A DNA stretch of 64,000 nucleotides, taken from Chitinophagales bacterium. GTDB lineage: Bacteria > Bacteroidota > Bacteroidia > Chitinophagales > LD1. Position numbers and translations under genes: made by a program. The stretch is taken from contig JAEUUZ010000017.1 of the NCBI GenBank assembly GCA_016786765.1, positions 1 through 64,000 on the forward strand, in the 5' to 3' direction. Shown piece by piece: positions 1 to 64,000 of the stretch. The notes below the pieces were generated by a model. It was not told the DNA's origin, searched no databases, and saw only the letters and a list, made by a program, of their open reading frames with translations. Position 1 is the stretch's first letter. Every line of letters begins with the position of its first letter.

Positions 1-1
1 A

Positions 2-91
2 AATTATGAAACTGAAATTCGTGCAGGAGCTAGAGAAAGAGTTAGTGAAAAATTTCGTAAAAATGTGTGGAGGAGACCCGAAAAAAGTTGA
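2..91 (+). CDS. possible C-terminal fragment of a gene cut by the window edge
   Basis: An open frame enters from the left edge and stops with TGA at 89-91, giving 29 residues rich in Arg, Lys and Glu. Its third codon positions are mostly A or T, which suits this low-GC genome. A competing frame, open to a TAA at 117-119, has GC-rich third positions and looks less natural. No family is recognisable, and either frame could be chance. Confidence 0.3.
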   Translation, partial: NYETEIRAGARERVSEKFRKNVWRRPEKS

Positions 92-171
92 CAACTTTCT
101 CAATTTCAACTCTTCATAAGTCTTCCGAACAGTTGGGGTGACGAAACGAACCGAGGAAAAAATATACACAC

Positions 172-753
172 ATGCAAACACACCAATTGGCGGGAGATAT
201 ACTTGGCGATGCATTTTTCCATTATCCGTTAATGGAATATGCCTTTGAAGGGAAAACGGAGGAAGAACGTAGCAAAGCGCTACATCATCTTTATCGACAC
301 TGTGCTAAGGCTGCTGCTATGTATGGGGGAGTTGTGCTTACCCCCGATAAGCAAGGCGCATTAATTTGGCTCTCCGGCAAACATTTTCCCTTAGGCATTC
401 TTCGAGAAGCAAAATCGGGAATGGCCGGTATTCCCTTTAAAATAGGCGTAAAACCTACGCTACGCCTTATGCATCACGATAGTGTTCCTGAAGGATGGAT
501 TGCAAAAAATGCCGGAGAAAAGATGGGTTACATTTGGTGTTTAGGTGTAGCCGCCAACCAGCGCGGCAAAGGGTTGAGTAGGACACTGATTGATCAAAGC
601 ATTGCCGACATGCGTGCACAAGGCATCAATGCGTTTTGGTTAAAAACAGAGGATCCCAAAAATGTACTTATTTATCAAAAGCTTGGTTTTGACATTGTGT
701 ATGAAACTGTTGTGGAAAGCAGCGGGATAAAGAGTTGGGTTATGAAGAAATGA
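172..753 (+). CDS. GNAT-family N-acetyltransferase
   Basis: This 193-residue protein has the GNAT fold pattern. The acetyl-CoA binding segment lies near residues 124-140 (LGV, then the Q-R-G-x-G-L/S loop seen as QRGKGLS), and a later strand reads YQKLGFD, typical of the end of the fold. Such enzymes transfer an acetyl group from acetyl-CoA to an amine or small molecule; the substrate cannot be told from sequence. The N-terminal half (about 110 residues) is less typical, as in the larger single-domain GNATs. The gene stands alone, and the following 318 bases contain no gene. The ATG at 172 follows an A-rich stretch and no Shine-Dalgarno site, as is normal in Bacteroidetes. Confidence 0.85.
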   Translation: MQTHQLAGDILGDAFFHYPLMEYAFEGKTEEERSKALHHLYRHCAKAAAMYGGVVLTPDKQGALIWLSGKHFPLGILREAKSGMAGIPFKIGVKPTLRLMHHDSVPEGWIAKNAGEKMGYIWCLGVAANQRGKGLSRTLIDQSIADMRAQGINAFWLKTEDPKNVLIYQKLGFDIVYETVVESSGIKSWVMKK

Positions 754-838
754 AATAGGATACATAATATCTCATGCTCAGTTCGTGACCCACAACCCGA
801 AACCTCAATGTTGAAGGAAGGATAATGCCGCGTGAAGG

Positions 839-925
839 ATTGCAGCGAAAAGCCCGCAGTACCGCTGGAAGCGGTACGAGGACTTGCAGCGAAAAGCCTG
901 ACCGCAGTGCAACGGAGGACACGCC
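839..925. repeat. intergenic repeat element with perfect hairpin and 15-bp direct repeats
   Basis: The gene-free stretch 754-1071 holds a structured element. The 15-base word TTGCAGCGAAAAGCC occurs at 840-854 and again at 884-898, a 44-base period. Between the copies is a perfect 8-bp hairpin: GTACCGCT at 859-866, loop GGA, AGCGGTAC at 870-877. The element is richer in GC than its surroundings. It resembles dispersed intergenic repeats seen in Bacteroidetes genomes, but copy number cannot be judged from this window. Short open frames crossing it show no protein-like features. Confidence 0.55.
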
Positions 926-1071
926 CATACTTACGCAAATAATGTGCATGGCTTGTGGCGGACAAACTTGTGTCTTTTCAAAATATGCGCAAAAGCGAAA
1001 ACGCTGCTCCTTGCCCCCATGCAACCAAATGCCACCTTCCACGTATCATAGAAGAAACTAAAACATTAACC

Positions 1072-1668
1072 ATGCGCACAAAATTTACGTTATCTATTGT
1101 TTCAATGCTGTTGTTACTTACGCTCACGCAGTGCAAGAAAGAGAGCACTAGCACACAATTGCCACCGAATGTAAGTCCATCGGCAAAGGAGTATGTTACG
1201 TTTAATGTAGAGGGTTTAACCGGCTTAACAACATTTACGTTTCAGGATGTAGACGGCTATGTTTTTAAAGGCTACCACGATCGTTGTCCGCTCTCTCCAA
1301 CATATGTATTACACGAAGTAGCAAAACAAACAGACCCTTACAACAATCCGCGGTTTACTATTTATTTAGGCACAGCCAAACAACCTGCAAAGTTTAGCGA
1401 TGGTGTAAAAGTACAGCCCTATGCTGTGAATAGTTTGCAGGATGGCAATGCTGCTGTTAGCTTTTGCCACAATAATGTAAACGATGGCGGTCTTTGCGCC
1501 TCTACCATGAATACTACACCGGGCAATTATTTTGAAGTGGAGAAAATTGAAACGGAAGGTACTACCCAATATGCCGTTGGCAAATTCGGAATATATGCAC
1601 ACACTCCTTCACCGGGCAACACCGTTTATTTTTGGATGCGCGAAGGTCATTTCAGAATTAAAATATAA
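1072..1668 (+). CDS. hypothetical lipoprotein
   Basis: A 198-residue protein starting at the ATG at 1072. The N-terminus is basic, then hydrophobic (SMLLLLTLTQC), ending in a lipobox with Cys at about residue 20, so it should be exported and lipid-anchored. An upstream in-frame start would put 39 hydrophilic residues before the signal and is unlikely. The mature part has a Ser/Thr/Pro linker and then about 150 residues with several Cys and aromatic residues, suggesting a compact beta-rich domain. I do not recognise the family. It is not in an evident operon. Confidence 0.7.
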   Translation: MRTKFTLSIVSMLLLLTLTQCKKESTSTQLPPNVSPSAKEYVTFNVEGLTGLTTFTFQDVDGYVFKGYHDRCPLSPTYVLHEVAKQTDPYNNPRFTIYLGTAKQPAKFSDGVKVQPYAVNSLQDGNAAVSFCHNNVNDGGLCASTMNTTPGNYFEVEKIETEGTTQYAVGKFGIYAHTPSPGNTVYFWMREGHFRIKI

Positions 1669-2115
1669 CAACACAGCAAAAGCTTTGGTTTCAAAAAGGG
1701 CTTGGCTAAACGTTTGCTTTTTAGGCAGTCATCCAATCTTTGAATAACAAAAGTATAGTGTGTTGCACCCGATGCGTTTTAAAATTCATCAAAACTAGTT
1801 TCTTGCTATGTGCGAGTTCCTCTCGGAATCGGAACCGCGCTGTACGTTGCAATCTTTATCCCGCTATGAAGCGGGAAAAGGATTTTCACTTCCATCACTC
1901 TCGCAAAGCATAGTGCTTCAATGTTGTTTTGTGGTGCTGAACAATGTGAAGCATTTGCGCCATTGCTCGCATCTTGCGAGCAATTTGAATTACTACCTCC
2001 TGTATGTATTCATGTTTAGCCCGAGGCTTTTTGAAGGCTCACTCGCTGGAAGCGAGCGAAGGCGGTAAGGCGGTGGATAAGATATTTATAAAAAAAATCC
2101 ACATGGTGCAAACCT
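1669..2115. repeat. 447-base gene-free stretch with three hairpins
   Basis: No convincing gene lies here. Three inverted repeats are visible: TCCCGCT/AGCGGGA at 1859-1865 and 1870-1876 (loop ATGA); a perfect 10-bp stem ATTGCTCGCA at 1962-1971 with TGCGAGCAAT at 1975-1984 (loop TCT); and CTCGCT/AGCGAG at 2042-2047 and 2051-2056 (loop GGA, the same loop as the hairpin at 859-877). The 86-codon open frame across 1808-2068 translates these hairpins and has no protein-like character. The stretch looks like intergenic repeat modules. Confidence 0.5.
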
Positions 2116-2886
2116 TTACGAATACTCCAAAATATAATGTTCGTTTCCTCTATGCTTCAAAGCTCCGCTCGGTTGTCGATCAGAATAGGACACCGAAACA
2201 ATAGTGTTGGTTGGCTGTTCCCCATTCCCAATGCTCACATATACGGAATCAGCGGTTTCCCAATGCAGGGTAACACTATCCTTAATTTGCTGTTTGATCA
2301 AATCAAATAGATGAATGTTTTTTCCTTGTTCGCGTGTAATAACCAATATGCAATCTTTAATCGAGCAAGTTCCCCATGTTTGAATTTCTGTAAAATGAGT
2401 CTTCAAAATGCCATCTAATATAAATCGACTATTATCTCCGTAATGAATACACTCAACACCCATTTTGCTATAATAATATATACCGTCAAAGGATATAAAA
2501 TGTCCTGCCAAGTGGTAATGTCCTTCCTCTGTCAGTACTTCTTCTTTGCCCGTTTTCAAATCAACACTTATTATCTGCATTTGATTTGCAGATTCGGTGG
2601 AGTTAACTCGTGTTAGTACCATGCGGTCATAGTGGTCACTCACAAAATCTGTTCGGAAAAGGGAATCGAGAAATAGGGTTTCGCCACCACTCCAAATTTG
2701 TTGTCCTGATTTACTGTTAACCGATACTTTGTAAAATTCCGGAGCATAAAACATGGCACTGTGAAAAATAATTTCCACCACATATTTTTCGGAAGTATAA
2801 AGATGATGTGTATCATTTTTAATGTGAGCCGGACGTGAAAAACGAGACGTTAATTTATATCCGGATGGAAGAGGCAATATTTTCAT
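2116..2886 (-). CDS. hypothetical protein, possibly beta-propeller-like
   Basis: A 256-residue protein without a signal peptide or membrane segment. It alternates short beta-type strands with polar turns and includes phrases such as VDLKTGKE, VILTR-type strands and HLFDLIKQQ, as in WD/YVTN-type propellers that compare stored values. No catalytic motif is visible. The start ATG is 6 bases after the stop of the 148-residue membrane protein upstream, so the two are probably cotranscribed. Function unknown. Confidence 0.6.
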   Translation of the reverse strand: MKILPLPSGYKLTSRFSRPAHIKNDTHHLYTSEKYVVEIIFHSAMFYAPEFYKVSVNSKSGQQIWSGGETLFLDSLFRTDFVSDHYDRMVLTRVNSTESANQMQIISVDLKTGKEEVLTEEGHYHLAGHFISFDGIYYYSKMGVECIHYGDNSRFILDGILKTHFTEIQTWGTCSIKDCILVITREQGKNIHLFDLIKQQIKDSVTLHWETADSVYVSIGNGEQPTNTIVSVSYSDRQPSGALKHRGNEHYILEYS

Positions 2887-2892
2887 TAGGCA

Positions 2893-3339
2893 TTACAATT
2901 TATGGGTCTTCCAAAGCGTATTGAGCGAAGAACAAAGAAGCGTTGGATCTGTGTTTAAGAACGCTCCCCAAAAGCTCGATTCCCTTCCATCGATGGTTTC
3001 AATAACTAAATCTATGCTGGTAGAGCTAGTCATGTTGCCTGTATTAAACGAGCTTGTTTTTTCTATCCGAATATCCTTTACTTGATTCCATGGTACAAGA
3101 TCGAGCTTGCTTGTCCAGATGCCTTCTTTTGTTGCGCGGATAATAACTTTTGTAAAAACCATTGCAGATAGCGAATTCATGCTCAATACAGTGCTTACAC
3201 CTACAAGGATGAAAACATAATACAAGTATGGCGGCTGAATTTTTAATACAGAATTGACAATGCCAAAAACAATAAGGACAGCCATGTAAATGAAATAGTG
3301 CGCAGAACCGCCTCGTTTTACTATTAGTTCATTACTCAT
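2893..3339 (-). CDS. hypothetical two-TM protein with PH-like domain
   Basis: The protein has 148 residues. Two hydrophobic segments lie at about residues 15-35 and 38-60, followed by a soluble domain whose start (a strand, then an EGIW-type turn, then VPWNQVKDIRIEK) resembles the bacterial PH-like domains fused to paired membrane helices. Such proteins are usually of unknown role. It is the first gene of a two-gene operon with the propeller-like protein downstream (6-base gap). Confidence 0.6.
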   Translation of the reverse strand: MSNELIVKRGGSAHYFIYMAVLIVFGIVNSVLKIQPPYLYYVFILVGVSTVLSMNSLSAMVFTKVIIRATKEGIWTSKLDLVPWNQVKDIRIEKTSSFNTGNMTSSTSIDLVIETIDGRESSFWGAFLNTDPTLLCSSLNTLWKTHKL

Positions 3340-3377
3340 TTTTGGGATTTGATATAAACGTTTATTGTGTTTTGCAT

Positions 3378-3656
3378 TTAATAGAGCATAGTTGGTAGAT
3401 TGTATTCATGTACTTTTCGTCTTTTGAAACAATTATAGTGCATCCAATTTCCTATTAAAACTAATTCAAAATTATTGATATTCAATAGAGGTATTAATGT
3501 TTTTAAATCTTGAATAAACCAAGTAGCCAAAGCATAAGGGTATTCGTGGGCAACGACCTGGTCCGGAGAATATGCCAAGCAATGCAAATGGTTAGTTCCC
3601 TAAAGATTAAAATTTGTCAAACAAAGCAGCATACTTAGTTTTCGTAGTATCTTCAT
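3378..3656 (-). pseudogene. small secreted-protein gene interrupted by an in-frame amber codon
   Basis: Reading the minus strand from the ATG at 3656 gives a signal-peptide-like start (MKILRKLSMLLCLTNFNL). A TAG codon at 3600-3602 follows, and then the same frame runs on for 74 codons to the stop at 3378. The downstream part (HLHCLAYSPDQ..., aromatic-rich) looks like real protein. A CAG (Gln) to TAG change would explain this. Alternatives are initiation at the TTG at 3587, which loses the signal, or chance. Only 17 bases separate the ATG from the divergent P450 start. No family recognised. Confidence 0.4.
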
Positions 3657-3673
3657 GTTAAACGAAGTAAATC

Positions 3674-5014
3674 ATGGAAGCAACCGCATACAAACCCATT
3701 CACAAACTCAATTTTATTGAATTGTGGAACGCCAAGAAAGATCGCTTTACCTTGATGGCAAAATCGCCCGCCAAATATCCGGATGTATTTGGTTTTAAAG
3801 TGCCAGGACGTGATGTGCTGGTGATCAATAACCACGAAATGGTGCAGCATATTATGGTGCGCAATATGCGTAATTATCAGAAAGACCATGGCTACAAAGT
3901 ACTGTCGATATTGGTAGGCAACGGCCTTATCACCAATACCGACCACAGCAGTTGGCGCAGTCAGCGTACCTTATTGCAGCCGCCCTTTCACCGCGAGAGT
4001 TTACAAGGCATGTGCGATATTGTTGGCGATGCTACTACACAGTTACTCAAACGCTGGAAAGCAAAAGAAGGAACCGAAATTAATTTCACGCACGAGATGG
4101 CGCGATTGACCATTGATATTGTGTGCAGAACACTTTTTACTTCTAATGTTACTGAAGCGCAAGTGCAAATGGTTTGGGAAAGCCTCAATTACATGAATGC
4201 CATAGGCGCAAAAATGGCGATGAACCCTATGCACATTCCCTTTAAATATCCATTGCCGAGTTATGTCAAAGGACGAAAATATATAGCCGAACTCAACGCC
4301 ATGATCTACGGCATTATCAGCAAACGCAAAAGCGAAAAAAATCCGCCTCACGATTTGCTGCAATTGCTTATTGAAGCGAAGTACGAAGATGGTACATCTA
4401 TGACTGATGAACAAATTCGCGATGAAGTAATGACGGTTTTTTTGGCAGGCCACGAAACCACCGTGAATGCGCTATCGTGGACATGGTATCTCTTAAAGCA
4501 ACACCCTGAAGCCGAACAAAAACTGTATGCTGAATCCAAAGTTTTTGAAACGGAAACACCAAGTTTTAAAGATATTCCGAATTTGCGTTACGGTTATCAA
4601 GTGATGAACGAAGCTATGCGCATTTATCCGCCTGTAGCCGCCATCGGCAGAGCAGCTGTAGAAAGCGAAGAAGTGAACGGTTATTTCATCAAAGCGAGAA
4701 CCATCACGCTCATCAATATTGCCGGCCTTCATCATCATCCGGCTTATTGGGAAAATCCATTTGCTTTTCAGCCCGAGCGTTTTGAAAACTTCAACATGAA
4801 GGGCGACAACCGCTTTATTTTCATGCCTTTTGGCGCAGGTCCACATATTTGCATCGGCAACAATTTTGCGATGATGGAAATGCAACTTATCAATGCCATT
4901 CTTTCGGCAAGAGTTGAGTTAGAATTAGTAAGTAAGAACATCAAACCGGAGCCGTTGATTACATTGAAGCCCGGCAATGGGGTGATAGTGAAGATTAAGC
5001 AAGTGAAGAGTTAG
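3674..5014 (+). CDS. cytochrome P450
   Basis: A soluble 446-residue haem monooxygenase. The I-helix oxygen-activation motif AGHETT is at residues 258-263, the K-helix ExxR is at E313-R316, and the haem loop FGAGPHICIG carries the ligand Cys at residue 393. Length and absence of a membrane anchor fit bacterial class I P450s, which hydroxylate a lipid or small molecule using electrons from a ferredoxin or flavodoxin and its reductase. No redox partner is encoded nearby, so it must use one from elsewhere. The substrate cannot be deduced. The gene starts close to a divergent broken gene and is followed at 38 bases by a small exported protein. Confidence 0.95.
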   Translation: MEATAYKPIHKLNFIELWNAKKDRFTLMAKSPAKYPDVFGFKVPGRDVLVINNHEMVQHIMVRNMRNYQKDHGYKVLSILVGNGLITNTDHSSWRSQRTLLQPPFHRESLQGMCDIVGDATTQLLKRWKAKEGTEINFTHEMARLTIDIVCRTLFTSNVTEAQVQMVWESLNYMNAIGAKMAMNPMHIPFKYPLPSYVKGRKYIAELNAMIYGIISKRKSEKNPPHDLLQLLIEAKYEDGTSMTDEQIRDEVMTVFLAGHETTVNALSWTWYLLKQHPEAEQKLYAESKVFETETPSFKDIPNLRYGYQVMNEAMRIYPPVAAIGRAAVESEEVNGYFIKARTITLINIAGLHHHPAYWENPFAFQPERFENFNMKGDNRFIFMPFGAGPHICIGNNFAMMEMQLINAILSARVELELVSKNIKPEPLITLKPGNGVIVKIKQVKS

Positions 5015-5052
5015 TATATTTTGTATTTTTTTATCTCAATCAAGAACATAAA

Positions 5053-5397
5053 ATGAACAACCATAAAGTCTTTTACACTATTGTATTGATGCTCATTTTC
5101 GTATCCGTAAATGCACAAGTCGGAGCAATTGGCGGTAAAATTGTCAATACAAGAGGTGATGAAATTTATAAGCCCAAAATTGTTGTTACGAAAAGCGCAG
5201 ATGGATCTTTTGTGAAAGAAGTTGTTGCAGATAAGTATGGCAATTATGAAATAAAGCCCTTGCTTACTGGTTCATATAACCTGCAATTTTTAGCAAAAGA
5301 CTATGATTCCCTAACACAAATGGGTTTGTTGGTGAGAGAAGATACTTATACACATCTTGACGTTAAATTGAAGCCAATAGACAAGAAGAAAAAGTAA
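5053..5397 (+). CDS. exported protein with carboxypeptidase-regulatory-like domain
   Basis: A protein of 114 residues. A signal peptide (hydrophobic core, then VNAQ cleavage region near residue 21) is followed by one Ig-like beta-sandwich of the CarboxypepD_reg type: GGKIVNTRGDEI at the start, a middle YGNYEIKPL strand pair and a final LDVKLKP strand. The end is a run of lysines. Such domains are common at the N-termini of Bacteroidetes outer-membrane receptors, but here the domain stands alone. Role unknown. Directly after it, 5401-5460 could encode only a 19-residue peptide. Confidence 0.7.
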   Translation: MNNHKVFYTIVLMLIFVSVNAQVGAIGGKIVNTRGDEIYKPKIVVTKSADGSFVKEVVADKYGNYEIKPLLTGSYNLQFLAKDYDSLTQMGLLVREDTYTHLDVKLKPIDKKKK

Positions 5398-5487
5398 ATC
5401 ATGAAAAGAACACAACGTTCAATGTATAGACTACTTGTATTGAGCATTGTAAAGGTATAAGCGCTGATGTTTTCTCTTACCTAAGTT

Positions 5488-5522
5488 TTTGTAAACTGCA
5501 TTACTTTACGTATCTATATTTG
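5488..5522 (+). promoter_or_regulatory. candidate Bacteroidetes-type promoter
   Basis: TTTG at 5488-5491 and TATATTTG at 5515-5522 match the -33 (TTTG) and -7 (TAnnTTTG) elements of the Bacteroidetes primary sigma factor, with a 23-base spacer. Transcription would begin only a few bases before the ATG at 5532, so the mRNA would have a very short leader or none. Confidence 0.4.
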
Positions 5523-5531
5523 CTGCTGATT

Positions 5532-6530
5532 ATGCTGAAACCGTTTTCCTATTTTTTGCTCATTGCCTTTGCTTTGATGGGGTGCAAAGCCTTTCAGCCA
5601 TCAGCAAACCTCAGTCATTTCAATGGTTATTTTGCACCGTCAGTCAACGACAGTATGGTAGAAAATGGTCGACTTAAAGTAACCTTCTTTGGTACTTCCA
5701 CCTTGCTTTTCGATGATGGCGTTTCGCAAATTATTGTCGATGGGTTTTTCAGTCGCCCTAAAACCGGCAAAGTTGCTTTTGGAAAAATTCGAAGCGATGA
5801 AAAAGTAATACGTGCAATGATAGCAAAGTATCAACTGCACCGATTAAAAGCCATTTTTGTTTGTCACTCTCACTACGACCATGCGCTAGATGCGCCTTTG
5901 CTGAGCCAACTCACCGGTGCGAAATTATATGGTTCTTGCTCTACTTTAAATTTGGGGAAAGGAGAAAATCTATCGGAAAATGCGATGCAGCTGTATGAAT
6001 CGGGTAAACCACTTAGTGTTGGATTTTTTACGGTTACCGTATTGAATTCTAAGCATACACCTCCATTTAAGATTATGGGGAAGAGCAATGCCACCGACCC
6101 GGCTCATCCCAACATAGATCAGCCACTTTCACAACCGGCAAAGGCAAAAGACTTTATTGAAGGAGGCACTTTTGATTTTTATATCACGTATGGCAGCCAA
6201 CGCTTTTTGGTGAAGGCCAGCACGAACTACATTGAAGGCGCTTTGCAAGCATATCCATGCGATGTACTCTTTTTAGGTTCCGCTATGCTCGGAATTCAAC
6301 CAACAGATTTTCAGGAGAAGTATTATAAGGAAACGGTTGTAGCGACCAATGCCAAAACGGTTGTACCCATTCATTGGGACAATTTCATGAAACCGCTTGG
6401 ACAACCTTTGATTCCATTGCCAAATATCAGCGATAATGTGGAGGCCGGGTTTAATTTTTTGATTTCAAAAGCGAAAGCAGATAACAGAAAACTGCTGCTT
6501 TTGCAAAGTGAGTCGTCTGTTTTGTTTTGA
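5532..6530 (+). CDS. metallo-beta-lactamase-fold lipoprotein
   Basis: A 332-residue protein from the ATG at 5532. The start at 5532 is preferred because the longer reading begins with TTG inside a promoter-like element. A lipoprotein signal ends in ALMGC, predicting lipid anchoring. The MBL metal motif HSHYDH is at residues 112-117. A Gly-Thr-Ser strand (FFGTSTLL) precedes it, as in the L-ascorbate-lactonase/UlaG-like MBL group, and a late IHWDNF carries a likely metal ligand. These enzymes hydrolyse esters, lactones or phosphoesters; the substrate is unknown. It converges with the ATP-grasp gene, with 2 bases between. Confidence 0.85.
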   Translation: MLKPFSYFLLIAFALMGCKAFQPSANLSHFNGYFAPSVNDSMVENGRLKVTFFGTSTLLFDDGVSQIIVDGFFSRPKTGKVAFGKIRSDEKVIRAMIAKYQLHRLKAIFVCHSHYDHALDAPLLSQLTGAKLYGSCSTLNLGKGENLSENAMQLYESGKPLSVGFFTVTVLNSKHTPPFKIMGKSNATDPAHPNIDQPLSQPAKAKDFIEGGTFDFYITYGSQRFLVKASTNYIEGALQAYPCDVLFLGSAMLGIQPTDFQEKYYKETVVATNAKTVVPIHWDNFMKPLGQPLIPLPNISDNVEAGFNFLISKAKADNRKLLLLQSESSVLF

Positions 6531-6532
6531 AT

Positions 6533-7519
6533 TCAGTTAACCGGGGTTTCGTTATTTTGCATCGTTAATGCGATAAGGTATGATGTAAACTGTTTGGCCA
6601 TATTGTGTTTGCCTTTTGGGTCGAGGAATAGGAAATAACCCGGTGCGTTGCATTCTAGAAAGTAGTAGCCGTTTTGTTTACTTCGAATAATATCAAAACA
6701 ACCAAATAAGATGTCCATGGCTTTCATATAGGCTAGGCAGTTTTGGGCCACGGGGAAGTTAGGGATGTGGGTGTAATGCAAGTCGTTCAAGGATAAGCGC
6801 CAATCAAAACCTTTTGCGCCATCAATGCGGAAAGCCATTACACAATCTCCAAAAACAGTAACGCGATATTCTTCCATTCCTTCAATTTGTTCTTGAAAGT
6901 GATGGATATGGAGTTCAATTTTATTCAAACGAATGGCGGCTAATAACGGTTTATCTATTTTACGTACTGTGGCAAAAAACTGTTGCTTGTTTTTGGTGAT
7001 GTACTGCGAGTTAGAAACGGGTTTGTAAACAGCATTGGTGTGCCATGGTTTGTTTAAGTATGAAGCTGCGCTATTAGCGATAACTTGATTTGGCAAAGCA
7101 AAGCCACATTGAACAGCCACTTTTTGTTGATAGGCTTTATGTCCGGCAATGTAATGTTTTATAGGATGGTTTAACACGGGTATTGTATCCGGCAAACAAG
7201 AGAGAATGGCAATCAATGTTGAATAATATTCTTCATCGATAAACTCGCGCAAATGCGGTTCAAACATTTGGTGCGTATTTCCGGGTAAAGCATACCTCGA
7301 CCACCAAACAGCACCAACAGTAGATTCAGTAATCGATGCACCTGTTTTACGGTGTGTGAGTTTGAACGTTGAATGTCCCGGATCAATTTCAATCGCATAC
7401 CTATCGTGAAAACGATCGGCATTTAGTCTGAAAAACGAAACCTTGTTTTTGACTAAATGCCGATGTATGCTATCGCACTCGCTATCCGCAGAGGACGAAA
7501 TAATAAGCAGTTGTTTCAT
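6533..7519 (-). CDS. ATP-grasp ligase of the MvdD/graspetide-maturase type
   Basis: This 328-residue protein matches, by motif order, ATP-grasp enzymes that crosslink peptide precursors (MvdC/MvdD, graspetide synthetases). It has VWWSR at 71-75 (family VWxRR-like). NHP at 117-119 is followed by HKAYQQKVAVQCGFALP, matching the family pattern of Lys, Gln and a GFxxP turn. It also has YKPVS, YRVTVFGD, GFDWR and a near-C-terminal LECNAPGYFLF, the family's E-x-N-x-x-G metal/ATP end. These ligases activate Asp/Glu carboxylates with ATP and join them to Ser/Thr or Lys side chains. It lies 18 bases behind the Lys/Glu repeat protein on the same strand, a possible substrate. A general ATP-grasp role cannot be excluded. 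Confidence 0.75.
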   Translation of the reverse strand: MKQLLIISSSADSECDSIHRHLVKNKVSFFRLNADRFHDRYAIEIDPGHSTFKLTHRKTGASITESTVGAVWWSRYALPGNTHQMFEPHLREFIDEEYYSTLIAILSCLPDTIPVLNHPIKHYIAGHKAYQQKVAVQCGFALPNQVIANSAASYLNKPWHTNAVYKPVSNSQYITKNKQQFFATVRKIDKPLLAAIRLNKIELHIHHFQEQIEGMEEYRVTVFGDCVMAFRIDGAKGFDWRLSLNDLHYTHIPNFPVAQNCLAYMKAMDILFGCFDIIRSKQNGYYFLECNAPGYFLFLDPKGKHNMAKQFTSYLIALTMQNNETPVN

Positions 7520-7537
7520 GCAGAAAAGCGTGCCATG

Positions 7538-8011
7538 CTATTTTTCTAGATTTATCTTTTGCGCGTTCTCCTTTTTAGCTGCTTCAAGTTTTGGTTTTTT
7601 TTGTGCGGCAACAGCTTTTGTTGCTGTTTTTTTCACCGGCTGTAAGGCAGCGGCAGTAAGCGATTTGCTTTTAACAGCTGTTTTCTTTTTTGGCTTAACA
7701 GCAGCTTTTGGCGACTTTATGGCTTTCTTTTTTGCCTCGTCTAGTTTTGCCTTTTTGGGTGCCACTTTTTTTGAAGCCAACTCTTTTTTCTTGCGTTCTT
7801 CCAATATCGGTTTTTTGGTGGCTACTTTACTTTTTTGAACTGCTTTTTTTACCGGAGCTTTTTTCTTGGCTTCTTCTTTCACCGCTTTCTTGGGCGCTAC
7901 TTTTTGTTTTGCTTTTTTAGCAGATTCCGATTGTGCTTTCTTTACCGGAGCCTTCTTAACGTTAGCCTTCTTTTTGGCTTCTTCTGATAATGCTTTTTTT
8001 GTTGTTGCCAT
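7538..8011 (-). CDS. Lys/Ala-rich protein with six acidic repeats (H1-like or possible graspetide precursor)
   Basis: A 157-residue, highly basic, low-complexity protein. A motif K-K-[AP]-x-x-[DE] followed by a small residue and a Lys pair recurs six times, starting at residues 5, 24, 41, 66, 86 and 138, each with the acidic residue exactly five positions later (E10, E29, E46, E71, D91, E143). Between repeats are KKAPV or KVAPKKA linkers. Bacterial histone-H1-like proteins are Lys/Ala/Pro-rich and bind DNA, which is the default reading. Fixed acidic positions, and an ATP-grasp gene 18 bases downstream, make a crosslinked-peptide substrate an open alternative. Confidence 0.8.
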   Translation of the reverse strand: MATTKKALSEEAKKKANVKKAPVKKAQSESAKKAKQKVAPKKAVKEEAKKKAPVKKAVQKSKVATKKPILEERKKKELASKKVAPKKAKLDEAKKKAIKSPKAAVKPKKKTAVKSKSLTAAALQPVKKTATKAVAAQKKPKLEAAKKENAQKINLEK

Positions 8012-8143
8012 AATAGGTTTGTTTTATGTATGATGAATTAGTCTAATGTACAACTATATTTCATTTTCATAAAAAGAGTTTTCATTTAAAGTAATCTATA
8101 TTTAAGGGAAGAAATGCATTTGAAAGCACCAAATACAGCAACC

Positions 8144-8890
8144 ATGAAAAAGCAGCAATTTGTAATGTATATCCTACTCGCATTGAGCATTGTTGAAGCT
8201 TACGCAGAATTTACAGGCAATAAGGCGCTTATGTTCTACACCAAGCCCCTGTTGTTGCCCATGATAATGCTATATGTATATGTGGTGATAGATCATCGTT
8301 GGAATATGGCTTTAAAGTTCTTATTGTTGGCGCTGTTCTTTTCTTGGATTGGTGATGTATCGTTGATGCTCACACCGGAACATCCATTGGATAATTCGGT
8401 GATGGGGGTACCTAAAAGCAAATACTTTTTCTTGTTGGGGTTGAGTTCGTTTTTGATCAATCATTTGTTTTTGATTGCTATTTATCGAAAAGTTACAACA
8501 GAAAATGGAGAAAGTCTTTTCCAACAAAACAAGTTTTCTTTTTTGCCCTTTCTAGCCTATGGTATAGTAATGGTAAGTGTTGTAGTGCCACCGGTGTATA
8601 ATAATCCCGAAAAGAGCTTAGCCACAATTCCTGTAATATTGTATGCTGCTATATTGTTAAGCATGTCGGCTTTTGCGTATAATCGATATCGTTTTGTGAG
8701 TAATAAAAGTTTTTGGCTGGTGTTTATCGGAGCTGTTTTGTTTGTGTTTTCCGATTCTGTTATTGCTTTGAATTTTTTGGCCTTCCCGGGTTTAATACCC
8801 AAGCCCGGCTTTGTGATAATGACTACCTATGTTGCGGCCGAGTTCTTAATTGCTAAAGGAATATTGCTCCAGTTTTTTGAAGAAAAATAG
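8144..8890 (+). CDS. YhhN/TMEM86-family membrane protein (lysoplasmalogenase-like)
   Basis: A protein of 248 residues from the ATG at 8144, or 258 from 8114; both are possible, and the later start begins right before the first helix. About eight hydrophobic helices are visible. Family hallmarks are FYTKPLLLP near the first helices and a SWIGDVSLML segment, where Asp residues sit in the membrane. Mammalian TMEM86B hydrolyses lysoplasmalogen vinyl ethers; bacterial members are mostly untested. It ends 6 bases before a convergent gene. Confidence 0.85.
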   Translation: MKKQQFVMYILLALSIVEAYAEFTGNKALMFYTKPLLLPMIMLYVYVVIDHRWNMALKFLLLALFFSWIGDVSLMLTPEHPLDNSVMGVPKSKYFFLLGLSSFLINHLFLIAIYRKVTTENGESLFQQNKFSFLPFLAYGIVMVSVVVPPVYNNPEKSLATIPVILYAAILLSMSAFAYNRYRFVSNKSFWLVFIGAVLFVFSDSVIALNFLAFPGLIPKPGFVIMTTYVAAEFLIAKGILLQFFEEK

Positions 8891-8896
8891 GCATTG

Positions 8897-11023
8897 CTAT
8901 TTAATCAAACCCACTATTCGCCCTACATTCCAAATGTTCATAAAGAATGCGCTGTAGCGATTGCGCTTGGCTTGTTGCTCTTCGCGATTCCAAAAATGGA
9001 GTTGACTAGCCGGATATAAGTAGCCAAAGTGATAGGCTGTGTGATCCCAACGTTTTCGGGCAATACGGTCGGTAGGATAACGGTATTGCGCTTCACGGGC
9101 GGTGACAATTTCTTGTGCACGTTGTCGTATTGAACCGGCATCAGCGAGATGATGTTGCGCTGCTGCCTTTTGTTTTTTTGATTTAGCGGAGTTAAGCGCT
9201 ATCAAATACCGAAGTATGGCTGCACGGTGAAATCCACGGTAGGCGGTAATTTCAAGTCCATCGATTAGTTCGTTGCTTACCACATCTTTGTCGCTTGCAT
9301 TTATCCGCATGGCACGACTCAACTTCAATGCCTTATGGGAAAAGCTGTCTAAACGAAGCAGATACTTGTTTTGAATTTCGCTCAATTCATTGGCTGTAGC
9401 CTTGTTGCGAATGTATTTGTACGAAAGTTTCGGACGTGGATGATATTCATTGGCTAGGGCTTTGATACCAATTTCATCGGTGATGGTCATGGCCGTCATC
9501 CATTGCATGAGCGAACTGTCTTTTAAATATTCTTGTTGCAGATTCAACATGTTTATGAATGACTTGTGTTCCTTTGCCGGCAAGAGTTCTTGTGCATACA
9601 TGTCCGGAAAACGTTGCTGTTTTTCACCATTAAAAGTATGTTGCCAACTCCATCGCGCAATACTCCAATCGATTAGCCAATAGCCCCATTCCCATCCCGA
9701 TGAAAAGGTAAGATGTCCGGGAATATGATGTGCTGCACAGCTATCGATATCGGTTAAGCGGGCTTTCAAATACGGCAAAAGTAACATGGGTACCGACACA
9801 TCAAAGGTAATCCAGTAGGCGCTTTCAGGGTAGTACCAGGTTTCGCGTTTTTGATGTTCAGCCAAAAGAAACCGATACATGTGTTGTTGGTTTTCGTTTT
9901 CATATACCGGTGCATGGGGTTTCGACATGTCGTAAAACATCACCGTATGCGCCATTACACCACGTTCTTTATCGAGCGCTAACGATGTGCTATCCCAAAC
10001 AAATTCATTTTTGGCTTTTGTATTTTTCGCTTTGTGTTGCACTACATGTTGTCTTCCCATCAACTTAGTATGCGAATTGTCTTTCAGCCATTGAATCACG
10101 AATTGGCGTTGCTGTTCCTTTTTCTTTCTATTGCCGCTGATGAATTCTGCAGTAGAAAACTCCATGTTAATCATATCCCAATTGGCTTTATTTAGCCATG
10201 CAAGATTTGCAGCAATTTGCTTTTTTTTATTGATGGGCGAAGTATACAATTGAAATGTTTTCTGCTGTATCATATGCAGCGAAAGATCAACACCGGCAAG
10301 CAATCCACGATGATGTACATAATCAGTAATGTTTTTAGCGTGGTCGATCCAAACGCGTTTATCAATGCTGTTCAATAAACAAAATTCAAAATAATTTTGT
10401 CCGTTTCGCGTAAGCCAATTGATGTATTCTTTCACATCATTCAAGGCATTCGGTAATGTGCCATCGTGCAGTTGTTCTGTGAGTTCCAACGGATGTTGGG
10501 TATGGAGATGAAAACCGTTTTTATCGAATAATGCTTTACTTTCCCAAGTGAAGTTTTCAGTAAGTGGCCATTGTTTAAACTGCGGAACGAAGGTGTTGCG
10601 CGGATGATAAAATTTGAAGCGTAACTTTTCCTGCAACAAGCCATAAAGTCCGAAACTAATGCCTTGCCACGAATCGGCAGAAAGCGAGAGCAGAAATTTA
10701 TCGCCCCATTTCTCTTGCTTCCAAGCATAATCGTGTCGCGGATAATGTTGGTAAGGAAATTGTGCAGCAGCAGAAAAAGTAGTAGGAAGTGAAGCGGATG
10801 CTTGATTTGCCTCCGGCAAGAAAATTTGAACAGATGCTGAAGGATTATTTAGGGCTACTTCGCAGGCGCAGGCTTCTTGTAAAAGACTGCGAACATCAGT
10901 AATGGTAATAGCTGTAATGCTTGTATCTAAAAGCGATTTAGGGGCATTGATAGAAATACTGCATTGGGCGAATAATGTTGAATTAGCCCAAAGTAGCGAG
11001 GCGAGTAGCAAAGCGTTTTTCAT
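8897..11023 (-). CDS. secreted protein with glycosidase-like N-terminal domain, activity unknown
   Basis: A 708-residue protein with a signal peptide ending near residue 19 (LFAQ). Residues about 20-150 resemble the non-catalytic N-terminal domain before TIM-barrels in alpha-glucuronidases and GH20-like enzymes: a DSWQGISFGLYGLLQEKL helix leads into a KFYHPRN strand. The next section (DVKEYINWLTRNGQNYFEFCL, then ITDYVHHRGLLAGVDLSL) fits alternating barrel strands and helices. No clear acid pair can be named. There is no T9SS tail. The gene lies 43 bases after the OmpA-family gene and may be cotranscribed with it. A polysaccharide-directed role is inferred, not shown. Confidence 0.6.
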   Translation of the reverse strand: MKNALLLASLLWANSTLFAQCSISINAPKSLLDTSITAITITDVRSLLQEACACEVALNNPSASVQIFLPEANQASASLPTTFSAAAQFPYQHYPRHDYAWKQEKWGDKFLLSLSADSWQGISFGLYGLLQEKLRFKFYHPRNTFVPQFKQWPLTENFTWESKALFDKNGFHLHTQHPLELTEQLHDGTLPNALNDVKEYINWLTRNGQNYFEFCLLNSIDKRVWIDHAKNITDYVHHRGLLAGVDLSLHMIQQKTFQLYTSPINKKKQIAANLAWLNKANWDMINMEFSTAEFISGNRKKKEQQRQFVIQWLKDNSHTKLMGRQHVVQHKAKNTKAKNEFVWDSTSLALDKERGVMAHTVMFYDMSKPHAPVYENENQQHMYRFLLAEHQKRETWYYPESAYWITFDVSVPMLLLPYLKARLTDIDSCAAHHIPGHLTFSSGWEWGYWLIDWSIARWSWQHTFNGEKQQRFPDMYAQELLPAKEHKSFINMLNLQQEYLKDSSLMQWMTAMTITDEIGIKALANEYHPRPKLSYKYIRNKATANELSEIQNKYLLRLDSFSHKALKLSRAMRINASDKDVVSNELIDGLEITAYRGFHRAAILRYLIALNSAKSKKQKAAAQHHLADAGSIRQRAQEIVTAREAQYRYPTDRIARKRWDHTAYHFGYLYPASQLHFWNREEQQAKRNRYSAFFMNIWNVGRIVGLIK

Positions 11024-11066
11024 CCCAATTGTTTTTCTAATATATCAATTGGATATGAATTTTGAT

Positions 11067-11750
11067 TTATTGCGATACAATTCGCACTTCCGTTCTTCTG
11101 TTTTTTTGTCTGCCCGCTGCTGTGTTGTTGTCCTCGACAGGCTCCGTATCGCCATACCCTTTTGCTATTATCCGTTCGGGAACTACACCTTTCTTTTCCA
11201 AATAGGTTTTTACGGTAATAGCTCTGTTTTCGGAAAGTTTGAGATTTGTTTCCGGAGCGCCAACATTATCGGTATGTCCGGCAATTTCAATCACCAACTT
11301 CTTTTTAGCGAGCATATATTCTGCTAATTCATTCAGTTCGTTGTTAGATTCCGGGCGCAATGTAGATTTTCCGGTATCGAAAAGCACATCATCGAGGGTG
11401 AATGTTCTTGGCGGTGTAACCGTTATGGTATAGGTCATAGCGTAAGGTTGTCCACGTGCCGGCAAGTCCACTTCTAAGTTACTTTCAACTATAGTAACTG
11501 CTTTGTATTTTACCTTGTATTTCTGGCCAACAGGAAGCAGGATAGCGAATTTCCCTTCTGCATCTGTATTGCCGGAATATTCTTTTCCATCTTTCGTAGA
11601 AGAAAAAGTAATGGTATTCTGCGCTTGAGGTAGACCGTTGTCGTCAATGGCCTTTACTTTCATTAAGGCCTGTGAAGCAGTCGGCTTTAAGTCTTGAGCT
11701 CTGCTAGTGATGGATAATCCAAGAAGGAGAAAAAGGAAAGATGCTTTCAT
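11067..11750 (-). CDS. OmpA-family outer-membrane/peptidoglycan-binding protein
   Basis: 227 residues with a signal peptide (FLLLGLSITSRAQ). Residues about 22-115 form an Ig/CarboxypepD-like beta domain. The C-terminal half is an OmpA-like domain: FDTGKSTLRPES, then IAGHTDNVGAPETNLKLSENRA, and the terminal RRTEVRI. It carries the Asp and Arg that hold peptidoglycan diaminopimelate in this family (the D of HTDN and the R of SENRA). It probably tethers the outer membrane or a surface complex to the wall. An 8-bp inverted repeat sits directly before its ATG. Confidence 0.9.
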   Translation of the reverse strand: MKASFLFLLLGLSITSRAQDLKPTASQALMKVKAIDDNGLPQAQNTITFSSTKDGKEYSGNTDAEGKFAILLPVGQKYKVKYKAVTIVESNLEVDLPARGQPYAMTYTITVTPPRTFTLDDVLFDTGKSTLRPESNNELNELAEYMLAKKKLVIEIAGHTDNVGAPETNLKLSENRAITVKTYLEKKGVVPERIIAKGYGDTEPVEDNNTAAGRQKNRRTEVRIVSQ

Positions 11751-11776
11751 GTTGAAATGGTTTATTTTATTTCAAC
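11751..11776 (-). promoter_or_regulatory. hairpin abutting the start codon of the OmpA-family gene
   Basis: GTTGAAAT at 11751-11758 pairs with ATTTCAAC at 11769-11776 across a 10-base loop. The stem touches the ATG (11748-11750) on the minus strand, so it would form in the 5' leader and could limit ribosome access or affect mRNA stability. It could also be a protein-binding palindrome. Confidence 0.35.
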
Positions 11777-11854
11777 GTATAGTGAATGAATATTATTGTA
11801 TGAAAGTGGTGTGTGATGACACAAAAGCCAGTCAGACAAAGCAACCATCTTTTA

Positions 11855-12394
11855 TTAACGCAATCGAAAATGTTGGTTGTATTTACTTTTTACGCTATGT
11901 TCTTCGTTCAATAACCACTGCATTACCATCTTTGGAGGAACCGCCACTTGCTCCACTGTTTGATAGGTTTTGAAAATTCGATCCCAAAGCGCTGTTGTAA
12001 CCCCGTGATTGTTTTTCGGGTTGCCGAAATGATGATAAAAATGATGTTTTCGCATTTTCAATCCATAGCGAATAAATGGTTCACGCACATGAAATGCCCT
12101 ATGTGTAAGTTCGTAAATAAAATACATACCTGCTAAACCAAAAGCAAACGCAAGCCCATTTATTAGTCCGGCTAAGGCGCCTACCATTATAGCACTCATC
12201 ACTAACACGGCTATGGCAATTGGAATTTTTTTATAGAGTTGCACAAAATAATTTGCCTTTGCATGATGTTGTAAATGTTCTTTTCGAACAGGACCGTTCC
12301 CATTCTTTTTATGTCCACGAAAGCGATGAATAACATATTCTAAAAAGGTCCACGTAAACGCACCTAATCCAACGAGCAATAGAGTAGTCAGCAT
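11855..12394 (-). CDS. fatty acid hydroxylase / sterol-desaturase superfamily membrane protein
   Basis: A 179-residue membrane protein with the di-iron His clusters of this superfamily: HRFRGH near residue 22, EHLQHH near 39, HRAFH near 108 and KHHFYHHF near 128. Hydrophobic helices lie at the N-terminus and at about residues 55-100. Short members include carotenoid hydroxylases (CrtZ-like) and fatty-acid or sphingolipid 2-hydroxylases; the substrate is not decided here. It probably uses O2 and a cytochrome b5-like or ferredoxin donor. It is transcribed towards the OmpA-family gene start region but ends 104 bases before it. Confidence 0.85.
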   Translation of the reverse strand: MLTTLLLVGLGAFTWTFLEYVIHRFRGHKKNGNGPVRKEHLQHHAKANYFVQLYKKIPIAIAVLVMSAIMVGALAGLINGLAFAFGLAGMYFIYELTHRAFHVREPFIRYGLKMRKHHFYHHFGNPKNNHGVTTALWDRIFKTYQTVEQVAVPPKMVMQWLLNEEHSVKSKYNQHFRLR

Positions 12395-12481
12395 TATTTT
12401 TTTCTTTAAAACTACGTGCAGGAAAGGATTATTGTCGGTATGGGTTGTTAATAAATACTATTAGAAATTCGAATTTCAGCG

Positions 12482-12587
12482 TGCTTTCAAAATCTATAAA
12501 CGAAAGCAGGTGAGACTTTGAAGCGGCCTCATAGAGCAGAAGCAAAAAAGTCCGTGGGCTTCAAAAAGGCAGTTTAAAGTGCCTTTT
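12482..12587 (+). ncRNA. candidate structured RNA upstream of the rhlE-like gene
   Basis: The 230-base gap before the helicase gene contains three ordered stems. TGCTTTC at 12482-12488 pairs with GAAAGCA at 12502-12508. TTTGAAGC at 12517-12524 pairs with GCTTCAAA at 12558-12565, with an inner CGG/CCG pairing. AAAAGGCA at 12564-12571 pairs with TGCCTTTT at 12580-12587, terminator-like with a short T run. The last two stems overlap by two bases and could be alternatives. It may be a 5' leader that controls the helicase, or a short independent RNA. No known RNA family is recognised. Confidence 0.35.
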
Positions 12588-12624
12588 CCATTTATTTCAG
12601 CTACCTTGCGCCCTTATACGTAAT

Positions 12625-13905
12625 ATGAAATTTGAAGAATTAAACATCATAGCGCCTATTCTTAAGGCTTTGGCGCATGAAGGATACACCGCACCCACAC
12701 CCATTCAGGAACAAGCAATACCTATCGTTTTAACCGGAAACGACTTATTAGGTTGTGCGCAAACCGGCACCGGAAAAACAGCTGCTTTTGCTATTCCTAT
12801 TTTGCAATTGTTAAGCGATAGAACACCAGTAGCAAAGTCGGCACGACCGATTCGCAATCTTATCCTTACTCCAACGCGTGAATTGGCGATACAAATTGGT
12901 GAGAGTTTTGCAGCTTATGGGAAAAATCTACATTTAAAGCATACGGTAATTTTTGGAGGCGTTCCTCAAGGCGCACAAGTAAGAGCGTTGCAGCATGGAG
13001 TAGATATTTTGATTGCAACACCTGGTCGTTTGCTAGATCTAATTAACCAAGGGTTTATAGACTTAAGCAAAGTGGAAATTTTTGTGTTGGATGAAGCCGA
13101 TCGTATGCTCGATATGGGTTTCATTAACGATGTGAAAAAGCTCATCACCAAAATTCCTACAAAGCGACAAACGCTTTTCTTTTCGGCTACTATGCCTACA
13201 GAAATTCAACATTTGTCGGCTACCATTTTAAAAAATCCACAGAAGGTAGAAGTAACGCCCATTTCATCTACAGCGGATACCATTCAACAAGCCGTTTTTT
13301 TCGTAGAGAAGAAAGACAAACGCAATTTGTTGCAGTTTTTATTGAAGGATAAAAAGATTGTTTCGGCTTTGGTATTCACCAGTATGAAACACGGTGCCGA
13401 TAAAGTGGTGAAAGACCTACAAGCTGCTGATATTAAGGCAGAAGCTATTCACGGGAATAAGTCACAAGCGGCTCGTCAGCGCGCATTGGGAAATTTCAAA
13501 TCGGGCACTACACGCGTTTTGGTGGCTACTGATATTGCTGCAAGGGGTATTGACGTTGATAACCTTTCGCACGTTATTAACTACGAATTACCGAATGTGC
13601 CGGAAACCTATGTACACCGTATTGGTAGAACAGGCCGTGCAGGTGCCAGCGGCATTGCTTATTCTTTTTGTAACGAAGAGGAAAAAGAGTACTTGCGCGA
13701 CATACAAAAACTGATTGGGAAAACTTTGCCGGTCATATTAGAACACCCGTATCCTATGGCCAATACAAGTTTGGAGAAATTCATTCCGCCTAAATTCAAC
13801 AATGCACCAAAGCCACAAGGAGCATCGGCTAAGCCAAAGCAAAAGAAAAAATACTGGGGTAACAAACCGGGAGGTAAGCCAAAATCGGGTTATCCAAAAG
13901 GCTAA
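12625..13905 (+). CDS. rhlE: DEAD-box ATP-dependent RNA helicase, RhlE-like
   Basis: A 426-residue helicase with all core motifs in order: Q-motif (TPIQEQAIP), AQTGTGKT (motif I), PTREL, TPGRLLD, DEAD (motif II), [14 protein letters not shown] and [11 protein letters not shown] basic tail from about residue 385 (many Lys, Gly, Pro) probably binds RNA. It unwinds short RNA duplexes in ribosome assembly or mRNA turnover, and such genes are often induced by cold. A possible structured RNA lies directly upstream. Confidence 0.95.
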
Positions 13906-13912
13906 TTGAACC

Positions 13913-14746
13913 CTATTTGCACTCACCTTTTGGCGTACAAACAGCTCCTTCTTTCACTTCTATCACAGCAGTTGGATTAGCACTTTCCCACTCAGCATAT
14001 GCTTTCTGTAATACCTCTAGAAATACTTTACTATCCTGCGCACCACTTACCGCGTATTTATTGTTGAATACGAAAAAAGGCACTCCTGAAACGCCCACTT
14101 GCGATGCTTCGTAAATATCTTGGCGAACTTCTGCCGCATATTTATCGGATTGTAGTACTGCTTTAACAGCTTGTTCATCTAGCCCAACGTGAACCGCTAA
14201 TGCCATGAGTGTAGCGTGATCAGCAGTATTTTTGCCGTCCACAAAATATGCTTTAAAGAGTTCTTCTTCCATTTCGTTTCCTTTACCCATAGCTGTGGCA
14301 TAGTGTGAAAGGCGATGTGCATCAAACGAATTTGCTACAACGGCCTTGTCGAAATTGTAATGCAAGCCAACCCCTTCCGCCATTTGCATTACATGCCCTA
14401 TCGCTTGGCGGGTATAGTCCATCGTCCAACCTTTTGATTCGGCTAAATGAGTAATAGTGTTTTTGGTGGTATCGGTCACTAGGTCGGGTTGCAACTGGAA
14501 GCTTTTCCATGTTACTTCGATAGCAGCACTATCAGGCATTTGCGCCAATGCGGTTTCGAATTTTCGTTTTCCGATATAACAAAACGGACACATTACATCG
14601 CTCCAAATTTCTACTTTCATTTTATGGGTTGGCATAGTATATAATTTTGTTTTTTGAATGGATTTCCCTTTCGCTATAAAAAAACTTCCACATAAGCATA
14701 GGAGCAAAAAAGACAGATAAGTCAATGGTTTCAATCGGAACTTCAT
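13913..14746 (-). CDS. DsbA-family oxidoreductase, FrnE-like, with N-terminal anchor
   Basis: The ATG at 14746 gives 277 residues; TTG at 14758 would add four. The domain starts MKVEIWSDVMCPFCYIGK with the thioredoxin-fold active site CPFC, followed by the helical insert of the FrnE/DsbA group and a GVSGVPFFVFNN segment holding the cis-Pro. FrnE proteins are usually cytoplasmic, of about 230 residues and begin at the domain. Here a basic and hydrophobic leader of about 40 residues precedes it, so the protein may be periplasmic or anchored, unless initiation is at the ATG codons at 14635 or 14620. It converges with the helicase gene. Confidence 0.85.
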   Translation of the reverse strand: MKFRLKPLTYLSFLLLCLCGSFFIAKGKSIQKTKLYTMPTHKMKVEIWSDVMCPFCYIGKRKFETALAQMPDSAAIEVTWKSFQLQPDLVTDTTKNTITHLAESKGWTMDYTRQAIGHVMQMAEGVGLHYNFDKAVVANSFDAHRLSHYATAMGKGNEMEEELFKAYFVDGKNTADHATLMALAVHVGLDEQAVKAVLQSDKYAAEVRQDIYEASQVGVSGVPFFVFNNKYAVSGAQDSKVFLEVLQKAYAEWESANPTAVIEVKEGAVCTPKGECK

Positions 14747-14863
14747 GTGGTGCAGCAATTAATAGCATTCGAATTTATGAATTTATAATTTCCCGATTTA
14801 CCATATATGGAACACGCCCTATACAGAATAGTTTATTTCACTATTTTTACAAAAACGCCTACT

Positions 14864-16921
14864 GTGAAATATATTTTTACGCTGCTTATTACTATTGCTT
14901 TTGTTTCTTTTGGAATCTCCCAAGACCTTAAATACTGTGGCGCAGACGAAATGTCGTTTGATTTGTATCAGTCGGAGCCCGGTTTACAAACGAAAATGAA
15001 ATTGAATCGTGCCGAGCTGAATCAATTTACACAACAGTACATTGCGAACATCGCCAAAAATAGGGGTGCTGCAGATTCGTTGTACACGATTCCGGTTGTG
15101 TTCCATATTATTCATACCTATGGTGCCGAGAACATTACCGATGAACAAGTGATAAGCGGATTGAAAGTGTTAAATTGGAATTTCAGAAAGCAAAATCCGG
15201 ATACAGCGCTTATTGTTGCTGCGTTTAAACCCATTGCAGCCGATTGTGAAATTCAATTTAAATTAGCGCATATCGACCCTAATGGTAATTGTACTAATGG
15301 TATTAATCGAATAGCCTCTCTCTCTTCCATTGTTGGCGATCATCGAGTAAAAGACATAATACACTGGGATCCTACAAAATATTTAAATGTTTATGTAGTG
15401 AAACAAATCTCCAATTTGGCCGGTCATTGTTTAATGCCCGATCAAGCCGATGCTAAGCCCGAATGGGATGGAATTGTTATTGCCAACGATTATGTGGGTG
15501 ATATGGGAACATCGAACAAGCTTCGCTCTGTAGTTATGGCACACGAGTCGGGACATTATTTGAACCTCTTTCATATTTGGGGCGGTAACAATGTACCCGA
15601 TTATTATTATTTGCCTGTAGGTCAAACTACGAATTGTTCGATTGGCGATAGTGTGTCGGATACCCCGCCAACAAAGGGTTGGAGTAGTTGTAATTTATCG
15701 GCAGCATCGTGCGGAAACGTAGTCGATAATGTGCAAAATGCTATGGATTACAGTTATTGTAATTTCATGTTCACGCAAGGACAGCGCAATCGAATGCGAG
15801 CAGCATTACATTCGCCCATAGCCGGAAGAAGTAATTTGATTTCGCCACAAAATCTATTAGCCACCGGAGTGAACGATAGTACTTTGTGCAAAGCAAAGTT
15901 TGAGATCAATCAGCGCACGGTTTGTGTAGGAGATAGTGTTCGCTTTACCGATAAAAGCCTTTGGTATCCTACTTCTTGGACATGGGATTTTGGCGATGGT
16001 AGTTATTCTTCCGATCAAAACCCGGCTCACGTTTATGCTGCCGGTGGCGATTATTTCGTAACCCTTACGGTGATGCGCAACGCAACAACATTACAAAGCG
16101 ATTCGATACTGATTCGTGTAAATGACGCAGGCACTTATCCATTCTATGTTCAGCGTTTCGACAGTTTACCCAACTTCGGACAAAGCTATTTATGGAACAT
16201 CAGTGACAACAACAACTTGACATGGAAACTATCGGATAACGGACAAGGATATAACAGCGGTTTATCGGCAACTATACGTCCGGACGATAGTACTGACGCA
16301 TATTCCGGCAGAACTATTTTATATTCACCGGCTATTAATCTTGCAGGACGTGTAAATCCGGAATTTAATTTCAAATACGCTTTTACGCCAAAGATTACCA
16401 ACAGTTATGATCAATTGGAAGTGTTTGTGTCGAAAACCTGTGGTGCAACATGGCAAAGTTTAGGCAAAAAAATTGGTGGTAATTTAGCTTCTATTGCCAC
16501 TCCTGTTGATGATAAAAATTGGACACCGGCCGATTCCACACAGTGGAAAACATTCAGTTATATAGTGCCCGCTAACCTTGCTGTTCCTAATTTTCAATTC
16601 AAAATTGAATACACGAATTATCGCGGCAATGTACTGTATATCGACAACATCAATATCAATGCTGCAGAGTATACGAATGTAGAGGATTTGCATTTACAAG
16701 AAGTTATTCTTTATCCGAATCCCGCAACCAATACCTTTACGGTGGAAGGTGAATTTGAGCAATTGAGTATGATCATTACTGATTTGAATGGTAAAGTGTT
16801 ACGCGCATCAACACCAATTCAATCAGGAGAACAGCACGATATTAACAGCTTACCACAAGGTGTGTATATTGTTTCGCTACAAAGCAATACTACTGTGGTT
16901 CACAAACGTTTGCTGAAATAG
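14864..16921 (+). CDS. secreted M43-type zinc metalloprotease with PKD domain and T9SS sorting tail
   Basis: 685 residues from the GTG at 14864, which places the hydrophobic signal (YIFTLLITIAF) at the N-terminus; an ATG at 14807 would add 19 residues. The zinc motif HESGHYLNLFH is at residues 227-237, as in pappalysin-type (M43) proteases, with Cys pairs and a later MDYS Met-turn. A PKD domain (WTWDFGDGSYSSDQNP) follows, then a beta-sandwich of about 150 residues, and a C-terminal type IX sorting domain with LYPNPATNTF and a KRLLK end. It is probably exported by T9SS and displayed or released to digest protein. Confidence 0.9.
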   Translation: MKYIFTLLITIAFVSFGISQDLKYCGADEMSFDLYQSEPGLQTKMKLNRAELNQFTQQYIANIAKNRGAADSLYTIPVVFHIIHTYGAENITDEQVISGLKVLNWNFRKQNPDTALIVAAFKPIAADCEIQFKLAHIDPNGNCTNGINRIASLSSIVGDHRVKDIIHWDPTKYLNVYVVKQISNLAGHCLMPDQADAKPEWDGIVIANDYVGDMGTSNKLRSVVMAHESGHYLNLFHIWGGNNVPDYYYLPVGQTTNCSIGDSVSDTPPTKGWSSCNLSAASCGNVVDNVQNAMDYSYCNFMFTQGQRNRMRAALHSPIAGRSNLISPQNLLATGVNDSTLCKAKFEINQRTVCVGDSVRFTDKSLWYPTSWTWDFGDGSYSSDQNPAHVYAAGGDYFVTLTVMRNATTLQSDSILIRVNDAGTYPFYVQRFDSLPNFGQSYLWNISDNNNLTWKLSDNGQGYNSGLSATIRPDDSTDAYSGRTILYSPAINLAGRVNPEFNFKYAFTPKITNSYDQLEVFVSKTCGATWQSLGKKIGGNLASIATPVDDKNWTPADSTQWKTFSYIVPANLAVPNFQFKIEYTNYRGNVLYIDNININAAEYTNVEDLHLQEVILYPNPATNTFTVEGEFEQLSMIITDLNGKVLRASTPIQSGEQHDINSLPQGVYIVSLQSNTTVVHKRLLK

Positions 16922-16969
16922 AAAACAATGCTATAAACAATACCTGCTTTTTTTACCTTAATATTGAGC

Positions 16970-18304
16970 ATGACATTTGAGGATTTAAATATTAAACGCC
17001 CTGTGCTCAATGCACTTAGCGATATGGGTTTGGTAACCCCCACTACTATTCAAGAGCGTGCCTTTTCTGTAGTGATGTCGGGCTGTGATGTAATAGGGAT
17101 AGCACAAACAGGAACAGGAAAAACATTAGCGTACTTGTTGCCTTGCCTTCGCCAATGGACGTTTACAAAAGACACTGCCCCACAAATATTGATTTTGGTG
17201 CCTACTCGCGAGTTGGTAGTGCAAGTGGTGGAGCAAGTGAAAAAGCTTAGTGCCTACATGAGTGTTCGTGTTGAAGGTGTTTACGGAGGCGGAAACATCA
17301 ATACGCAATCGGCTCAGATTGAAGCGGGTTTAGATGTGCTAGTAGCCACCCCAGGTCGTTTAATCGATTTTTTATTGCGTGGAACATTGAAAACCAAATC
17401 CATTAAGCATTTGGTGATTGATGAAGTAGATGAAATGTTGACGTTGGGCTTTCGTCCACAACTCACTACGATACTAGATTTATTGCCTAAAAAGCGTCAG
17501 AACTTAATGTTTTCGGCTACTATGTCGGATGAGGTAGAAAGCTTGATTAGCGTGTTTTTCAATCATCCCACAAAGATTGAAGCTGCACCAACGGGTACTC
17601 CATTGGAGAATATTGAACAGACCGGTTATGCTGTTCCCAACTTCAATACGAAAGTCAATTTACTGGAAATGCTTTTATCGGATGCAACCGTTTTTTCGAA
17701 AGTATTGGTGTTTGCGGCCACAAAAAAATTAGCTGATGCGCTCTATGAAAAATTGGCACTTCAATTCCCCGAAACTATTGGTGTGATTCATTCTAACAAG
17801 GATCAGAGTTATCGTTTCAGAAGTGTAAACAATTTCAAGGATGGTTCATTTCGTGTATTAATTGCTACAGATATTATTGCGCGCGGATTAGATATTTCGG
17901 ATGTAACCCACGTCATTAATTTTGATGTTCCCGATGTGCCTGAGAATTACATTCACCGTATTGGACGAACAGGTCGTTACGATAAAAGGGGAATCGCTAT
18001 TACATTCATAACACCAAGTGAAAGCGAAAATCAAGCGGCCATTGAAGGATTGATGAAGTTTGCTATTCCTATGCTTGAATTGCCTGAAGACCTCGAAATT
18101 TCAACAGTGCTCTCACACGATGAAATACCGGAAATTAAAATGCCTTTCGGAAAATCGCGTACACCTAAGAGCGAAGCTAAAGGACCTGCTTTTCATGAAA
18201 AATCGAAGAAAAACCAAAAGGTAAATGTAAAGGTGCGCCACTCTGAAAAAATGCGTGCCAAATACGGAAAACCTAAGAAACGTAAGCCGAAAGAGGGCAA
18301 GTAG
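16970..18304 (+). CDS. DEAD-box-like RNA helicase with DEVD motif
   Basis: A 444-residue helicase with [28 protein letters not shown] (motif II is DEVD, not DEAD), SATMSDE, ATDIIARGLD and HRIGRTGR. The C-terminal region from about residue 395 is Lys/Arg-rich, suited to RNA binding. The ATG at 16970 is chosen over a TTG six bases earlier. It is probably a second RNA remodelling factor beside the RhlE-like protein. It is not obviously cotranscribed with the protease (48-base gap). Confidence 0.92.
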   Translation: MTFEDLNIKRPVLNALSDMGLVTPTTIQERAFSVVMSGCDVIGIAQTGTGKTLAYLLPCLRQWTFTKDTAPQILILVPTRELVVQVVEQVKKLSAYMSVRVEGVYGGGNINTQSAQIEAGLDVLVATPGRLIDFLLRGTLKTKSIKHLVIDEVDEMLTLGFRPQLTTILDLLPKKRQNLMFSATMSDEVESLISVFFNHPTKIEAAPTGTPLENIEQTGYAVPNFNTKVNLLEMLLSDATVFSKVLVFAATKKLADALYEKLALQFPETIGVIHSNKDQSYRFRSVNNFKDGSFRVLIATDIIARGLDISDVTHVINFDVPDVPENYIHRIGRTGRYDKRGIAITFITPSESENQAAIEGLMKFAIPMLELPEDLEISTVLSHDEIPEIKMPFGKSRTPKSEAKGPAFHEKSKKNQKVNVKVRHSEKMRAKYGKPKKRKPKEGK

Positions 18305-18362
18305 TCTTCTTAAATAGCATAGTATTGCTGTTTTCCTAATTTGATTTTTTATCTTCAATACT

Positions 18363-19280
18363 ATGAATTGGAAAACTAAACTTGTGTTGCTGTTTGCAAA
18401 ATTGCAAAAGCCAATTAGTGTTGAAGATGGAGTTGATATAATGGCTTTGCGCAAGAAGTCGTCTAATGCTTCGAAGTTGGGTGTTAAGTTATTCGACAAA
18501 AATGTAAACATTGCAACTACTTATGATGCGATTGCGAATGGCGTTCCGGTACGCATTTACAAAAATAGCGAAGCCAAAAACCAACGCGTGATTGTGTTTT
18601 ACCATGGTGGAGGTTTTGTGTTATATGATGTTTCTTCTCACGATAATTGTTGTAGAAAACTATGTAAGATGAATAACAGCATAGTGGTATCGGTAGATTA
18701 TCGTTTGGCTCCGGAATGCCCTTTCCCTGCAGCACATGAAGACGCCTTCACAGCATTGCAATGGGTGCGCGAAAATGCAGAGCAGTTAGGAGCAAACGCT
18801 AGCGATATGATTGTTGCTGGCGATAGTGCCGGTGGGAATTTAGCAGCATGTATGGCGCACCGTTGCCGAAAGGAAAATATTCCGTTGAAGGGACAAGTGC
18901 TAGTATATCCTTGGATTGACGGCAAACTGAATAATCCTTCTATCAAAACAAACGGAGAAGGCTATTTGCTCGAAAAGCGCACTATGTTTTGGTTTCAACA
19001 ACAATACACCCCTCGTCCCGAAGATCATTGTGTGCCTGAAGTTTCGCCTTGTTATGAATCAGATTTTACCGGATTAGCACCCGCCTTTATTCTTACTGCA
19101 GCTTATGACCCTTTATTGGATGACGGAGTCAATTACTTCCATCAACTGCAAGCAGCAGGAATTAAAGCGACTTACAAATGTTATCCCGAATTGTTTCACG
19201 GCTTTTTCAATATACCTGGAATTGATCCGGTGGCGATTCAATCGTATACCGATATTCAACTCTTTTTGGCAGAGTTATAG
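18363..19280 (+). CDS. alpha/beta-hydrolase, hormone-sensitive-lipase-type esterase
   Basis: A 305-residue esterase with the HSL-family oxyanion motif HGGGFVL, the YRLAPE segment, and the nucleophile elbow GDSAGG. Late residues DPLLDDG and ELFHGF supply the Asp and His of the catalytic triad. It lacks a signal peptide and would act in the cytoplasm on short-chain carboxylic esters. The physiological substrate is unknown. It converges with the amidase gene, 2 bases apart. Confidence 0.92.
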   Translation: MNWKTKLVLLFAKLQKPISVEDGVDIMALRKKSSNASKLGVKLFDKNVNIATTYDAIANGVPVRIYKNSEAKNQRVIVFYHGGGFVLYDVSSHDNCCRKLCKMNNSIVVSVDYRLAPECPFPAAHEDAFTALQWVRENAEQLGANASDMIVAGDSAGGNLAACMAHRCRKENIPLKGQVLVYPWIDGKLNNPSIKTNGEGYLLEKRTMFWFQQQYTPRPEDHCVPEVSPCYESDFTGLAPAFILTAAYDPLLDDGVNYFHQLQAAGIKATYKCYPELFHGFFNIPGIDPVAIQSYTDIQLFLAEL

Positions 19281-19282
19281 TG

Positions 19283-20698
19283 TTAACTGTTGTACAAAAA
19301 CGACCAAGGTTGCGCCATTTCAATTTCGTAGGCTAGCTCTAGTAATGTTTTATCTTGCCCAAGTGGTGCAATAAATTGTACGCCAATGGGTAGTCCATCG
19401 CTGGATTGACTCATAGGTACGGAAATAGCCGGTGAACCTGTTACATTTTGTAAGCCTGTATAAGAAGCAAATGAAACCGCACGATGCGCAATTTCCTGAT
19501 ACGGCAACTCCATGTTGAAATGCCCTATTTTAGGCACTTTTTGCGAAAGCACCGGTGTCATAATCAAATCGTATTGTTTCAAATAGCTTTCGGCTTCTGC
19601 TCCCGATTTTTTGAGAATACGTAGACTTTTCGGCAGTTTCAGTGCATTTTTTTTGAATTGAGCACTTAAACCTGTTGTGAAATTTTCCAATTGCTTTTTA
19701 TCTACTTTGGCTTTAACCATTAAACCACTCATACTCGTGAAGGCAAAAGCAAAGAAACCGTAATAGTTTAAAAAGTGTTGCGACATTTCTCCAATATCAA
19801 ATGGGAAAGGAATTTGCTCAACGGTATGTCCGAGCGATGTCATTAGTTTGGCAGCATGCAACTGTGTTTGATAAGTGTCTGCATCTTGATGTCCGATTTT
19901 CCCTTCTGCAATATTGTCGAAGAACAATACTTTCAATCGTTTCTTACCCGGATGCTGTACAAGCCCCATGGCCGGTAGCTTTGGATTACAGTAATGTTTT
20001 TCTGCAGCTGCATAAAAGGCAGCAGTGTCGCGTACCGTTCGCGTTAAAACACCTTGGTAGCCAAGGTTTAACGGTAAGATTTCAGAGCCATCAAAATTAA
20101 TCAATCGATCACGCGATGGCTTTAAACCTACCAAACCGCAACACGAAGCCGGTATACGTGTAGAACCCGCACCGTCATTTGCTGTGGCAATTGGCACTAC
20201 ACCACTCGCTACCAATGCCGCTGAACCCGATGACGATCCGCCTGTTGTGTAATCGGTGTTCCAAGGGTTACGTGTAATGCCCCAGTTCGGATTTTCAGTA
20301 CTGCAAATTAATCCGAATTCGGGTAAAGTACTTTTGCCCAGCGGATTCACCCCAATCGATAAATATTGATCTACGAATTTGCTATTTCGTTTTGCCAATT
20401 TAGAGGTAAACGCATAAGTACCAAGTTGAGTTGGCAATCCTTTCATGTTGTCGTTATCTTTGATGAATGTGGGTACACCAAAGAAATCGCCATGGGGTTT
20501 GCTTTTCGTTTGCTCGCGGGCTTTGTCATATATCTTAATTGCGATCGCATTCAGTTCCCCATTCACTTTTTCTGCACGTGCTATCGCTGCTTCAGCCGCC
20601 TCTTGTGCCGAAATCTTTCCACTGGCAATCGCTTCAGCCACAGCCACTGCGTCCATTGTTCCTAAAGCATCATCGGTAAATGCACTAATTTTTTTCAT
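19283..20698 (-). CDS. amidase-signature-family amidase
   Basis: 471 residues from the ATG at 20698. The amidase signature is clear: GKSTLPEFG region, then [14 protein letters not shown] and [22 protein letters not shown], giving the Lys-Ser-Ser catalytic triad. It hydrolyses amides, possibly nitrile- or peptide-derived. GatA is a relative, but no gatB/gatC is adjacent, so a stand-alone amidase is favoured. A reading from 20785 would add 29 hydrophilic residues that overlap a promoter-like TAGATTTG, so the shorter start is preferred. Confidence 0.9.
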
Positions 20699-20722
20699 AG
20701 TCGTGTTAGATATTGTATATTT

Positions 20723-20730
20723 CAAATCTA
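20723..20730 (-). promoter_or_regulatory. candidate -7 element for the amidase gene
   Basis: On the minus strand TAGATTTG matches the Bacteroidetes -7 consensus TAnnTTTG, about 25 bases before the ATG at 20698. No well-spaced TTTG -33 element was found, so the call is weak. It supports the shorter gene start. Confidence 0.3.
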
Positions 20731-20808
20731 TACTATCCAAAGCACGTCCGGCTTTCTTTTCAGCGTTTGTGCTTAAACTTCCCATGAAAAAAGTTTTAGC
20801 TTTACCGC

Positions 20809-21594
20809 ATGAAAAATGCTTCTGAAAGTATTCAGGTAAATAAGTACATCAGTTCATCGGGTTTTTGCTCGCGCAGAGATGCCGATAAGTATATCGAGGA
20901 GGCCCGTGTAACCATCAACAACGAAATTGCTTTGCCCACTTCGCGTGTAAATGCAGGTGATGTTGTGGCGGTTGATGGCGAAAAAATAAAAATCAGTAGA
21001 AAACAAAGTTTGTATATCGCCTTCAACAAACCAAAAGGCATTGCTTCCACTACCGATCCTAGCGATAGAAGTAATATCATTTACTATATCAATCACCCGA
21101 AGCGAATTTTCCCTATCGGTAGATTAGATAAAGATTCAGAGGGCTTGATTCTATTGACGAATGACGGAGATATCGTAAATAAAATTTTGCGCGCAGGGAA
21201 TGAACACGAGAAAGAATATATTGTTACTGTAGACAAAGCAATAACAACCGAATTTGTGAAACGTATGGCCGGTGGCTTGCCGGTGTTGGGTACAAAGACC
21301 TTGCCTTGTATAGTTCGACAAATGGGCAACCGAACTTTTAAGATAATTCTTACACAAGGCTTGAACCGACAAATACGCAGAATGTGCGAATATCTTGATT
21401 ATAAAGTGGTCAGTTTGAAACGTATTCGCATCATGAACATTCACTTAAAAGATTTACCTGTGGGTAAGTGGCGCGTGTTAACTCCTGCTGAGATGCATGA
21501 ATTGCAAGGTATGCTAGTCCACTCGGTGAAAACAGAGGAAGCTTCAGTGATAAAAAAGCCGAAGAAGAATAAAAACACCGACTATTTATACTAA
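20809..21594 (+). CDS. rluF: 23S rRNA pseudouridine synthase, RluF-like
   Basis: 261 residues. An S4 RNA-binding domain occupies residues 8-55 (NKYISSSGFCSRRDADKYI). The RsuA/RluB-type catalytic domain follows, with FNKPKGIAS and the active-site Asp in GRLDKDSEGLILLTND. A late GLNRQIRRMCEYLDYKV segment completes the family pattern. RluF makes pseudouridine at 23S rRNA position 2604. The S4 domain and the length (E. coli RluF is about 290) fit this subgroup better than RsuA. It is divergent from the amidase, with about 110 bases between starts. Confidence 0.9.
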   Translation: MKNASESIQVNKYISSSGFCSRRDADKYIEEARVTINNEIALPTSRVNAGDVVAVDGEKIKISRKQSLYIAFNKPKGIASTTDPSDRSNIIYYINHPKRIFPIGRLDKDSEGLILLTNDGDIVNKILRAGNEHEKEYIVTVDKAITTEFVKRMAGGLPVLGTKTLPCIVRQMGNRTFKIILTQGLNRQIRRMCEYLDYKVVSLKRIRIMNIHLKDLPVGKWRVLTPAEMHELQGMLVHSVKTEEASVIKKPKKNKNTDYLY

Positions 21595-21729
21595 TTGACG
21601 CTCTTGCTTTTGTAACAGCCCCTTTAGTCTTAATGCATTTCCTACCCTGCAGGAAAGTAAGCCTACTATTATTTCTTCCTCCACCAATCACTCACCGATC
21701 AATAATTTCATTGTATATTGTAATCAATT

Positions 21730-22710
21730 ATGAAAAAGCGAATTCTGATTTTAGGAGGAACCATGTTTACCGGTCGTGCACTGGTAGAGCGGCTAATGAA
21801 TGATGATCGTTATGTTCTAACTTTATTCAATCGTGGGAAATCCAACAGTGGTATTTTTCCAAGTGTAACACAAATGCATGGGAATCGCGAAACTGATGAT
21901 ATTCTTCAGGTCTGCGATCAACATTGGGACGTTGTGATTGATTTTAGCGGCTATTACCCTAAAACATTTTCGCAGTTATTGAATAGATTGAGCGGTAAAG
22001 TAGGTCGCTATATTTTCATTTCTACCATTTCGGTTTTTCCATTTGGAGATGGGGATGTGCAACATATAGGAGAAGAGGATGTAACATTGTCTTGTGCTGA
22101 AGAGCAGATGATATCTCCTTTGCCGGATGCCTATGGCGAGAAGAAAGCGGAAATGGAACGTATTCTACTTACCCATCCTGAATTAGATCCATTGATATTA
22201 CGACCGAGTTTTATTTATGGACGATACGATTGGACCGACCGTTTTTACTATTGGTTGTACCGAGCAAAACAGCAACAAAAAATGCTGTTACCGGAGCCGA
22301 AATTACTTTCGCTTACCTATGTAGAAGACTTGGTAAATGGGATTTTGAGCGCTATCGAAGTGAAAAAGCATCTCCCGTTCTATAACGCCATTACACATAC
22401 CAATGTTCGAATAAATAAGGTGTTGGAGTTTATTGCAAAGCATCAGAATACAACAATCGAAACCATCCATTTTACCGAAGCTATGTTTGAAGAGTACACG
22501 TTTGAGGGGAACGAATTTCCTTTGACTTTACCTTTCGATCTTCATGTAGAAGGAATACGATGGTTGAACGATTTAGGATTATCTCCAACTCCTTTTAATG
22601 ACACTTTATTGGAGAGTATGCAATATTTTGACCGTATGCATTGGCCACAACCCAAAACAGGATTGACTTTAGAACGAGAGGCTGAAATCCTCTCTACATT
22701 ACAACAATAA
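21730..22710 (+). CDS. NAD-dependent epimerase/dehydratase-like protein
   Basis: 326 residues. The Rossmann dinucleotide motif is at the N-terminus (ILGGTMFTGRAL; G-G-T-x-F-x-G), and a YGEKKAEME segment at about residue 137 holds the Tyr and Lys of the short-chain dehydrogenase pair. The glycine-rich GGTxFxG form and the DFSGYYP segment place it with atypical epimerases of the isoflavone-reductase/plastid-RNA-binding (CSP41-like) side, whose substrates are unclear. It stands alone, with 118 bases to the PadR gene. Confidence 0.85.
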   Translation: MKKRILILGGTMFTGRALVERLMNDDRYVLTLFNRGKSNSGIFPSVTQMHGNRETDDILQVCDQHWDVVIDFSGYYPKTFSQLLNRLSGKVGRYIFISTISVFPFGDGDVQHIGEEDVTLSCAEEQMISPLPDAYGEKKAEMERILLTHPELDPLILRPSFIYGRYDWTDRFYYWLYRAKQQQKMLLPEPKLLSLTYVEDLVNGILSAIEVKKHLPFYNAITHTNVRINKVLEFIAKHQNTTIETIHFTEAMFEEYTFEGNEFPLTLPFDLHVEGIRWLNDLGLSPTPFNDTLLESMQYFDRMHWPQPKTGLTLEREAEILSTLQQ

Positions 22711-22769
22711 AACCTTTCCCTGCTTTTAGCTACTCTTTTTTGTTCCAGCGAATGGCTATAAAATTTTTT

Positions 22770-22810
22770 ATGCATAATATTTGGATGCATCAGAATCTTA
22801 TGTATCTTTG
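22770..22810 (+). promoter_or_regulatory. promoter with overlapping palindromes before the PadR gene
   Basis: TTTG at 22780-22783 and TATCTTTG at 22803-22810 (19-base spacer) match the Bacteroidetes -33/-7 elements, about 19 bases before the ATG at 22829. ATGCAT at 22770-22775 and 22785-22790 flank the -33 element with a 9-base gap. PadR proteins bind palindromes of about this layout, so the site may be the autorepression operator. That is an inference. Confidence 0.5.
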
Positions 22811-22828
22811 TTTCAACAAATCAGAATT

Positions 22829-23170
22829 ATGCTATTTTCTTCAGAACTTATAAAGGGCACATTAAAGACCATTGTGCTTAAATTATTGGCCGACAATAAA
22901 CGCATGTATGGCTACGAAATCACGCAAAAAGTGAAAGAACTAACACGCGATAGAATACTCATTACGGAAGGTGCATTGTATCCCACCTTGCACGCTTTGG
23001 AGGCCGATGGATTAGTGGTAACAGAGTTGGAGTATATCGGCAAACGCGTACGTAAGCATTATAAGTTAACGCCAAGCGGTAAGTCGAAGACAAAGGAGAA
23101 AGTGAGTGAACTTATCGAGTTTATGCAAACGATGCATGTGCTTTTAGACATCAACCTACAAACCAACTAA
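22829..23170 (+). CDS. PadR-family transcriptional regulator
   Basis: 113 residues, start at ATG 22829 (an upstream extension would run through the promoter). The winged helix is typical: ELIKGTLKTIVLKLLADN at the start, MYGYEIT, then TEGALYPTLHALEADGLV and the wing KRVRKHYKLTPSGK. A C-terminal helix of about 20 residues mediates dimerisation. PadR proteins repress the gene next to them. Here the stop TAA overlaps the ATG of the membrane protein (TAATG), so the two are translationally coupled. Confidence 0.93.
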   Translation: MLFSSELIKGTLKTIVLKLLADNKRMYGYEITQKVKELTRDRILITEGALYPTLHALEADGLVVTELEYIGKRVRKHYKLTPSGKSKTKEKVSELIEFMQTMHVLLDINLQTN

Positions 23171-23898
23171 TGTATACGCTATCAGATGATCAGGTTGAAT
23201 TTATCTTAAAGGATATTCAACAGAAAGGTATTTATACTGAAGACTTGCAACAGAATTTGTTGGATCATATCTGTTGTATCCTTGAAACAGAAATGAAAGC
23301 AGACGATGATTTTGAAAGTGTTTATGCCATAGTTCTACAACGCTTTTATAAAAACGAATTGCTCGAAATCGAGCAAGAAACACAAGATTTATTAACCTTC
23401 AAAAACTTTTATTTTATGAAAAAAGTAATGCTTTTAAGCGGTCTGAGTACTGCAGGAACCTTTATGTTGGGATCAGTTTGCAAAGTTATGCATTGGCCGG
23501 GTGCTAGTTTCTTTTTTGTTTTAGCTATTGGGTTATTGAGTTTTCTTTTTCTCCCGCTTTTGTTTCTCTTAAAACAGAAAGAGCTAAAATCTCTACAGGA
23601 AAAATTGGTACTTTTGAGTGGTGTATTGGTTGGTATGCTTTATACCGTAGCCGTTTTAGCATCAGTAATGCATTGGACAATGGCAAAGTCCGGTACCTAT
23701 TGGTTGTTGATGATAGGATTCTCCTTTTTCGTATTTATTCCGTTGTATTTCTTTAATGGAATTCGAAAGCCGGAATCGAAAATCAACACTATTTTGGTTA
23801 CCTGCTTGATGGTGATTTTTATGAGTCTTCAGTTTTTGATGGTGAGCCTAAAACCAGATATTCAAAAGCAAATTACAGCAATAGAAGCAAAGCAATAA
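23170..23898 (+). CDS. PadR-coupled membrane protein with duplicated GldL-like segment
   Basis: 242 residues. A soluble N-terminal helical domain (residues 1-80, LLDHICCILETEM) resembles the HAAS-type domain found beside PadR regulators. Then come about six hydrophobic helices in two homologous halves: VMHWPGASFFFVLAIGLL near residues 103-120 and SVMHWTMAKSGTYW near 166-180, each ending in an FxPLxF turn. The MHW motif is shared with GldL and related proteins. It is probably the repressor's target and partner. Exact role unknown. Confidence 0.7.
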   Translation: MYTLSDDQVEFILKDIQQKGIYTEDLQQNLLDHICCILETEMKADDDFESVYAIVLQRFYKNELLEIEQETQDLLTFKNFYFMKKVMLLSGLSTAGTFMLGSVCKVMHWPGASFFFVLAIGLLSFLFLPLLFLLKQKELKSLQEKLVLLSGVLVGMLYTVAVLASVMHWTMAKSGTYWLLMIGFSFFVFIPLYFFNGIRKPESKINTILVTCLMVIFMSLQFLMVSLKPDIQKQITAIEAKQ

Positions 23899-23915
23899 GT
23901 AAATGCAATCATTAT

Positions 23916-23959
23916 AAGAAGGAGTGTTATTCGATGTAATTCGAAGGACACTCCTTCTT
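23916..23959. terminator. bidirectional terminator between convergent genes
   Basis: AAGAAGGAGTGT at 23916-23927 pairs perfectly with ACACTCCTTCTT at 23948-23959 (12 bp), with an inner TTCGA/TCGAA stem. It sits between the membrane protein (stop 23898) and the convergent kinase-like gene (stop 23963). The outer A and T pairs give partial poly-T on both strands. Confidence 0.7.
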
Positions 23960-23962
23960 GCA

Positions 23963-25015
23963 TTATGCTATCAATCGTTTACACCGCCAATTCATATAAT
24001 TCACCAATAACCAGAAATTTTTAAAAGCTTTGTTCGTGGTTTGTTTGTGGTGATAGCGGAAATAAATTTGTTGCATGATTACTGCCAAACGGAAAAGACC
24101 ATACACTTCATAGAACGTAAAATCTTTCGCATCAAATCCCATTTGATCGCAGTAATATTGAATGACTTCTTTTCGGGTGATCATACCTTTCAAATGTGTA
24201 GGTTGTCTGCGTGTTTGCTTTGCCACAAAATCATCATCGGCTTGAACCCAGTAGGCTAATGAGTTCCCTAAATCCATCATCGGATCGCCAATAGTCGCCA
24301 TCTCCCAATCTAATACACCAATTACTTTTGTTGGATTATGTTCGTCTAATACCACATTGTCAAACCGGAAATCGTTATGGATGAAACAGGTTTTTTCTTG
24401 TTTGGGAACATTCGCTTTTAAATAGTCGATGACATAATTGCAAGGAGGTACGTTCCAGGTCTTTGCTTTTTTGTAGCGCTCAGACCACCCGTCAACCTGC
24501 CGCTGACAATAGCCAATCCCCTTGCCTAACTCATGTAAACCGGTGCTTTGAATATCAACCTTGTGTAGTTCAATCAGTGTGTCAATAACATTTCTGCAAA
24601 GCATATTTACTTCAGTCTCACTTAACGTTAGCGCTTTAGGTAAATTCGCTCTTGGTATAATGCCTGAAATTTTCTCCATCACATAAAACTCTCTTCCGAT
24701 AACGCTTTCATCACTGCATAGCGCTATCATTTCAGGAACATATTCATAGCTTGGCTTTAATCGCTCCATAATACGAAACTCACGCGCCATATCGTGCGCC
24801 CCTTTTGCTTTTGTTCCTTTAGGAGATGTTCTTAAGATAAGGGAAACATTGTCGAAATTCAGTTGATACGTGAGATTAGAGGCACCTCCCGGAAACTGTT
24901 TTATGTCTAATGCCCCATGTGCATTTTGGTAATGTGATTTCACAAAAGCCGCAACGGCATTTACATCTAAAGCATCTTCGGCTCTGGTTGCTTTGGGTTG
25001 GTCAATCAAACTCAT
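23963..25015 (-). CDS. APH-type phosphotransferase, ACAD10/11-kinase-like (LvaA-like)
   Basis: 350 residues with the protein-kinase-like phosphotransferase fold: a GGASNLTYQL glycine-rich start, catalytic HNDFRFDNVV (residues about 215-225), and metal-binding DWEMATIGDPMMDLG. Members of this branch are the kinase halves of ACAD10/11 and the LvaA proteins, which phosphorylate the 4-hydroxyl of 4-hydroxyacyl-CoAs. The gene overlaps the acyl-CoA dehydrogenase gene by 4 bases (ATGA), as expected for partners. It is the last of the five-gene operon. The substrate is an inference from family and context. Confidence 0.88.
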   Translation of the reverse strand: MSLIDQPKATRAEDALDVNAVAAFVKSHYQNAHGALDIKQFPGGASNLTYQLNFDNVSLILRTSPKGTKAKGAHDMAREFRIMERLKPSYEYVPEMIALCSDESVIGREFYVMEKISGIIPRANLPKALTLSETEVNMLCRNVIDTLIELHKVDIQSTGLHELGKGIGYCQRQVDGWSERYKKAKTWNVPPCNYVIDYLKANVPKQEKTCFIHNDFRFDNVVLDEHNPTKVIGVLDWEMATIGDPMMDLGNSLAYWVQADDDFVAKQTRRQPTHLKGMITRKEVIQYYCDQMGFDAKDFTFYEVYGLFRLAVIMQQIYFRYHHKQTTNKAFKNFWLLVNYMNWRCKRLIA

Positions 25016-26217
25016 GCCTTATATTTTAAAAGCTCAAGCCTTGCCACAACACCACGGTGGACTTCATCGGGTCCATCAGCCAAACGTAAAATTCGCGCAT
25101 AGGCATACATAGCAGCCAGTGGACTATCATTGCTCAAACCCTTTCCGCCCAGGAGTTGTATAGCTTGATCTACAATTTTACAAGCAACATTCGGGGCTAC
25201 AACTTTAATCTGACTCACCTCGCTCAGTGCACCCATTGCACCAACAGTATCCAGTAAATAGGCTGTCTTCAGAATAAGTAATCGCGTCATTTCTATATCA
25301 ATGCGCGCATTTGCAATGATGTCGCGATTTCCACCCAAATTAATCAATGGTTTTCCAAAGGCTATTCGTTCCATTCCTCTTTTAATCATCAGTTCTAAAG
25401 CCCTTTCCGCTACACCAATTTGACGCATGCAGTGGTGCACTCTCCCCGGACCTAATCGACCTTGTGCGATTTCAAAACCTTTCCCTAAACCTGCAATAAC
25501 AGCTGTTTTGGGTAATCGTACATTTTTGAAACTCACTTCTCCATGTCCATAAGGCGCATCAAAACTTCCAAATACAGGAAGCATTCGCTCAATCGTTACA
25601 CCTGCTGTATCCATAGGGACGAGCACCATCGAGTGTTGCAAATACTTATGCGCACTTGGGTCTGAAAGTCCCATAAATATTACCACCTTGCAGTTTGGAT
25701 GCCCTAGGCCGGTGCTCCACCATTTAGTGCCGTTGAGCACAATTTCATCGCCATCTTCAACAATAGTAGCCTCCATGTTTGTGGCATCGCTTGACGCAAC
25801 ATCAGGTTCAGTCATACAAAAGGCAGAACGAATTTTCCCTTCCAATAAAGGTTTCATCCATTGTTCTTTTTGCGCTTCGCTGCCATATTTCCAAATCACT
25901 TCCATGTTTCCCGTATCGGGAGCATTACAGTTAAAAATTTCGGGTGCGAGGAGTGAATGTCCCGTTATTTCTGCTACAGGAGCATATTCTACATTCGACA
26001 AACCACTAATTTCCGGTAAAAATAAATTCCAAAGTCCTGCCGCTTTTGCTTTTTCTTTCAGCACTTCAATACGAGGATCTACCATCCAGTTTTTCCAATT
26101 GGCATCTTCCGTATGATGTTGTAAATATTCGCTTTCGAGCGGAAGAATATGTTCATCTAAAAACAGACGAACTTTTTTTATCATCTCTTTTGCTTTTTCT
26201 GAATGTTCAAAATTCAT
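25012..26217 (-). CDS. acyl-CoA dehydrogenase, ACAD10/11 / LvaC-like
   Basis: 401 residues with the acyl-CoA dehydrogenase plan: an N-terminal helical domain, the CMTEPDVASSD substrate loop, WWSTG in the middle, and a C-terminal helical bundle with RHVHHCMRQ-like contacts (GRVHHCMRQIG) and the end RLADGPDEVHR. The C-terminal DGPDEVHRGVVAR is the usual ACAD close. Pairing with the APH kinase suggests it converts a 4-phosphoacyl-CoA to an enoyl-CoA by elimination and then onward, as LvaC or ACAD11 do. It lies 33 bases after the aldolase paralogue. Confidence 0.9.
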   Translation of the reverse strand: MNFEHSEKAKEMIKKVRLFLDEHILPLESEYLQHHTEDANWKNWMVDPRIEVLKEKAKAAGLWNLFLPEISGLSNVEYAPVAEITGHSLLAPEIFNCNAPDTGNMEVIWKYGSEAQKEQWMKPLLEGKIRSAFCMTEPDVASSDATNMEATIVEDGDEIVLNGTKWWSTGLGHPNCKVVIFMGLSDPSAHKYLQHSMVLVPMDTAGVTIERMLPVFGSFDAPYGHGEVSFKNVRLPKTAVIAGLGKGFEIAQGRLGPGRVHHCMRQIGVAERALELMIKRGMERIAFGKPLINLGGNRDIIANARIDIEMTRLLILKTAYLLDTVGAMGALSEVSQIKVVAPNVACKIVDQAIQLLGGKGLSNDSPLAAMYAYARILRLADGPDEVHRGVVARLELLKYKA

Positions 26218-26250
26218 AAACCGAAAATTTAACTGATTTGTAAAATAGCG

Positions 26251-26853
26251 TTATACATTCTTCTCTGCCTCTTTCGAATACTTCAACAAATAATATTGTT
26301 GCATAAACCAAGCTTCAATTCTGTTGATAGCCTTAGCACCGCCTAGTGCTTTAGCTTCAACAAATACCTTTGCTGTTTTTTCTAATAGCTGTGCTGCAAC
26401 GTAAGCATCTTCCAAAGTATTGCCAATACAGATACTTGTTCCATCCAATACATTTGTGGCAAAGCGATTTTTTATGGCTTGTAAAATTTTTTGCTCCGAA
26501 TCAGCTAGACGAATTGATACGCCCAATAACTGCGCCTGATCGTCTAGTATAGGCGGTATTTCTTCTTTTGCTTGCGATGCATACTGCTGTTGTGTTTTCA
26601 AAACAACTTGTATTTTCTTTCGTGCATTGAAAAGGCTTTGGTATAAAGTATTTTCACTTTTATGATAAACAATGTCTTCTGTTTTTACTATTTGCCAATC
26701 GGTTGGTAATGATGCAAAAACATATCCACCTTCCTCTACTCGAATGGCAATAGCCATTACCTCCACTTTCCCCCAGGTGCTATATCCTTGCTGATGGTGG
26801 CTTAAAAAGGCATTAAGATGGAGAATGGTTTCAATAGCTTTTGCCTTGTTCAT
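26251..26853 (-). CDS. catalytically degenerate class II aldolase paralogue
   Basis: A 200-residue protein that aligns along its length with the aldolase encoded just upstream. STWGKVEV matches RTWGNVSM; IQVVLKTQQ (residues 81-89) matches IQAVIHTHQ; CIGNTLEDAYVA matches CIGTHLEGAFNVA. The zinc ligands H96, H98 and H160 of the partner are replaced by K86, Q88 and a Gly, while the acid/base Glu (E77) is kept as E67. It should not bind the catalytic zinc. It may form a heteromer with the active subunit, and the ATGA overlap with its gene supports coupled translation. Confidence 0.75.
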   Translation of the reverse strand: MNKAKAIETILHLNAFLSHHQQGYSTWGKVEVMAIAIRVEEGGYVFASLPTDWQIVKTEDIVYHKSENTLYQSLFNARKKIQVVLKTQQQYASQAKEEIPPILDDQAQLLGVSIRLADSEQKILQAIKNRFATNVLDGTSICIGNTLEDAYVAAQLLEKTAKVFVEAKALGGAKAINRIEAWFMQQYYLLKYSKEAEKNV

Positions 26854-27437
26854 GCTTTTGCTTTTTTTCGTGAAGCAATAAATAGTTCGCAGGCCAACTC
26901 CAATGTTCGCGCCACATTGAACGCGCCTTCTAAATGTGTTCCAATACACACCACTCCATGATTCGACATCAATGCAGCATTCGATGCTTCAATGGCTTTC
27001 TCCGTAGCCATTGTAATTTTTTTGGTATTTGGCAAGGCATAGGGAGCAGCCTTAATCACTTTACCTCCCAGTATTTGCTGATGTTCCGGCAGAAGCACCT
27101 CTACATCCATTTGCGCAGCAGCAACAATCGAAGCATTCATCTGGTGGGTATGAATTACAGCCTGAATATGCGGTCGTGTTTTATACACTTGGCAGTGTAA
27201 CTTCAATTCCGATGAAGGTTTAATTTTTCCTTCAAACTTCAAAGTGTAAATATCTACCAACACCATGTCATCCGGATTTAACTCATCGTATTTTCGTCCG
27301 CTAGGTGTAATCACCATTTGATGGTCGTTTACCCGCATACTCACATTGCCCCAGGTACGCGCCACCAAACCCTCTTGCAGTAACTGTTTTCCGGCTGCGC
27401 AAACTTTTTGTTTTATTTCTTCTATGCTTATCGACAT
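26850..27437 (-). CDS. class II aldolase/adducin-family protein
   Basis: 195 residues with the zinc-dependent class II aldolase pattern: GNVS near residue 30, TPSG at 44-47, acid/base E77, zinc ligands HTH at 96-98 and H160 in SNHG. FucA and AraD relatives cleave or epimerise phosphorylated sugars; short relatives act on 3-hydroxy-2-oxo compounds. The catalytic set is complete here. It lies between the aminotransferase (4-base gap) and the degenerate paralogue (4-base overlap), so it belongs to the same operon. Confidence 0.9.
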   Translation of the reverse strand: MSISIEEIKQKVCAAGKQLLQEGLVARTWGNVSMRVNDHQMVITPSGRKYDELNPDDMVLVDIYTLKFEGKIKPSSELKLHCQVYKTRPHIQAVIHTHQMNASIVAAAQMDVEVLLPEHQQILGGKVIKAAPYALPNTKKITMATEKAIEASNAALMSNHGVVCIGTHLEGAFNVARTLELACELFIASRKKAKA

Positions 27438-27441
27438 ATAA

Positions 27442-28899
27442 TTAGTTGCGCTTTTCTACATGTTTAAACACCCGCTCAAAGCGATTCAGGGCCTCATCTA
27501 CTACCTCATCGGTATCGGCCATGCTGCAATACAATCGGCTACCCGCAAGGGTTACAATGCCTTCTGCCATATAAGCTGCACCGTATTCTTCCATTAGTTT
27601 CTTGCGCTCATTGATTTCAGCTAACACCGATTTAATTTTTAATAATTTAATCTTCACAAACAAAGTGCCCGCTGCTTCTAAATGACAAATAGAGCCTTGG
27701 TTGTAGGCCACAAACGGCAATCCATATTTGTCGATTAATCCATTCAAGCCCCTGGTAATTCTATCGCCTGCTTCGCCTGCTTTTTCACAAGCATTTGTTT
27801 TTTCGATTTCGAGCAATGTGTAGTAACCTGCGCAGCAACTCAGTGGATTCGCGGCCATGGTTCCACCTACCTTTACTTTCTTGCCGCCTTGCAAGCCTGC
27901 AGCTAGACCATCCATTAAATCAGCTCTTCCGCCAATACCACCGGCCGATGGATAACCACCGGCTACTACTTTTCCGAAGATGGTCAAATCCGGCTTCACA
28001 CCAAAATAACCTTGCGCGCCACTCATGCCCACACGGAAAGCCGTCACCACTTCATCAAAAATTAATAATGCACCGTACTTATTGCATAACGCTCGTGCTT
28101 GTTGTGCAAATTCTTTATACACCGGATAGGTACCACTCTCCGGCCCTAGCGGTTCAAGGATTACAGCCGCAGTACCACCGCGTAGTTGATTCCATTTCAA
28201 TGTGCTTTCTAATCCTTCAATATCGTTAGGTGGAACAGCTTGTGTATGCCAGTGCATCATAAACGGAATGCCTTTGGCATCGAAAAAACGTGTACCCGGA
28301 ATACGCAAATCATATACCATTTGATCGCTCCAACCATGATAAGCGCCCCCAATTTTGATGATTTTTTTCTTGCCCGTTTTTATACGTGCCAAGCGTAAAG
28401 CGCCCATCACCGCTTCAGTTCCGCTACCCAACATTCTGAATTTTTCGACCGATGGAATATGCTTGCAAATTAATTCTGCCAACTTGTATTCGTACTCATG
28501 CAACAAACCTGTTGATGGTCCGCATTCATTGATAAGCGCAATCGCTTTTTCGCGCACCGATGCATAGTTGCTTCCTAAAACGGTTGGTCCACCTGCTTGT
28601 AAGAAATCGATATAACTGTTACCATCAATATCATACAAGTAAGCACCATCTGCTTTATTGAAGGCCAATGGAAACGGATGATTGAAGGCCAAGTTATGTT
28701 GCACTCCACCCGGAATATACTGTTGTGCTTTTTCATAAACGGCTTTGGAGTTCGGACATTTTTGATTGTAAAAATCCATATACTCTTGCATTTTCTGCGG
28801 GGCAATATGTTGCAAAGGCAACGAAACTAACTTTTCGAGTTTCTGATAGATGGGCTTAATGTCGTGATATTCACTGATAGCAAATCCGGAAGCGCTCAT
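27442..28899 (-). CDS. class III PLP aminotransferase, glutamate-1-semialdehyde-mutase-like
   Basis: 485 residues from the ATG at 28899 (a longer form would add 18 hydrophobic residues overlapping the upstream terminator region). The class III features are VLGSNYASV, LGSGTEAVMGALRLAR, AYHGWSDQ, ILEPLGPESG, IFDEVVTAFR and the PLP Lys in IFGKVVAGGYP. An extra 45-residue N-terminal helix is present. HemL-like members move or transfer amino groups; the operon suggests action on an amino or keto acid feeding the aldolase, not tetrapyrrole synthesis. First gene of the operon. Confidence 0.9.
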   Translation of the reverse strand: MSASGFAISEYHDIKPIYQKLEKLVSLPLQHIAPQKMQEYMDFYNQKCPNSKAVYEKAQQYIPGGVQHNLAFNHPFPLAFNKADGAYLYDIDGNSYIDFLQAGGPTVLGSNYASVREKAIALINECGPSTGLLHEYEYKLAELICKHIPSVEKFRMLGSGTEAVMGALRLARIKTGKKKIIKIGGAYHGWSDQMVYDLRIPGTRFFDAKGIPFMMHWHTQAVPPNDIEGLESTLKWNQLRGGTAAVILEPLGPESGTYPVYKEFAQQARALCNKYGALLIFDEVVTAFRVGMSGAQGYFGVKPDLTIFGKVVAGGYPSAGGIGGRADLMDGLAAGLQGGKKVKVGGTMAANPLSCCAGYYTLLEIEKTNACEKAGEAGDRITRGLNGLIDKYGLPFVAYNQGSICHLEAAGTLFVKIKLLKIKSVLAEINERKKLMEEYGAAYMAEGIVTLAGSRLYCSMADTDEVVDEALNRFERVFKHVEKRN

Positions 28900-28926
28900 G
28901 GTATTCAATCTTTCCAACAAAATAAT

Positions 28927-28962
28927 AAAAAAAGGCTGACGAAAAATCATCAACCTTTTTTT
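28927..28962 (-). terminator. Rho-independent terminator of the large T9SS protein gene
   Basis: On the minus strand AAAAAAAGGTTGA pairs with TCAGCCTTTTTTT (plus coordinates 28927-28939 and 28950-28962), with a T-run of seven. It lies 21 bases after the stop of the 982-residue gene and just before the aminotransferase start at 28899, so it separates the two units. Confidence 0.75.
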
Positions 28963-28983
28963 GTTTGAAAAAATGTTTTGCTT

Positions 28984-31932
28984 TTATCGCGCAATCACCA
29001 CGCGTTTCTTGATTTGTTGTCCGTTGGCAAAATGCCCATCAATGCAATACATTCCGGTAGGGAGGTTAGAAACATTCATGTTCAGTCCTTTTACATTGTT
29101 CCATTCCTGTATAATCTCACCTAATGGACTGATGAGTTTAAAATCGCCTGCACTATTTTTTTCGCAGCTTACAACAAGTGTTTGATTTGCCGGATTAGGA
29201 TAGACCGAAAAATCAACAATTTCTGCAACCGTTGTAATTGCAGTAGGTTCGTAGTTAATTTCAGTGGTATCGGCACCCTCGTTTAGTTCAAGTGGTAGGC
29301 CATCAGCATCTGTGGCGACTAAAGAAGTGATATACGCTTCAAACGGAAACGTTGCATACATTTTACCATCAATGTTATCGGTATTAATCACCAATTTCAC
29401 TTTGCCAATTTCGCCAAAACCACTGCGGTTGGTGTGGTCTATGCGGGTAATAGCTGCTTTGATTTCCCCTTGTTGCGGAAAGTCTTTTGCAATGCTGATT
29501 TTGTCGATAGCCGTTCCTAACCACGATGGACCAAATTCAATGCTGGTTTTTGTTGAATCGACCACAATATTCGTGTAGTTGAAGGTAAATGCAATGCCAT
29601 ACACATTACTGGCGCTGATATTGATATCGCCCAACTGTAGACTAGCTTCCACCGTATCGCCATTTAATGCCTGATTGGGTGAAAGCACTACTTGAAGTGC
29701 CGGAATGAAGGCACGATAAGCCTTTCGTTCATTTGTTTTGCTGTGGGTGGAACCCCAGTTTTGCATAATAGCTACAGTGTCATTCGCATTCACTACACCA
29801 TTACCGTTACAATCGGCATGTTTTCGATTGATGTTCCAAGTGGTGGTATCGCTCCAATCATCGGCATAGCTTGGAGCCCATACTAAGCTTTGATTTGCGC
29901 GAACCGGACCTGTACTATCATACGCCAAACCAATAGCCAATAAATCGTTGTTGTCTACTAAGCCATCGTAGTTTGCATCGCCCGGAAACACACAATCTTG
30001 GCCAAAAGAAACGGCACGGTATGATGTATCGCTACAACCAATGTTGTTGATAGAAATAAGCCTAACATCGTAAATGCCAAGAACCGTAAACGTGTGTTGT
30101 GGTGAAGGGTTAGGGCTTTGTCCGCCATCCGCAAAATCCCAATTGGTTACAACTGCAGATGCATTTGCTTGTTGAAATTGCAGCAGCGATTGTGTTCCAC
30201 AAGTAAGTGTGTCGCTGAAAGGCGAAATGATGCTATCCTGAAAATCAACAAACGTAATCCTGACAGAATCTAAAGCTACGCAACCATTCATATCCGTTAC
30301 AGTTATGAAGTATAGGCCTTCGTTCTGCTCAGGAATATAAGGCCCAAGCCCGGTATTCGACCACGTGTAATTATATACCGGTGTTCCGCCCGATGCGCCA
30401 AGATTATTGCCTATCATGGTACTTGTTCCCTTGCAAATCGTTTGATCAGCACCTGCGTTGAAAACAAGTTGTGTGGGTTGTCGTATGGTATCTAAAGCTG
30501 TAGCGGTGCAACCATTTGCATCGTTAATAGTTACAGTATAAATAGCAGCACTAACTAAAATCAAGGTATCATTGGTTGAGCCAATATTCCAAGTATAAAG
30601 GTAAGGTGTTGTACCTCCTTGTCCAGTGGCAGCAATACTTCCATCATTACCCCCAAAACACGATACGTCTTTTTTGTAACTAATAGATGCAGTTAGTTTT
30701 GCCGGTTCCGTGATGTCGAAAGTATCGATAATATTTGTGCAATAGGCGTCAGTAATAGTAAGAATATAGGTGCCCGGACTTAGATTAAAAATAGAATCAC
30801 TCACCGATCCGTTCGACCATAGTAATTGATAGGGCGCAATTCCACCTGTTACGTTAACTTTAATGTTCCCATCGTTATTTCCATGGCAAGAAATGGTATG
30901 GACGTTGGCTTGCATTGCCATTGGTTTTGATACAATAATATATACAACCGCAGTATCACATTGAATGGGTGGCGAAACGAAAGCAGATGCACTGTTGAAG
31001 TCGCAGGTCATATAGCTTAATGTATCTGCTCCAATGAAAGAAGGGTTAGGCGTGTAGTTAATTGTAAGGTCAGCATTAATTGCGACTGCTCCATTAGAGG
31101 CAGGTTGTATGATAGATACATTGGTTAATGAATCGCCATTTTGATCAAAATCATTTCTTAATTCGTGAATAACAACGGGTTGGTTAACGCCTGTTCCAAT
31201 AAAATCATCCGCCAACGAAGGTGCAATGTTATTTGATTTCCCGCGAATGTAAAAGTATGCAGTGGCGGTATCGCAAAGCGCATGAGGTAGCGTGTCGCAA
31301 ACAACATATACCAAAGAGTCTAAACCTTTTGAAATTGGATTCGGATTGAACACCAAGACAGTATTAAATGCAACAGCTGTTCCTGAATTCGGGAAAACAA
31401 TAATTTGTGGTGCAGAAAATTTATCTCCGTTTGGATCATAATCGTTAGCCAATAAATTAATGGTAGATGGCCAAGCCGAATCCACTAAAAAATAATCATC
31501 ATTGGCAATAGGTGCTAAATTGGTTTGTTGATGGTTTGAATCGATAATGGTGCACCAAACTATTCCTCCGGCAGATGCAACAGAAGGCAGCCAACTGCTG
31601 GTGTCGAATACAGTGTATGGAATAAAAACATCGATACCCGGGGTTCCGGAAATGCATCTTGCGGTGATGTTGAAGGTTAACTGTCCGGTTTGAACCGAGC
31701 TTATTGCAGTAGGGTCTGTAGGTATGCCCAATTGAAATGTCAAGGCTCCTCCATCCGGATCTATGCTCGATGGCGCCAAGTTTACAGCAGTTGAATGCCC
31801 GGAAAAGCAAATCACATGAATGGTGTCGTCAGCAATTGGATTGATGTTTAACTGTGCAAACGTATTGAATCCGGCTGCAACCATAATGCTGAGCAGTAAG
31901 TGGCGAAGCGCAAAGCGTGTAACTGTTTTCAT
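28984..31932 (-). CDS. T9SS-secreted multidomain protein with SprB, PKD and dockerin-like repeats
   Basis: 982 residues. A signal peptide is followed by two or three cadherin-like tandem-95 domains with Asp-rich calcium turns (NDYDPNGD, NDFDQNGD). Two SprB-type repeats follow (TISCHGNNDGNIKVNVTGG and VSCFGGNDGSI...GGTTPY), then a Cys-rich segment and a PKD domain (NWDFADGGQSP). Next is a dockerin-like pair of calcium motifs (GDANYDGLVDNNDLLAIG, DCNGNGVVNANDTVAIM), a cohesin-like beta domain and a type IX sorting tail (VYPNPANQTL...KRVVIAR). It is probably a surface adhesin or gliding-type filament. The dockerin-like unit is unusual in this context. Confidence 0.85.
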   Translation of the reverse strand: MKTVTRFALRHLLLSIMVAAGFNTFAQLNINPIADDTIHVICFSGHSTAVNLAPSSIDPDGGALTFQLGIPTDPTAISSVQTGQLTFNITARCISGTPGIDVFIPYTVFDTSSWLPSVASAGGIVWCTIIDSNHQQTNLAPIANDDYFLVDSAWPSTINLLANDYDPNGDKFSAPQIIVFPNSGTAVAFNTVLVFNPNPISKGLDSLVYVVCDTLPHALCDTATAYFYIRGKSNNIAPSLADDFIGTGVNQPVVIHELRNDFDQNGDSLTNVSIIQPASNGAVAINADLTINYTPNPSFIGADTLSYMTCDFNSASAFVSPPIQCDTAVVYIIVSKPMAMQANVHTISCHGNNDGNIKVNVTGGIAPYQLLWSNGSVSDSIFNLSPGTYILTITDAYCTNIIDTFDITEPAKLTASISYKKDVSCFGGNDGSIAATGQGGTTPYLYTWNIGSTNDTLILVSAAIYTVTINDANGCTATALDTIRQPTQLVFNAGADQTICKGTSTMIGNNLGASGGTPVYNYTWSNTGLGPYIPEQNEGLYFITVTDMNGCVALDSVRITFVDFQDSIISPFSDTLTCGTQSLLQFQQANASAVVTNWDFADGGQSPNPSPQHTFTVLGIYDVRLISINNIGCSDTSYRAVSFGQDCVFPGDANYDGLVDNNDLLAIGLAYDSTGPVRANQSLVWAPSYADDWSDTTTWNINRKHADCNGNGVVNANDTVAIMQNWGSTHSKTNERKAYRAFIPALQVVLSPNQALNGDTVEASLQLGDINISASNVYGIAFTFNYTNIVVDSTKTSIEFGPSWLGTAIDKISIAKDFPQQGEIKAAITRIDHTNRSGFGEIGKVKLVINTDNIDGKMYATFPFEAYITSLVATDADGLPLELNEGADTTEINYEPTAITTVAEIVDFSVYPNPANQTLVVSCEKNSAGDFKLISPLGEIIQEWNNVKGLNMNVSNLPTGMYCIDGHFANGQQIKKRVVIAR

Positions 31933-32099
31933 AACATAGTGTTTAATAGAGCCAATTATTTACGCAACGAAAATCAGAAGATAGTTTGGCTTAATGAAGT
32001 ACATTATTTTGATATTGTACGATAAAAAGAGCCAAATAGTTGTTGGTTTTTCAAGATTTATAGTAGTTTTTTTATATTTAGTTGTACGAAAAATAAATT

Positions 32100-33536
32100 A
32101 TGCTGTTTTCGGAAACCAAATTGCACGATTATCTGTCGAAACTGAATGTTTACGAATGGAATCAGTTCCTAAAGTATTTGGCTTCCCCGCTCCACAATAA
32201 AAATAACGAAATACTCGACTTTTGTCAATGGCTGTCGGGTTTCTATAAAAATGAGAAAGCACATAAACTCACCAAAGCAGAAGCATGGAAAGCGCTCTAC
32301 AAAACCAAAGCCTATAACGATTTGCGTTTTCGAAGAGTTTGTTCCGATACTTTAGCTTTGGTAGAAGATTTTTTCGCCTACCTCCAATATCGAAAAGATC
32401 CTAATCAGAAATGGGCTTTCGTGTTGGCCGCCATGAACGAACGTGACCTCGGAAAATACTTTCCGGCCAACTACGCTTATATTGAACGTATTCAGGAAAA
32501 AGATCAGGCCATTGATAGCTACGATTATTGGTTGTCGTATTTCACCGCCCTGCAAAAGGCCAGTTATTTGGAGAAGGAGAGTAGTCGCTTATCCGACAAA
32601 AATATTCGCGAAACTGTGAGCAAGCTCGATGATTATTATCTCATCATGAAATTGCGTTTCTACGCGGCACAGTTGCACTATCAACAAATTTCTGTAGTGC
32701 GTGAAGATGATTTATTGATGCAGGATATTCTCAACTATTTGCAGAAGCACTCTATTACGCATAATCCTATTGCCAATATTTATTACCATATTATTGGCAC
32801 CTTCGAACATAAAACAGAGCCTGCGTATTACCATAAACTGAAAGCCTTGTTGCTGAAGCATTCTTCGGGTATTGCACACGAAGTGTCGCGCGATATGTAT
32901 GCCTTTGCGCTCAACTATTGTATCCGGCAAATCAATACTGGAAACATTGCCTATCAGCAAGAAATTTTTGAACTCTACGAGAAGATGCTCGATGAACGTT
33001 TGTTGTTGGATAAGGATGAATTATCGCCCTTCGATTTTAAAAACATCATTACCATTGCCTTGCGGATAAAGCAATTCAAATGGACGGAAAAGTTCATTGC
33101 CACATATCACTCCACATTGCCAAAAGAACATCAAGCCAATGCTTTGTCGTTTAATACGGCCCGCTTGCATTTCGCTAAACAAGAATACCAGAAAGTATTG
33201 CCGTTGCTGCAAGATGTGGAGTACAGCGATGTGTTTTATATGCTCGATTCGAAAACAACCTTGTTCAAAACATACTTCGAATTAAACGAGTATGATGCGC
33301 TGCTTTCGCTCGCAGAGAGTTTTCGCGTTTTGCTCAGTCGAAAAAAAATTATCTCCGAACAACATCGAAATAATTACACGAATTTCATTCGCATTGCACT
33401 TAAAATTTTCCGTGCAGAACACAAAAATAAAAAGCAGTTAGCGCAAATTGCGGCACTGTTTCAAGAAGCTAAAGGCATAGCCGATAAGGGTTGGCTACTC
33501 GAAAAATACAAAGCTATTGGCGGAGAAGCACTGTAA
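32100..33536 (+). CDS. large helical protein of unknown function
   Basis: 478 residues, almost wholly alpha-helical, rich in Lys, Leu and aromatic residues, with no signal peptide or membrane helix. Helix pairs such as YYHIIGTFEHKTEPAYYHKLK and the later YFELNEYDALLSLAESFR give a tetratricopeptide-like pattern, but no TPR consensus can be fixed. It starts at ATG 32100, divergent from the large T9SS protein. Function unknown; a scaffold role is a guess. Confidence 0.7.
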   Translation: MLFSETKLHDYLSKLNVYEWNQFLKYLASPLHNKNNEILDFCQWLSGFYKNEKAHKLTKAEAWKALYKTKAYNDLRFRRVCSDTLALVEDFFAYLQYRKDPNQKWAFVLAAMNERDLGKYFPANYAYIERIQEKDQAIDSYDYWLSYFTALQKASYLEKESSRLSDKNIRETVSKLDDYYLIMKLRFYAAQLHYQQISVVREDDLLMQDILNYLQKHSITHNPIANIYYHIIGTFEHKTEPAYYHKLKALLLKHSSGIAHEVSRDMYAFALNYCIRQINTGNIAYQQEIFELYEKMLDERLLLDKDELSPFDFKNIITIALRIKQFKWTEKFIATYHSTLPKEHQANALSFNTARLHFAKQEYQKVLPLLQDVEYSDVFYMLDSKTTLFKTYFELNEYDALLSLAESFRVLLSRKKIISEQHRNNYTNFIRIALKIFRAEHKNKKQLAQIAALFQEAKGIADKGWLLEKYKAIGGEAL

Positions 33537-33539
33537 TGC

Positions 33540-35429
33540 TTAATGTATCACCTGTATTCTTCCAATAGTCTTCCTTGCATTCGAAGCTCCTGAAACGCAA
33601 ACAGTATATATGCCTGAAGGCAATCCGGCAATATCTGTATTCATTACCGGCTGTTGCTGATAAGATACCGATTGTACTTTTTGTCCTAAGGCATCATACA
33701 AAATAATCGCAGTAATGTCTGTACGATCTTCCGAACTCAAAGCCGATAAATCTATGTTCAGTTTACCCGAAGCCGGATTAGGATAAAGCTTCACGGCAGA
33801 GGGATTGATTTCATTGATGCCTTCAATCACAATATATACACTGTCACATAATGTTTGAGCGCCACATGAGGAATAAAAGGTACAACAGGCTCTAACACTA
33901 GTATTGTCTATACTAATATAGTCTGGGTAAGCACCTAAAATTGAGTTTTTTACCCCAAAAGAATCAATATTGGTTAAGAAAGTGTCCAACAAATTTGTTT
34001 CAGGGAAAATGTTTGTCAAATGCCATCTTAACGAATCAACAGATGAATGAGTAGCAACAAACTTGGTAGACCAACCACAAAATGAGCCTGCATTTCCATC
34101 TGAGCAGACATGTTTTATTCCAGCACTCGGCCAATTACAAGCCCCCACATTTACTACCACCATTCCGGTGTCGCAAAGTTGAGGCGATTTGTTGTCGCAT
34201 ACTTTATAGTAAAATGTATCTACGCCTGAAAACACACTATCGGTTGGGTTGTAGACCACCGAGTTACAACCGGCAATAGTTAACCACGCAGCAGGACTGC
34301 CCCAAACCGCTGTAACACAAAGCGGATCGTTATCCGGATCGGTGTCGTTGCCTGTAGGACTAACCGTTACTTGCCCAGGTTGTGTCATGGATGCATTGTC
34401 GTTAGTAGCAATTGGTGCAAAGTTGGAGATATGTACCGAATCGCAGAACATGTTAGACCCACTAGGGTTAGTTACGGTTAAGCAAACATAATAAGCTCCA
34501 CTTGCAGCATAAGTGTGTGTTGGGTTTTGCGCAGAAGATGTTGATGAGCCATCGCCAAAATTCCAACTGTAGGTATCCGGATAGCCATCGGTACTATCGT
34601 GGAAACTTACTGTACCACCATTCACTGTTGCTCCAAAATCGGCAATACATAAGGCAGGTGGAATAGTAGACCATGTGGCTTTTATAGGTTGATCAATCGA
34701 ATCAAAATCAAAAGTGATTACACTTCCTTTGGCTTCTTTGGTTAAGTAGTAATAGCGAACATTCGTATCGCGAACAGTCGATAATGCCGACCATGGAGAA
34801 AACGAAAACAAACGAAATTCAATCAAGGTTGTGCTGTAGTCGATTCTCTTTTGGCGAAGACATTTATAGCTTCCAACTGGTGTTGTTACTTTCCCCCAAC
34901 CATCAATGGTGTCTACTGTGGAAACGGTGTTGGTGGCCCTCACTGCATCTACGGCCTGCCCTAAACAAGAACCTGCAATTTGTTGTTGAAAACCAGAGTT
35001 GTTCGAAAATTTCCCGCCAAATTGTGTAGGAAATTGATAAAAAACAGGCGTAGGTGAATAGCTAGCCCCAATAGTACAGCTTCCAATAATGCCTTCTAGA
35101 CCAATCCATTTATAGTCGGTTGCAGAAGTTTTTGAAAAAATAAAATTCAAATTGTCAGCTGTTGCTGCTACATCAGCTGTAGGGTTAGCCGCTTGTTGAC
35201 TGCTTGTCAATGTTTTATATTGGATGGTATCAAACAGCATGGTTTGAAAATTGGTGAAGGTATACACTTGATTGGCACCTTTATTCCCCCAATTTTGGGC
35301 TGAAATGATGGTGTCTTTCGCCACCTTATGATTCCATCCAACAGTGGGCATATCTGTTGCATTCAGCGCTATTTGCGCATGAATAAGAATAACATTCGTT
35401 ACACAAGCAAGGAGTAAAAGCTTTTTCAT
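33540..35429 (-). CDS. T9SS-secreted protein with PKD and tandem-95 domains
   Basis: 629 residues with a signal peptide (LLLACVTNVILIHAQ). The N-terminal 280 residues are of unknown fold. A PKD domain (SWNFGDGSSTSSAQNPTH) and a tandem-95-like domain (TGNDTDPDNDPL) follow. The end is a type IX sorting domain with LYPNPASGKLNIDL. Many Ser/Thr and few charged residues suit a secreted surface protein. It converges with the helical gene at 33536, 3 bases away. Confidence 0.85.
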   Translation of the reverse strand: MKKLLLLACVTNVILIHAQIALNATDMPTVGWNHKVAKDTIISAQNWGNKGANQVYTFTNFQTMLFDTIQYKTLTSSQQAANPTADVAATADNLNFIFSKTSATDYKWIGLEGIIGSCTIGASYSPTPVFYQFPTQFGGKFSNNSGFQQQIAGSCLGQAVDAVRATNTVSTVDTIDGWGKVTTPVGSYKCLRQKRIDYSTTLIEFRLFSFSPWSALSTVRDTNVRYYYLTKEAKGSVITFDFDSIDQPIKATWSTIPPALCIADFGATVNGGTVSFHDSTDGYPDTYSWNFGDGSSTSSAQNPTHTYAASGAYYVCLTVTNPSGSNMFCDSVHISNFAPIATNDNASMTQPGQVTVSPTGNDTDPDNDPLCVTAVWGSPAAWLTIAGCNSVVYNPTDSVFSGVDTFYYKVCDNKSPQLCDTGMVVVNVGACNWPSAGIKHVCSDGNAGSFCGWSTKFVATHSSVDSLRWHLTNIFPETNLLDTFLTNIDSFGVKNSILGAYPDYISIDNTSVRACCTFYSSCGAQTLCDSVYIVIEGINEINPSAVKLYPNPASGKLNIDLSALSSEDRTDITAIILYDALGQKVQSVSYQQQPVMNTDIAGLPSGIYTVCVSGASNARKTIGRIQVIH

Positions 35430-35477
35430 TCAGCGTTGTTTTCTCGAAATTAAGAAAGAAAATAGGTAGAGTGTAAT

Positions 35478-36035
35478 TTATTTTTGTTTCGAAGGCAACA
35501 CAAACCAAATTAAACCACCAAACAAGAGCAATGCTTCAATAACTACTAGTATCCATTTTAAGGAAGAAAAGGCAGAAGTAATGTTAATGTGAATGTCAGA
35601 TACAGAAGGGAATGTATAAAGCAATGATGCAATGTTTATGTTTTCGGCATAATCCACAACAATGATGAGCAATGGTAGTAGCGGAAGATAGAACAACCAA
35701 GGGAACTGTTCTTTTCTTTTTCGAAAAACCAGGCAACCTGTTACAATAAAAAGAAAGCCATACACCAATGGATAAATGGTATCAAACACCAATCCAAACA
35801 CCATCCCGAACTGTTTGGCTTCTGCTGTATAACTGCCTAAAATGGCTCTTGTGTTTTCCGGGGAGGAATGAAATTGTAAGTCTAAAATTTCAACCTTTTG
35901 TTCGCACAAATCCTGAATATGCTGCATACCTTTTGTCATCACCAAACCGCCCCATAATACATATGCAAGCAATGCAACTACAAAGGTTTTCCATGTTGAA
36001 ATTCGCCAAAAGAAGGCTGATATAGTTTGAAGCAT
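35478..36035 (-). CDS. hypothetical four-helix membrane protein
   Basis: 185 residues with four hydrophobic helices at about residues 14-33, 75-98, 105-130 and 150-180. An acidic loop (EQKVEILDLQF) after helix 1 may face the periplasm. No family known. It follows the efflux ATPase gene by 2 bases, so it belongs to the efflux operon and may be an accessory subunit, or merely carried along. Confidence 0.6.
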   Translation of the reverse strand: MLQTISAFFWRISTWKTFVVALLAYVLWGGLVMTKGMQHIQDLCEQKVEILDLQFHSSPENTRAILGSYTAEAKQFGMVFGLVFDTIYPLVYGFLFIVTGCLVFRKRKEQFPWLFYLPLLPLLIIVVDYAENINIASLLYTFPSVSDIHINITSAFSSLKWILVVIEALLLFGGLIWFVLPSKQK

Positions 36036-36037
36036 AG

Positions 36038-36739
36038 TTATACTTTAATTCCTTTTTTAGTCATACCGATTATAGCACCGTCTTTCATTTCAATCACACG
36101 GTCACTATTCTGCGCAAACTCCTCATCGTGCGTAACGGCTATAATGGTTTGGTTTTGCACCGAAGTTAACTCGCGAAAAATTTCAAACACATTTTTGGTG
36201 TTGTTCGAATCCAGATTTCCGGTGGGTTCATCGCCCATAATAATGTCCGGATCGTTAATCAATGCTCTTGCAATTGCTACACGCTGTTGTTGTCCGCCCG
36301 AAAGTTTTGAAGTGAGTTTAGTGGCGTATTCGTGCATATCCAACTGTTTCAATTTCGTATATGCGCGATCTTCAATTTCGCTCATCGAATATTTGCCCAA
36401 CTTCTGTGCCGGAATCATCACGTTTTTCAAGGCTGTAAACTCAGGCAACAAAAAGTGGAACTGAAATACAAAGCCAATGTGTGCATTTCTAAATCGAGCT
36501 AATTCATTTTGCGATAAACCGGTAACACGTTGTCCGCTAATGTCTATTTCGCCCTCGTAGTCGGTATCTAAGGTGGAAAGTAAATAGAGTAAAGTTGATT
36601 TACCACAACCAGATTTCCCAACAATAGATAAGAATTCTCCACGTTTCACTTCCAAATCGATTTGCTTGAGCACTTGAAATTTTTCAGGCTCGTAGAAATA
36701 CTTGGTAAGTTGCTTTGCTTTTAAAACGGTGTCTTCCAT
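36038..36739 (-). CDS. ABC transporter ATP-binding protein, MacB/LolD type
   Basis: A 233-residue ATPase with Walker A GKSGCGKST, Q-loop VFQFHFLLPEF, signature LSGGQQQRVAIARAL, Walker B IIMGDEP and the switch His (THDEE). It powers the MacB-like permease encoded just upstream (1-base gap). Together with HlyD and TolC proteins it should form a tripartite exporter of an amphiphile or peptide. Confidence 0.95.
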   Translation of the reverse strand: MEDTVLKAKQLTKYFYEPEKFQVLKQIDLEVKRGEFLSIVGKSGCGKSTLLYLLSTLDTDYEGEIDISGQRVTGLSQNELARFRNAHIGFVFQFHFLLPEFTALKNVMIPAQKLGKYSMSEIEDRAYTKLKQLDMHEYATKLTSKLSGGQQQRVAIARALINDPDIIMGDEPTGNLDSNNTKNVFEIFRELTSVQNQTIIAVTHDEEFAQNSDRVIEMKDGAIIGMTKKGIKV

Positions 36740-36740
36740 A

Positions 36741-38000
36741 TTATCCTCTTAAAATTACTACCGGGTCAACTTTACTGGCATTCATAGCAGGAATTAAACC
36801 TGCAAAAAAAGTAGTTACCATCCCAAATCCAAGTCCAAAAGCGTAGTGGTACCAATGGAACGTAACCGGATAATGGGTTATGGCAATCATGTCCGATTTC
36901 GGGAAAGGCAAGTTAAACACCAAGGTCGAGAGCGCATAGCCGAGCATAAGGCCGGTAGTTGCTCCTAAGAAACCGATAATCACCGATTCGGTAAGAAATA
37001 TCTGCCGAATATCTTTTCCTGCAAAGCCTTGTGCTTTCAATATGGCAATGTCTTTCAATTTGTTTTGAATGGTCATGCTCATAATGTTGTAGATGCCAAA
37101 ACCGGCAACAAGCAGCAAGGTCAAACTCACCACAATGGTCATTACATTTCGAATTAATATAGAAGCCATAGCCGAAGAATTAGACGTTTCCCAATCGTCA
37201 CATTTATAGCCATACTTTGCCGAAAATTCTTGAGCAACTGCTTTTGAGGTATTATAATCTTTCAGCTTAAGACCAATATCGGTGATATATTGATTGTCTT
37301 TGCCTAGTAACTGCTGCACTTTGCTCACACTTACATAACTTCTAATTTTATCTACAGCTCCCATACCAAATTGAAAAGTGCCTACAACTCTAAATCGCAT
37401 GGAGGTGCCTTTGGGTGAAGTCAACATCACCATATCGCCTATTCGTACATTGAGAGTGTTCGCTAAGCCTTGTCCCAGTAATATTCCATTGTCTTGTGTA
37501 AGCAGGTTTTCGATTTTTCCGGTTTTCATTTTATCTACAAGTCCAGAAAGTTTGGCTTCTTCAATAATGTTTACGCCACTTAATGTACCGTTAATTTGCA
37601 CCGGACCGTTGTTGTAAAATACTTGCGTTGATAATTGAGGAGCTACAGAAGCCACTCGTTTATCGCGTTTCAAATCAGACATAATCTCATTCGCATTCTT
37701 AATATTGGGATTGATATCTTTGGGGCGCGGATGATGGACTACGGCAATTTCCTTCGTACTGTCGATAAAATCGTTAACCAACATATGCGAGTAGTCGGTT
37801 TTGATATCGTTGTAAATACGTACATCGGGAGTGGAAGAGAGCAATGTGTCTTCCAAAAATTCGTTGAAACCGGTCATGAATCCAATCATTAGAATGTACA
37901 TGCCAATGCCAAAGGTTACACCTAACATCGCCACAAAGGTCTGCCGCTTTTTGGCTAACAAATGCGTTTTAGCAATTTCGATATTTACACCTAAAGCCAT
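36741..38000 (-). CDS. ABC transporter permease, MacB/FtsX-like
   Basis: 419 residues with the MacB plan: helix 1 (residues 18-40), a periplasmic domain of about 240 residues, then three C-terminal helices from about residue 285 (TIVVSLTLLLVAGFGIYNIMS, SVIIGFLGATTGLML). The FtsX-like core signature IQNKLKDIAILKAQGF precedes the second helix. It shares a single base with the HlyD gene and belongs to the same operon. Confidence 0.93.
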   Translation of the reverse strand: MALGVNIEIAKTHLLAKKRQTFVAMLGVTFGIGMYILMIGFMTGFNEFLEDTLLSSTPDVRIYNDIKTDYSHMLVNDFIDSTKEIAVVHHPRPKDINPNIKNANEIMSDLKRDKRVASVAPQLSTQVFYNNGPVQINGTLSGVNIIEEAKLSGLVDKMKTGKIENLLTQDNGILLGQGLANTLNVRIGDMVMLTSPKGTSMRFRVVGTFQFGMGAVDKIRSYVSVSKVQQLLGKDNQYITDIGLKLKDYNTSKAVAQEFSAKYGYKCDDWETSNSSAMASILIRNVMTIVVSLTLLLVAGFGIYNIMSMTIQNKLKDIAILKAQGFAGKDIRQIFLTESVIIGFLGATTGLMLGYALSTLVFNLPFPKSDMIAITHYPVTFHWYHYAFGLGFGMVTTFFAGLIPAMNASKVDPVVILRG

Positions 38001-39100
38001 TATTTAATTTTTGGATATTCAAGTTCATCAGATGCTTTAATGCCTTCTAGCACTTCTACATATTCCAAATTTTGCAATCCTTTTTTGATGGTAGTTTTAG
38101 TACCTCCTTTTACTTGCACTTGATTGTTGTCTTGAATGATATCTATAGGAATCAACAATGCATTGTCTTTTTTATGGATGACGATATTTGCTTCCACTGA
38201 TGAGTGTGAAAACTGGAATTGATAGGTGCTGTCAAATTCCGCTTCCACTTTAAACGATTGGTCGTTTTGGTTCATGAGCGGATAAATCTTCGATACTTTT
38301 GCTTTGTAAATGTTATCGGCAGTAGCATCAATTTTTACAATAATTGCTTGTCCGACTTTTACTTTTTCTATGTCTTGTTGATCAACATTCAACTGTAAAA
38401 TTTTATGGTCGCCATTACCAATCATTGCGAGTAAATCATTTCTGCGAACGGCTTCTCCAATTTCTTTATACACATCATATACTAGGCCTTTCATTCGGCT
38501 CTTCACGGTAAAATAACCCAGATCTGAACCCGATGATGTTAGCTGACTCTGCGCATTTTTAGCCTCTACACGCAATTGATCGCGAGTACGTTTGTAGTTT
38601 TCTTTAGCCGAAAGCAACTCGTTCTGCGAAGTTTGATAGGTGAGGGCAATACGATCGTAGTCAACACGCGCAATAGCATTGTTTTCCAACAAATTCGTGT
38701 AACGTACAAAGTTCATCGAATCGTTGGTGCATTTGGCTTGTGCAGTGTTTACGCGAACTAGTAAATCGCGAAGAATAGGAGAGTTGTCGCCCAAATTCTG
38801 CGATGCAAAATCAAATGCTGTTTGCGAAGCGGCATAGCGTGCCGAAGATACATCGCTCTGTATTTTGAATAATGGCTGATCGAGCACTACGGTATTTCCC
38901 GCATCTACATTGCGTTCTGTGATGTAGCCATCGGCTAAGGCATATACCTTGTATTCATCTTTCGGCACAATGTAGCCTGAGGCATAAACCGCTTCAGTGA
39001 TTGATTTTCGAACCGGCTTAACTGTTTTTGATTTATTACAACCTGCAATTAGAAATACTGCAATTGCAGGAGAAATGAGCATCCATTTTTTCATTTGCAT
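38000..39100 (-). CDS. periplasmic adaptor (HlyD/RND type) lipoprotein
   Basis: 366 residues (the second ATG at 39094 would give MKKW as start). A lipobox (FLIAGC) near residue 20 anchors it. A biotin-lipoyl-like hairpin around DAGNTVVLDQPLFKIQSD, then a helical hairpin (about residues 85-180) and a beta-barrel domain are visible. It links the MacB-like permease to TolC. The start overlaps the TolC stop by one base. Confidence 0.92.
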   Translation of the reverse strand: MQMKKWMLISPAIAVFLIAGCNKSKTVKPVRKSITEAVYASGYIVPKDEYKVYALADGYITERNVDAGNTVVLDQPLFKIQSDVSSARYAASQTAFDFASQNLGDNSPILRDLLVRVNTAQAKCTNDSMNFVRYTNLLENNAIARVDYDRIALTYQTSQNELLSAKENYKRTRDQLRVEAKNAQSQLTSSGSDLGYFTVKSRMKGLVYDVYKEIGEAVRRNDLLAMIGNGDHKILQLNVDQQDIEKVKVGQAIIVKIDATADNIYKAKVSKIYPLMNQNDQSFKVEAEFDSTYQFQFSHSSVEANIVIHKKDNALLIPIDIIQDNNQVQVKGGTKTTIKKGLQNLEYVEVLEGIKASDELEYPKIK

Positions 39101-40404
39101 TACTGATTTACGATGGCTTGAATTTTATTTTTCACGGCATAATAGCCCGAGATTTTTTCGAGATATTGTTGTTGCGCATTGAGCAATTCGGTATACACAT
39201 TCAATAGTTGGTCGAAAGGTAAAATCTGATTGCTGTATTTGTAATTGGCTAAAGTATAGTTGCGTTCCGAAAGCTGTAACAATTCAGCTACCATGCTGAT
39301 ATCAGCCACCGATTTTTGGTAATCCAAACGAAGGGATTCATTGTCTTTCGAAATATTGTGGAGTGTATTATCGAGGTCGATTTTAGCCGACTGGTAATTC
39401 AAATCTGCACGTTTTACGGCAAATGCTTTTTGTCCGCCTCCAAAAATCACTGTTTCAATTTTCAATCCAATAGCGCTTGCTTTGAACCACTTTTGATCAG
39501 AGAATTTATCGCTTTGCGACTGCCAATTATAATTGCCAAAGAGATTCACATCCGGCAAGTATTTCAATCCTTCTTTTGTACGATTCATCTTGGCTACTTC
39601 AACCCGCATTGCAGCTACCTTGGCTTGTGTGCGTTTCGATTGGTCGTTCAGAACAGCCAAGTCGGCTTCTAGGGATTGTGGCACAGCTATACTTTCGGTA
39701 ATCACTAATTTTTCGGTTGTAGGCAAATTCACCAGTACTTTCAATTCATTTAATGCTTTATCGGCTAGCGTTTGGCTTTGCGACAAATTCAAGGCATTGC
39801 GAAGATGCTGTGTTTTTGTGCGGTTCACTTCCAATTCATCCACAAGCCCGTTGCGGAAACGCGTAGCTGCAATTTTCTTCAGTGAATCGCTCACGCTCAA
39901 GTTCTTTTCAACAAACAATAAATTCGCTTTGGTAAGTAAGTAGTTGTAGTAGGAAGAGGCTAATATTGTTTTCAGTTGCTCTTCATTGAGTGAGGCACTA
40001 AGTTTGGCAATTTCCATGTTCTTTTTGGCGATGAGTACTTGCTCAACACCGGCCGCGTTCATTACATTCCATGAAGCATCAAAACCGGGTTGCATCAAAT
40101 ATTTTCTGCCGAATTGAAAGGCTAGGGAGGTGTCGGGCCGACCAATAAATGTACCCGGCACAATGGTGGTAGGACGAATCAAGTTATCGGTAAGGTTAAA
40201 GGATGCACGCACCACCGGCAAAACTGCACCAATGCTGCTGTAATAATTTTGGCGTTCTATCAATTCGTTAATGGCAGCTCGTCTTATATCCGGATTGTTT
40301 TTGATGGCATAGTCTGCATATGCTTGAAAGTTGTTGAAGGTTAACTGGGCATGCATTGTATGCGAAAGGAACAACGATAGCAAAAGAAGAAAGTAACGAG
40401 TCAT
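39100..40404 (-). CDS. TolC-family outer membrane efflux protein
   Basis: 434 residues with a signal peptide (LLLSLFLSHTMHAQ) and two homologous helical hairpins typical of TolC. The first contains AYADYAIKNNPDIRRAAIN, and the second SEFNYTLANYKY-type repeats. Family motif NPDI is at about residue 37. First gene of the efflux operon, transcribed from a promoter between 40405 and 40597. Confidence 0.95.
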   Translation of the reverse strand: MTRYFLLLLSLFLSHTMHAQLTFNNFQAYADYAIKNNPDIRRAAINELIERQNYYSSIGAVLPVVRASFNLTDNLIRPTTIVPGTFIGRPDTSLAFQFGRKYLMQPGFDASWNVMNAAGVEQVLIAKKNMEIAKLSASLNEEQLKTILASSYYNYLLTKANLLFVEKNLSVSDSLKKIAATRFRNGLVDELEVNRTKTQHLRNALNLSQSQTLADKALNELKVLVNLPTTEKLVITESIAVPQSLEADLAVLNDQSKRTQAKVAAMRVEVAKMNRTKEGLKYLPDVNLFGNYNWQSQSDKFSDQKWFKASAIGLKIETVIFGGGQKAFAVKRADLNYQSAKIDLDNTLHNISKDNESLRLDYQKSVADISMVAELLQLSERNYTLANYKYSNQILPFDQLLNVYTELLNAQQQYLEKISGYYAVKNKIQAIVNQ

Positions 40405-40568
40405 AGTAAACCGCTTTTAATCGGGGGCGAATTTAGATAAAGAAAAGACGTGTAACTAATAATGCGATTGATAAATTAGACAAACTGATTTTTGTCACAT
40501 AATTAGCTAAAATTCAATGCATTTGTGTTGCTTTTTTGGTCCAGCGATGCTTTTGGCAAGGATTTTGG

Positions 40569-40576
40569 TAGTTTTG
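40569..40576 (+). promoter_or_regulatory. candidate -7 element of the coiled-coil protein gene
   Basis: TAGTTTTG fits TAnnTTTG, 21 bases before the ATG at 40598. TTTG words lie upstream, but with spacers of 13 or 30 bases instead of about 19-23. It still supports the start at 40598 over one at 40517. Confidence 0.35.
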
Positions 40577-40597
40577 CATGAACAAAAAAAAGAAACA

Positions 40598-41737
40598 ATG
40601 AAAAAAGTAATTTTTACCCTCAGCACGTTAGCGATTTCTGTAGGATTATTCGCACAAATCGCTCCGATTTCAGATGTAAAAAAGACCATGAGCAAAGGCG
40701 AAAACCCTGCGTTAGAGGTATTGATTAATAAAACAACTTCGGCTGATGTAGCAAAAGTTTTTGAAGCGAAAACCAAGGATTTTAAAGGTAAATTCATCAA
40801 GCCGGAAAAAGGAAATGTGGAGTATTTTATTGATGATGCAAAAATTGCAGCTATCAGCGATCAACCCGTTGATATATATGCATATTTCTTGCAAGAAGGA
40901 GAGAATGTTCGTTTTACAAGTTTTTACAGTGTAGGAGGTTTGTATTTTAGTCCGGCAAATACTACGCAATACAACAGCGCAAAAGGAATTGTAGAAAGTG
41001 TTTATAAACAAGTGTTGTTCGATCAATTTGATGCAAAAATCAAAGAAGAAGCAAAAAAGCAAAGCGCTATTGAAGACGCAGTAAAAGGATTGGAGAAGGA
41101 TAAAGACGGATTGCAAAAAGACATTAAGAAGTCGAACGATGTAATTAGTAAAAGCGAAGGTGAAATTGCGCAAGGTGAAAAAGATAAAGCAAGCAACGCC
41201 ACAACAGTAGAAACACAAAAAGCTGCTGTTGCAAAACAAAAAGAAGAGCTAGCAAAATTCGACAGAAAGGCTTTAGAGACAGAAGTAAAAGCGTTGGAAA
41301 GCGATAAAAAGGGGGTGGAAAAAGAAATGGAGAAAGCGTCAAAAGAGATTGGTGCTAAAACCGCTGAAATCGAAAAGTTGAAAAATGAAATTGCAACACT
41401 TACCACACAAGTAGAAAGCAACAGAAAATCAATTGACGAGAAAACAAAGTTAATTGCCGAGAAACAAGCAACCATTAACAACAATAACCTAGAGGAGAAA
41501 GAGAAGGCGTTGAAAGAAGCACAAAAGCAACAAGAAAAGCTGGAAAAAGATGGTGAGAAAATTGTGAAAGACATTGAAAAAAACAAGAGTGCAGTTGTCG
41601 ACAATAAATCTAAAATTACAACTGCTGAAGCAGGGATCAAAGACAACGAAACTAAACTAGCAGCTAAAAAAGCCGAGCTGGATGCGCAAAAAGAAGTACT
41701 AAACAAACTCAAGGAAGAGCAAGCGAAATATAAATAA
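40598..41737 (+). CDS. exported coiled-coil protein, paralogue of the 48934-49626 gene
   Basis: 379 residues from ATG 40598. A signal peptide (FTLSTLAISVGLFAQ) is followed by a globular domain of about 110 residues and then a coiled coil from about residue 150 to the end, rich in Lys, Glu and Ala. The globular domain aligns with the 230-residue protein at 48934-49626 (MSxG, KDxKGK, EKG and an ISxxP pattern in both). Probably periplasmic or outer-membrane associated. Function unknown. A strong terminator follows. Confidence 0.75.
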   Translation: MKKVIFTLSTLAISVGLFAQIAPISDVKKTMSKGENPALEVLINKTTSADVAKVFEAKTKDFKGKFIKPEKGNVEYFIDDAKIAAISDQPVDIYAYFLQEGENVRFTSFYSVGGLYFSPANTTQYNSAKGIVESVYKQVLFDQFDAKIKEEAKKQSAIEDAVKGLEKDKDGLQKDIKKSNDVISKSEGEIAQGEKDKASNATTVETQKAAVAKQKEELAKFDRKALETEVKALESDKKGVEKEMEKASKEIGAKTAEIEKLKNEIATLTTQVESNRKSIDEKTKLIAEKQATINNNNLEEKEKALKEAQKQQEKLEKDGEKIVKDIEKNKSAVVDNKSKITTAEAGIKDNETKLAAKKAELDAQKEVLNKLKEEQAKYK

Positions 41738-41757
41738 GCTTGTATCAAATGAAATGC

Positions 41758-41788
41758 AAAAAGGTCGAGGCTATGCTTCGACCTTTTT
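41758..41788 (+). terminator. Rho-independent terminator
   Basis: AAAAAGGTCGA at 41758-41768 pairs with TCGACCTTTTT at 41778-41788 (11 bp), with further inner pairs around a TAT loop and a T-run. It follows the coiled-coil protein gene by about 20 bases. The A and T arms also allow it to work in the opposite direction. Confidence 0.8.
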
Positions 41789-41883
41789 GTGTTTCAAAAC
41801 CATTATGCGAAGTTTACGTAAGCTGATACATTAAACCTATTCCCACTTCGATAGTCGAATAGGCAGTAGAAAAAAACAGACTG

Positions 41884-43335
41884 ATGCGAAAACACATTTA
41901 CACGTTAATATTGAGTTGCTTTTTAGGAGGGATACAGGCACAAACCTATACACTTACAGTGAACAATGGATATGGTAGTGGTACTTATGCTGTTGGCGAC
42001 ACCGTACATATTTGGGCAAAAGAATTTCCGGCCAATGCTGTTTACGATAAATGGACAGGTGATATCGCCAATCTTGCAATGCCTGCCGAATGGCATACCA
42101 CGCTCGTTATGCCAGCTTCAAATGTAATTGTAACTGCCAATTTTAAAACCTTTACTCCTTTTACGATTGCTTTCGATAGTATTCAAGGACAAGTAATCAA
42201 GAAACCTGTTTATTCCTATTTCCCTGCAAATTATTATGGAGTGATTTACTTTTTTCATGGAACGGGCGGACATGCATCCAACTGGATTAATTCATTGGAA
42301 TATAGGCAAATGATAAATCAAGCAGTGGCCGATAGTTTTGCTTTTATTGTTACTGAAGCCGATGAGGCAACAACTGGTATTGATGCCAATGGCGATGGAA
42401 AACTTCGCTGGAGCACTTATCCGCTCGATAGTGTTACGAATGTGGATATGGCCAACATCAAAATTATTACCGATACCTTTATCAATAGAGGGTATATGAA
42501 TAGAAACACCAAACGATTTTCAATTGGCATGAGTAACGGTGGAGCATATTCCGCAAGTTGCTCTTATTTGTTTGGTTTTAATGCCGGTATAAGCTATTGT
42601 GCACAAGGTTTGGTTCCGGTGTTTGCAGCGTCAACAGTGCCATTCCAATTTTGTATGGCAAAGTATGATGCCAACGACAATGTAGGTCCGGTAGGTAATG
42701 CAAATGCTTTGTCGAATGCAAATCAATTAACCTCCAGAAATATTTGTTCGCGCTATTATTTACACGATAAAAGCCCGGTATATCCGGAACGATTTATGCG
42801 TATTGCCGGGGTAACATTGGCAAAATCACAAGGTGTTTTGAACGATTTAGTGAGTAATGGAATGGTCGATGCCAATAATAATTTAATCCTACTTCCCGAT
42901 ACTATTGTCAGTAGATATTTAGCTACACCTTCGCTGTTTCCGGGATTTAATGCCTTAAACCTCTTACAACGCAGTGAAATTCCAAGTCAAATAAAAGCAA
43001 CTTATGCCGATCATCAATTTTACAGCGATTATAACACGCTTTCATTAGCCTTTTTGAAAGACCCATGCGACAGTTCTCTTCATCTGCCCAATGCTATTCA
43101 AAAAGTAGAGCAGGAAAGTAAACTAAGTGTTTTTCCTAATCCTGTTTTTTCTTTACTAAATATAGACATTTCTACCGCTGACTTTACTGCGGAAATTTAC
43201 AACAGTATAGGAGTACTGCTGTTATCTGTGAAGGATGCGAATTCAATTGATGTTTCTTCTTTTTCTTCAGGTATATATATTGTTCGCATACAAGAAGCAG
43301 AAAAAACGAGCACTGTTCGTTTTTTCAAGCAGTAA
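41884..43335 (+). CDS. secreted esterase/depolymerase-like hydrolase with T9SS tail
   Basis: 483 residues. Signal peptide, then a short beta domain with a bacterial Gly-Tyr-Gly repeat (NNGYGSGTYAVGDT), then an alpha/beta-hydrolase domain: FFHGTGGHASNW oxyanion strand and the nucleophile elbow GMSNGG at about residue 216. The His of the triad is probably in TYADHQFYS. The C-terminal sorting domain reads VFPNPVFSLLNIDIS and ends in a KQ tail. Polyester- or feruloyl-type esterase activity is inferred. Confidence 0.85.
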   Translation: MRKHIYTLILSCFLGGIQAQTYTLTVNNGYGSGTYAVGDTVHIWAKEFPANAVYDKWTGDIANLAMPAEWHTTLVMPASNVIVTANFKTFTPFTIAFDSIQGQVIKKPVYSYFPANYYGVIYFFHGTGGHASNWINSLEYRQMINQAVADSFAFIVTEADEATTGIDANGDGKLRWSTYPLDSVTNVDMANIKIITDTFINRGYMNRNTKRFSIGMSNGGAYSASCSYLFGFNAGISYCAQGLVPVFAASTVPFQFCMAKYDANDNVGPVGNANALSNANQLTSRNICSRYYLHDKSPVYPERFMRIAGVTLAKSQGVLNDLVSNGMVDANNNLILLPDTIVSRYLATPSLFPGFNALNLLQRSEIPSQIKATYADHQFYSDYNTLSLAFLKDPCDSSLHLPNAIQKVEQESKLSVFPNPVFSLLNIDISTADFTAEIYNSIGVLLLSVKDANSIDVSSFSSGIYIVRIQEAEKTSTVRFFKQ

Positions 43336-43347
43336 AAGGCTATAAAC

Positions 43348-44544
43348 CTATTGTTTACTGGGCAAGACTATAGCACGTTGGTATATAGTCTTTTTAAAGG
43401 AATTCGGAAACCAATATTGTGCTTTCTGTGTGCCAGTAATTGTTACAATTAAAGGACTATGCGGTTTTTGCAAAAGCGGAATAGTGTCGTTGATAGCAGT
43501 GCCATCAATCGGTAGTTGGTATCCCTCCTTACCTGGTAACTTATTTTTACTGTAAAAAGGTTTAAGTGTGGAGTCGTATTCTTTTTTTCTATTCAACACG
43601 ATATCTCCACTACCTAAAATGTTGCCGACTGAGTCTTTCACTTCGAAATGGGCAGCATGTTCAGTACAGAGCGTTAATGGGTGCGGCAGGCGCGAGTTAT
43701 TCCAAGAAACAATTACCTGATTGTTGCTAGTATTATACTGTGCTGTTATGTCTTCAAAAATTATTAAACGGCTCGGTTTGGGTTTGTTCGAACTGTCGTT
43801 TCTCCAATAAATATAATGTGTGCTCTTTCCTGTATTATCGTATTCTTGATGGCATTTCAAACAGTTGGTTTCTACTTTTTTTCCAGCAATGGTTGGCGAC
43901 ATTCTTGTTGTTTCTTCTGTATGGCAAGTAATGCAATTGGTGTTAGAAGAGAATAATTTTGAACCAACAGGGTTGCAATATGACGGGCAGTCAGCATTGA
44001 AATTTCGCTTAAAGTTGAAATTTGTTACAACGTTTTTTCCATCATAATGACAACTTAAACAATCGTCCCCAGTTTTCAAACCTTCTTCTGCTCCTATTCG
44101 TGCTTCTAAGGGGAGTCTTAATAATTTTAATAGCGAAGGAAGCGAATCTTGATTTTTATTGAGCTTAAGCAATAATGTTTCATATACGTTAACGGAGGTG
44201 TGGCAACCATCACAATAAGGCGCTCTTTTCTTAACAGAGTTCACATAGCAACTATCGTTATATGCATCGCTCTTGATGAACTCAAGATGTTCCCTCAGTT
44301 TCAAAAATGAATTTGCATGCGGCCCCAGCTGCTCGTTTAAAAGTGCTTGTTGGTGACAACTACCACAAACCTTAACTTGCTCCGATCTACTCAATCTATT
44401 AAAGGAATCGATGAGATGTTGTGGCTTACTTTTATATACAATATATTCTTTTTTGTCGGGATGACATTGAGAGAGCAATAGGATTATTCCACCCAAAAGA
44501 CTTATAACTATATAGGACTTAATATTGTATCGTAATGTGTTCAC
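43348..44544 (-). CDS. pentaheme c-type cytochrome lipoprotein
   Basis: 398 residues from a GTG; no ATG lies in frame upstream. A lipobox (LLLSQC) puts Cys at residue 27. Five CxxCH haem sites are present: CGSCH 60-64, CDGCH 111-115, and CLSCH, CITCH and CLKCH between about residues 160 and 235. The last third is beta-rich with no haem site. It resembles cytochrome c554-type multihaem proteins and would carry electrons at the outer face of a membrane. It lies 39 bases after the radical SAM gene. Confidence 0.85.
   Translation of the reverse strand: MNTLRYNIKSYIVISLLGGIILLLSQCHPDKKEYIVYKSKPQHLIDSFNRLSRSEQVKVCGSCHQQALLNEQLGPHANSFLKLREHLEFIKSDAYNDSCYVNSVKKRAPYCDGCHTSVNVYETLLLKLNKNQDSLPSLLKLLRLPLEARIGAEEGLKTGDDCLSCHYDGKNVVTNFNFKRNFNADCPSYCNPVGSKLFSSNTNCITCHTEETTRMSPTIAGKKVETNCLKCHQEYDNTGKSTHYIYWRNDSSNKPKPSRLIIFEDITAQYNTSNNQVIVSWNNSRLPHPLTLCTEHAAHFEVKDSVGNILGSGDIVLNRKKEYDSTLKPFYSKNKLPGKEGYQLPIDGTAINDTIPLLQKPHSPLIVTITGTQKAQYWFPNSFKKTIYQRAIVLPSKQ
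43364..43395 (+). terminator. terminator inside the 3' end of the convergent cytochrome gene
   Basis: AAGACTATA at 43364-43372 pairs with TATAGTCTT at 43384-43392, followed by T residues to 43395. It would end transcription of the esterase gene (stop 43335) while lying within the coding end of the opposite gene. Confidence 0.55.
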
Positions 44545-44583
44545 TCTGTAATAATACCGCTAAAAAGGAGAAGAGTAGTAAAA

Positions 44584-46005
44584 TCAACTAATTTTTCGAA
44601 TGATATGGAGCATTTCATCGGCTAACCGCATGTTCCATTTTTTTTGAAAGCGAGAATTGAGTATGGCGGAAAAGTGATCTGCTGAAAAGAGCGCGTTGTT
44701 GTTTACCAATTGTAAGTAGGGCTCACGATATAAATAATTAAAGAGTATAAATTCAATTCGTTTCCAAAATCCTAGTTTCGTATTAAGGGAACGGAGTATG
44801 ATGTGTTTGATAGAGTAGAAGTCTCGAATAAAAGCAACAGCGCCTTGCAATACAACATCTGCTTCTACGTCAGTAGGCAAATAACTTAAGTGTACGCCAT
44901 CATAAACGGAGATGTCATCAGAAAGAAAAGAGCCTTTCTTCTTCATGTTTTCTGCCACCTTCGTTCCGGGATTATAAGTAAGGAATGTCAGTTTTACATA
45001 GATGATACCCATGCGGTGAAAGAAATTGAGGCTTTCTTTAAATGTGTTTTCATTCATGCCGTTAATTCCCAAAATAAAACCTGAAGCTACTTGTATGCCA
45101 TATTTTTGAGCCTTTCTGATAATACGCTCATAGTTTTCGACATGGTTCGTGTTCATTTTATGAACACCTTTTAGCGCAACCATATCGATGGATTCAAGCC
45201 CACAGTAAATCATCCTGCAACCACTTTCTTTTAATGCAATCAACACTTCTTCGTTGTCTAGCGATTCAATGCACATTTCGGCCATCCATCCATGAACGTT
45301 AGCAGATTTTATGGTTTTGGCTGTTGCTATTACATGTGTAGGATCAACGCCAATATTATAATCAATAACATTTACAAAGCTTCCATTGTAAGCTTCCAAT
45401 TCGTGTTGAAGTTGTTTGGTTCCTTTACAGAAATACGTTTTTTTCTGCATGGTATGTACCATACAAAAGGCACATACTTCGGAACAACCCCTAGACGTTT
45501 CTAAAGGAATTCCCATAAAATCGTAATAACGACTTTTGTCAATAAGATGTAATGCAGGGGGCGGATAGGTGCCTAAGTCACCTTTATTTGTGCCGGTATA
45601 AATGGGTTTGAGGTTGTTGCTTTCCAAGTCGGTAATAAACGCATCTGCTATTGATTCAAAAAGACTTTGAACAACTGTGTCGGCATATTCCAAGCATTTT
45701 TGCGGCAGAAGCGAAGGAAGTTCACCGCCCCACAATAATGGAATATTAGGAAACAGTTGTCTTACTATTCCTGAATAATGTATAGCATGTTTTATGTTTT
45801 GTGCACTAACTTTAAAGCCAATAAAAGCAATGTTGCTTTTTGTTTTAATGGAATTGATAAAAAGGTCTTCTTGAATTAAATTCAAGTCAATGATTTCGGT
45901 TTGATATTGCTTTGGAAAACAAGCCGCAACTGCAGGCAAAGACAAGCTTAATACTCCTTTAGGAAATACAGGTAGATCGATGAGAATGACAAGTTTTTTC
46001 GTCAA
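44584..46005 (-). CDS. B12-binding-domain radical SAM protein
   Basis: 473 residues. The N-terminal Rossmann-like domain (LPAVAACFPKQY...FIGFKVSAQN...PLLWGGELPSLLPQ) fits a cobalamin-binding fold but lacks the DxHxxG motif. The radical SAM cluster is CSEVCAFC near residue 175, with GGE-type and GLESID motifs later. Such enzymes methylate or rearrange unactivated carbons, often in lipid or natural-product modification. The start is TTG or ATT; an ATG-AAG-TGA lies just before it in frame. Upstream of the pentaheme gene and 34 bases after galE. Confidence 0.85.
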   Translation of the reverse strand: MTKKLVILIDLPVFPKGVLSLSLPAVAACFPKQYQTEIIDLNLIQEDLFINSIKTKSNIAFIGFKVSAQNIKHAIHYSGIVRQLFPNIPLLWGGELPSLLPQKCLEYADTVVQSLFESIADAFITDLESNNLKPIYTGTNKGDLGTYPPPALHLIDKSRYYDFMGIPLETSRGCSEVCAFCMVHTMQKKTYFCKGTKQLQHELEAYNGSFVNVIDYNIGVDPTHVIATAKTIKSANVHGWMAEMCIESLDNEEVLIALKESGCRMIYCGLESIDMVALKGVHKMNTNHVENYERIIRKAQKYGIQVASGFILGINGMNENTFKESLNFFHRMGIIYVKLTFLTYNPGTKVAENMKKKGSFLSDDISVYDGVHLSYLPTDVEADVVLQGAVAFIRDFYSIKHIILRSLNTKLGFWKRIEFILFNYLYREPYLQLVNNNALFSADHFSAILNSRFQKKWNMRLADEMLHIIRKIS

Positions 46006-46039
46006 AATTCACTTCATTTAATGGCAAACAAAAAGTTGA

Positions 46040-47065
46040 TTACTCCTGTGCTGTTGAATTTATCTTTTGTTCCCAATCCCAAGCGGTTCGCATCATATCG
46101 TCAATACCATAACGAATATGCCAGTTTAGTTCTCGTACAGCTTTATCGTTATTGGCATAAATGGATACAACATCACCTTCGCGTCTTCCCACCAATTCAT
46201 AATTCAGTTTCTTGCCGGAAACACGCTCAAACGAATGAATTGCTTCCAAAACTGTTACTCCGTTCCCGGTACCCAAGTTGAATATTTCCACTTGTTGCGT
46301 ATTCCGTTTTTCTTGTAAAAATTGTATTGCCTTAGTATGCGCATTGGCTATATCCATCACATGAATATAGTCGCGAATACACGTACCATCACGAGTAGGA
46401 TAATCGTGTCCGAAAACCATCAATTTTTCAAATTTACCAATGGCTGTTCCCGTAATTCGAGGAACAATATTGTACACAATACCTAACGGGTTTTCTCCGA
46501 TCAAATTCGAGTTATGTGCACCAACAGGATTGAAATAACGGAGTAAAACAAATTGTGTTGAACTAGTCTTGGCAAAGTCGGTAATAATGGCTTCGCCAAT
46601 TTGTTTGGTATGTGCATATGGACTTTCAGCTTTTTGCATTGGCGCTTCCTCAGTTACAGGTAACTGATTTACGTTGCCGTATACAGAGCAAGAAGATGAG
46701 AATACAAAATACGGGATAGAAAATTGCTTGCAAGCCTCTAATAAATTCATTAGCGACTCTAAGTTGTTTCTATAATATAACAAAGGGTTCTCCACTGATT
46801 CCGGAACAGACTTATAGGCTGCAAAATGAATGATGCCTTGGATATCGGTATGTTGTTCGAAAAATGAAAATAGAGATGTTTTGTTGCATAAATCAAAAAC
46901 AGTGTTCTCAATTTTGCGCTTTGCGATTTTGTTTATCGCTTCTATTGTTGTTGTTCTGGATCGGGAACCGTTATCTACTGAAACAGACTCAAAACCATTC
47001 TCGTCTAAATCAACAATGGTATGCGATCCGATGTAGCCGATGCCTCCGGTAACAAGTACTTTCAT
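46040..47065 (-). CDS. galE: UDP-glucose 4-epimerase
   Basis: 341 residues. The NAD motif GGIGYIGSHT is at residues 7-16, with a YAHTKQIGE segment providing the Tyr and Lys of the catalytic pair and the GalE-type YFNPVGAH and NLGTGNG motifs. It interconverts UDP-glucose and UDP-galactose. It overlaps the neighbouring epimerase gene by one base and belongs to a nucleotide-sugar operon. Confidence 0.95.
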   Translation of the reverse strand: MKVLVTGGIGYIGSHTIVDLDENGFESVSVDNGSRSRTTTIEAINKIAKRKIENTVFDLCNKTSLFSFFEQHTDIQGIIHFAAYKSVPESVENPLLYYRNNLESLMNLLEACKQFSIPYFVFSSSCSVYGNVNQLPVTEEAPMQKAESPYAHTKQIGEAIITDFAKTSSTQFVLLRYFNPVGAHNSNLIGENPLGIVYNIVPRITGTAIGKFEKLMVFGHDYPTRDGTCIRDYIHVMDIANAHTKAIQFLQEKRNTQQVEIFNLGTGNGVTVLEAIHSFERVSGKKLNYELVGRREGDVVSIYANNDKAVRELNWHIRYGIDDMMRTAWDWEQKINSTAQE

Positions 47066-48003
47066 TAATAGTGATATTGATTTGACTCAATCGTTTTTCT
47101 TATACCATCCGGAATTGTGGTTAGTTCACGACCTAATAAATCGCGCATTTTTGCAATGTCCGGTTTTCGTCTAGTCATATCACCCTCTTTCAAAGGTGGA
47201 AGGTAAACGATTTTGGATTTAGAGTTTGTGATCTCAATAATCATTTGCGCCAACTCCAACACCGAAACCTCAAAGTCGCTTCCAATGTTAACAGTATCAT
47301 TCACATGCAAATTGTTGTAAAAGGCATTTGCACATGCATCAACGTTATCTAATCGGTAACAAAATGTTCGTGTTTGAGAGCCATCACCGTAAATGGTAAT
47401 ATCTCTGTCATTTACTGCCGCATTGATAAACTTCGACATAACAAAATCCTGACTCTGTTTTGGTCCATAAGTGTTGAAAAACCGAAATATAGTATAGTCT
47501 AAATCAAATTCTTGTTTGTAAGAACGTAAAAAAGATTCGCCAACATTCTTAACAACCGCATATGGTAAACGCGAGTTAAGTGGAGTAGTTTGTTCATTTT
47601 GCGGATGCTCGAAGGGCTCTCCATATACTTCAGAAGACGAAGAGAAAAACACACGTTGAACGCCTGTGTTTTTGCATAAGTCAAGCAAGTAACGAAATCC
47701 GTTAATATCGTTCAAGACCGAAACAGGATTTTCGATGGTTCGTTTTACACCCACCACTGCTGCATAATGAAACACAAAATCGAATTGATACGACATCATT
47801 ACAGCTGCTAAATCCCTATAGGAGTTCGCATCACATTTAATAAACTTCCATCTGTCTTGATGGGTTGTAGGCAAACGACCTATGTTTCCGGTGCTTAAAT
47901 TGTCGACAACAATCACCATATTGTTTTCGTCTTCAATAAGTTTATCTACCATACACGAACCTACAAAACCGGCCCCCCCGGTTACCAAAATTTTTCTTTT
48001 CAT
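47065..48003 (-). CDS. NAD-dependent sugar-nucleotide epimerase/decarboxylase-like
   Basis: 312 residues. Rossmann motif GGAGFVGS, catalytic SSSSEVYG and YAVVKNVGE, and a late EGDMTRRKPDI. These fit UDP-glucuronate decarboxylase and related NAD-sugar enzymes; the precise reaction is not fixed. It probably supplies an activated sugar for surface glycans with galE and rfbA on either side. Confidence 0.88.
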   Translation of the reverse strand: MKRKILVTGGAGFVGSCMVDKLIEDENNMVIVVDNLSTGNIGRLPTTHQDRWKFIKCDANSYRDLAAVMMSYQFDFVFHYAAVVGVKRTIENPVSVLNDINGFRYLLDLCKNTGVQRVFFSSSSEVYGEPFEHPQNEQTTPLNSRLPYAVVKNVGESFLRSYKQEFDLDYTIFRFFNTYGPKQSQDFVMSKFINAAVNDRDITIYGDGSQTRTFCYRLDNVDACANAFYNNLHVNDTVNIGSDFEVSVLELAQMIIEITNSKSKIVYLPPLKEGDMTRRKPDIAKMRDLLGRELTTIPDGIRKTIESNQYHY

Positions 48004-48004
48004 C

Positions 48005-48865
48005 TTATCTGATTAAATCCATTAAATACTTCCCATATCCACTTTTCATTAGGGGCTCGGCTAGTTTTCTTAGTTCTTCTTTGCTGATAAATCCTTGACG
48101 GTAGGCCTCTTCTTCAATACAGCCCACTTTTAATCCTTGTCGTTGTTCAATCACCTGCACAAATTGCGAAGCTTGCATTAGCGAATCAAATGTGCCGGTA
48201 TCTAACCAAGCGGTTCCACGGTCGAGGATACCTACTTTCAAATTCTTGCGTTGTAAATATTCTTTGTTTACATCGGTGATTTCGTATTCGCCTCTCGGAC
48301 TTGGCTTCAAGTCTTTTGCGATTTGAATCACATCGTTATCGTAAAAATATAGTCCCGGTACAGCGTAGTTCGATTTTGGCACCAATGGTTTTTCTTCAAT
48401 CGAAATTGCTGTTCCGTTTTCGTCAAACTCTACAACACCGTATCGTTCAGGGTCTGAAACATGGTAGGCAAAAACAACACCGCCATCGGGGTCGCTATTG
48501 GCTTTCAACAACTGATCCAAACCGGTTCCGTAGAAAATATTATCGCCCAAAATAAGAGCGGCTTTATCCTTACCGATAAAATCTGCGCCCAAAACAAAGG
48601 CTTGTGCGAGTCCGTTAGGTTCGTGTTGAATTTTATAGGAAAATGAACACCCATATTTTTTCCCATCTCCAAGTAATCTTTCAAAATTAGGCAAATCAGT
48701 AGGTGTAGAAATAATTAAAATTTCATTTATGCCGGCTTTCATCAATACCGATAGCGGATAATATATCATTGGCTTATCATAGATGGGCATAATCTGCTTA
48801 CTGATCGCGTAAGTGATTGGATATAATCGAGTGCCCGAACCTCCTGCAAGTATAATTCCCTTCAT
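48005..48865 (-). CDS. rfbA: glucose-1-phosphate thymidylyltransferase
   Basis: 286 residues from ATG 48865. The nucleotidyltransferase N-terminus is intact ([19 protein letters not shown]), with the [19 protein letters not shown] segment and ILGDNIFYG, all diagnostic of RmlA/RfbA. It makes dTDP-glucose for dTDP-sugar synthesis. No rfbB-type dehydratase is next to it in this window. First gene of the sugar operon. Confidence 0.95.
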
Positions 48866-48933
48866 CAATTGTTAGTTTACTATTTCAATGCCAATTTAAG
48901 AATATTCTGATTTTTTTGTATTCAGCGCACCAA

Positions 48934-49626
48934 TTACTTGATATTGTTGAGTTTTTGCTGCACAGTGTTCAGCACGGCATTCTGTTTTGCAATTACATCT
49001 TTTTGTTTCTCTTGGTTGCTTTTCGCGGTACCGATATTTGCTTCTTCTTCTTTAATTTTCTTTTCTCGATTAGCAATTTCGACTTTGTGATCTTCAATGT
49101 TGCCTTCTGCCTTTTTTTGGTCTTTCACAAAACCCTCGAGTATTTTTTGCTCAGCTTTAGCTTTATCTTTTTCGTTTTCCAATTCTTCTTTTACCGCTTG
49201 TTTATATTGTTCAATGGCAAAATCTTTTAAATACTTGTTGACTGCAATGCTTTTGTCGGGTGTAAGTTTTGACGACACAAAACTTTCACCGTCTGCCACC
49301 CAAATGCTCACGGTTACGCCTTCCGATGATTCTACAAATCGCCCAAAAATAGAAAAGGGCATACTGGAGATGTTTTTGTTTACCGCACCCAATAGACTGA
49401 TTTCGCCCTTTTCGTCAGTCAATTTTCCTTTCGCATCTTTCTTGATGTATTTTTTAAAATCGTTCACTACATCTTTTAGTTTTGCTTGTGGAATATCTAC
49501 CACGTATGCATTCCGGGTGCCGATGCTCATTTCTTTTTCTTGCTCAATAATTTTTAATTCTTTCTGTCCGAAACTTAAAAAGGGAAGCAATGCGAAAAGT
49601 AGGAATGTAAATGGCTTGAATTGCAT
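48934..49626 (-). CDS. exported coiled-coil protein, paralogue of the 40598-41737 gene
   Basis: 230 residues. Signal peptide (LLFALLPFLSFGQ), a globular domain of about 110 residues, then a coiled coil of about 90 residues (KKAEGNIEDHKVEIANREKK). It aligns with the 379-residue protein at 40598-41737 but has a much shorter coil. Only 6 bases separate it from the ABC permease gene, so it may be a partner of the exporter. Function unknown. Confidence 0.7.
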   Translation of the reverse strand: MQFKPFTFLLFALLPFLSFGQKELKIIEQEKEMSIGTRNAYVVDIPQAKLKDVVNDFKKYIKKDAKGKLTDEKGEISLLGAVNKNISSMPFSIFGRFVESSEGVTVSIWVADGESFVSSKLTPDKSIAVNKYLKDFAIEQYKQAVKEELENEKDKAKAEQKILEGFVKDQKKAEGNIEDHKVEIANREKKIKEEEANIGTAKSNQEKQKDVIAKQNAVLNTVQQKLNNIK

Positions 49627-49632
49627 GATTAT

Positions 49633-50943
49633 TTATTGAATTAACCAGTGAAAAATTTCTTTAAAGCTAATCTTTTTGCCATACATCAAAACCCCAATTC
49701 GGTATATTTTTCCGGCAAAATAAGTGATAAGCACAAAAGTGAGTATTAGCAGAAACAAAGAGAGTCCAATTTGCCATAATGGGGGCTGGTAAGCTAATAG
49801 GGCAGGCATTATTACAGGCGATGTGAACGGGATAATACTTCCCCAGAATGCAACATTGCCTTCCGGATCATTTAATGCGGTTATCATCATCATAAAGGCA
49901 ATGATAATCGGCAACATAATAGGAAGTGTGAGCGACTGAGCGTTCGTTTCATCATTACCCACAGCTCCTACAGCTGCAAACATGGTTCCGTAAAGAAAAA
50001 AGCCAAGCAGAAAATAAACCAGCACTCCAATGCCTATCCACCCGAAATGAATGTCTTTCAAACTCATAACCATGCCCTGTATTTCAGACTGATCGACCGG
50101 ACTATTCATGCCGGAAGGTGCGCCCGATATGCCGTTAGCGTCTACACCGATCAAAAAGAGTAATGGCGCTAAAAACAAATTCCCAATAAACAGTAGTGCA
50201 ATCCAAACTGAAAATTGAGTAAGTCCAACTGCGCCAACACCTATAATTTTACCAAACATCAACTGAAAGGGTTTCACGCTCGAAATCAATACTTCCATTA
50301 CCCGATTCGTTTTTTCTTCCATAACACCTCGCAAAATCATGGTGCCGTATATGGTAATGGTTATGTAAATCAACATTCCGGTGAGGTAGCCAATCACAGA
50401 GGCCAGATTAACAAAAGCACTCTTATCGTCTCCCGATTCGAAGCGTTCGTAATTTATGGTAACTTCTTTTTCAAAATCAACATCCGACACATTGCTTTGT
50501 GCAAAGTGTTGAAACCGAAGTTTGAGCACTGCTTTATTGATGGCCTTGTCTATGTAATTTCTAACGCCTATCCCTGCTCGCTTTCTTGAAATAAACGTAA
50601 TCGGAGTTCGTCCGCTATTTTTTAAATCAAAGTCAGCCGGAATTAGCACAAGCCCGTCATACGAAGCGGTTTCAAATGCGGCATCGGAATTATTTTCATT
50701 AATCGTTTTTTTGAAGTAGAGGGAGCCATCTTCTTTATCGGCAAAGGGAATGTCTTTAAACAAGCCGCTTTTATCTTCTATGGCAATTTGCTTTATGCTA
50801 TCGCTGCCCGATTTTGTCAACAAAACAGTAACGATTGGGAGCCCTAAAAACAAAAGCGGTGCTAGGAGTGTGGTGAACAAAAACGATTTTGTTTTCACTC
50901 GCGAGCTATATTCCCTCCAAATTATGTAGCCAATCTTACGCAT
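49633..50943 (-). CDS. ABC-2 type transporter permease
   Basis: 436 residues. Helix 1 (residues 20-45) is followed by an extracytoplasmic domain of about 150 residues and a C-terminal cluster of five helices with a VMEVLISSVKPFQLMFGKI coupling segment, as in NatB-type sodium/drug exporters. The start overlaps the ATPase stop by 8 bases. The substrate is unknown. Confidence 0.9.
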   Translation of the reverse strand: MRKIGYIIWREYSSRVKTKSFLFTTLLAPLLFLGLPIVTVLLTKSGSDSIKQIAIEDKSGLFKDIPFADKEDGSLYFKKTINENNSDAAFETASYDGLVLIPADFDLKNSGRTPITFISRKRAGIGVRNYIDKAINKAVLKLRFQHFAQSNVSDVDFEKEVTINYERFESGDDKSAFVNLASVIGYLTGMLIYITITIYGTMILRGVMEEKTNRVMEVLISSVKPFQLMFGKIIGVGAVGLTQFSVWIALLFIGNLFLAPLLFLIGVDANGISGAPSGMNSPVDQSEIQGMVMSLKDIHFGWIGIGVLVYFLLGFFLYGTMFAAVGAVGNDETNAQSLTLPIMLPIIIAFMMMITALNDPEGNVAFWGSIIPFTSPVIMPALLAYQPPLWQIGLSLFLLILTFVLITYFAGKIYRIGVLMYGKKISFKEIFHWLIQ

Positions 50944-51838
50944 GTGTACTACTGTTTACTTGTTGAATGAAAATTTGCTGCACCGTTGGCAATATTTCTT
51001 GAAAAGAACTGATTTGAAGCCCTCTATCCAAAAGCAAGCGAAGTAATTCCGCATTTGATTTTTCATTCGCCTTCAGCACCATGTGGTTTGCGCTTTGTTC
51101 CACTACAGCTATTCCTGAAATAGCTATATTTTCGGTACTTTCAGAAAATTTCACTTCAAAAATCGATTGTTTAAATCGGCTCTTTAGTTCCATTACATCT
51201 CCATGTAAAATTAAATGTCCTTTATTAATGAGTCCAATTTCATCGCATATCTGATCCACTTGCTCCATGCGGTGGGTAGAGAAAATAATAGTTTTTCCTT
51301 CTGCCTTTAATCGATGAATTTCTTCATCAATGATTTGCGAGTTGATGGGGTCAAGTCCCGAAAAGGGCTCATCCAAAATCAACAATTCCGGCTCGTGAAT
51401 GACAGTGCCTATGAATTGCACTTTTTGACTCATCCCCTTCGATAACTCTTCGATTTTTTTGTCACGCCACGACTCAATAGCTAAGCGCTGAAGCCACTGC
51501 ACAGTTTTTGTTTTAGCATCATTTGCGCTCAAGCCTTTGAGCTTAGCTAGATATACTAAGTGGTCGTATACTTTCATGTTTTTGTACAAGCCACGCTCTT
51601 CGGGCATGTAGCCAATACGCTCGGTATGCTTGTCGTTATGCGGTTTTCCGTCAAACAAAATGGTTCCTGTGTCGGGCAAAAGAATTCGCGTAATCATACG
51701 AATCAACGTGGTTTTGCCTGCTCCATTCGGCCCCAGCAATCCAAAAATTTTTCCTTTTTGAATCGATAAACTGATATCGTCATTCGCTTTGTAATCGCCA
51801 AATTTTTTCGAAACATGCTCGATGGAAAGAAAACTCAT
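50936..51838 (-). CDS. ABC transporter ATP-binding protein, NatA-like
   Basis: 300 residues with Walker A GPNGAGKTT, the signature LSKGMSQKVQF, Walker B LLILDEPFSGLDP and the switch His in STHRMEQ. A C-terminal domain of about 70 residues, typical of this group, follows. Paired with the overlapping permease gene. Confidence 0.95.
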   Translation of the reverse strand: MSFLSIEHVSKKFGDYKANDDISLSIQKGKIFGLLGPNGAGKTTLIRMITRILLPDTGTILFDGKPHNDKHTERIGYMPEERGLYKNMKVYDHLVYLAKLKGLSANDAKTKTVQWLQRLAIESWRDKKIEELSKGMSQKVQFIGTVIHEPELLILDEPFSGLDPINSQIIDEEIHRLKAEGKTIIFSTHRMEQVDQICDEIGLINKGHLILHGDVMELKSRFKQSIFEVKFSESTENIAISGIAVVEQSANHMVLKANEKSNAELLRLLLDRGLQISSFQEILPTVQQIFIQQVNSSTHA

Positions 51839-51861
51839 TTTGCTGCGCTTAGTATGTTCAA

Positions 51862-52452
51862 TTATTTTGCTCGTTTCACCGTTACTGAAACAAAAGTGAG
51901 ATGAAACTCCATTTCAGTGATTTGTCCGTCTTTGTAACGATACACATTTCGATTGCCATCCGAGCTTTTAAATTCGTAGGCATCTGGGGCAATTTTTTTT
52001 ATATCGGCAAAAGTACCATCGGGTTCGTAGAAAATGCGTTTCACATTTTTGGGCTCTTGAACATATAAACTGGATACAGAATAGGTTGGTGTTTCGTTTA
52101 CAGTAAATGTTTTACCGTTTACACTCCCCTTATAGCCGTTTTTATCGGAGGTAACTTTGCAAATTCTTTGACCGCTGGTATTTTCAACTTTGTCGTGCAC
52201 CGAGCTCACCAATTTTCCGTCTTTAAACACCACCTCACATCGGGTTTTACTGGTTCTGTCAGTCCATAAGATTTTTGCACGCGCATCAGATGTCATTACA
52301 AAATAATCGGAGCCGTCACTGCGCTTTTCGTGGGTGACTATTATTGTCCCGATTTTGCTTCCCAATAGGAACATATCGTATTTATATGTATCGGTTGCAA
52401 AAGTGCTTACCGAAAAGAAAAACAGTAATAATGTAGTGGATAAAGTTCTCAT
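51862..52452 (-). CDS. exported DUF6134-like protein
   Basis: 196 residues. Signal peptide (LLLFFFSVSTFA) then a beta-rich domain: YDMFLLGSKIGTIIVT, then alternating strands to the end (TEMEFHLTFVSVTV). The pattern fits the Bacteroidetes DUF6134 family of unknown role. It lies 23 bases upstream of the ABC ATPase start and may be the first gene of that unit. Confidence 0.65.
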   Translation of the reverse strand: MRTLSTTLLLFFFSVSTFATDTYKYDMFLLGSKIGTIIVTHEKRSDGSDYFVMTSDARAKILWTDRTSKTRCEVVFKDGKLVSSVHDKVENTSGQRICKVTSDKNGYKGSVNGKTFTVNETPTYSVSSLYVQEPKNVKRIFYEPDGTFADIKKIAPDAYEFKSSDGNRNVYRYKDGQITEMEFHLTFVSVTVKRAK

Positions 52453-52465
52453 GCTTAAAAATAAA

Positions 52466-52493
52466 AAAGCAACCCAATATTTTGAGTTGCTTT
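52466..52493 (-). terminator. terminator of the DUF6249 gene
   Basis: On the minus strand AAAGCAAC at 52466-52473 (reading the plus strand) pairs with GTTGCTTT at 52486-52493, with inner CAA/TTG pairs. It lies about 22 bases after the DUF6249 stop and is followed by a T-rich run. Confidence 0.7.
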
Positions 52494-52515
52494 CTATAAA
52501 GTAATTGTAAATTAT

Positions 52516-52869
52516 TTATGAAGTTGGCTTATCGTCATTTTTGAACATGGTTAAACCAATAAAATACCCAAGTCCGCCAAACAGAAGCGCAAAACCAATC
52601 ACAATAATAGTTCCTTTTGAATCAGGTGCTGCTAAATAGGGTTTAGCGATATAACCCACCAACAAACCAAGTCCAATGCCGGCATAGGCTAGCGCTTTCA
52701 CAACCGGAGCCGTTGCCCCTTTTTGCGGCTTCCCTTCATAAGGGTTTAAGCCTTTTTCAATCATAGCCAATCGTTCTTTGTTTTTCGTGTAGATTGAAAA
52801 AATAGCCATTCCAACGCCTCCAATGATGGCAATAATGGGGATAAATACTCCGATGATGTTTTCGTCCAT
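52516..52869 (-). CDS. DUF6249-like two-TM protein
   Basis: 117 residues from ATG 52869; a longer frame would cross the promoter. Helix 1 (VFIPIIAIIGGVGMAIFSIY) is followed by the conserved NKERLAMIEKG block and two C-terminal helices. DUF6249 proteins sit next to ECF sigma/anti-sigma pairs in Bacteroidetes. Here it is divergent from the sigma gene and shares a mirrored promoter with it. Confidence 0.75.
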   Translation of the reverse strand: MDENIIGVFIPIIAIIGGVGMAIFSIYTKNKERLAMIEKGLNPYEGKPQKGATAPVVKALAYAGIGLGLLVGYIAKPYLAAPDSKGTIIVIGFALLFGGLGYFIGLTMFKNDDKPTS

Positions 52870-52911
52870 AATTTTTGTTTTTGATGTGATGAATGTTTGT
52901 TTGAAATCTAT

Positions 52912-52998
52912 GACCAAGATTCCAAACAAAAGGTTACAGTTTTTTAAAAAAATAAATTTTCCGACCGAAATGGTAACCTTTCTTATTATAGTATAGTC
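52912..52998. promoter_or_regulatory. divergent ECF-type promoters with mirrored AAC-N18-GTC elements
   Basis: Two 9-bp arms, AAAGGTTAC at 52929-52937 and GTAACCTTT at 52973-52981, are inverted repeats. On the plus strand AAC at 52975-52977 and GTC at 52996-52998 are 18 bases apart. On the minus strand AAC (52935-52933) and GTC (52914-52912) are also exactly 18 apart. ECF sigma factors recognise a -35 with AAC and a -10 with GTC at this spacing. The plus-strand promoter leads to the sigma gene itself, the minus-strand one to DUF6249. Confidence 0.65.
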
Positions 52999-53008
52999 TA
53001 AGACAATA

Positions 53009-53548
53009 ATGATGACGGAAGAGCAACTTATAGCATCGGTGAAGGCGGGCAATGTGCATGCCTATCGTTCGTTAGTGGCTAGGCATCAATCGCTTGTTTT
53101 TACTATGGTGTACCGAAGGGTAAATAGCCGTGAAGATGCTGAAGAAATTGCGCAGGATGTTTTTGTGAAAGCCTATAAATATATTGCATCGTTTAAAGGG
53201 GATGCGAAGTTTTCGACTTGGTTGTGTGCTATAGCAAATAATTCAACGTCTACTTTTCTTTCGAAACGAAAGTTAGTATTTAGTGAATTGAATGAACGAC
53301 ATGAACAACAGGAAGATCACGAAATCCTTTCCAGTCCTGAAGAAGAGCAGCTAAAATTAATCGAAAAGGCCATGTTGAAACTTCCGGCCGATGATGCACA
53401 AATTATTTCGCTCTTTTACCAAGGCGAACAAAGTTTGGCAGAAATAGCGGCTATACTTCAAATGGAAACCAATGCCGTGAAAGTAAAATTACACCGCGCG
53501 CGCGTGAAACTGAAAACAACAATTGAACAATTGACGATTCAAAAATAA
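53009..53548 (+). CDS. ECF sigma-70 factor
   Basis: 179 residues with region 2 (SREDAEEIAQDVFVKAYKYI and WLCAIANN) and region 4 (QSLAEIAAILQMETNAVKVKLHRARVKL). The start is ATG 53009 or 53012. The promoter lies immediately upstream, so the leader is very short. Together with the downstream anti-sigma gene it makes a self-regulated stress or envelope response. Confidence 0.95.
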   Translation: MMTEEQLIASVKAGNVHAYRSLVARHQSLVFTMVYRRVNSREDAEEIAQDVFVKAYKYIASFKGDAKFSTWLCAIANNSTSTFLSKRKLVFSELNERHEQQEDHEILSSPEEEQLKLIEKAMLKLPADDAQIISLFYQGEQSLAEIAAILQMETNAVKVKLHRARVKLKTTIEQLTIQK

Positions 53549-53553
53549 AGATT

Positions 53554-54051
53554 ATGGAACGGGATGAAAAAATATTGGATTATATAGATGGACTGCTTTC
53601 TGCGAAAGAAGCAGAACAGGTGCGTGAAATGGTGGCTAGTGATAGTGAGTGGAAAGCCCGATACGATTCGTTTTTGGAGATGAATGCATTGTTTAACAGC
53701 ACTGAACTGCTTACACCTTCAACTTCATTTGTTGATCAAACGATGGCGCTTATCGACACGGAAACAAAAGCAGAAAGCAAAAGTGTTTCACCCATTCTAC
53801 GCTTCTTTCAGCTAACGGGTTGGCTATGGTTAGGATTAACGATGCTACTTTTTACCGATTTCAACACATCCGTTTTTTCACAGCTAGTGCAACTAGGAAT
53901 TGCTGATTTTGCTTTCATCAGTAAAAGCGGAATTCATTTGCTTTTTGGCAATAGCGCTATGCTTTGGGTATTTGGTGTGATGTTCATTGCATATATTGCT
54001 GTGAGTAACTACGATGAAGACAATAGTTTGTTTAAGGAGATACTGAATTGA
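53554..54051 (+). CDS. putative anti-sigma factor
   Basis: 165 residues, 5 bases after the sigma gene. The N-terminal helical domain (ILDYIDGLLSAKEAEQV, then VASDSEWKARYDSFLEM) is the usual Bacteroidetes anti-sigma sigma-binding part. Two hydrophobic helices lie near residues 88-105 and 128-150. No zinc-binding HxxxCxxC site is present. It would hold the sigma factor at the membrane until a signal arrives. Confidence 0.75.
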   Translation: MERDEKILDYIDGLLSAKEAEQVREMVASDSEWKARYDSFLEMNALFNSTELLTPSTSFVDQTMALIDTETKAESKSVSPILRFFQLTGWLWLGLTMLLFTDFNTSVFSQLVQLGIADFAFISKSGIHLLFGNSAMLWVFGVMFIAYIAVSNYDEDNSLFKEILN

Positions 54052-54052
54052 A

Positions 54053-55222
54053 TTACTCCCCAAAAATATCCTTCATTTTATCGAAAAAGCCGCGCTCGGT
54101 TTTTAATCCACTTTTCGGTTTGAAACCCGGAGATTCGCGCATTTTTTCCAATAACTTTTTGTCTTCAGCATTCAATTCCGTTGGTGAATACACGTTCACA
54201 ATAATCAATTGATCGCCTTTACCATAGCTGTTCACCGATGGCAAACCTTTACTGCCCAAACGAAGAATTTTGCCTGCTTGTGTGCCGGCAGGTACTTTTA
54301 TTTTTGCTCTTCCTTCGATGGTTGGCACTTCAACACTACAACCCAAAACAATATCGGCATAATTCAAGAACAAATGATAAATCACATGTTGCCCGTCTAT
54401 TTCTAATTCCGGGTGTTTTTCTACTTCTATTTGTACAATTAAATCTCCTGCCGGTCCGCCTTGCTCACCTGCGTTCCCTTTGCCGGTAACCGACATTTGC
54501 ATGCCTTCTTGCAAACCTGCCGGAAGGTTCAAGTCTAATTGCTCTTCGCCATAGTCCGTTCCAATACCGTTACACGTTGTACATTTTTTGGTAATGGTTT
54601 GTCCGCTTCCGTTGCAATACGGACAGGTAGACTGCGTTTGCATTTGCCCCAAAAAGGTATTGGTTACTTTGCGCACAACACCCGAGCCTCCGCAATGCGT
54701 ACAACGACCAACCGAGTTTTTATCTTTCGCTCCAGAGCCATCGCAAGTGGCACAAGCTACCTGCTTTTTTACTTTAATAGATTTTGTAACACCGTTCGCT
54801 ACATCTTGTAAAGTCAACTTTACCTTAATACGCAAATTCGCGCCTTTACGTCCGCGTTGTTGTCCGCCACTTCTTCTTCCACCGCCAAAAAAGTCTTCGA
54901 AACCACCGCCTCCTCCGCCACCGCCAAAGATGTCGCCAAAGTTTCTGAAAATATCTTCCATGTTGCCATAGCCACCACCGCCATAGCCACCGCCCATATC
55001 GTTGGCTGCATGTCCGTATTGATCGTATTTCGCTTTTTTTGTAGGGTCACTGAGCACCTCATAGGCTTCAGCTGCTTCTTTAAATTTATCTTCAGCCGCT
55101 TTGTCGCCCTGATTTCTATCGGGATGATATTTCAACGCCACTTTCCGGTAGGCTTTTTTGATTTCTTCTGCCGTTGCGCCTTTGGCTACTTCCAATATTT
55201 CGTAATAGTCTCGTTTTGCCAT
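54053..55222 (-). CDS. dnaJ: chaperone DnaJ (Hsp40)
   Basis: 389 residues. J-domain with HPD (KYHPDRNQ), a Gly/Phe-rich linker, and four CxxCxGxG zinc-finger repeats ([32 protein letters not shown]). The C-terminal substrate-binding domain is complete. It delivers unfolded protein to DnaK. It is 43 bases after grpE; no dnaK is in the window. Confidence 0.97.
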
Positions 55223-55265
55223 GTGTTTTTTGCTAAAATTCTGAATGGATAAAATGAAGTGGTGA

Positions 55266-55838
55266 TTATGCTTTTGCCCCTACTACCACTTTCGCGAAAC
55301 GGATAATTTTATCGCCCAAATAATATCCTTTTTCGATTTCGTCAATCACCTTGCCTTGCATATCTGGCGTTGGCGAAGGAATTTCCGTAATCGCTTCGTG
55401 CAATTCTACATTGAAATCGGTGTTTTTCGACTCAATGGCTTTCAATCCCTTTTGTTGTAAACTGTTCAGTAGTTTGTTGTGAATGAGCAGCATACCTTCT
55501 CGTGCTGCCGCAATGTCGGTAGCATTTTCGGTAGCTTTCAATGCACGTTCGAAATCGTCTAGCGTTGGCAATAATGCCGTAATCACATCTTTTCCGGCTG
55601 TTTGAATCAACTCCAAACGCTCTTTGGCATTACGTTTTTTAAAGTTGTCGAAATCGGCAAACAAGCGTAAATACTTGTCTTTTTGCTCTTCGATTTGTTT
55701 TTTTAGTTCCTCAATTTCAGCATCGCGCGGGTCGATGGTTTGCGCCTCAATATCATTGAGCAACTCCTTTGTTTGCTCCTCCGAAAGCATTTCGTTTTGT
55801 TCCTGTTCGTTCACCTTGTCTTGATTTTCCATATCCAT
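55266..55838 (-). CDS. grpE: nucleotide exchange factor GrpE
   Basis: 190 residues from ATG 55838 (a longer frame to 55916 crosses a promoter-like element). An acidic N-terminus, a long helix ([20 protein letters not shown]) and the C-terminal beta part ([17 protein letters not shown]) give the GrpE pattern. It promotes ADP release from DnaK. It lies upstream of dnaJ in the same orientation. Confidence 0.92.
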
Positions 55839-55854
55839 CTTTCCCGCAAAAATA

Positions 55855-55870
55855 TCAAATACTTTGCCAA
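55855..55870 (-). promoter_or_regulatory. possible sigma-54-like promoter before grpE
   Basis: On the minus strand TTGGCAAAGTATTTGA places GG and GA ten bases apart, close to the -24/-12 GG-N10-GC form of sigma-54 promoters (one base off). It lies 17 bases before the grpE ATG. It might instead be a heat-shock element of another kind. Confidence 0.3.
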
Positions 55871-55908
55871 GCCACGGTATGGGACAATTTGACAGAATTT
55901 TCCGGAAA

Positions 55909-56781
55909 TTACGCAACGTTTCGTCTTAACGATTGCACTAATTCCGATTTATAGGCCTTGCCGAAGAGTAATAAGTGGACAAGAAGAGGATAGAGGTTCC
56001 ATAACGAAACCCTTTCCTGCCAACCGTTTTCCAAAGGATAGTTGGCATGATAGGCCTCGTAGAATATACGATCGAACCCGCCAAAAAGCATGGTCATGGC
56101 AATATCGGCTTCGCGATTGCCAAAGTAGCAGGCAGGATCCACCAAAATAGGCTGCTCTAGCTCGTTCACCATCACATTCCCATTCCATAAATCACCATGC
56201 AGTAACGCTGGCGGTTCTGCCGGAAACAACTCGGGTAGTTTTTGATATAATTCCACAAATTTGGAAACGTCTTCTAGTTCTAATAACCGCATGTGAAAAG
56301 CCTTGTTCACCAATGGTTTCAGCCGGCTCTCAATAAAAAAATCGGCCCAGGTTTCGCTAGGTTTATTGAATTGTTGCAGAATACCCATGTAGTTGTTGAT
56401 GTGCAAGCCGAATTGCGGTTGAGTTTGTCGGTGCAATTGTGCTAAGCGTTCGCCTAATTGTTCCATCGACTGGTAGGTTCTGAACCCGGGCTTAATGTAT
56501 TCCAATAGCAGGAATGCTGCATCTTCCACTTCACCTGTTTCTATCACTTGTGGAGCGAAACCTGTATTGGCATTGGTGATGAGTTTTAGCCCTTCTGCTT
56601 CTGCTTCAAACATGCCCGGAAACAATAGCGCATCGTTCCATTTCACAAAATAGGATTGGCTTTCAGTAGTCACTTTGGCTACATCGTTGAGCGTACCTCC
56701 CTTTATCGACTGAGCGTCTTTCGCATGGTACTTGGTTTTCAAGTACTCCCAGAGCTCAGTAGGTATTGGGTTGTGGTTCAT
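55909..56781 (-). CDS. fructosamine kinase-family protein
   Basis: 290 residues with the kinase-like fold of this family: GGTLNDVAKV at the glycine-rich loop, QFGLHINNYMG, the catalytic HGDLWNGNVM and the metal Asp in LVDPACYFG. Such enzymes phosphorylate ketoamines to reverse glycation. It follows murA directly (stop and start adjoin) and is cotranscribed. Confidence 0.9.
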   Translation of the reverse strand: MNHNPIPTELWEYLKTKYHAKDAQSIKGGTLNDVAKVTTESQSYFVKWNDALLFPGMFEAEAEGLKLITNANTGFAPQVIETGEVEDAAFLLLEYIKPGFRTYQSMEQLGERLAQLHRQTQPQFGLHINNYMGILQQFNKPSETWADFFIESRLKPLVNKAFHMRLLELEDVSKFVELYQKLPELFPAEPPALLHGDLWNGNVMVNELEQPILVDPACYFGNREADIAMTMLFGGFDRIFYEAYHANYPLENGWQERVSLWNLYPLLVHLLLFGKAYKSELVQSLRRNVA

Positions 56782-58089
56782 TTATACTCTGTTTATTTTG
56801 GCGCCCAAGGCGTTCAACCGTTGATCGATACGTTGATAGCCACGGTCGATTTGGTCGATGTTGTTGATGGTGGATTTCCCTTCGGCAGAGAGGGCGGCAA
56901 TCAACAGCGAAACTCCAGCCCGAATATCCGGTGACGACATGGTAATTCCCCGCAGTTTATAGGCTTTGTCGATGCCTATCACCGAAGCGCGGTGCGGATC
57001 GCACAAAATAATTTGCGCGCCCATGTCAATCAATTTATCTACGAAAAATAAGCGCGACTCGAACATTTTTTGATGAATCAATACCGAGCCTTTTGCTTGA
57101 GTAGCGGTTACCAACACAATACTGATCAAATCGGGTGTGAACAATGGCCATGGACCATCTGCTACGGTCAAAATCGACCCGTCAATGAAACGTTGAATTT
57201 CGTAATGATCTTGCGATGGAATGAAAATATCATCGCCACGGAATTCCATTTGAATACCCAGTTTTTGAAATACGGTTGGAATATTTCCTAACTGATCGAT
57301 ACGACAATCTTTAATTAAAATTTCCGATTGGGTCATGGCTGCTAGACCAATAAAGGAGCCAATTTCAATCATATCGGGCAACATGCGATGCTCCGTGCCG
57401 CCTAATTCCGCAACACCGTCAATGTATAATAAATTTGAACCAATACCATCGATTTTCGCACCCATGCGCACTAACATATTGCACAATTGTTGCAAATAGG
57501 GTTCGCAGGCTGCATTGTAAATGGTGGTTTTGCCTTTGGCTAGAACGGCCGTCATCACAATGTTTGCGGTTCCGGTCACCGATGGTTCATCCAATAAAAT
57601 ATAAGTACCCTGCAAGTTGGTGGCTTCAATGGAAAAGAAACTTTCTTCAGAATCGAAGTTGAACGTAGCACCTAATTTCTCAAATCCTAGAAAGTGCGTA
57701 TCTAAACGTCTGCGGCCAATTTTATCGCCTCCCGGCTTAGGCATGAACGCCTTTTTGAAGCGGGCTAATAGCGGACCAATAATCATGATACTTCCTCTCA
57801 GCGCTGCTCCTTTTTTGCGGAACACATCGCCTTGCAGGTACTCCATGTTAATCTCATCGGCTTGGAAAGAATAGGTGTCATCGTTGATACGAGTCACTTT
57901 TACGCCTAAGTCGCCTAAAATTTCAATCAATAAATTTACATCCCGGATATCAGGAATGTTGGAAATGGTCACTTTTTCTTTGGTGAGCAATACGGCTGAG
58001 ATAATCTGCAACGCCTCATTTTTCGCACCTTGTGGCACAATTTCACCTTTCAATTTCTGTCCCCCGATAACTTCAAACGAACTACTCAT
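56782..58089 (-). CDS. murA: UDP-N-acetylglucosamine 1-carboxyvinyltransferase, Asp-type
   Basis: 435 residues. MurA motifs include PQGAKNEAL (K23), LRGSIMIIGPLLARF and PGGDKIGRRR. The residue matching E. coli Cys115, the target of fosfomycin, is Asp122 here. It adds the enolpyruvyl group of PEP to UDP-GlcNAc in the first step of peptidoglycan synthesis. It lies 114 bases after recO. Confidence 0.95.
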   Translation of the reverse strand: MSSSFEVIGGQKLKGEIVPQGAKNEALQIISAVLLTKEKVTISNIPDIRDVNLLIEILGDLGVKVTRINDDTYSFQADEINMEYLQGDVFRKKGAALRGSIMIIGPLLARFKKAFMPKPGGDKIGRRRLDTHFLGFEKLGATFNFDSEESFFSIEATNLQGTYILLDEPSVTGTANIVMTAVLAKGKTTIYNAACEPYLQQLCNMLVRMGAKIDGIGSNLLYIDGVAELGGTEHRMLPDMIEIGSFIGLAAMTQSEILIKDCRIDQLGNIPTVFQKLGIQMEFRGDDIFIPSQDHYEIQRFIDGSILTVADGPWPLFTPDLISIVLVTATQAKGSVLIHQKMFESRLFFVDKLIDMGAQIILCDPHRASVIGIDKAYKLRGITMSSPDIRAGVSLLIAALSAEGKSTINNIDQIDRGYQRIDQRLNALGAKINRV

Positions 58090-58203
58090 TCCCTAAACAT
58101 TATTATTTGTAGTTTAAATGTAAAATGGAAATCCATGGTGCATAGGTTTCAGCCACAAATAGAAATAACAGTGTGGTGTGGATTGTACAAATTTCCTGCA
58201 ATG

Positions 58204-58929
58204 TCAGGCAAACACACTCTCAAAAATGTGATGCGACTGAATGTTCCGAAACGAATCAATGTGCAGCGCGTAGTATTGTAGGAGCTTTTCCAGCACATTG
58301 TTTTTAACCTGTCTGTCGCAAGCAATATTCGGTTTTTCAAAAGGAGTGGAGTGGAGTAAGGCGTTCAGTACAGCACTTTCTGAAGCATTCATCATATTGG
58401 GTAAAGCTCCGTTACCATTGCAGAAATGCCCCGATTGCAAATCAAACACCGGATTGTGCTCCGAATAATTGAGCGTAGGGAAAAAGCCCAAATGCTGCGT
58501 GAAGAAGAGTAAAAATTGTAAATGATAAAAGGCGTTCACGACCAATGAACGGTCGAGTTCCGCCAGTTGGTCGTATACAAATTCGAATTGTTCTTCGTTC
58601 TCTTCATGATCGTGTAACGAGTGCGACACCACTTCAATAATAAACATCAGCATGGCCGATTTTCGGGTATCGAAGGGAATGCTTTGGTACACATGCGCCC
58701 GCTTGAAATCCTTGATATAGTGGAGTTTCTTGTTTTCTTGATATAAAAAATCCATTTCTAGCAAGGTGCCGGGCTGCAGCATGGCGGCTTTGGACACCGA
58801 TTTCGAAGTACGCACACCATTAATCATGAAGGAAAGACGGCCCAATTGTTCGGTATAGATACGCGCAATCACACTTGTTTCGGAGTGTTTAATGGTCTGC
58901 AATACGACACCTCTAGTTTTTAAAAACAT
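58204..58929 (-). CDS. recO: DNA repair protein RecO
   Basis: 241 residues. The N-terminal OB fold (KTRGVVLQTIKHSETSVIAR) and helical C-terminus match RecO, though the zinc cysteines found in some families are absent. It helps RecR load RecA onto SSB-coated DNA. In an operon with the membrane glycosyltransferase-like gene and porZ, an arrangement seen in Bacteroidetes. Confidence 0.88.
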   Translation of the reverse strand: MFLKTRGVVLQTIKHSETSVIARIYTEQLGRLSFMINGVRTSKSVSKAAMLQPGTLLEMDFLYQENKKLHYIKDFKRAHVYQSIPFDTRKSAMLMFIIEVVSHSLHDHEENEEQFEFVYDQLAELDRSLVVNAFYHLQFLLFFTQHLGFFPTLNYSEHNPVFDLQSGHFCNGNGALPNMMNASESAVLNALLHSTPFEKPNIACDRQVKNNVLEKLLQYYALHIDSFRNIQSHHIFESVFA

Positions 58930-58932
58930 GGC

Positions 58933-60537
58933 CTAAAAATTTTCAACTTCTTTCCACCCCATACCTGATTGATACAGGTATAATGCGTTTTTAGGTTTTT
59001 GTTTAAAATGGATTAAGTAGCTGTGGCTCCAATCGTCAATGGTGGTAGAATATATAGCATTATCGAGGTTCGTAGCACCGGCTTGTGCTTTCCACCACCA
59101 GTTGCCCCATTGTTCGAACTCCACTTTCAAAGTGTTGCTGTCTACAACAAGCACATTAACTTTATCGGCTTTACTTTGCATATTAAAGCCATACACTTCA
59201 TTGGTTTGTGCAATGTAATCGCGATGGTGTTTGATACGCATCACTTCTGTAAAAGGTGTAGCTAGCCGACAGCGATACATATATGCACCTTTGAAATTAT
59301 CGGCTTCCGCTAAAATGAAAATCGGTCGTGTTCCGGCATCGGGAAATGTGTTTTCTAGTTGGTACATCACTTCACCTGCCGCCTGCCAATTTTTGATATT
59401 CTCATTTAAGAAAAATAATGATGCCATCCACCAAAGCAATCCATAGCCCAAAGCAATGTATCGATGAATACTGTATAACGCCACCAATACTGCTGCAATA
59501 AAGAATAGCGATGGCAAGTACCCCAATCGATCACCATGAATAGGAATCCAAGGAATGAAATAGAGGTTCAACACCGGAATAACAAGGCCGGTAAATGTGA
59601 TAAAGAGGAAAACACTGAGTTTTAAAGTGGAGCTTTTTCGAGCAAACCAAAGCCACAGTCCACCTACTGCAATTAATAGCGCGGCACTTCTTAACACATG
59701 CTGTTCTATAAACTGATAGCAGGCATCACGCCAATGGGGTTCCCACCAATTAGTGAACAACAAAAACTTACACCAATATGAAATATAAGTAACAACGATC
59801 TGCTGTACATGAATTTGTGTGTGCTTATCGATGCCGTAATGGCCTATCCAAACACCTAAAACAATTTTGTTGATGACGAAATAGAGCGGGAGAAAACTCA
59901 GTATCATCAGCACTTCCAATCGCAATAAAGCTTTCCACCGTGCAACAGGAAACAAAAGCAATACAAGGAAAAAGACTGCAAATGGGAATACAAAGGCTAA
60001 TTCGTGGGTGAATATGGCAAGTGCAAAAAAGACGACATGGATATAAAGAAATTTTGTAAGTCGTGTTTCGCTATATTGAATGACACTCCAAAGCATTCCC
60101 CAAAACAAGGCAAGAGTAATAGCATATAAATTACCTACACCCCATACTACCACCTCGGTTTGATAAGGGAAAAAAAGGAAAATTAGGCCTGCTAATATAC
60201 CCAATAGTTGATCTCGTTGCGGTACCATTCGATGGATAAACCATACTATCATTGTGGCATTCAAGGCATGTAACAACACACAAAAAAGCAAAGCAACAAT
60301 TTCGTTTAGGCCAAAAATTGCATAGCCAAAATACGTAATAAATAACAAGAAGGGCCGAAAAGAGATATCTCTGAAATTCACGAGAAAGCCCTTAATTCCT
60401 AATGCATCAAAAGGTCTTACCCAATCTAGTGCATCAAAAGTAAACACACCGGCTTTGGCGCGCCAATACATAGCAAAACTGCCAATAGTAAAGAGGATAA
60501 ACAGTAAAAAATAGCGATTTCCTGTAGCCTTTTTCAT
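58933..60537 (-). CDS. polytopic membrane protein, glycosyltransferase-like
   Basis: 534 residues with about ten to twelve hydrophobic helices, a large first loop (residues 30-75, including a DISFRPF segment) and a soluble C-terminal part of about 130 residues. The layout resembles lipid-linked-sugar glycosyltransferases of the mannosyltransferase (GT-C) type. No catalytic DE motif can be named with certainty. It sits between porZ (17-base gap) and recO (3-base gap). Confidence 0.65.
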   Translation of the reverse strand: MKKATGNRYFLLFILFTIGSFAMYWRAKAGVFTFDALDWVRPFDALGIKGFLVNFRDISFRPFLLFITYFGYAIFGLNEIVALLFCVLLHALNATMIVWFIHRMVPQRDQLLGILAGLIFLFFPYQTEVVVWGVGNLYAITLALFWGMLWSVIQYSETRLTKFLYIHVVFFALAIFTHELAFVFPFAVFFLVLLLFPVARWKALLRLEVLMILSFLPLYFVINKIVLGVWIGHYGIDKHTQIHVQQIVVTYISYWCKFLLFTNWWEPHWRDACYQFIEQHVLRSAALLIAVGGLWLWFARKSSTLKLSVFLFITFTGLVIPVLNLYFIPWIPIHGDRLGYLPSLFFIAAVLVALYSIHRYIALGYGLLWWMASLFFLNENIKNWQAAGEVMYQLENTFPDAGTRPIFILAEADNFKGAYMYRCRLATPFTEVMRIKHHRDYIAQTNEVYGFNMQSKADKVNVLVVDSNTLKVEFEQWGNWWWKAQAGATNLDNAIYSTTIDDWSHSYLIHFKQKPKNALYLYQSGMGWKEVENF

Positions 60538-60553
60538 GCTGCAAGATAAGGGA

Positions 60554-62851
60554 TTAATTGAGCAACACTATTTTCGCCACCGACTTTTCCTTGCCTAATT
60601 CTGTGGCAGAATAAACAATATAAACCCCCGATTTTACTCTGTTTCCTGTATAGCCTTTCCCATCCCAAATCATTTGTCCGCCATTGGCTTTGCCTTGGTA
60701 TACTAACACTCCTGCAGCATCAGTGATTTTAACATAGGCATCATCTACTAAGCCTTTAATAGCAATTGGTCCGGTATAGGAAGGTTGAACCGGATTAGGA
60801 TAAACCAATGCCACACCTTTTTTCTCGCCTCCTTTAATGGCATCGCCTTGGTAGCTTACCAATCCGTTTTCGGTACCAATAAACACTTCTCCATTTTCAT
60901 CATTTACTTTAATGTCGGTGATGAAATTAGAAGGTAAAGGACTATTGTCTTTTGTGAAGCGAAGGAGTTCGTTCTTTCCGTCTGCACTAATGAGCCAAAC
61001 CCCATTACCCGATCCTACCCATTTTCTGTTCGCGCCATCCACAGCAATGGCCTTAACACTTTCTGTACTGAATAAATAGCCAATAAAACCATCGCGATCT
61101 ACTTTTATTTTATCGGCATCGCAACCGCTGCTGGTCAACACACTTGAAGCGCAATAAAACGTGCCTATACCTTCGTCAGTTCCTACCCAAACATCACCAT
61201 TTTTGTCTTCTACTATACTCCATGCACTATTGTTGGGAAGTCCGCCACTACCGGTTCCTGAGCCTAAGCTTCGGTATTGGTCATCGCTTTCATCGTCAAT
61301 ATCTTCTCCCGGATTGTATACAATAATATTTCCCGGACGATTACACATCCAAATGGTTCCGTCCACAGCTATCATTTTTCGGGTTGAACTGAATGAATAG
61401 GGTACATTAAAACTTTTCCAAGTGCCATCAGGTTTTAAAACAATGAGTGGGCGCGGAGAATTGGCATTGCTCATCCATGTGTTGCCCAAGGCATCTACAC
61501 AAACGGCAGTAACTCTGAATGTTTTGGTACCCGTTACCGGACGAATGGGGCTATTGCTACTATCATAAGTGTTAATGTTGTTGTTGTTTAAGTCAAGTTC
61601 TGCCAAACCGCCTTGAAACGAAGCATAATACACTTTATTGGTAACCGGGTTGTGGGCAACCGATAAAAAATCAGCATAATTAGCAAGTTGACCATAACTG
61701 TATCGTGTGTAGGCTCTCCAATACTGCTCTTTATAAAACACAAGGCCATCGCGGTTATTCAGGTAATCGCTATAGGATGGATCTGTTCCCCCTGCTGCTA
61801 AATAGGTTACCCCATCGGCAATAGCCATGTTAAACACCCCGTTGGATACCGGTCCGTTTGGAATGAACGATTCAGGTGTAGCGCCCGGTGAACTATATTT
61901 TAAAAAGCCTTCCCATGCATCGGCAATCCATAGGGTAGATCCGGTAATCAGAATATCGTTTGGCTTTAACGATTTAGTATAATTGGTTTCAACATAAGAC
62001 CCATCATCGCTAATGGCTAAAATAGTGCGATTATTGGCTTCGTTCGTATCGTTCCAAAGGCATACAGAAAGCACATTTCCATTGGTTTTAATAGCTTTCA
62101 CATCCCAAACGGGAATTGAATACACTAAACTCCATGCGTTTCCATCGTATCGGAAAATACTATCGCGCATGGATGCAAAAACAGAATTTTGCGAACGACC
62201 TATAAAATCTGTCGGTTGAGGGGAGATGCCTGCTGTTTGTAAAGTCCAGAACGTATAATTCTGTAAGTTGGGACTGTTTAATGGCGCTACTTTTACACCT
62301 TCAGCTGTTGCAGCAAAAATTTTACCATTATTGATGACAACTCCATTCACCACTACATTTCCACCATTGTTGCCAATTACATAGGTCGATTTAATTTCTC
62401 TTTTTACTAAATCCAAAACGGCAACACCAATATCTGTTGATAAATACGCGAAGTTGCCATACACAAAAATGTCGTTAATATTCTTAGAACTACTGGTGAT
62501 TTTATTTTTAATATCGGGGAGGTTGTATATGTTTTCTCCATTTACCAACAAATCGAGATTACTGTTTTCATAAGCAACAATAAGCGTTTTAGCCGAAGCG
62601 CTGTATTTAATTTTTTTGACACCTACATCGCTCAATCCATTCGCTTTGTTAAGGGTTTGAATGCTATTGTCGTCTTTATCGATATAGAAAATGGCTAGCG
62701 TGGAGGCACAATAAATTTTATCCTCGCCATCTTCCACCTGATAGCCAATGGAATAAGGAAAATGCGCTTTCCATGTACCTATGGCGCGTTGTTGTGCAGA
62801 CAATAGCGAACAAAACAAAAGGAGCGTAACTGTATATATCAACCGATTCAT
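60554..62851 (-). CDS. porZ: PorZ-like T9SS protein with two beta-propellers and sorting tail
   Basis: 765 residues with a signal peptide (LLLFCSLLSAQ). Two propellers are visible, the first at about 25-330 (WKAHFPYSIGYQVEDGEDKIYCASTLAI), the second to about 660 with LADAGNTWM-like strands (TWMSNANSPRPLI). A C-terminal sorting domain (LVYPNPVQPSY...SVAKIVLLN) completes the pattern. In P. gingivalis, PorZ (about 776 residues) delivers anionic LPS to T9SS cargo; the match in length, architecture and recO linkage is good. Confidence 0.85.
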   Translation of the reverse strand: MNRLIYTVTLLLFCSLLSAQQRAIGTWKAHFPYSIGYQVEDGEDKIYCASTLAIFYIDKDDNSIQTLNKANGLSDVGVKKIKYSASAKTLIVAYENSNLDLLVNGENIYNLPDIKNKITSSSKNINDIFVYGNFAYLSTDIGVAVLDLVKREIKSTYVIGNNGGNVVVNGVVINNGKIFAATAEGVKVAPLNSPNLQNYTFWTLQTAGISPQPTDFIGRSQNSVFASMRDSIFRYDGNAWSLVYSIPVWDVKAIKTNGNVLSVCLWNDTNEANNRTILAISDDGSYVETNYTKSLKPNDILITGSTLWIADAWEGFLKYSSPGATPESFIPNGPVSNGVFNMAIADGVTYLAAGGTDPSYSDYLNNRDGLVFYKEQYWRAYTRYSYGQLANYADFLSVAHNPVTNKVYYASFQGGLAELDLNNNNINTYDSSNSPIRPVTGTKTFRVTAVCVDALGNTWMSNANSPRPLIVLKPDGTWKSFNVPYSFSSTRKMIAVDGTIWMCNRPGNIIVYNPGEDIDDESDDQYRSLGSGTGSGGLPNNSAWSIVEDKNGDVWVGTDEGIGTFYCASSVLTSSGCDADKIKVDRDGFIGYLFSTESVKAIAVDGANRKWVGSGNGVWLISADGKNELLRFTKDNSPLPSNFITDIKVNDENGEVFIGTENGLVSYQGDAIKGGEKKGVALVYPNPVQPSYTGPIAIKGLVDDAYVKITDAAGVLVYQGKANGGQMIWDGKGYTGNRVKSGVYIVYSATELGKEKSVAKIVLLN

Positions 62852-63029
62852 GAGCCTAAATTAATCATTCACCCCAAACGGACGGAACAAAAAAATATTG
62901 TATAGTCTTAAAATTCCTTAGAAATACGAGTTACATCCCCCTCGATTCGCCCACTCTTGTAAATTTCCTTATTTTACCCGCTCAAAAAATGCTCGGTTAG
63001 CGTGCCGGCAAAAGATTATTAGCGGATAT

Positions 63030-64000
63030 ATGAAACGAAAAGACAGTAATGCTTCAGGTTTTCCTGAATATGCGATGATGGATTTACCAACCATGGAAAA
63101 AGAAATTTTGACTTGGTGGGAAGATAATAATGTATTTGAAAAAAGTATTAGCGAGCGCCCCGATGATAAACGATTCGTGTTTTTCGAAGGCCCTCCAAGC
63201 GCAAACGGTTTACCGGGTATTCACCACGTAATGAGCCGTACCATCAAGGATTTGTTTTGTCGTTTCAAAACATTACAGGGCTATCGTGTAGAGCGAAAAG
63301 CAGGTTGGGATACCCATGGATTGCCTGTAGAACTTGGGGTGGAAAAAAAAATTGGCATCACTAAAGCCGATATAGGAACAAAAATAACAGTGGCCGAATA
63401 CAATAAATTGTGCCGCGAAGATGTGATGAAGTTCACCGACATCTGGAACGATTTGACCCGAAAAATGGGCTATTGGGTGGATATGGAGCACCCCTATATT
63501 ACGTACGAAAATAACTATATCGAAAGTTTATGGGCTTTATTAAAAAAGCTATTCGATAAAGGATTATTGTATGAAGGCTATACCATTCAGCCGTATTCTC
63601 CGGCTGCCGGAACAGGTTTAAGTTCACACGAATTGAACCAGCCGGGCTGTTACAGGGATGTGAAGGATGTGAGTGCTGTAGCTATGTTTAAAGTAGTTAA
63701 AAATGAAAATTCGAGTTTTCTTTTTGATAACGATGGTGAAGATGTTCGGTTTTTAGCTTGGACAACAACTCCATGGACATTACCAAGTAATACAGCATTG
63801 GCTTTAGGATCGGAAATTGAGTATTTAAAGGTTAAAACTTTAAGTCGCTATACAGGTAAACCCATTACAGTTATTGTTGCATATGATTTATTTTCTAAAT
63901 ATTTTTTGGTAGCAGACAGTAATCGTACGGAGTTACTAAAATCGAAAGTTTTTCCATTGTCACAAATAGCAAATAGTGATGAAGAGCCCTTAATATATCT
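63030..64000 (+). CDS. ileS: isoleucyl-tRNA synthetase, 5' part (runs off the window)
   Basis: The first 323 codons and two bases are present. Motif EGPPSANGLPGIHH at residues 53-66 is the class I signature in GXHH form: G63-I64-H65-H66 in place of the usual HIGH. Then WDTHGLPVELGVEKKIG, the WTTTPWTLPSNTALALG editing-domain start and a large insertion domain begin. It charges tRNA-Ile. The rest of the gene, including the KMSKS motif, lies beyond 64000. It starts 178 bases after the porZ start, divergent. Confidence 0.93.
   Translation, partial: MKRKDSNASGFPEYAMMDLPTMEKEILTWWEDNNVFEKSISERPDDKRFVFFEGPPSANGLPGIHHVMSRTIKDLFCRFKTLQGYRVERKAGWDTHGLPVELGVEKKIGITKADIGTKITVAEYNKLCREDVMKFTDIWNDLTRKMGYWVDMEHPYITYENNYIESLWALLKKLFDKGLLYEGYTIQPYSPAAGTGLSSHELNQPGCYRDVKDVSAVAMFKVVKNENSSFLFDNDGEDVRFLAWTTTPWTLPSNTALALGSEIEYLKVKTLSRYTGKPITVIVAYDLFSKYFLVADSNRTELLKSKVFPLSQIANSDEEPLIY

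Follow-up and report, generated by a model that had tools for sequence, protein, structure and literature searches.

A two-gene operon in a Chitinophagales genome encodes an ATP-grasp ligase of the graspetide type together with a lysine-rich repeat protein, and the ligase probably modifies that protein, because a bacterium of another family carries the same pair. Both genes lie on the minus strand of the window (the whole 64,000-nucleotide stretch that was analysed), the lysine-rich gene upstream and the ligase gene downstream, with an 18-bp gap between them. The best explanation, to which we give about an even chance of being right, is a rare graspetide-like operon in which a divergent ligase has the lysine-rich protein as its substrate, perhaps acting through i,i+4 Lys-Glu/Asp lactams. 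The features of the locus are as follows.

6533..7519, minus strand: graspetide-type (MvdD/MdnC/CdnC-like) ATP-grasp ligase, 328 aa (PF21068, profile scores, AlphaFold2 model with Foldseek search, invariant columns)
7538..8011, minus strand: lysine-rich repeat protein, 157 aa, predicted substrate (composition, gene context, counterpart at L004:184-855)
7970..7999, minus strand: repeat unit 1, KKALSEEAKK, at the same position (residue 6 onward) as KLKMEEQKK in the L004 protein
7913..7942, minus strand: repeat unit 2, KKAQSESAKK, by repeat-unit pattern
7862..7891, minus strand: repeat unit 3, KKAVKEEAKK, by repeat-unit pattern
7787..7816, minus strand: repeat unit 4, KKPILEERKK, by repeat-unit pattern
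7727..7756, minus strand: repeat unit 5, KKAKLDEAKK, by repeat-unit pattern
7640..7663, minus strand: conserved non-repeat segment SLTAAALQ (SLTAASLQ in L004), candidate recognition site
7571..7600, minus strand: repeat unit 6, KKPKLEAAKK, by repeat-unit pattern

The unit consists of exactly these two genes. A convergent gene directly after the ligase encodes a metallohydrolase that matches metallo-beta-lactamase-fold families and not PF00144. Promoter and terminator searches at the locus, along with one promoter pattern search, returned nothing informative. Elsewhere in the window, a 708-aa exported-looking protein (8897-11023, minus strand) has no Pfam or NCBIfam match, and two separate exported-looking proteins (40517-41737, plus strand; 48934-49626, minus strand) each have a Lys/Glu-rich, coiled-coil-like second half. 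An operon of ABC transporter, membrane-fusion and TolC-like proteins (36038-40404, minus strand) lies about 28 kb off and is probably unrelated to the ligase operon.

Graspetide ligases use ATP to activate Asp or Glu side chains, which they link to Ser, Thr or Lys. The initial annotation had reported a ligase at 6533-7519 with such an enzyme's motifs, and both coordinates and motifs (VWWSR, NHPIKHYIAGHK, GFALP and ECNAPG) proved correct for the 328-aa frame. In Pfam, the ligase scores 41.5 bits against PF21068 (MvdD pre-ATP-grasp), above the gathering cut-off of 27. Every top-scoring NCBIfam model is one for graspetide maturases, led by TIGR04187 (136.6 bits, below its curated cut-off of 350); MvdC gives 98.7 bits (cut-off 425), MvdD 90.7 (cut-off 475) and the grasp-with-spasm model TIGR04192 49.3 (cut-off 230), so that none of the curated cut-offs of TIGR04184, TIGR04185, TIGR04187 and TIGR04192 is reached. 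The rimK_fam model yields 18.9 bits, short of its cut-off of 143.4. A confident AlphaFold2 model (mean pLDDT 90.1) has CdnC (7mgv) as its top Foldseek match in the PDB (E 6.5e-24), and ranks 1-31 are all graspetide macrocyclases, namely CdnC, MdnC, MdnB, AMdnB, PruB and PsnB, with RimK, LysX and ArgX ranking below them. By sequence, profile and fold, the ligase is thus a member of the graspetide-ligase superfamily that lies outside every named subfamily. Grouping with non-peptide ATP-grasp enzymes, which the initial annotation had named as one outcome that would tell against its reading, was not seen, and an identity as a RimK-type or other non-peptide ATP-grasp enzyme is ruled out by the profile and fold scores.

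Conservation also covers the active site. K166, Q209, R219, D239, R241, D276, E289, N291 and G294 (ligase numbering) are among the positions invariant across diverse relatives, and the DWR motif at residues 239-241 is conserved among them; the predicted active-site residue set is shown by this conservation to be intact. With the microviridin- and marinostatin-type macrocyclases MdnB, MdnC, AMdnB, CdnC, PsnB and PruB the ligase shares pre-ATP-grasp and ATP-grasp domains, DWR and fold, but its identity to them in structural alignments is only about 17-23%. Grasp-with-spasm (TIGR04192) and other Bacteroidota graspetide loci share its phylum and enzyme superfamily, whereas the window unit contains neither a SPASM protein nor a small precursor. 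In a tree of 55 ligases, the window ligase pairs only with the L004 ligase described below (support 100/100). The stem leading to the two is 2.9 changes per site long, and the tree settles this pairing and not the position of the pair among the other groups.

The 157-aa protein is 34% Lys and 20% Ala, carries a net charge of +42, and has no Gly, Cys, Trp, Phe, Tyr or His. As the initial annotation had noted, it lies 18 bases upstream of the ligase and contains the pattern KK[AP]xx[DE] six times; the copies, exactly six, are at residues 5, 24, 41, 66, 86 and 138. The expected mean is 0.48, and six copies were never reached in 5000 dipeptide-preserving shuffles. The full unit is longer, a ten-residue KK[AP]xx[DE]x[AR]KK, again in six copies where shuffles give 0.02. 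A single-sequence structure model, of low overall confidence (pTM 0.20), shows helices interrupted by disordered stretches.

Among 84,980 species genomes, a seed-based scan identified a single close relative of the ligase, at 57% identity, in a locus designated L004 from a Sphingobacteriales MAG. Its contig, the same as G065 of the genome search, comes from the same order as the window genome and from a different family. Directly upstream of the L004 ligase gene (884-1854), with a 28-bp gap, lies a gene (184-855) for a 223-aa protein that is 29% Lys. This unit, too, has exactly two genes and is followed directly after the ligase by a convergent gene. In the available assembly the N-terminal part of the L004 ligase gene is frameshifted from about codon 29 on, which could be an assembly error or a sign of a decaying gene; the remaining frame of 260 aa is intact. 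The co-occurrence check proposed in the initial annotation has one positive result: a single second locus, in another family of the same order, with the same pair.

The distribution of this pair is sporadic. Neither the other 29 genomes searched in the window genome's family nor the other five searched in G065's family contain the close ligase, and no further close copy came from samples of about 400 genomes drawn at each of the order, class and phylum levels (a second order-level draw was largely the same as the first). Viral, plasmid and phage searches found distant ligases only. In family relatives, matches for the two genes flanking the unit sit on different contigs. That so patchy a pair stays together speaks for a functional link, with the caveat that the conserved pairing is seen at only two loci. 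Proteins of this composition are also scarce in the samples taken, about 290 kb of each genome: among ORFs of at least 90 aa, at least 20% Lys is found in one of 224 in 288 kb of the window genome and in one of 209 in 293 kb of G065, in each case the protein next to the ligase. A chance neighbourhood of ligase and lysine-rich gene is unlikely, because the second lineage carries the same two-gene unit. The initial annotation had kept chance proximity to a histone-like protein as its plain alternative; it is not favoured by the L004 unit and the rarity of lysine-rich ORFs, and as a leading reading it was dropped once L004 showed the same arrangement.

The two lysine-rich proteins cannot be aligned end to end. 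BLASTP and gapped alignment gave nothing reliable, because of the low complexity of both sequences, and an ungapped BLOSUM score between them was not significant. The first 16 residues, compared without gaps (MATTKKALSEEAKKKA in the window protein, MAKATKLKMEEQKKMA in the L004 protein), are identical at 8 of 16 positions (p 0.003). Near the C-terminus of both proteins stands SLTAA[AS]LQ (p ~0.01 against dipeptide shuffles), with the last Lys/Glu unit some 13-15 residues after it in each; the C-terminal ends themselves are not conserved. As the alignments and the ungapped score gave no reliable signal, the proposed homology of the two proteins rests on the N-terminus, SLTAAxLQ and gene context. 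The exact pattern KK[AP]xx[DE], with six copies in the window protein, has none in the L004 protein. Of the graspetide-like system that the initial annotation put forward, then, the enzyme class is borne out by sequence, profile and fold and the pairing by L004, while its repeat motif fails to carry over to the second locus.

The looser pattern KxxxExxxK occurs six times in the window protein and seven times in the L004 protein, against 1.5 and 1.6 expected. Lys/Glu ion-paired helices also yield K-x3-E spacing, however, and the K-x3-[DE] enrichment of the lysine-rich proteins falls within the range of other charged ORFs of both genomes. Because those ORFs match it, the spacing alone is no evidence of crosslink sites, and KxxxE/D spacing was rejected as proof of them.

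These observations bear on a reading that we regard as quite unlikely, in which the lysine-rich protein is an ordinary H1/AlgP-like binder of a polyanion (DNA or polyphosphate), tied to the ligase only by regulation or by accident, and the substrate of the ligase lies elsewhere. Like AlgP (PMC9239181) and bacterial H1-like proteins, the window protein is Lys/Ala-rich, repeated, Pro-broken and basic; its composition, repeats and predicted helices and disorder fit such a role, its repeat spacing is typical for charged helices, and it has no leader or cleavage motif. It differs from them in its fixed acidic sites, its conserved SLTAAxLQ and the ATP-grasp ligase in its operon. Against a plain polyanion binder stand also the recurrence of the adjacency in another family beside a 57%-identical ligase, the status of both proteins as sole lysine-rich ORFs wherever the two genomes were sampled, the lack of anything else in the unit in either genome, and the missing ligase in other members of both families. 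Since neither unit holds any other gene, the lysine-rich protein is the only possible substrate within it.

Should the ligase act on this protein, it might do so by a chemistry other than Lys-Glu/Asp lactam formation, either attachment of free amino acids (RimK/LysX-like glutamylation) or Ser/Thr-acid links, for example within SLTAAxLQ; we judge this unlikely. RimK, LysX and ArgX share the ATP-grasp fold superfamily with the ligase and carry out carboxylate-amine ligation on proteins, SLTAAxLQ contains both Ser and Thr, which usually serve as acceptors in graspetides, and is better conserved than any other segment outside the Lys/Glu units, and the KxxxE spacing is not diagnostic. Profile and fold scores of the ligase for the amino-acid ligases are nevertheless clearly worse (rimK_fam 18.9 bits against 136.6 for graspetide maturases), the enzyme has the DWR motif and the MvdD pre-ATP-grasp domain, and RimK-type tailing might need conserved C-termini, which the two lysine-rich proteins lack.

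The closest parallel for lactam formation is corallotide, of graspetide group 15 (CorA/CorB/CorC/CorD, Corallococcus), in which CorB (TIGR04187) joins Lys to the Asp four residues on, across five KxxxD repeats in a precursor of 22 kDa (PMC13097080). The window protein resembles this large (~22 kDa) repeat precursor in being multi-repeat and in placing Lys four residues before an acid, as K[AP]xx[DE], in six repeats, and the corallotide maturase model TIGR04187 is the best-scoring model of the window ligase. It differs in that the window precursor is strongly basic, uses mostly Glu rather than Asp and comes from a Bacteroidota host, in that its linkage is only proposed, and in that the two-gene unit at either locus has no 2OG-Fe(II) oxygenase or beta-lactamase-fold partner. 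The chemical novelty expected in the initial annotation is accordingly weakened. A TIGR04187-type ligase that forms Lys-Asp (i,i+4) isopeptides repeatedly within one large precursor is already in the literature, and the proposed chemistry thus has precedent (PMC13097080); a basic H1-like substrate without leader, cleavage site or exporter would still be new.

Related ligase loci elsewhere also show repeat-bearing partners. In L007 (genome G091, same order), a 171-aa precursor (949-1464) and a ligase (1495-2478) lie about 30 bp apart. The precursor has six N-terminal KFx[DE]D units (KFIDD, KFRDD, KFLED, KFFDD, KFADD and KFAED), with Lys and an acid four residues later, the corallotide KxxxD spacing, in a Bacteroidota genome, and a helical-looking C-terminal part. 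The ligase, 31% identical to the window ligase, is the best-scoring distant ligase in the order, and no oxygenase was recognised in the 3.9-kb locus. In the Leptospira phage vB_LalZ_80412-LE1 (KF114876.1 56611-62567), a graspetide-type ligase annotated as RimK-like (L141:2188-3469) follows a 106-aa ORF that carries repeated TKTxxxxExDD-like motifs and is annotated only over its last ~37 codons; the arrangement resembles a multi-core graspetide cluster carried by a phage. L103 and L116 contain similar pairs of ligase and repeat ORF.

Large multi-core precursors are known, both in corallotide and among the long or large precursors of groups 34, 35 and 41 (PMC13097080), and the L007 precursor has its KFxDD repeats. 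The window operon could by analogy yield an ordinary secreted graspetide, with housekeeping proteases freeing a short stretch of the lysine-rich protein as its mature core, a reading that we hold to be very improbable. About half of known graspetide precursors have the leader motif Phhx(1,2)h and about half a GG-type cleavage site (PMC8939145). The leader motif has no match in either lysine-rich protein, a GG-type site is not present in the window protein, with no Gly at all, and neither two-gene unit includes a protease or exporter. Microviridin- and marinostatin-type precursors, by comparison, are Thr/Ser/Asp/Glu peptides with a leader helix.

For modification of the lysine-rich protein by lactam formation, we envisage the following course. 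Protein and ligase would be made from one message, as a self-contained operon, and the ligase would recognise its substrate through the few conserved non-repeat elements, the N-terminal unit and SLTAA[AS]LQ. Within the repeat units, side-chain carboxylates of Asp or Glu would then be phosphorylated by the ligase and attacked by the amine of a neighbouring Lys, the likeliest positions being i-4 and i+4 (K-xxx-[DE]-xxx-K). Because the K[AP]xx[DE] repeats share the corallotide KxxxD spacing, several Lys-Glu/Asp lactams per chain seem the most likely product, forming staples along helical segments with one water (18 Da) lost per link. Since the unit comes without leader or GG site, protease and exporter, a modified protein that stays in the cell is a likelier product than a secreted peptide. 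In its most specific form, which we consider tentative and somewhat unlikely, a graspetide ligase has been turned to a whole intracellular H1-like protein, placing multiple Lys-Glu/Asp lactam staples without leader, cleavage or export and so stapling the helices of, or crosslinking, a polyanion-binding protein.

Several observations weigh against lactam formation on this substrate. There are only two loci, the L004 ligase is frameshifted and KK[AP]xx[DE] is absent from L004; K-x3-E enrichment is no higher than in ordinary charged helices; and the substrate has neither the Phhx(1,2)h leader motif nor Gly. The net charge of the ligase is +5, whereas values for most relatives lie between about -3 and -20, so that the enzyme offers no electrostatic fit to a +42 substrate.

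A Lys-Glu/Asp (i,i+4) lactam is the constraint that chemists use for helix stapling, and the operon, if the proposed chemistry is true, would supply a natural enzyme for it. With the lysine-rich protein as its substrate, the ligase would carry graspetide chemistry beyond small secreted peptides to a large basic protein, one that probably remains inside the cell.
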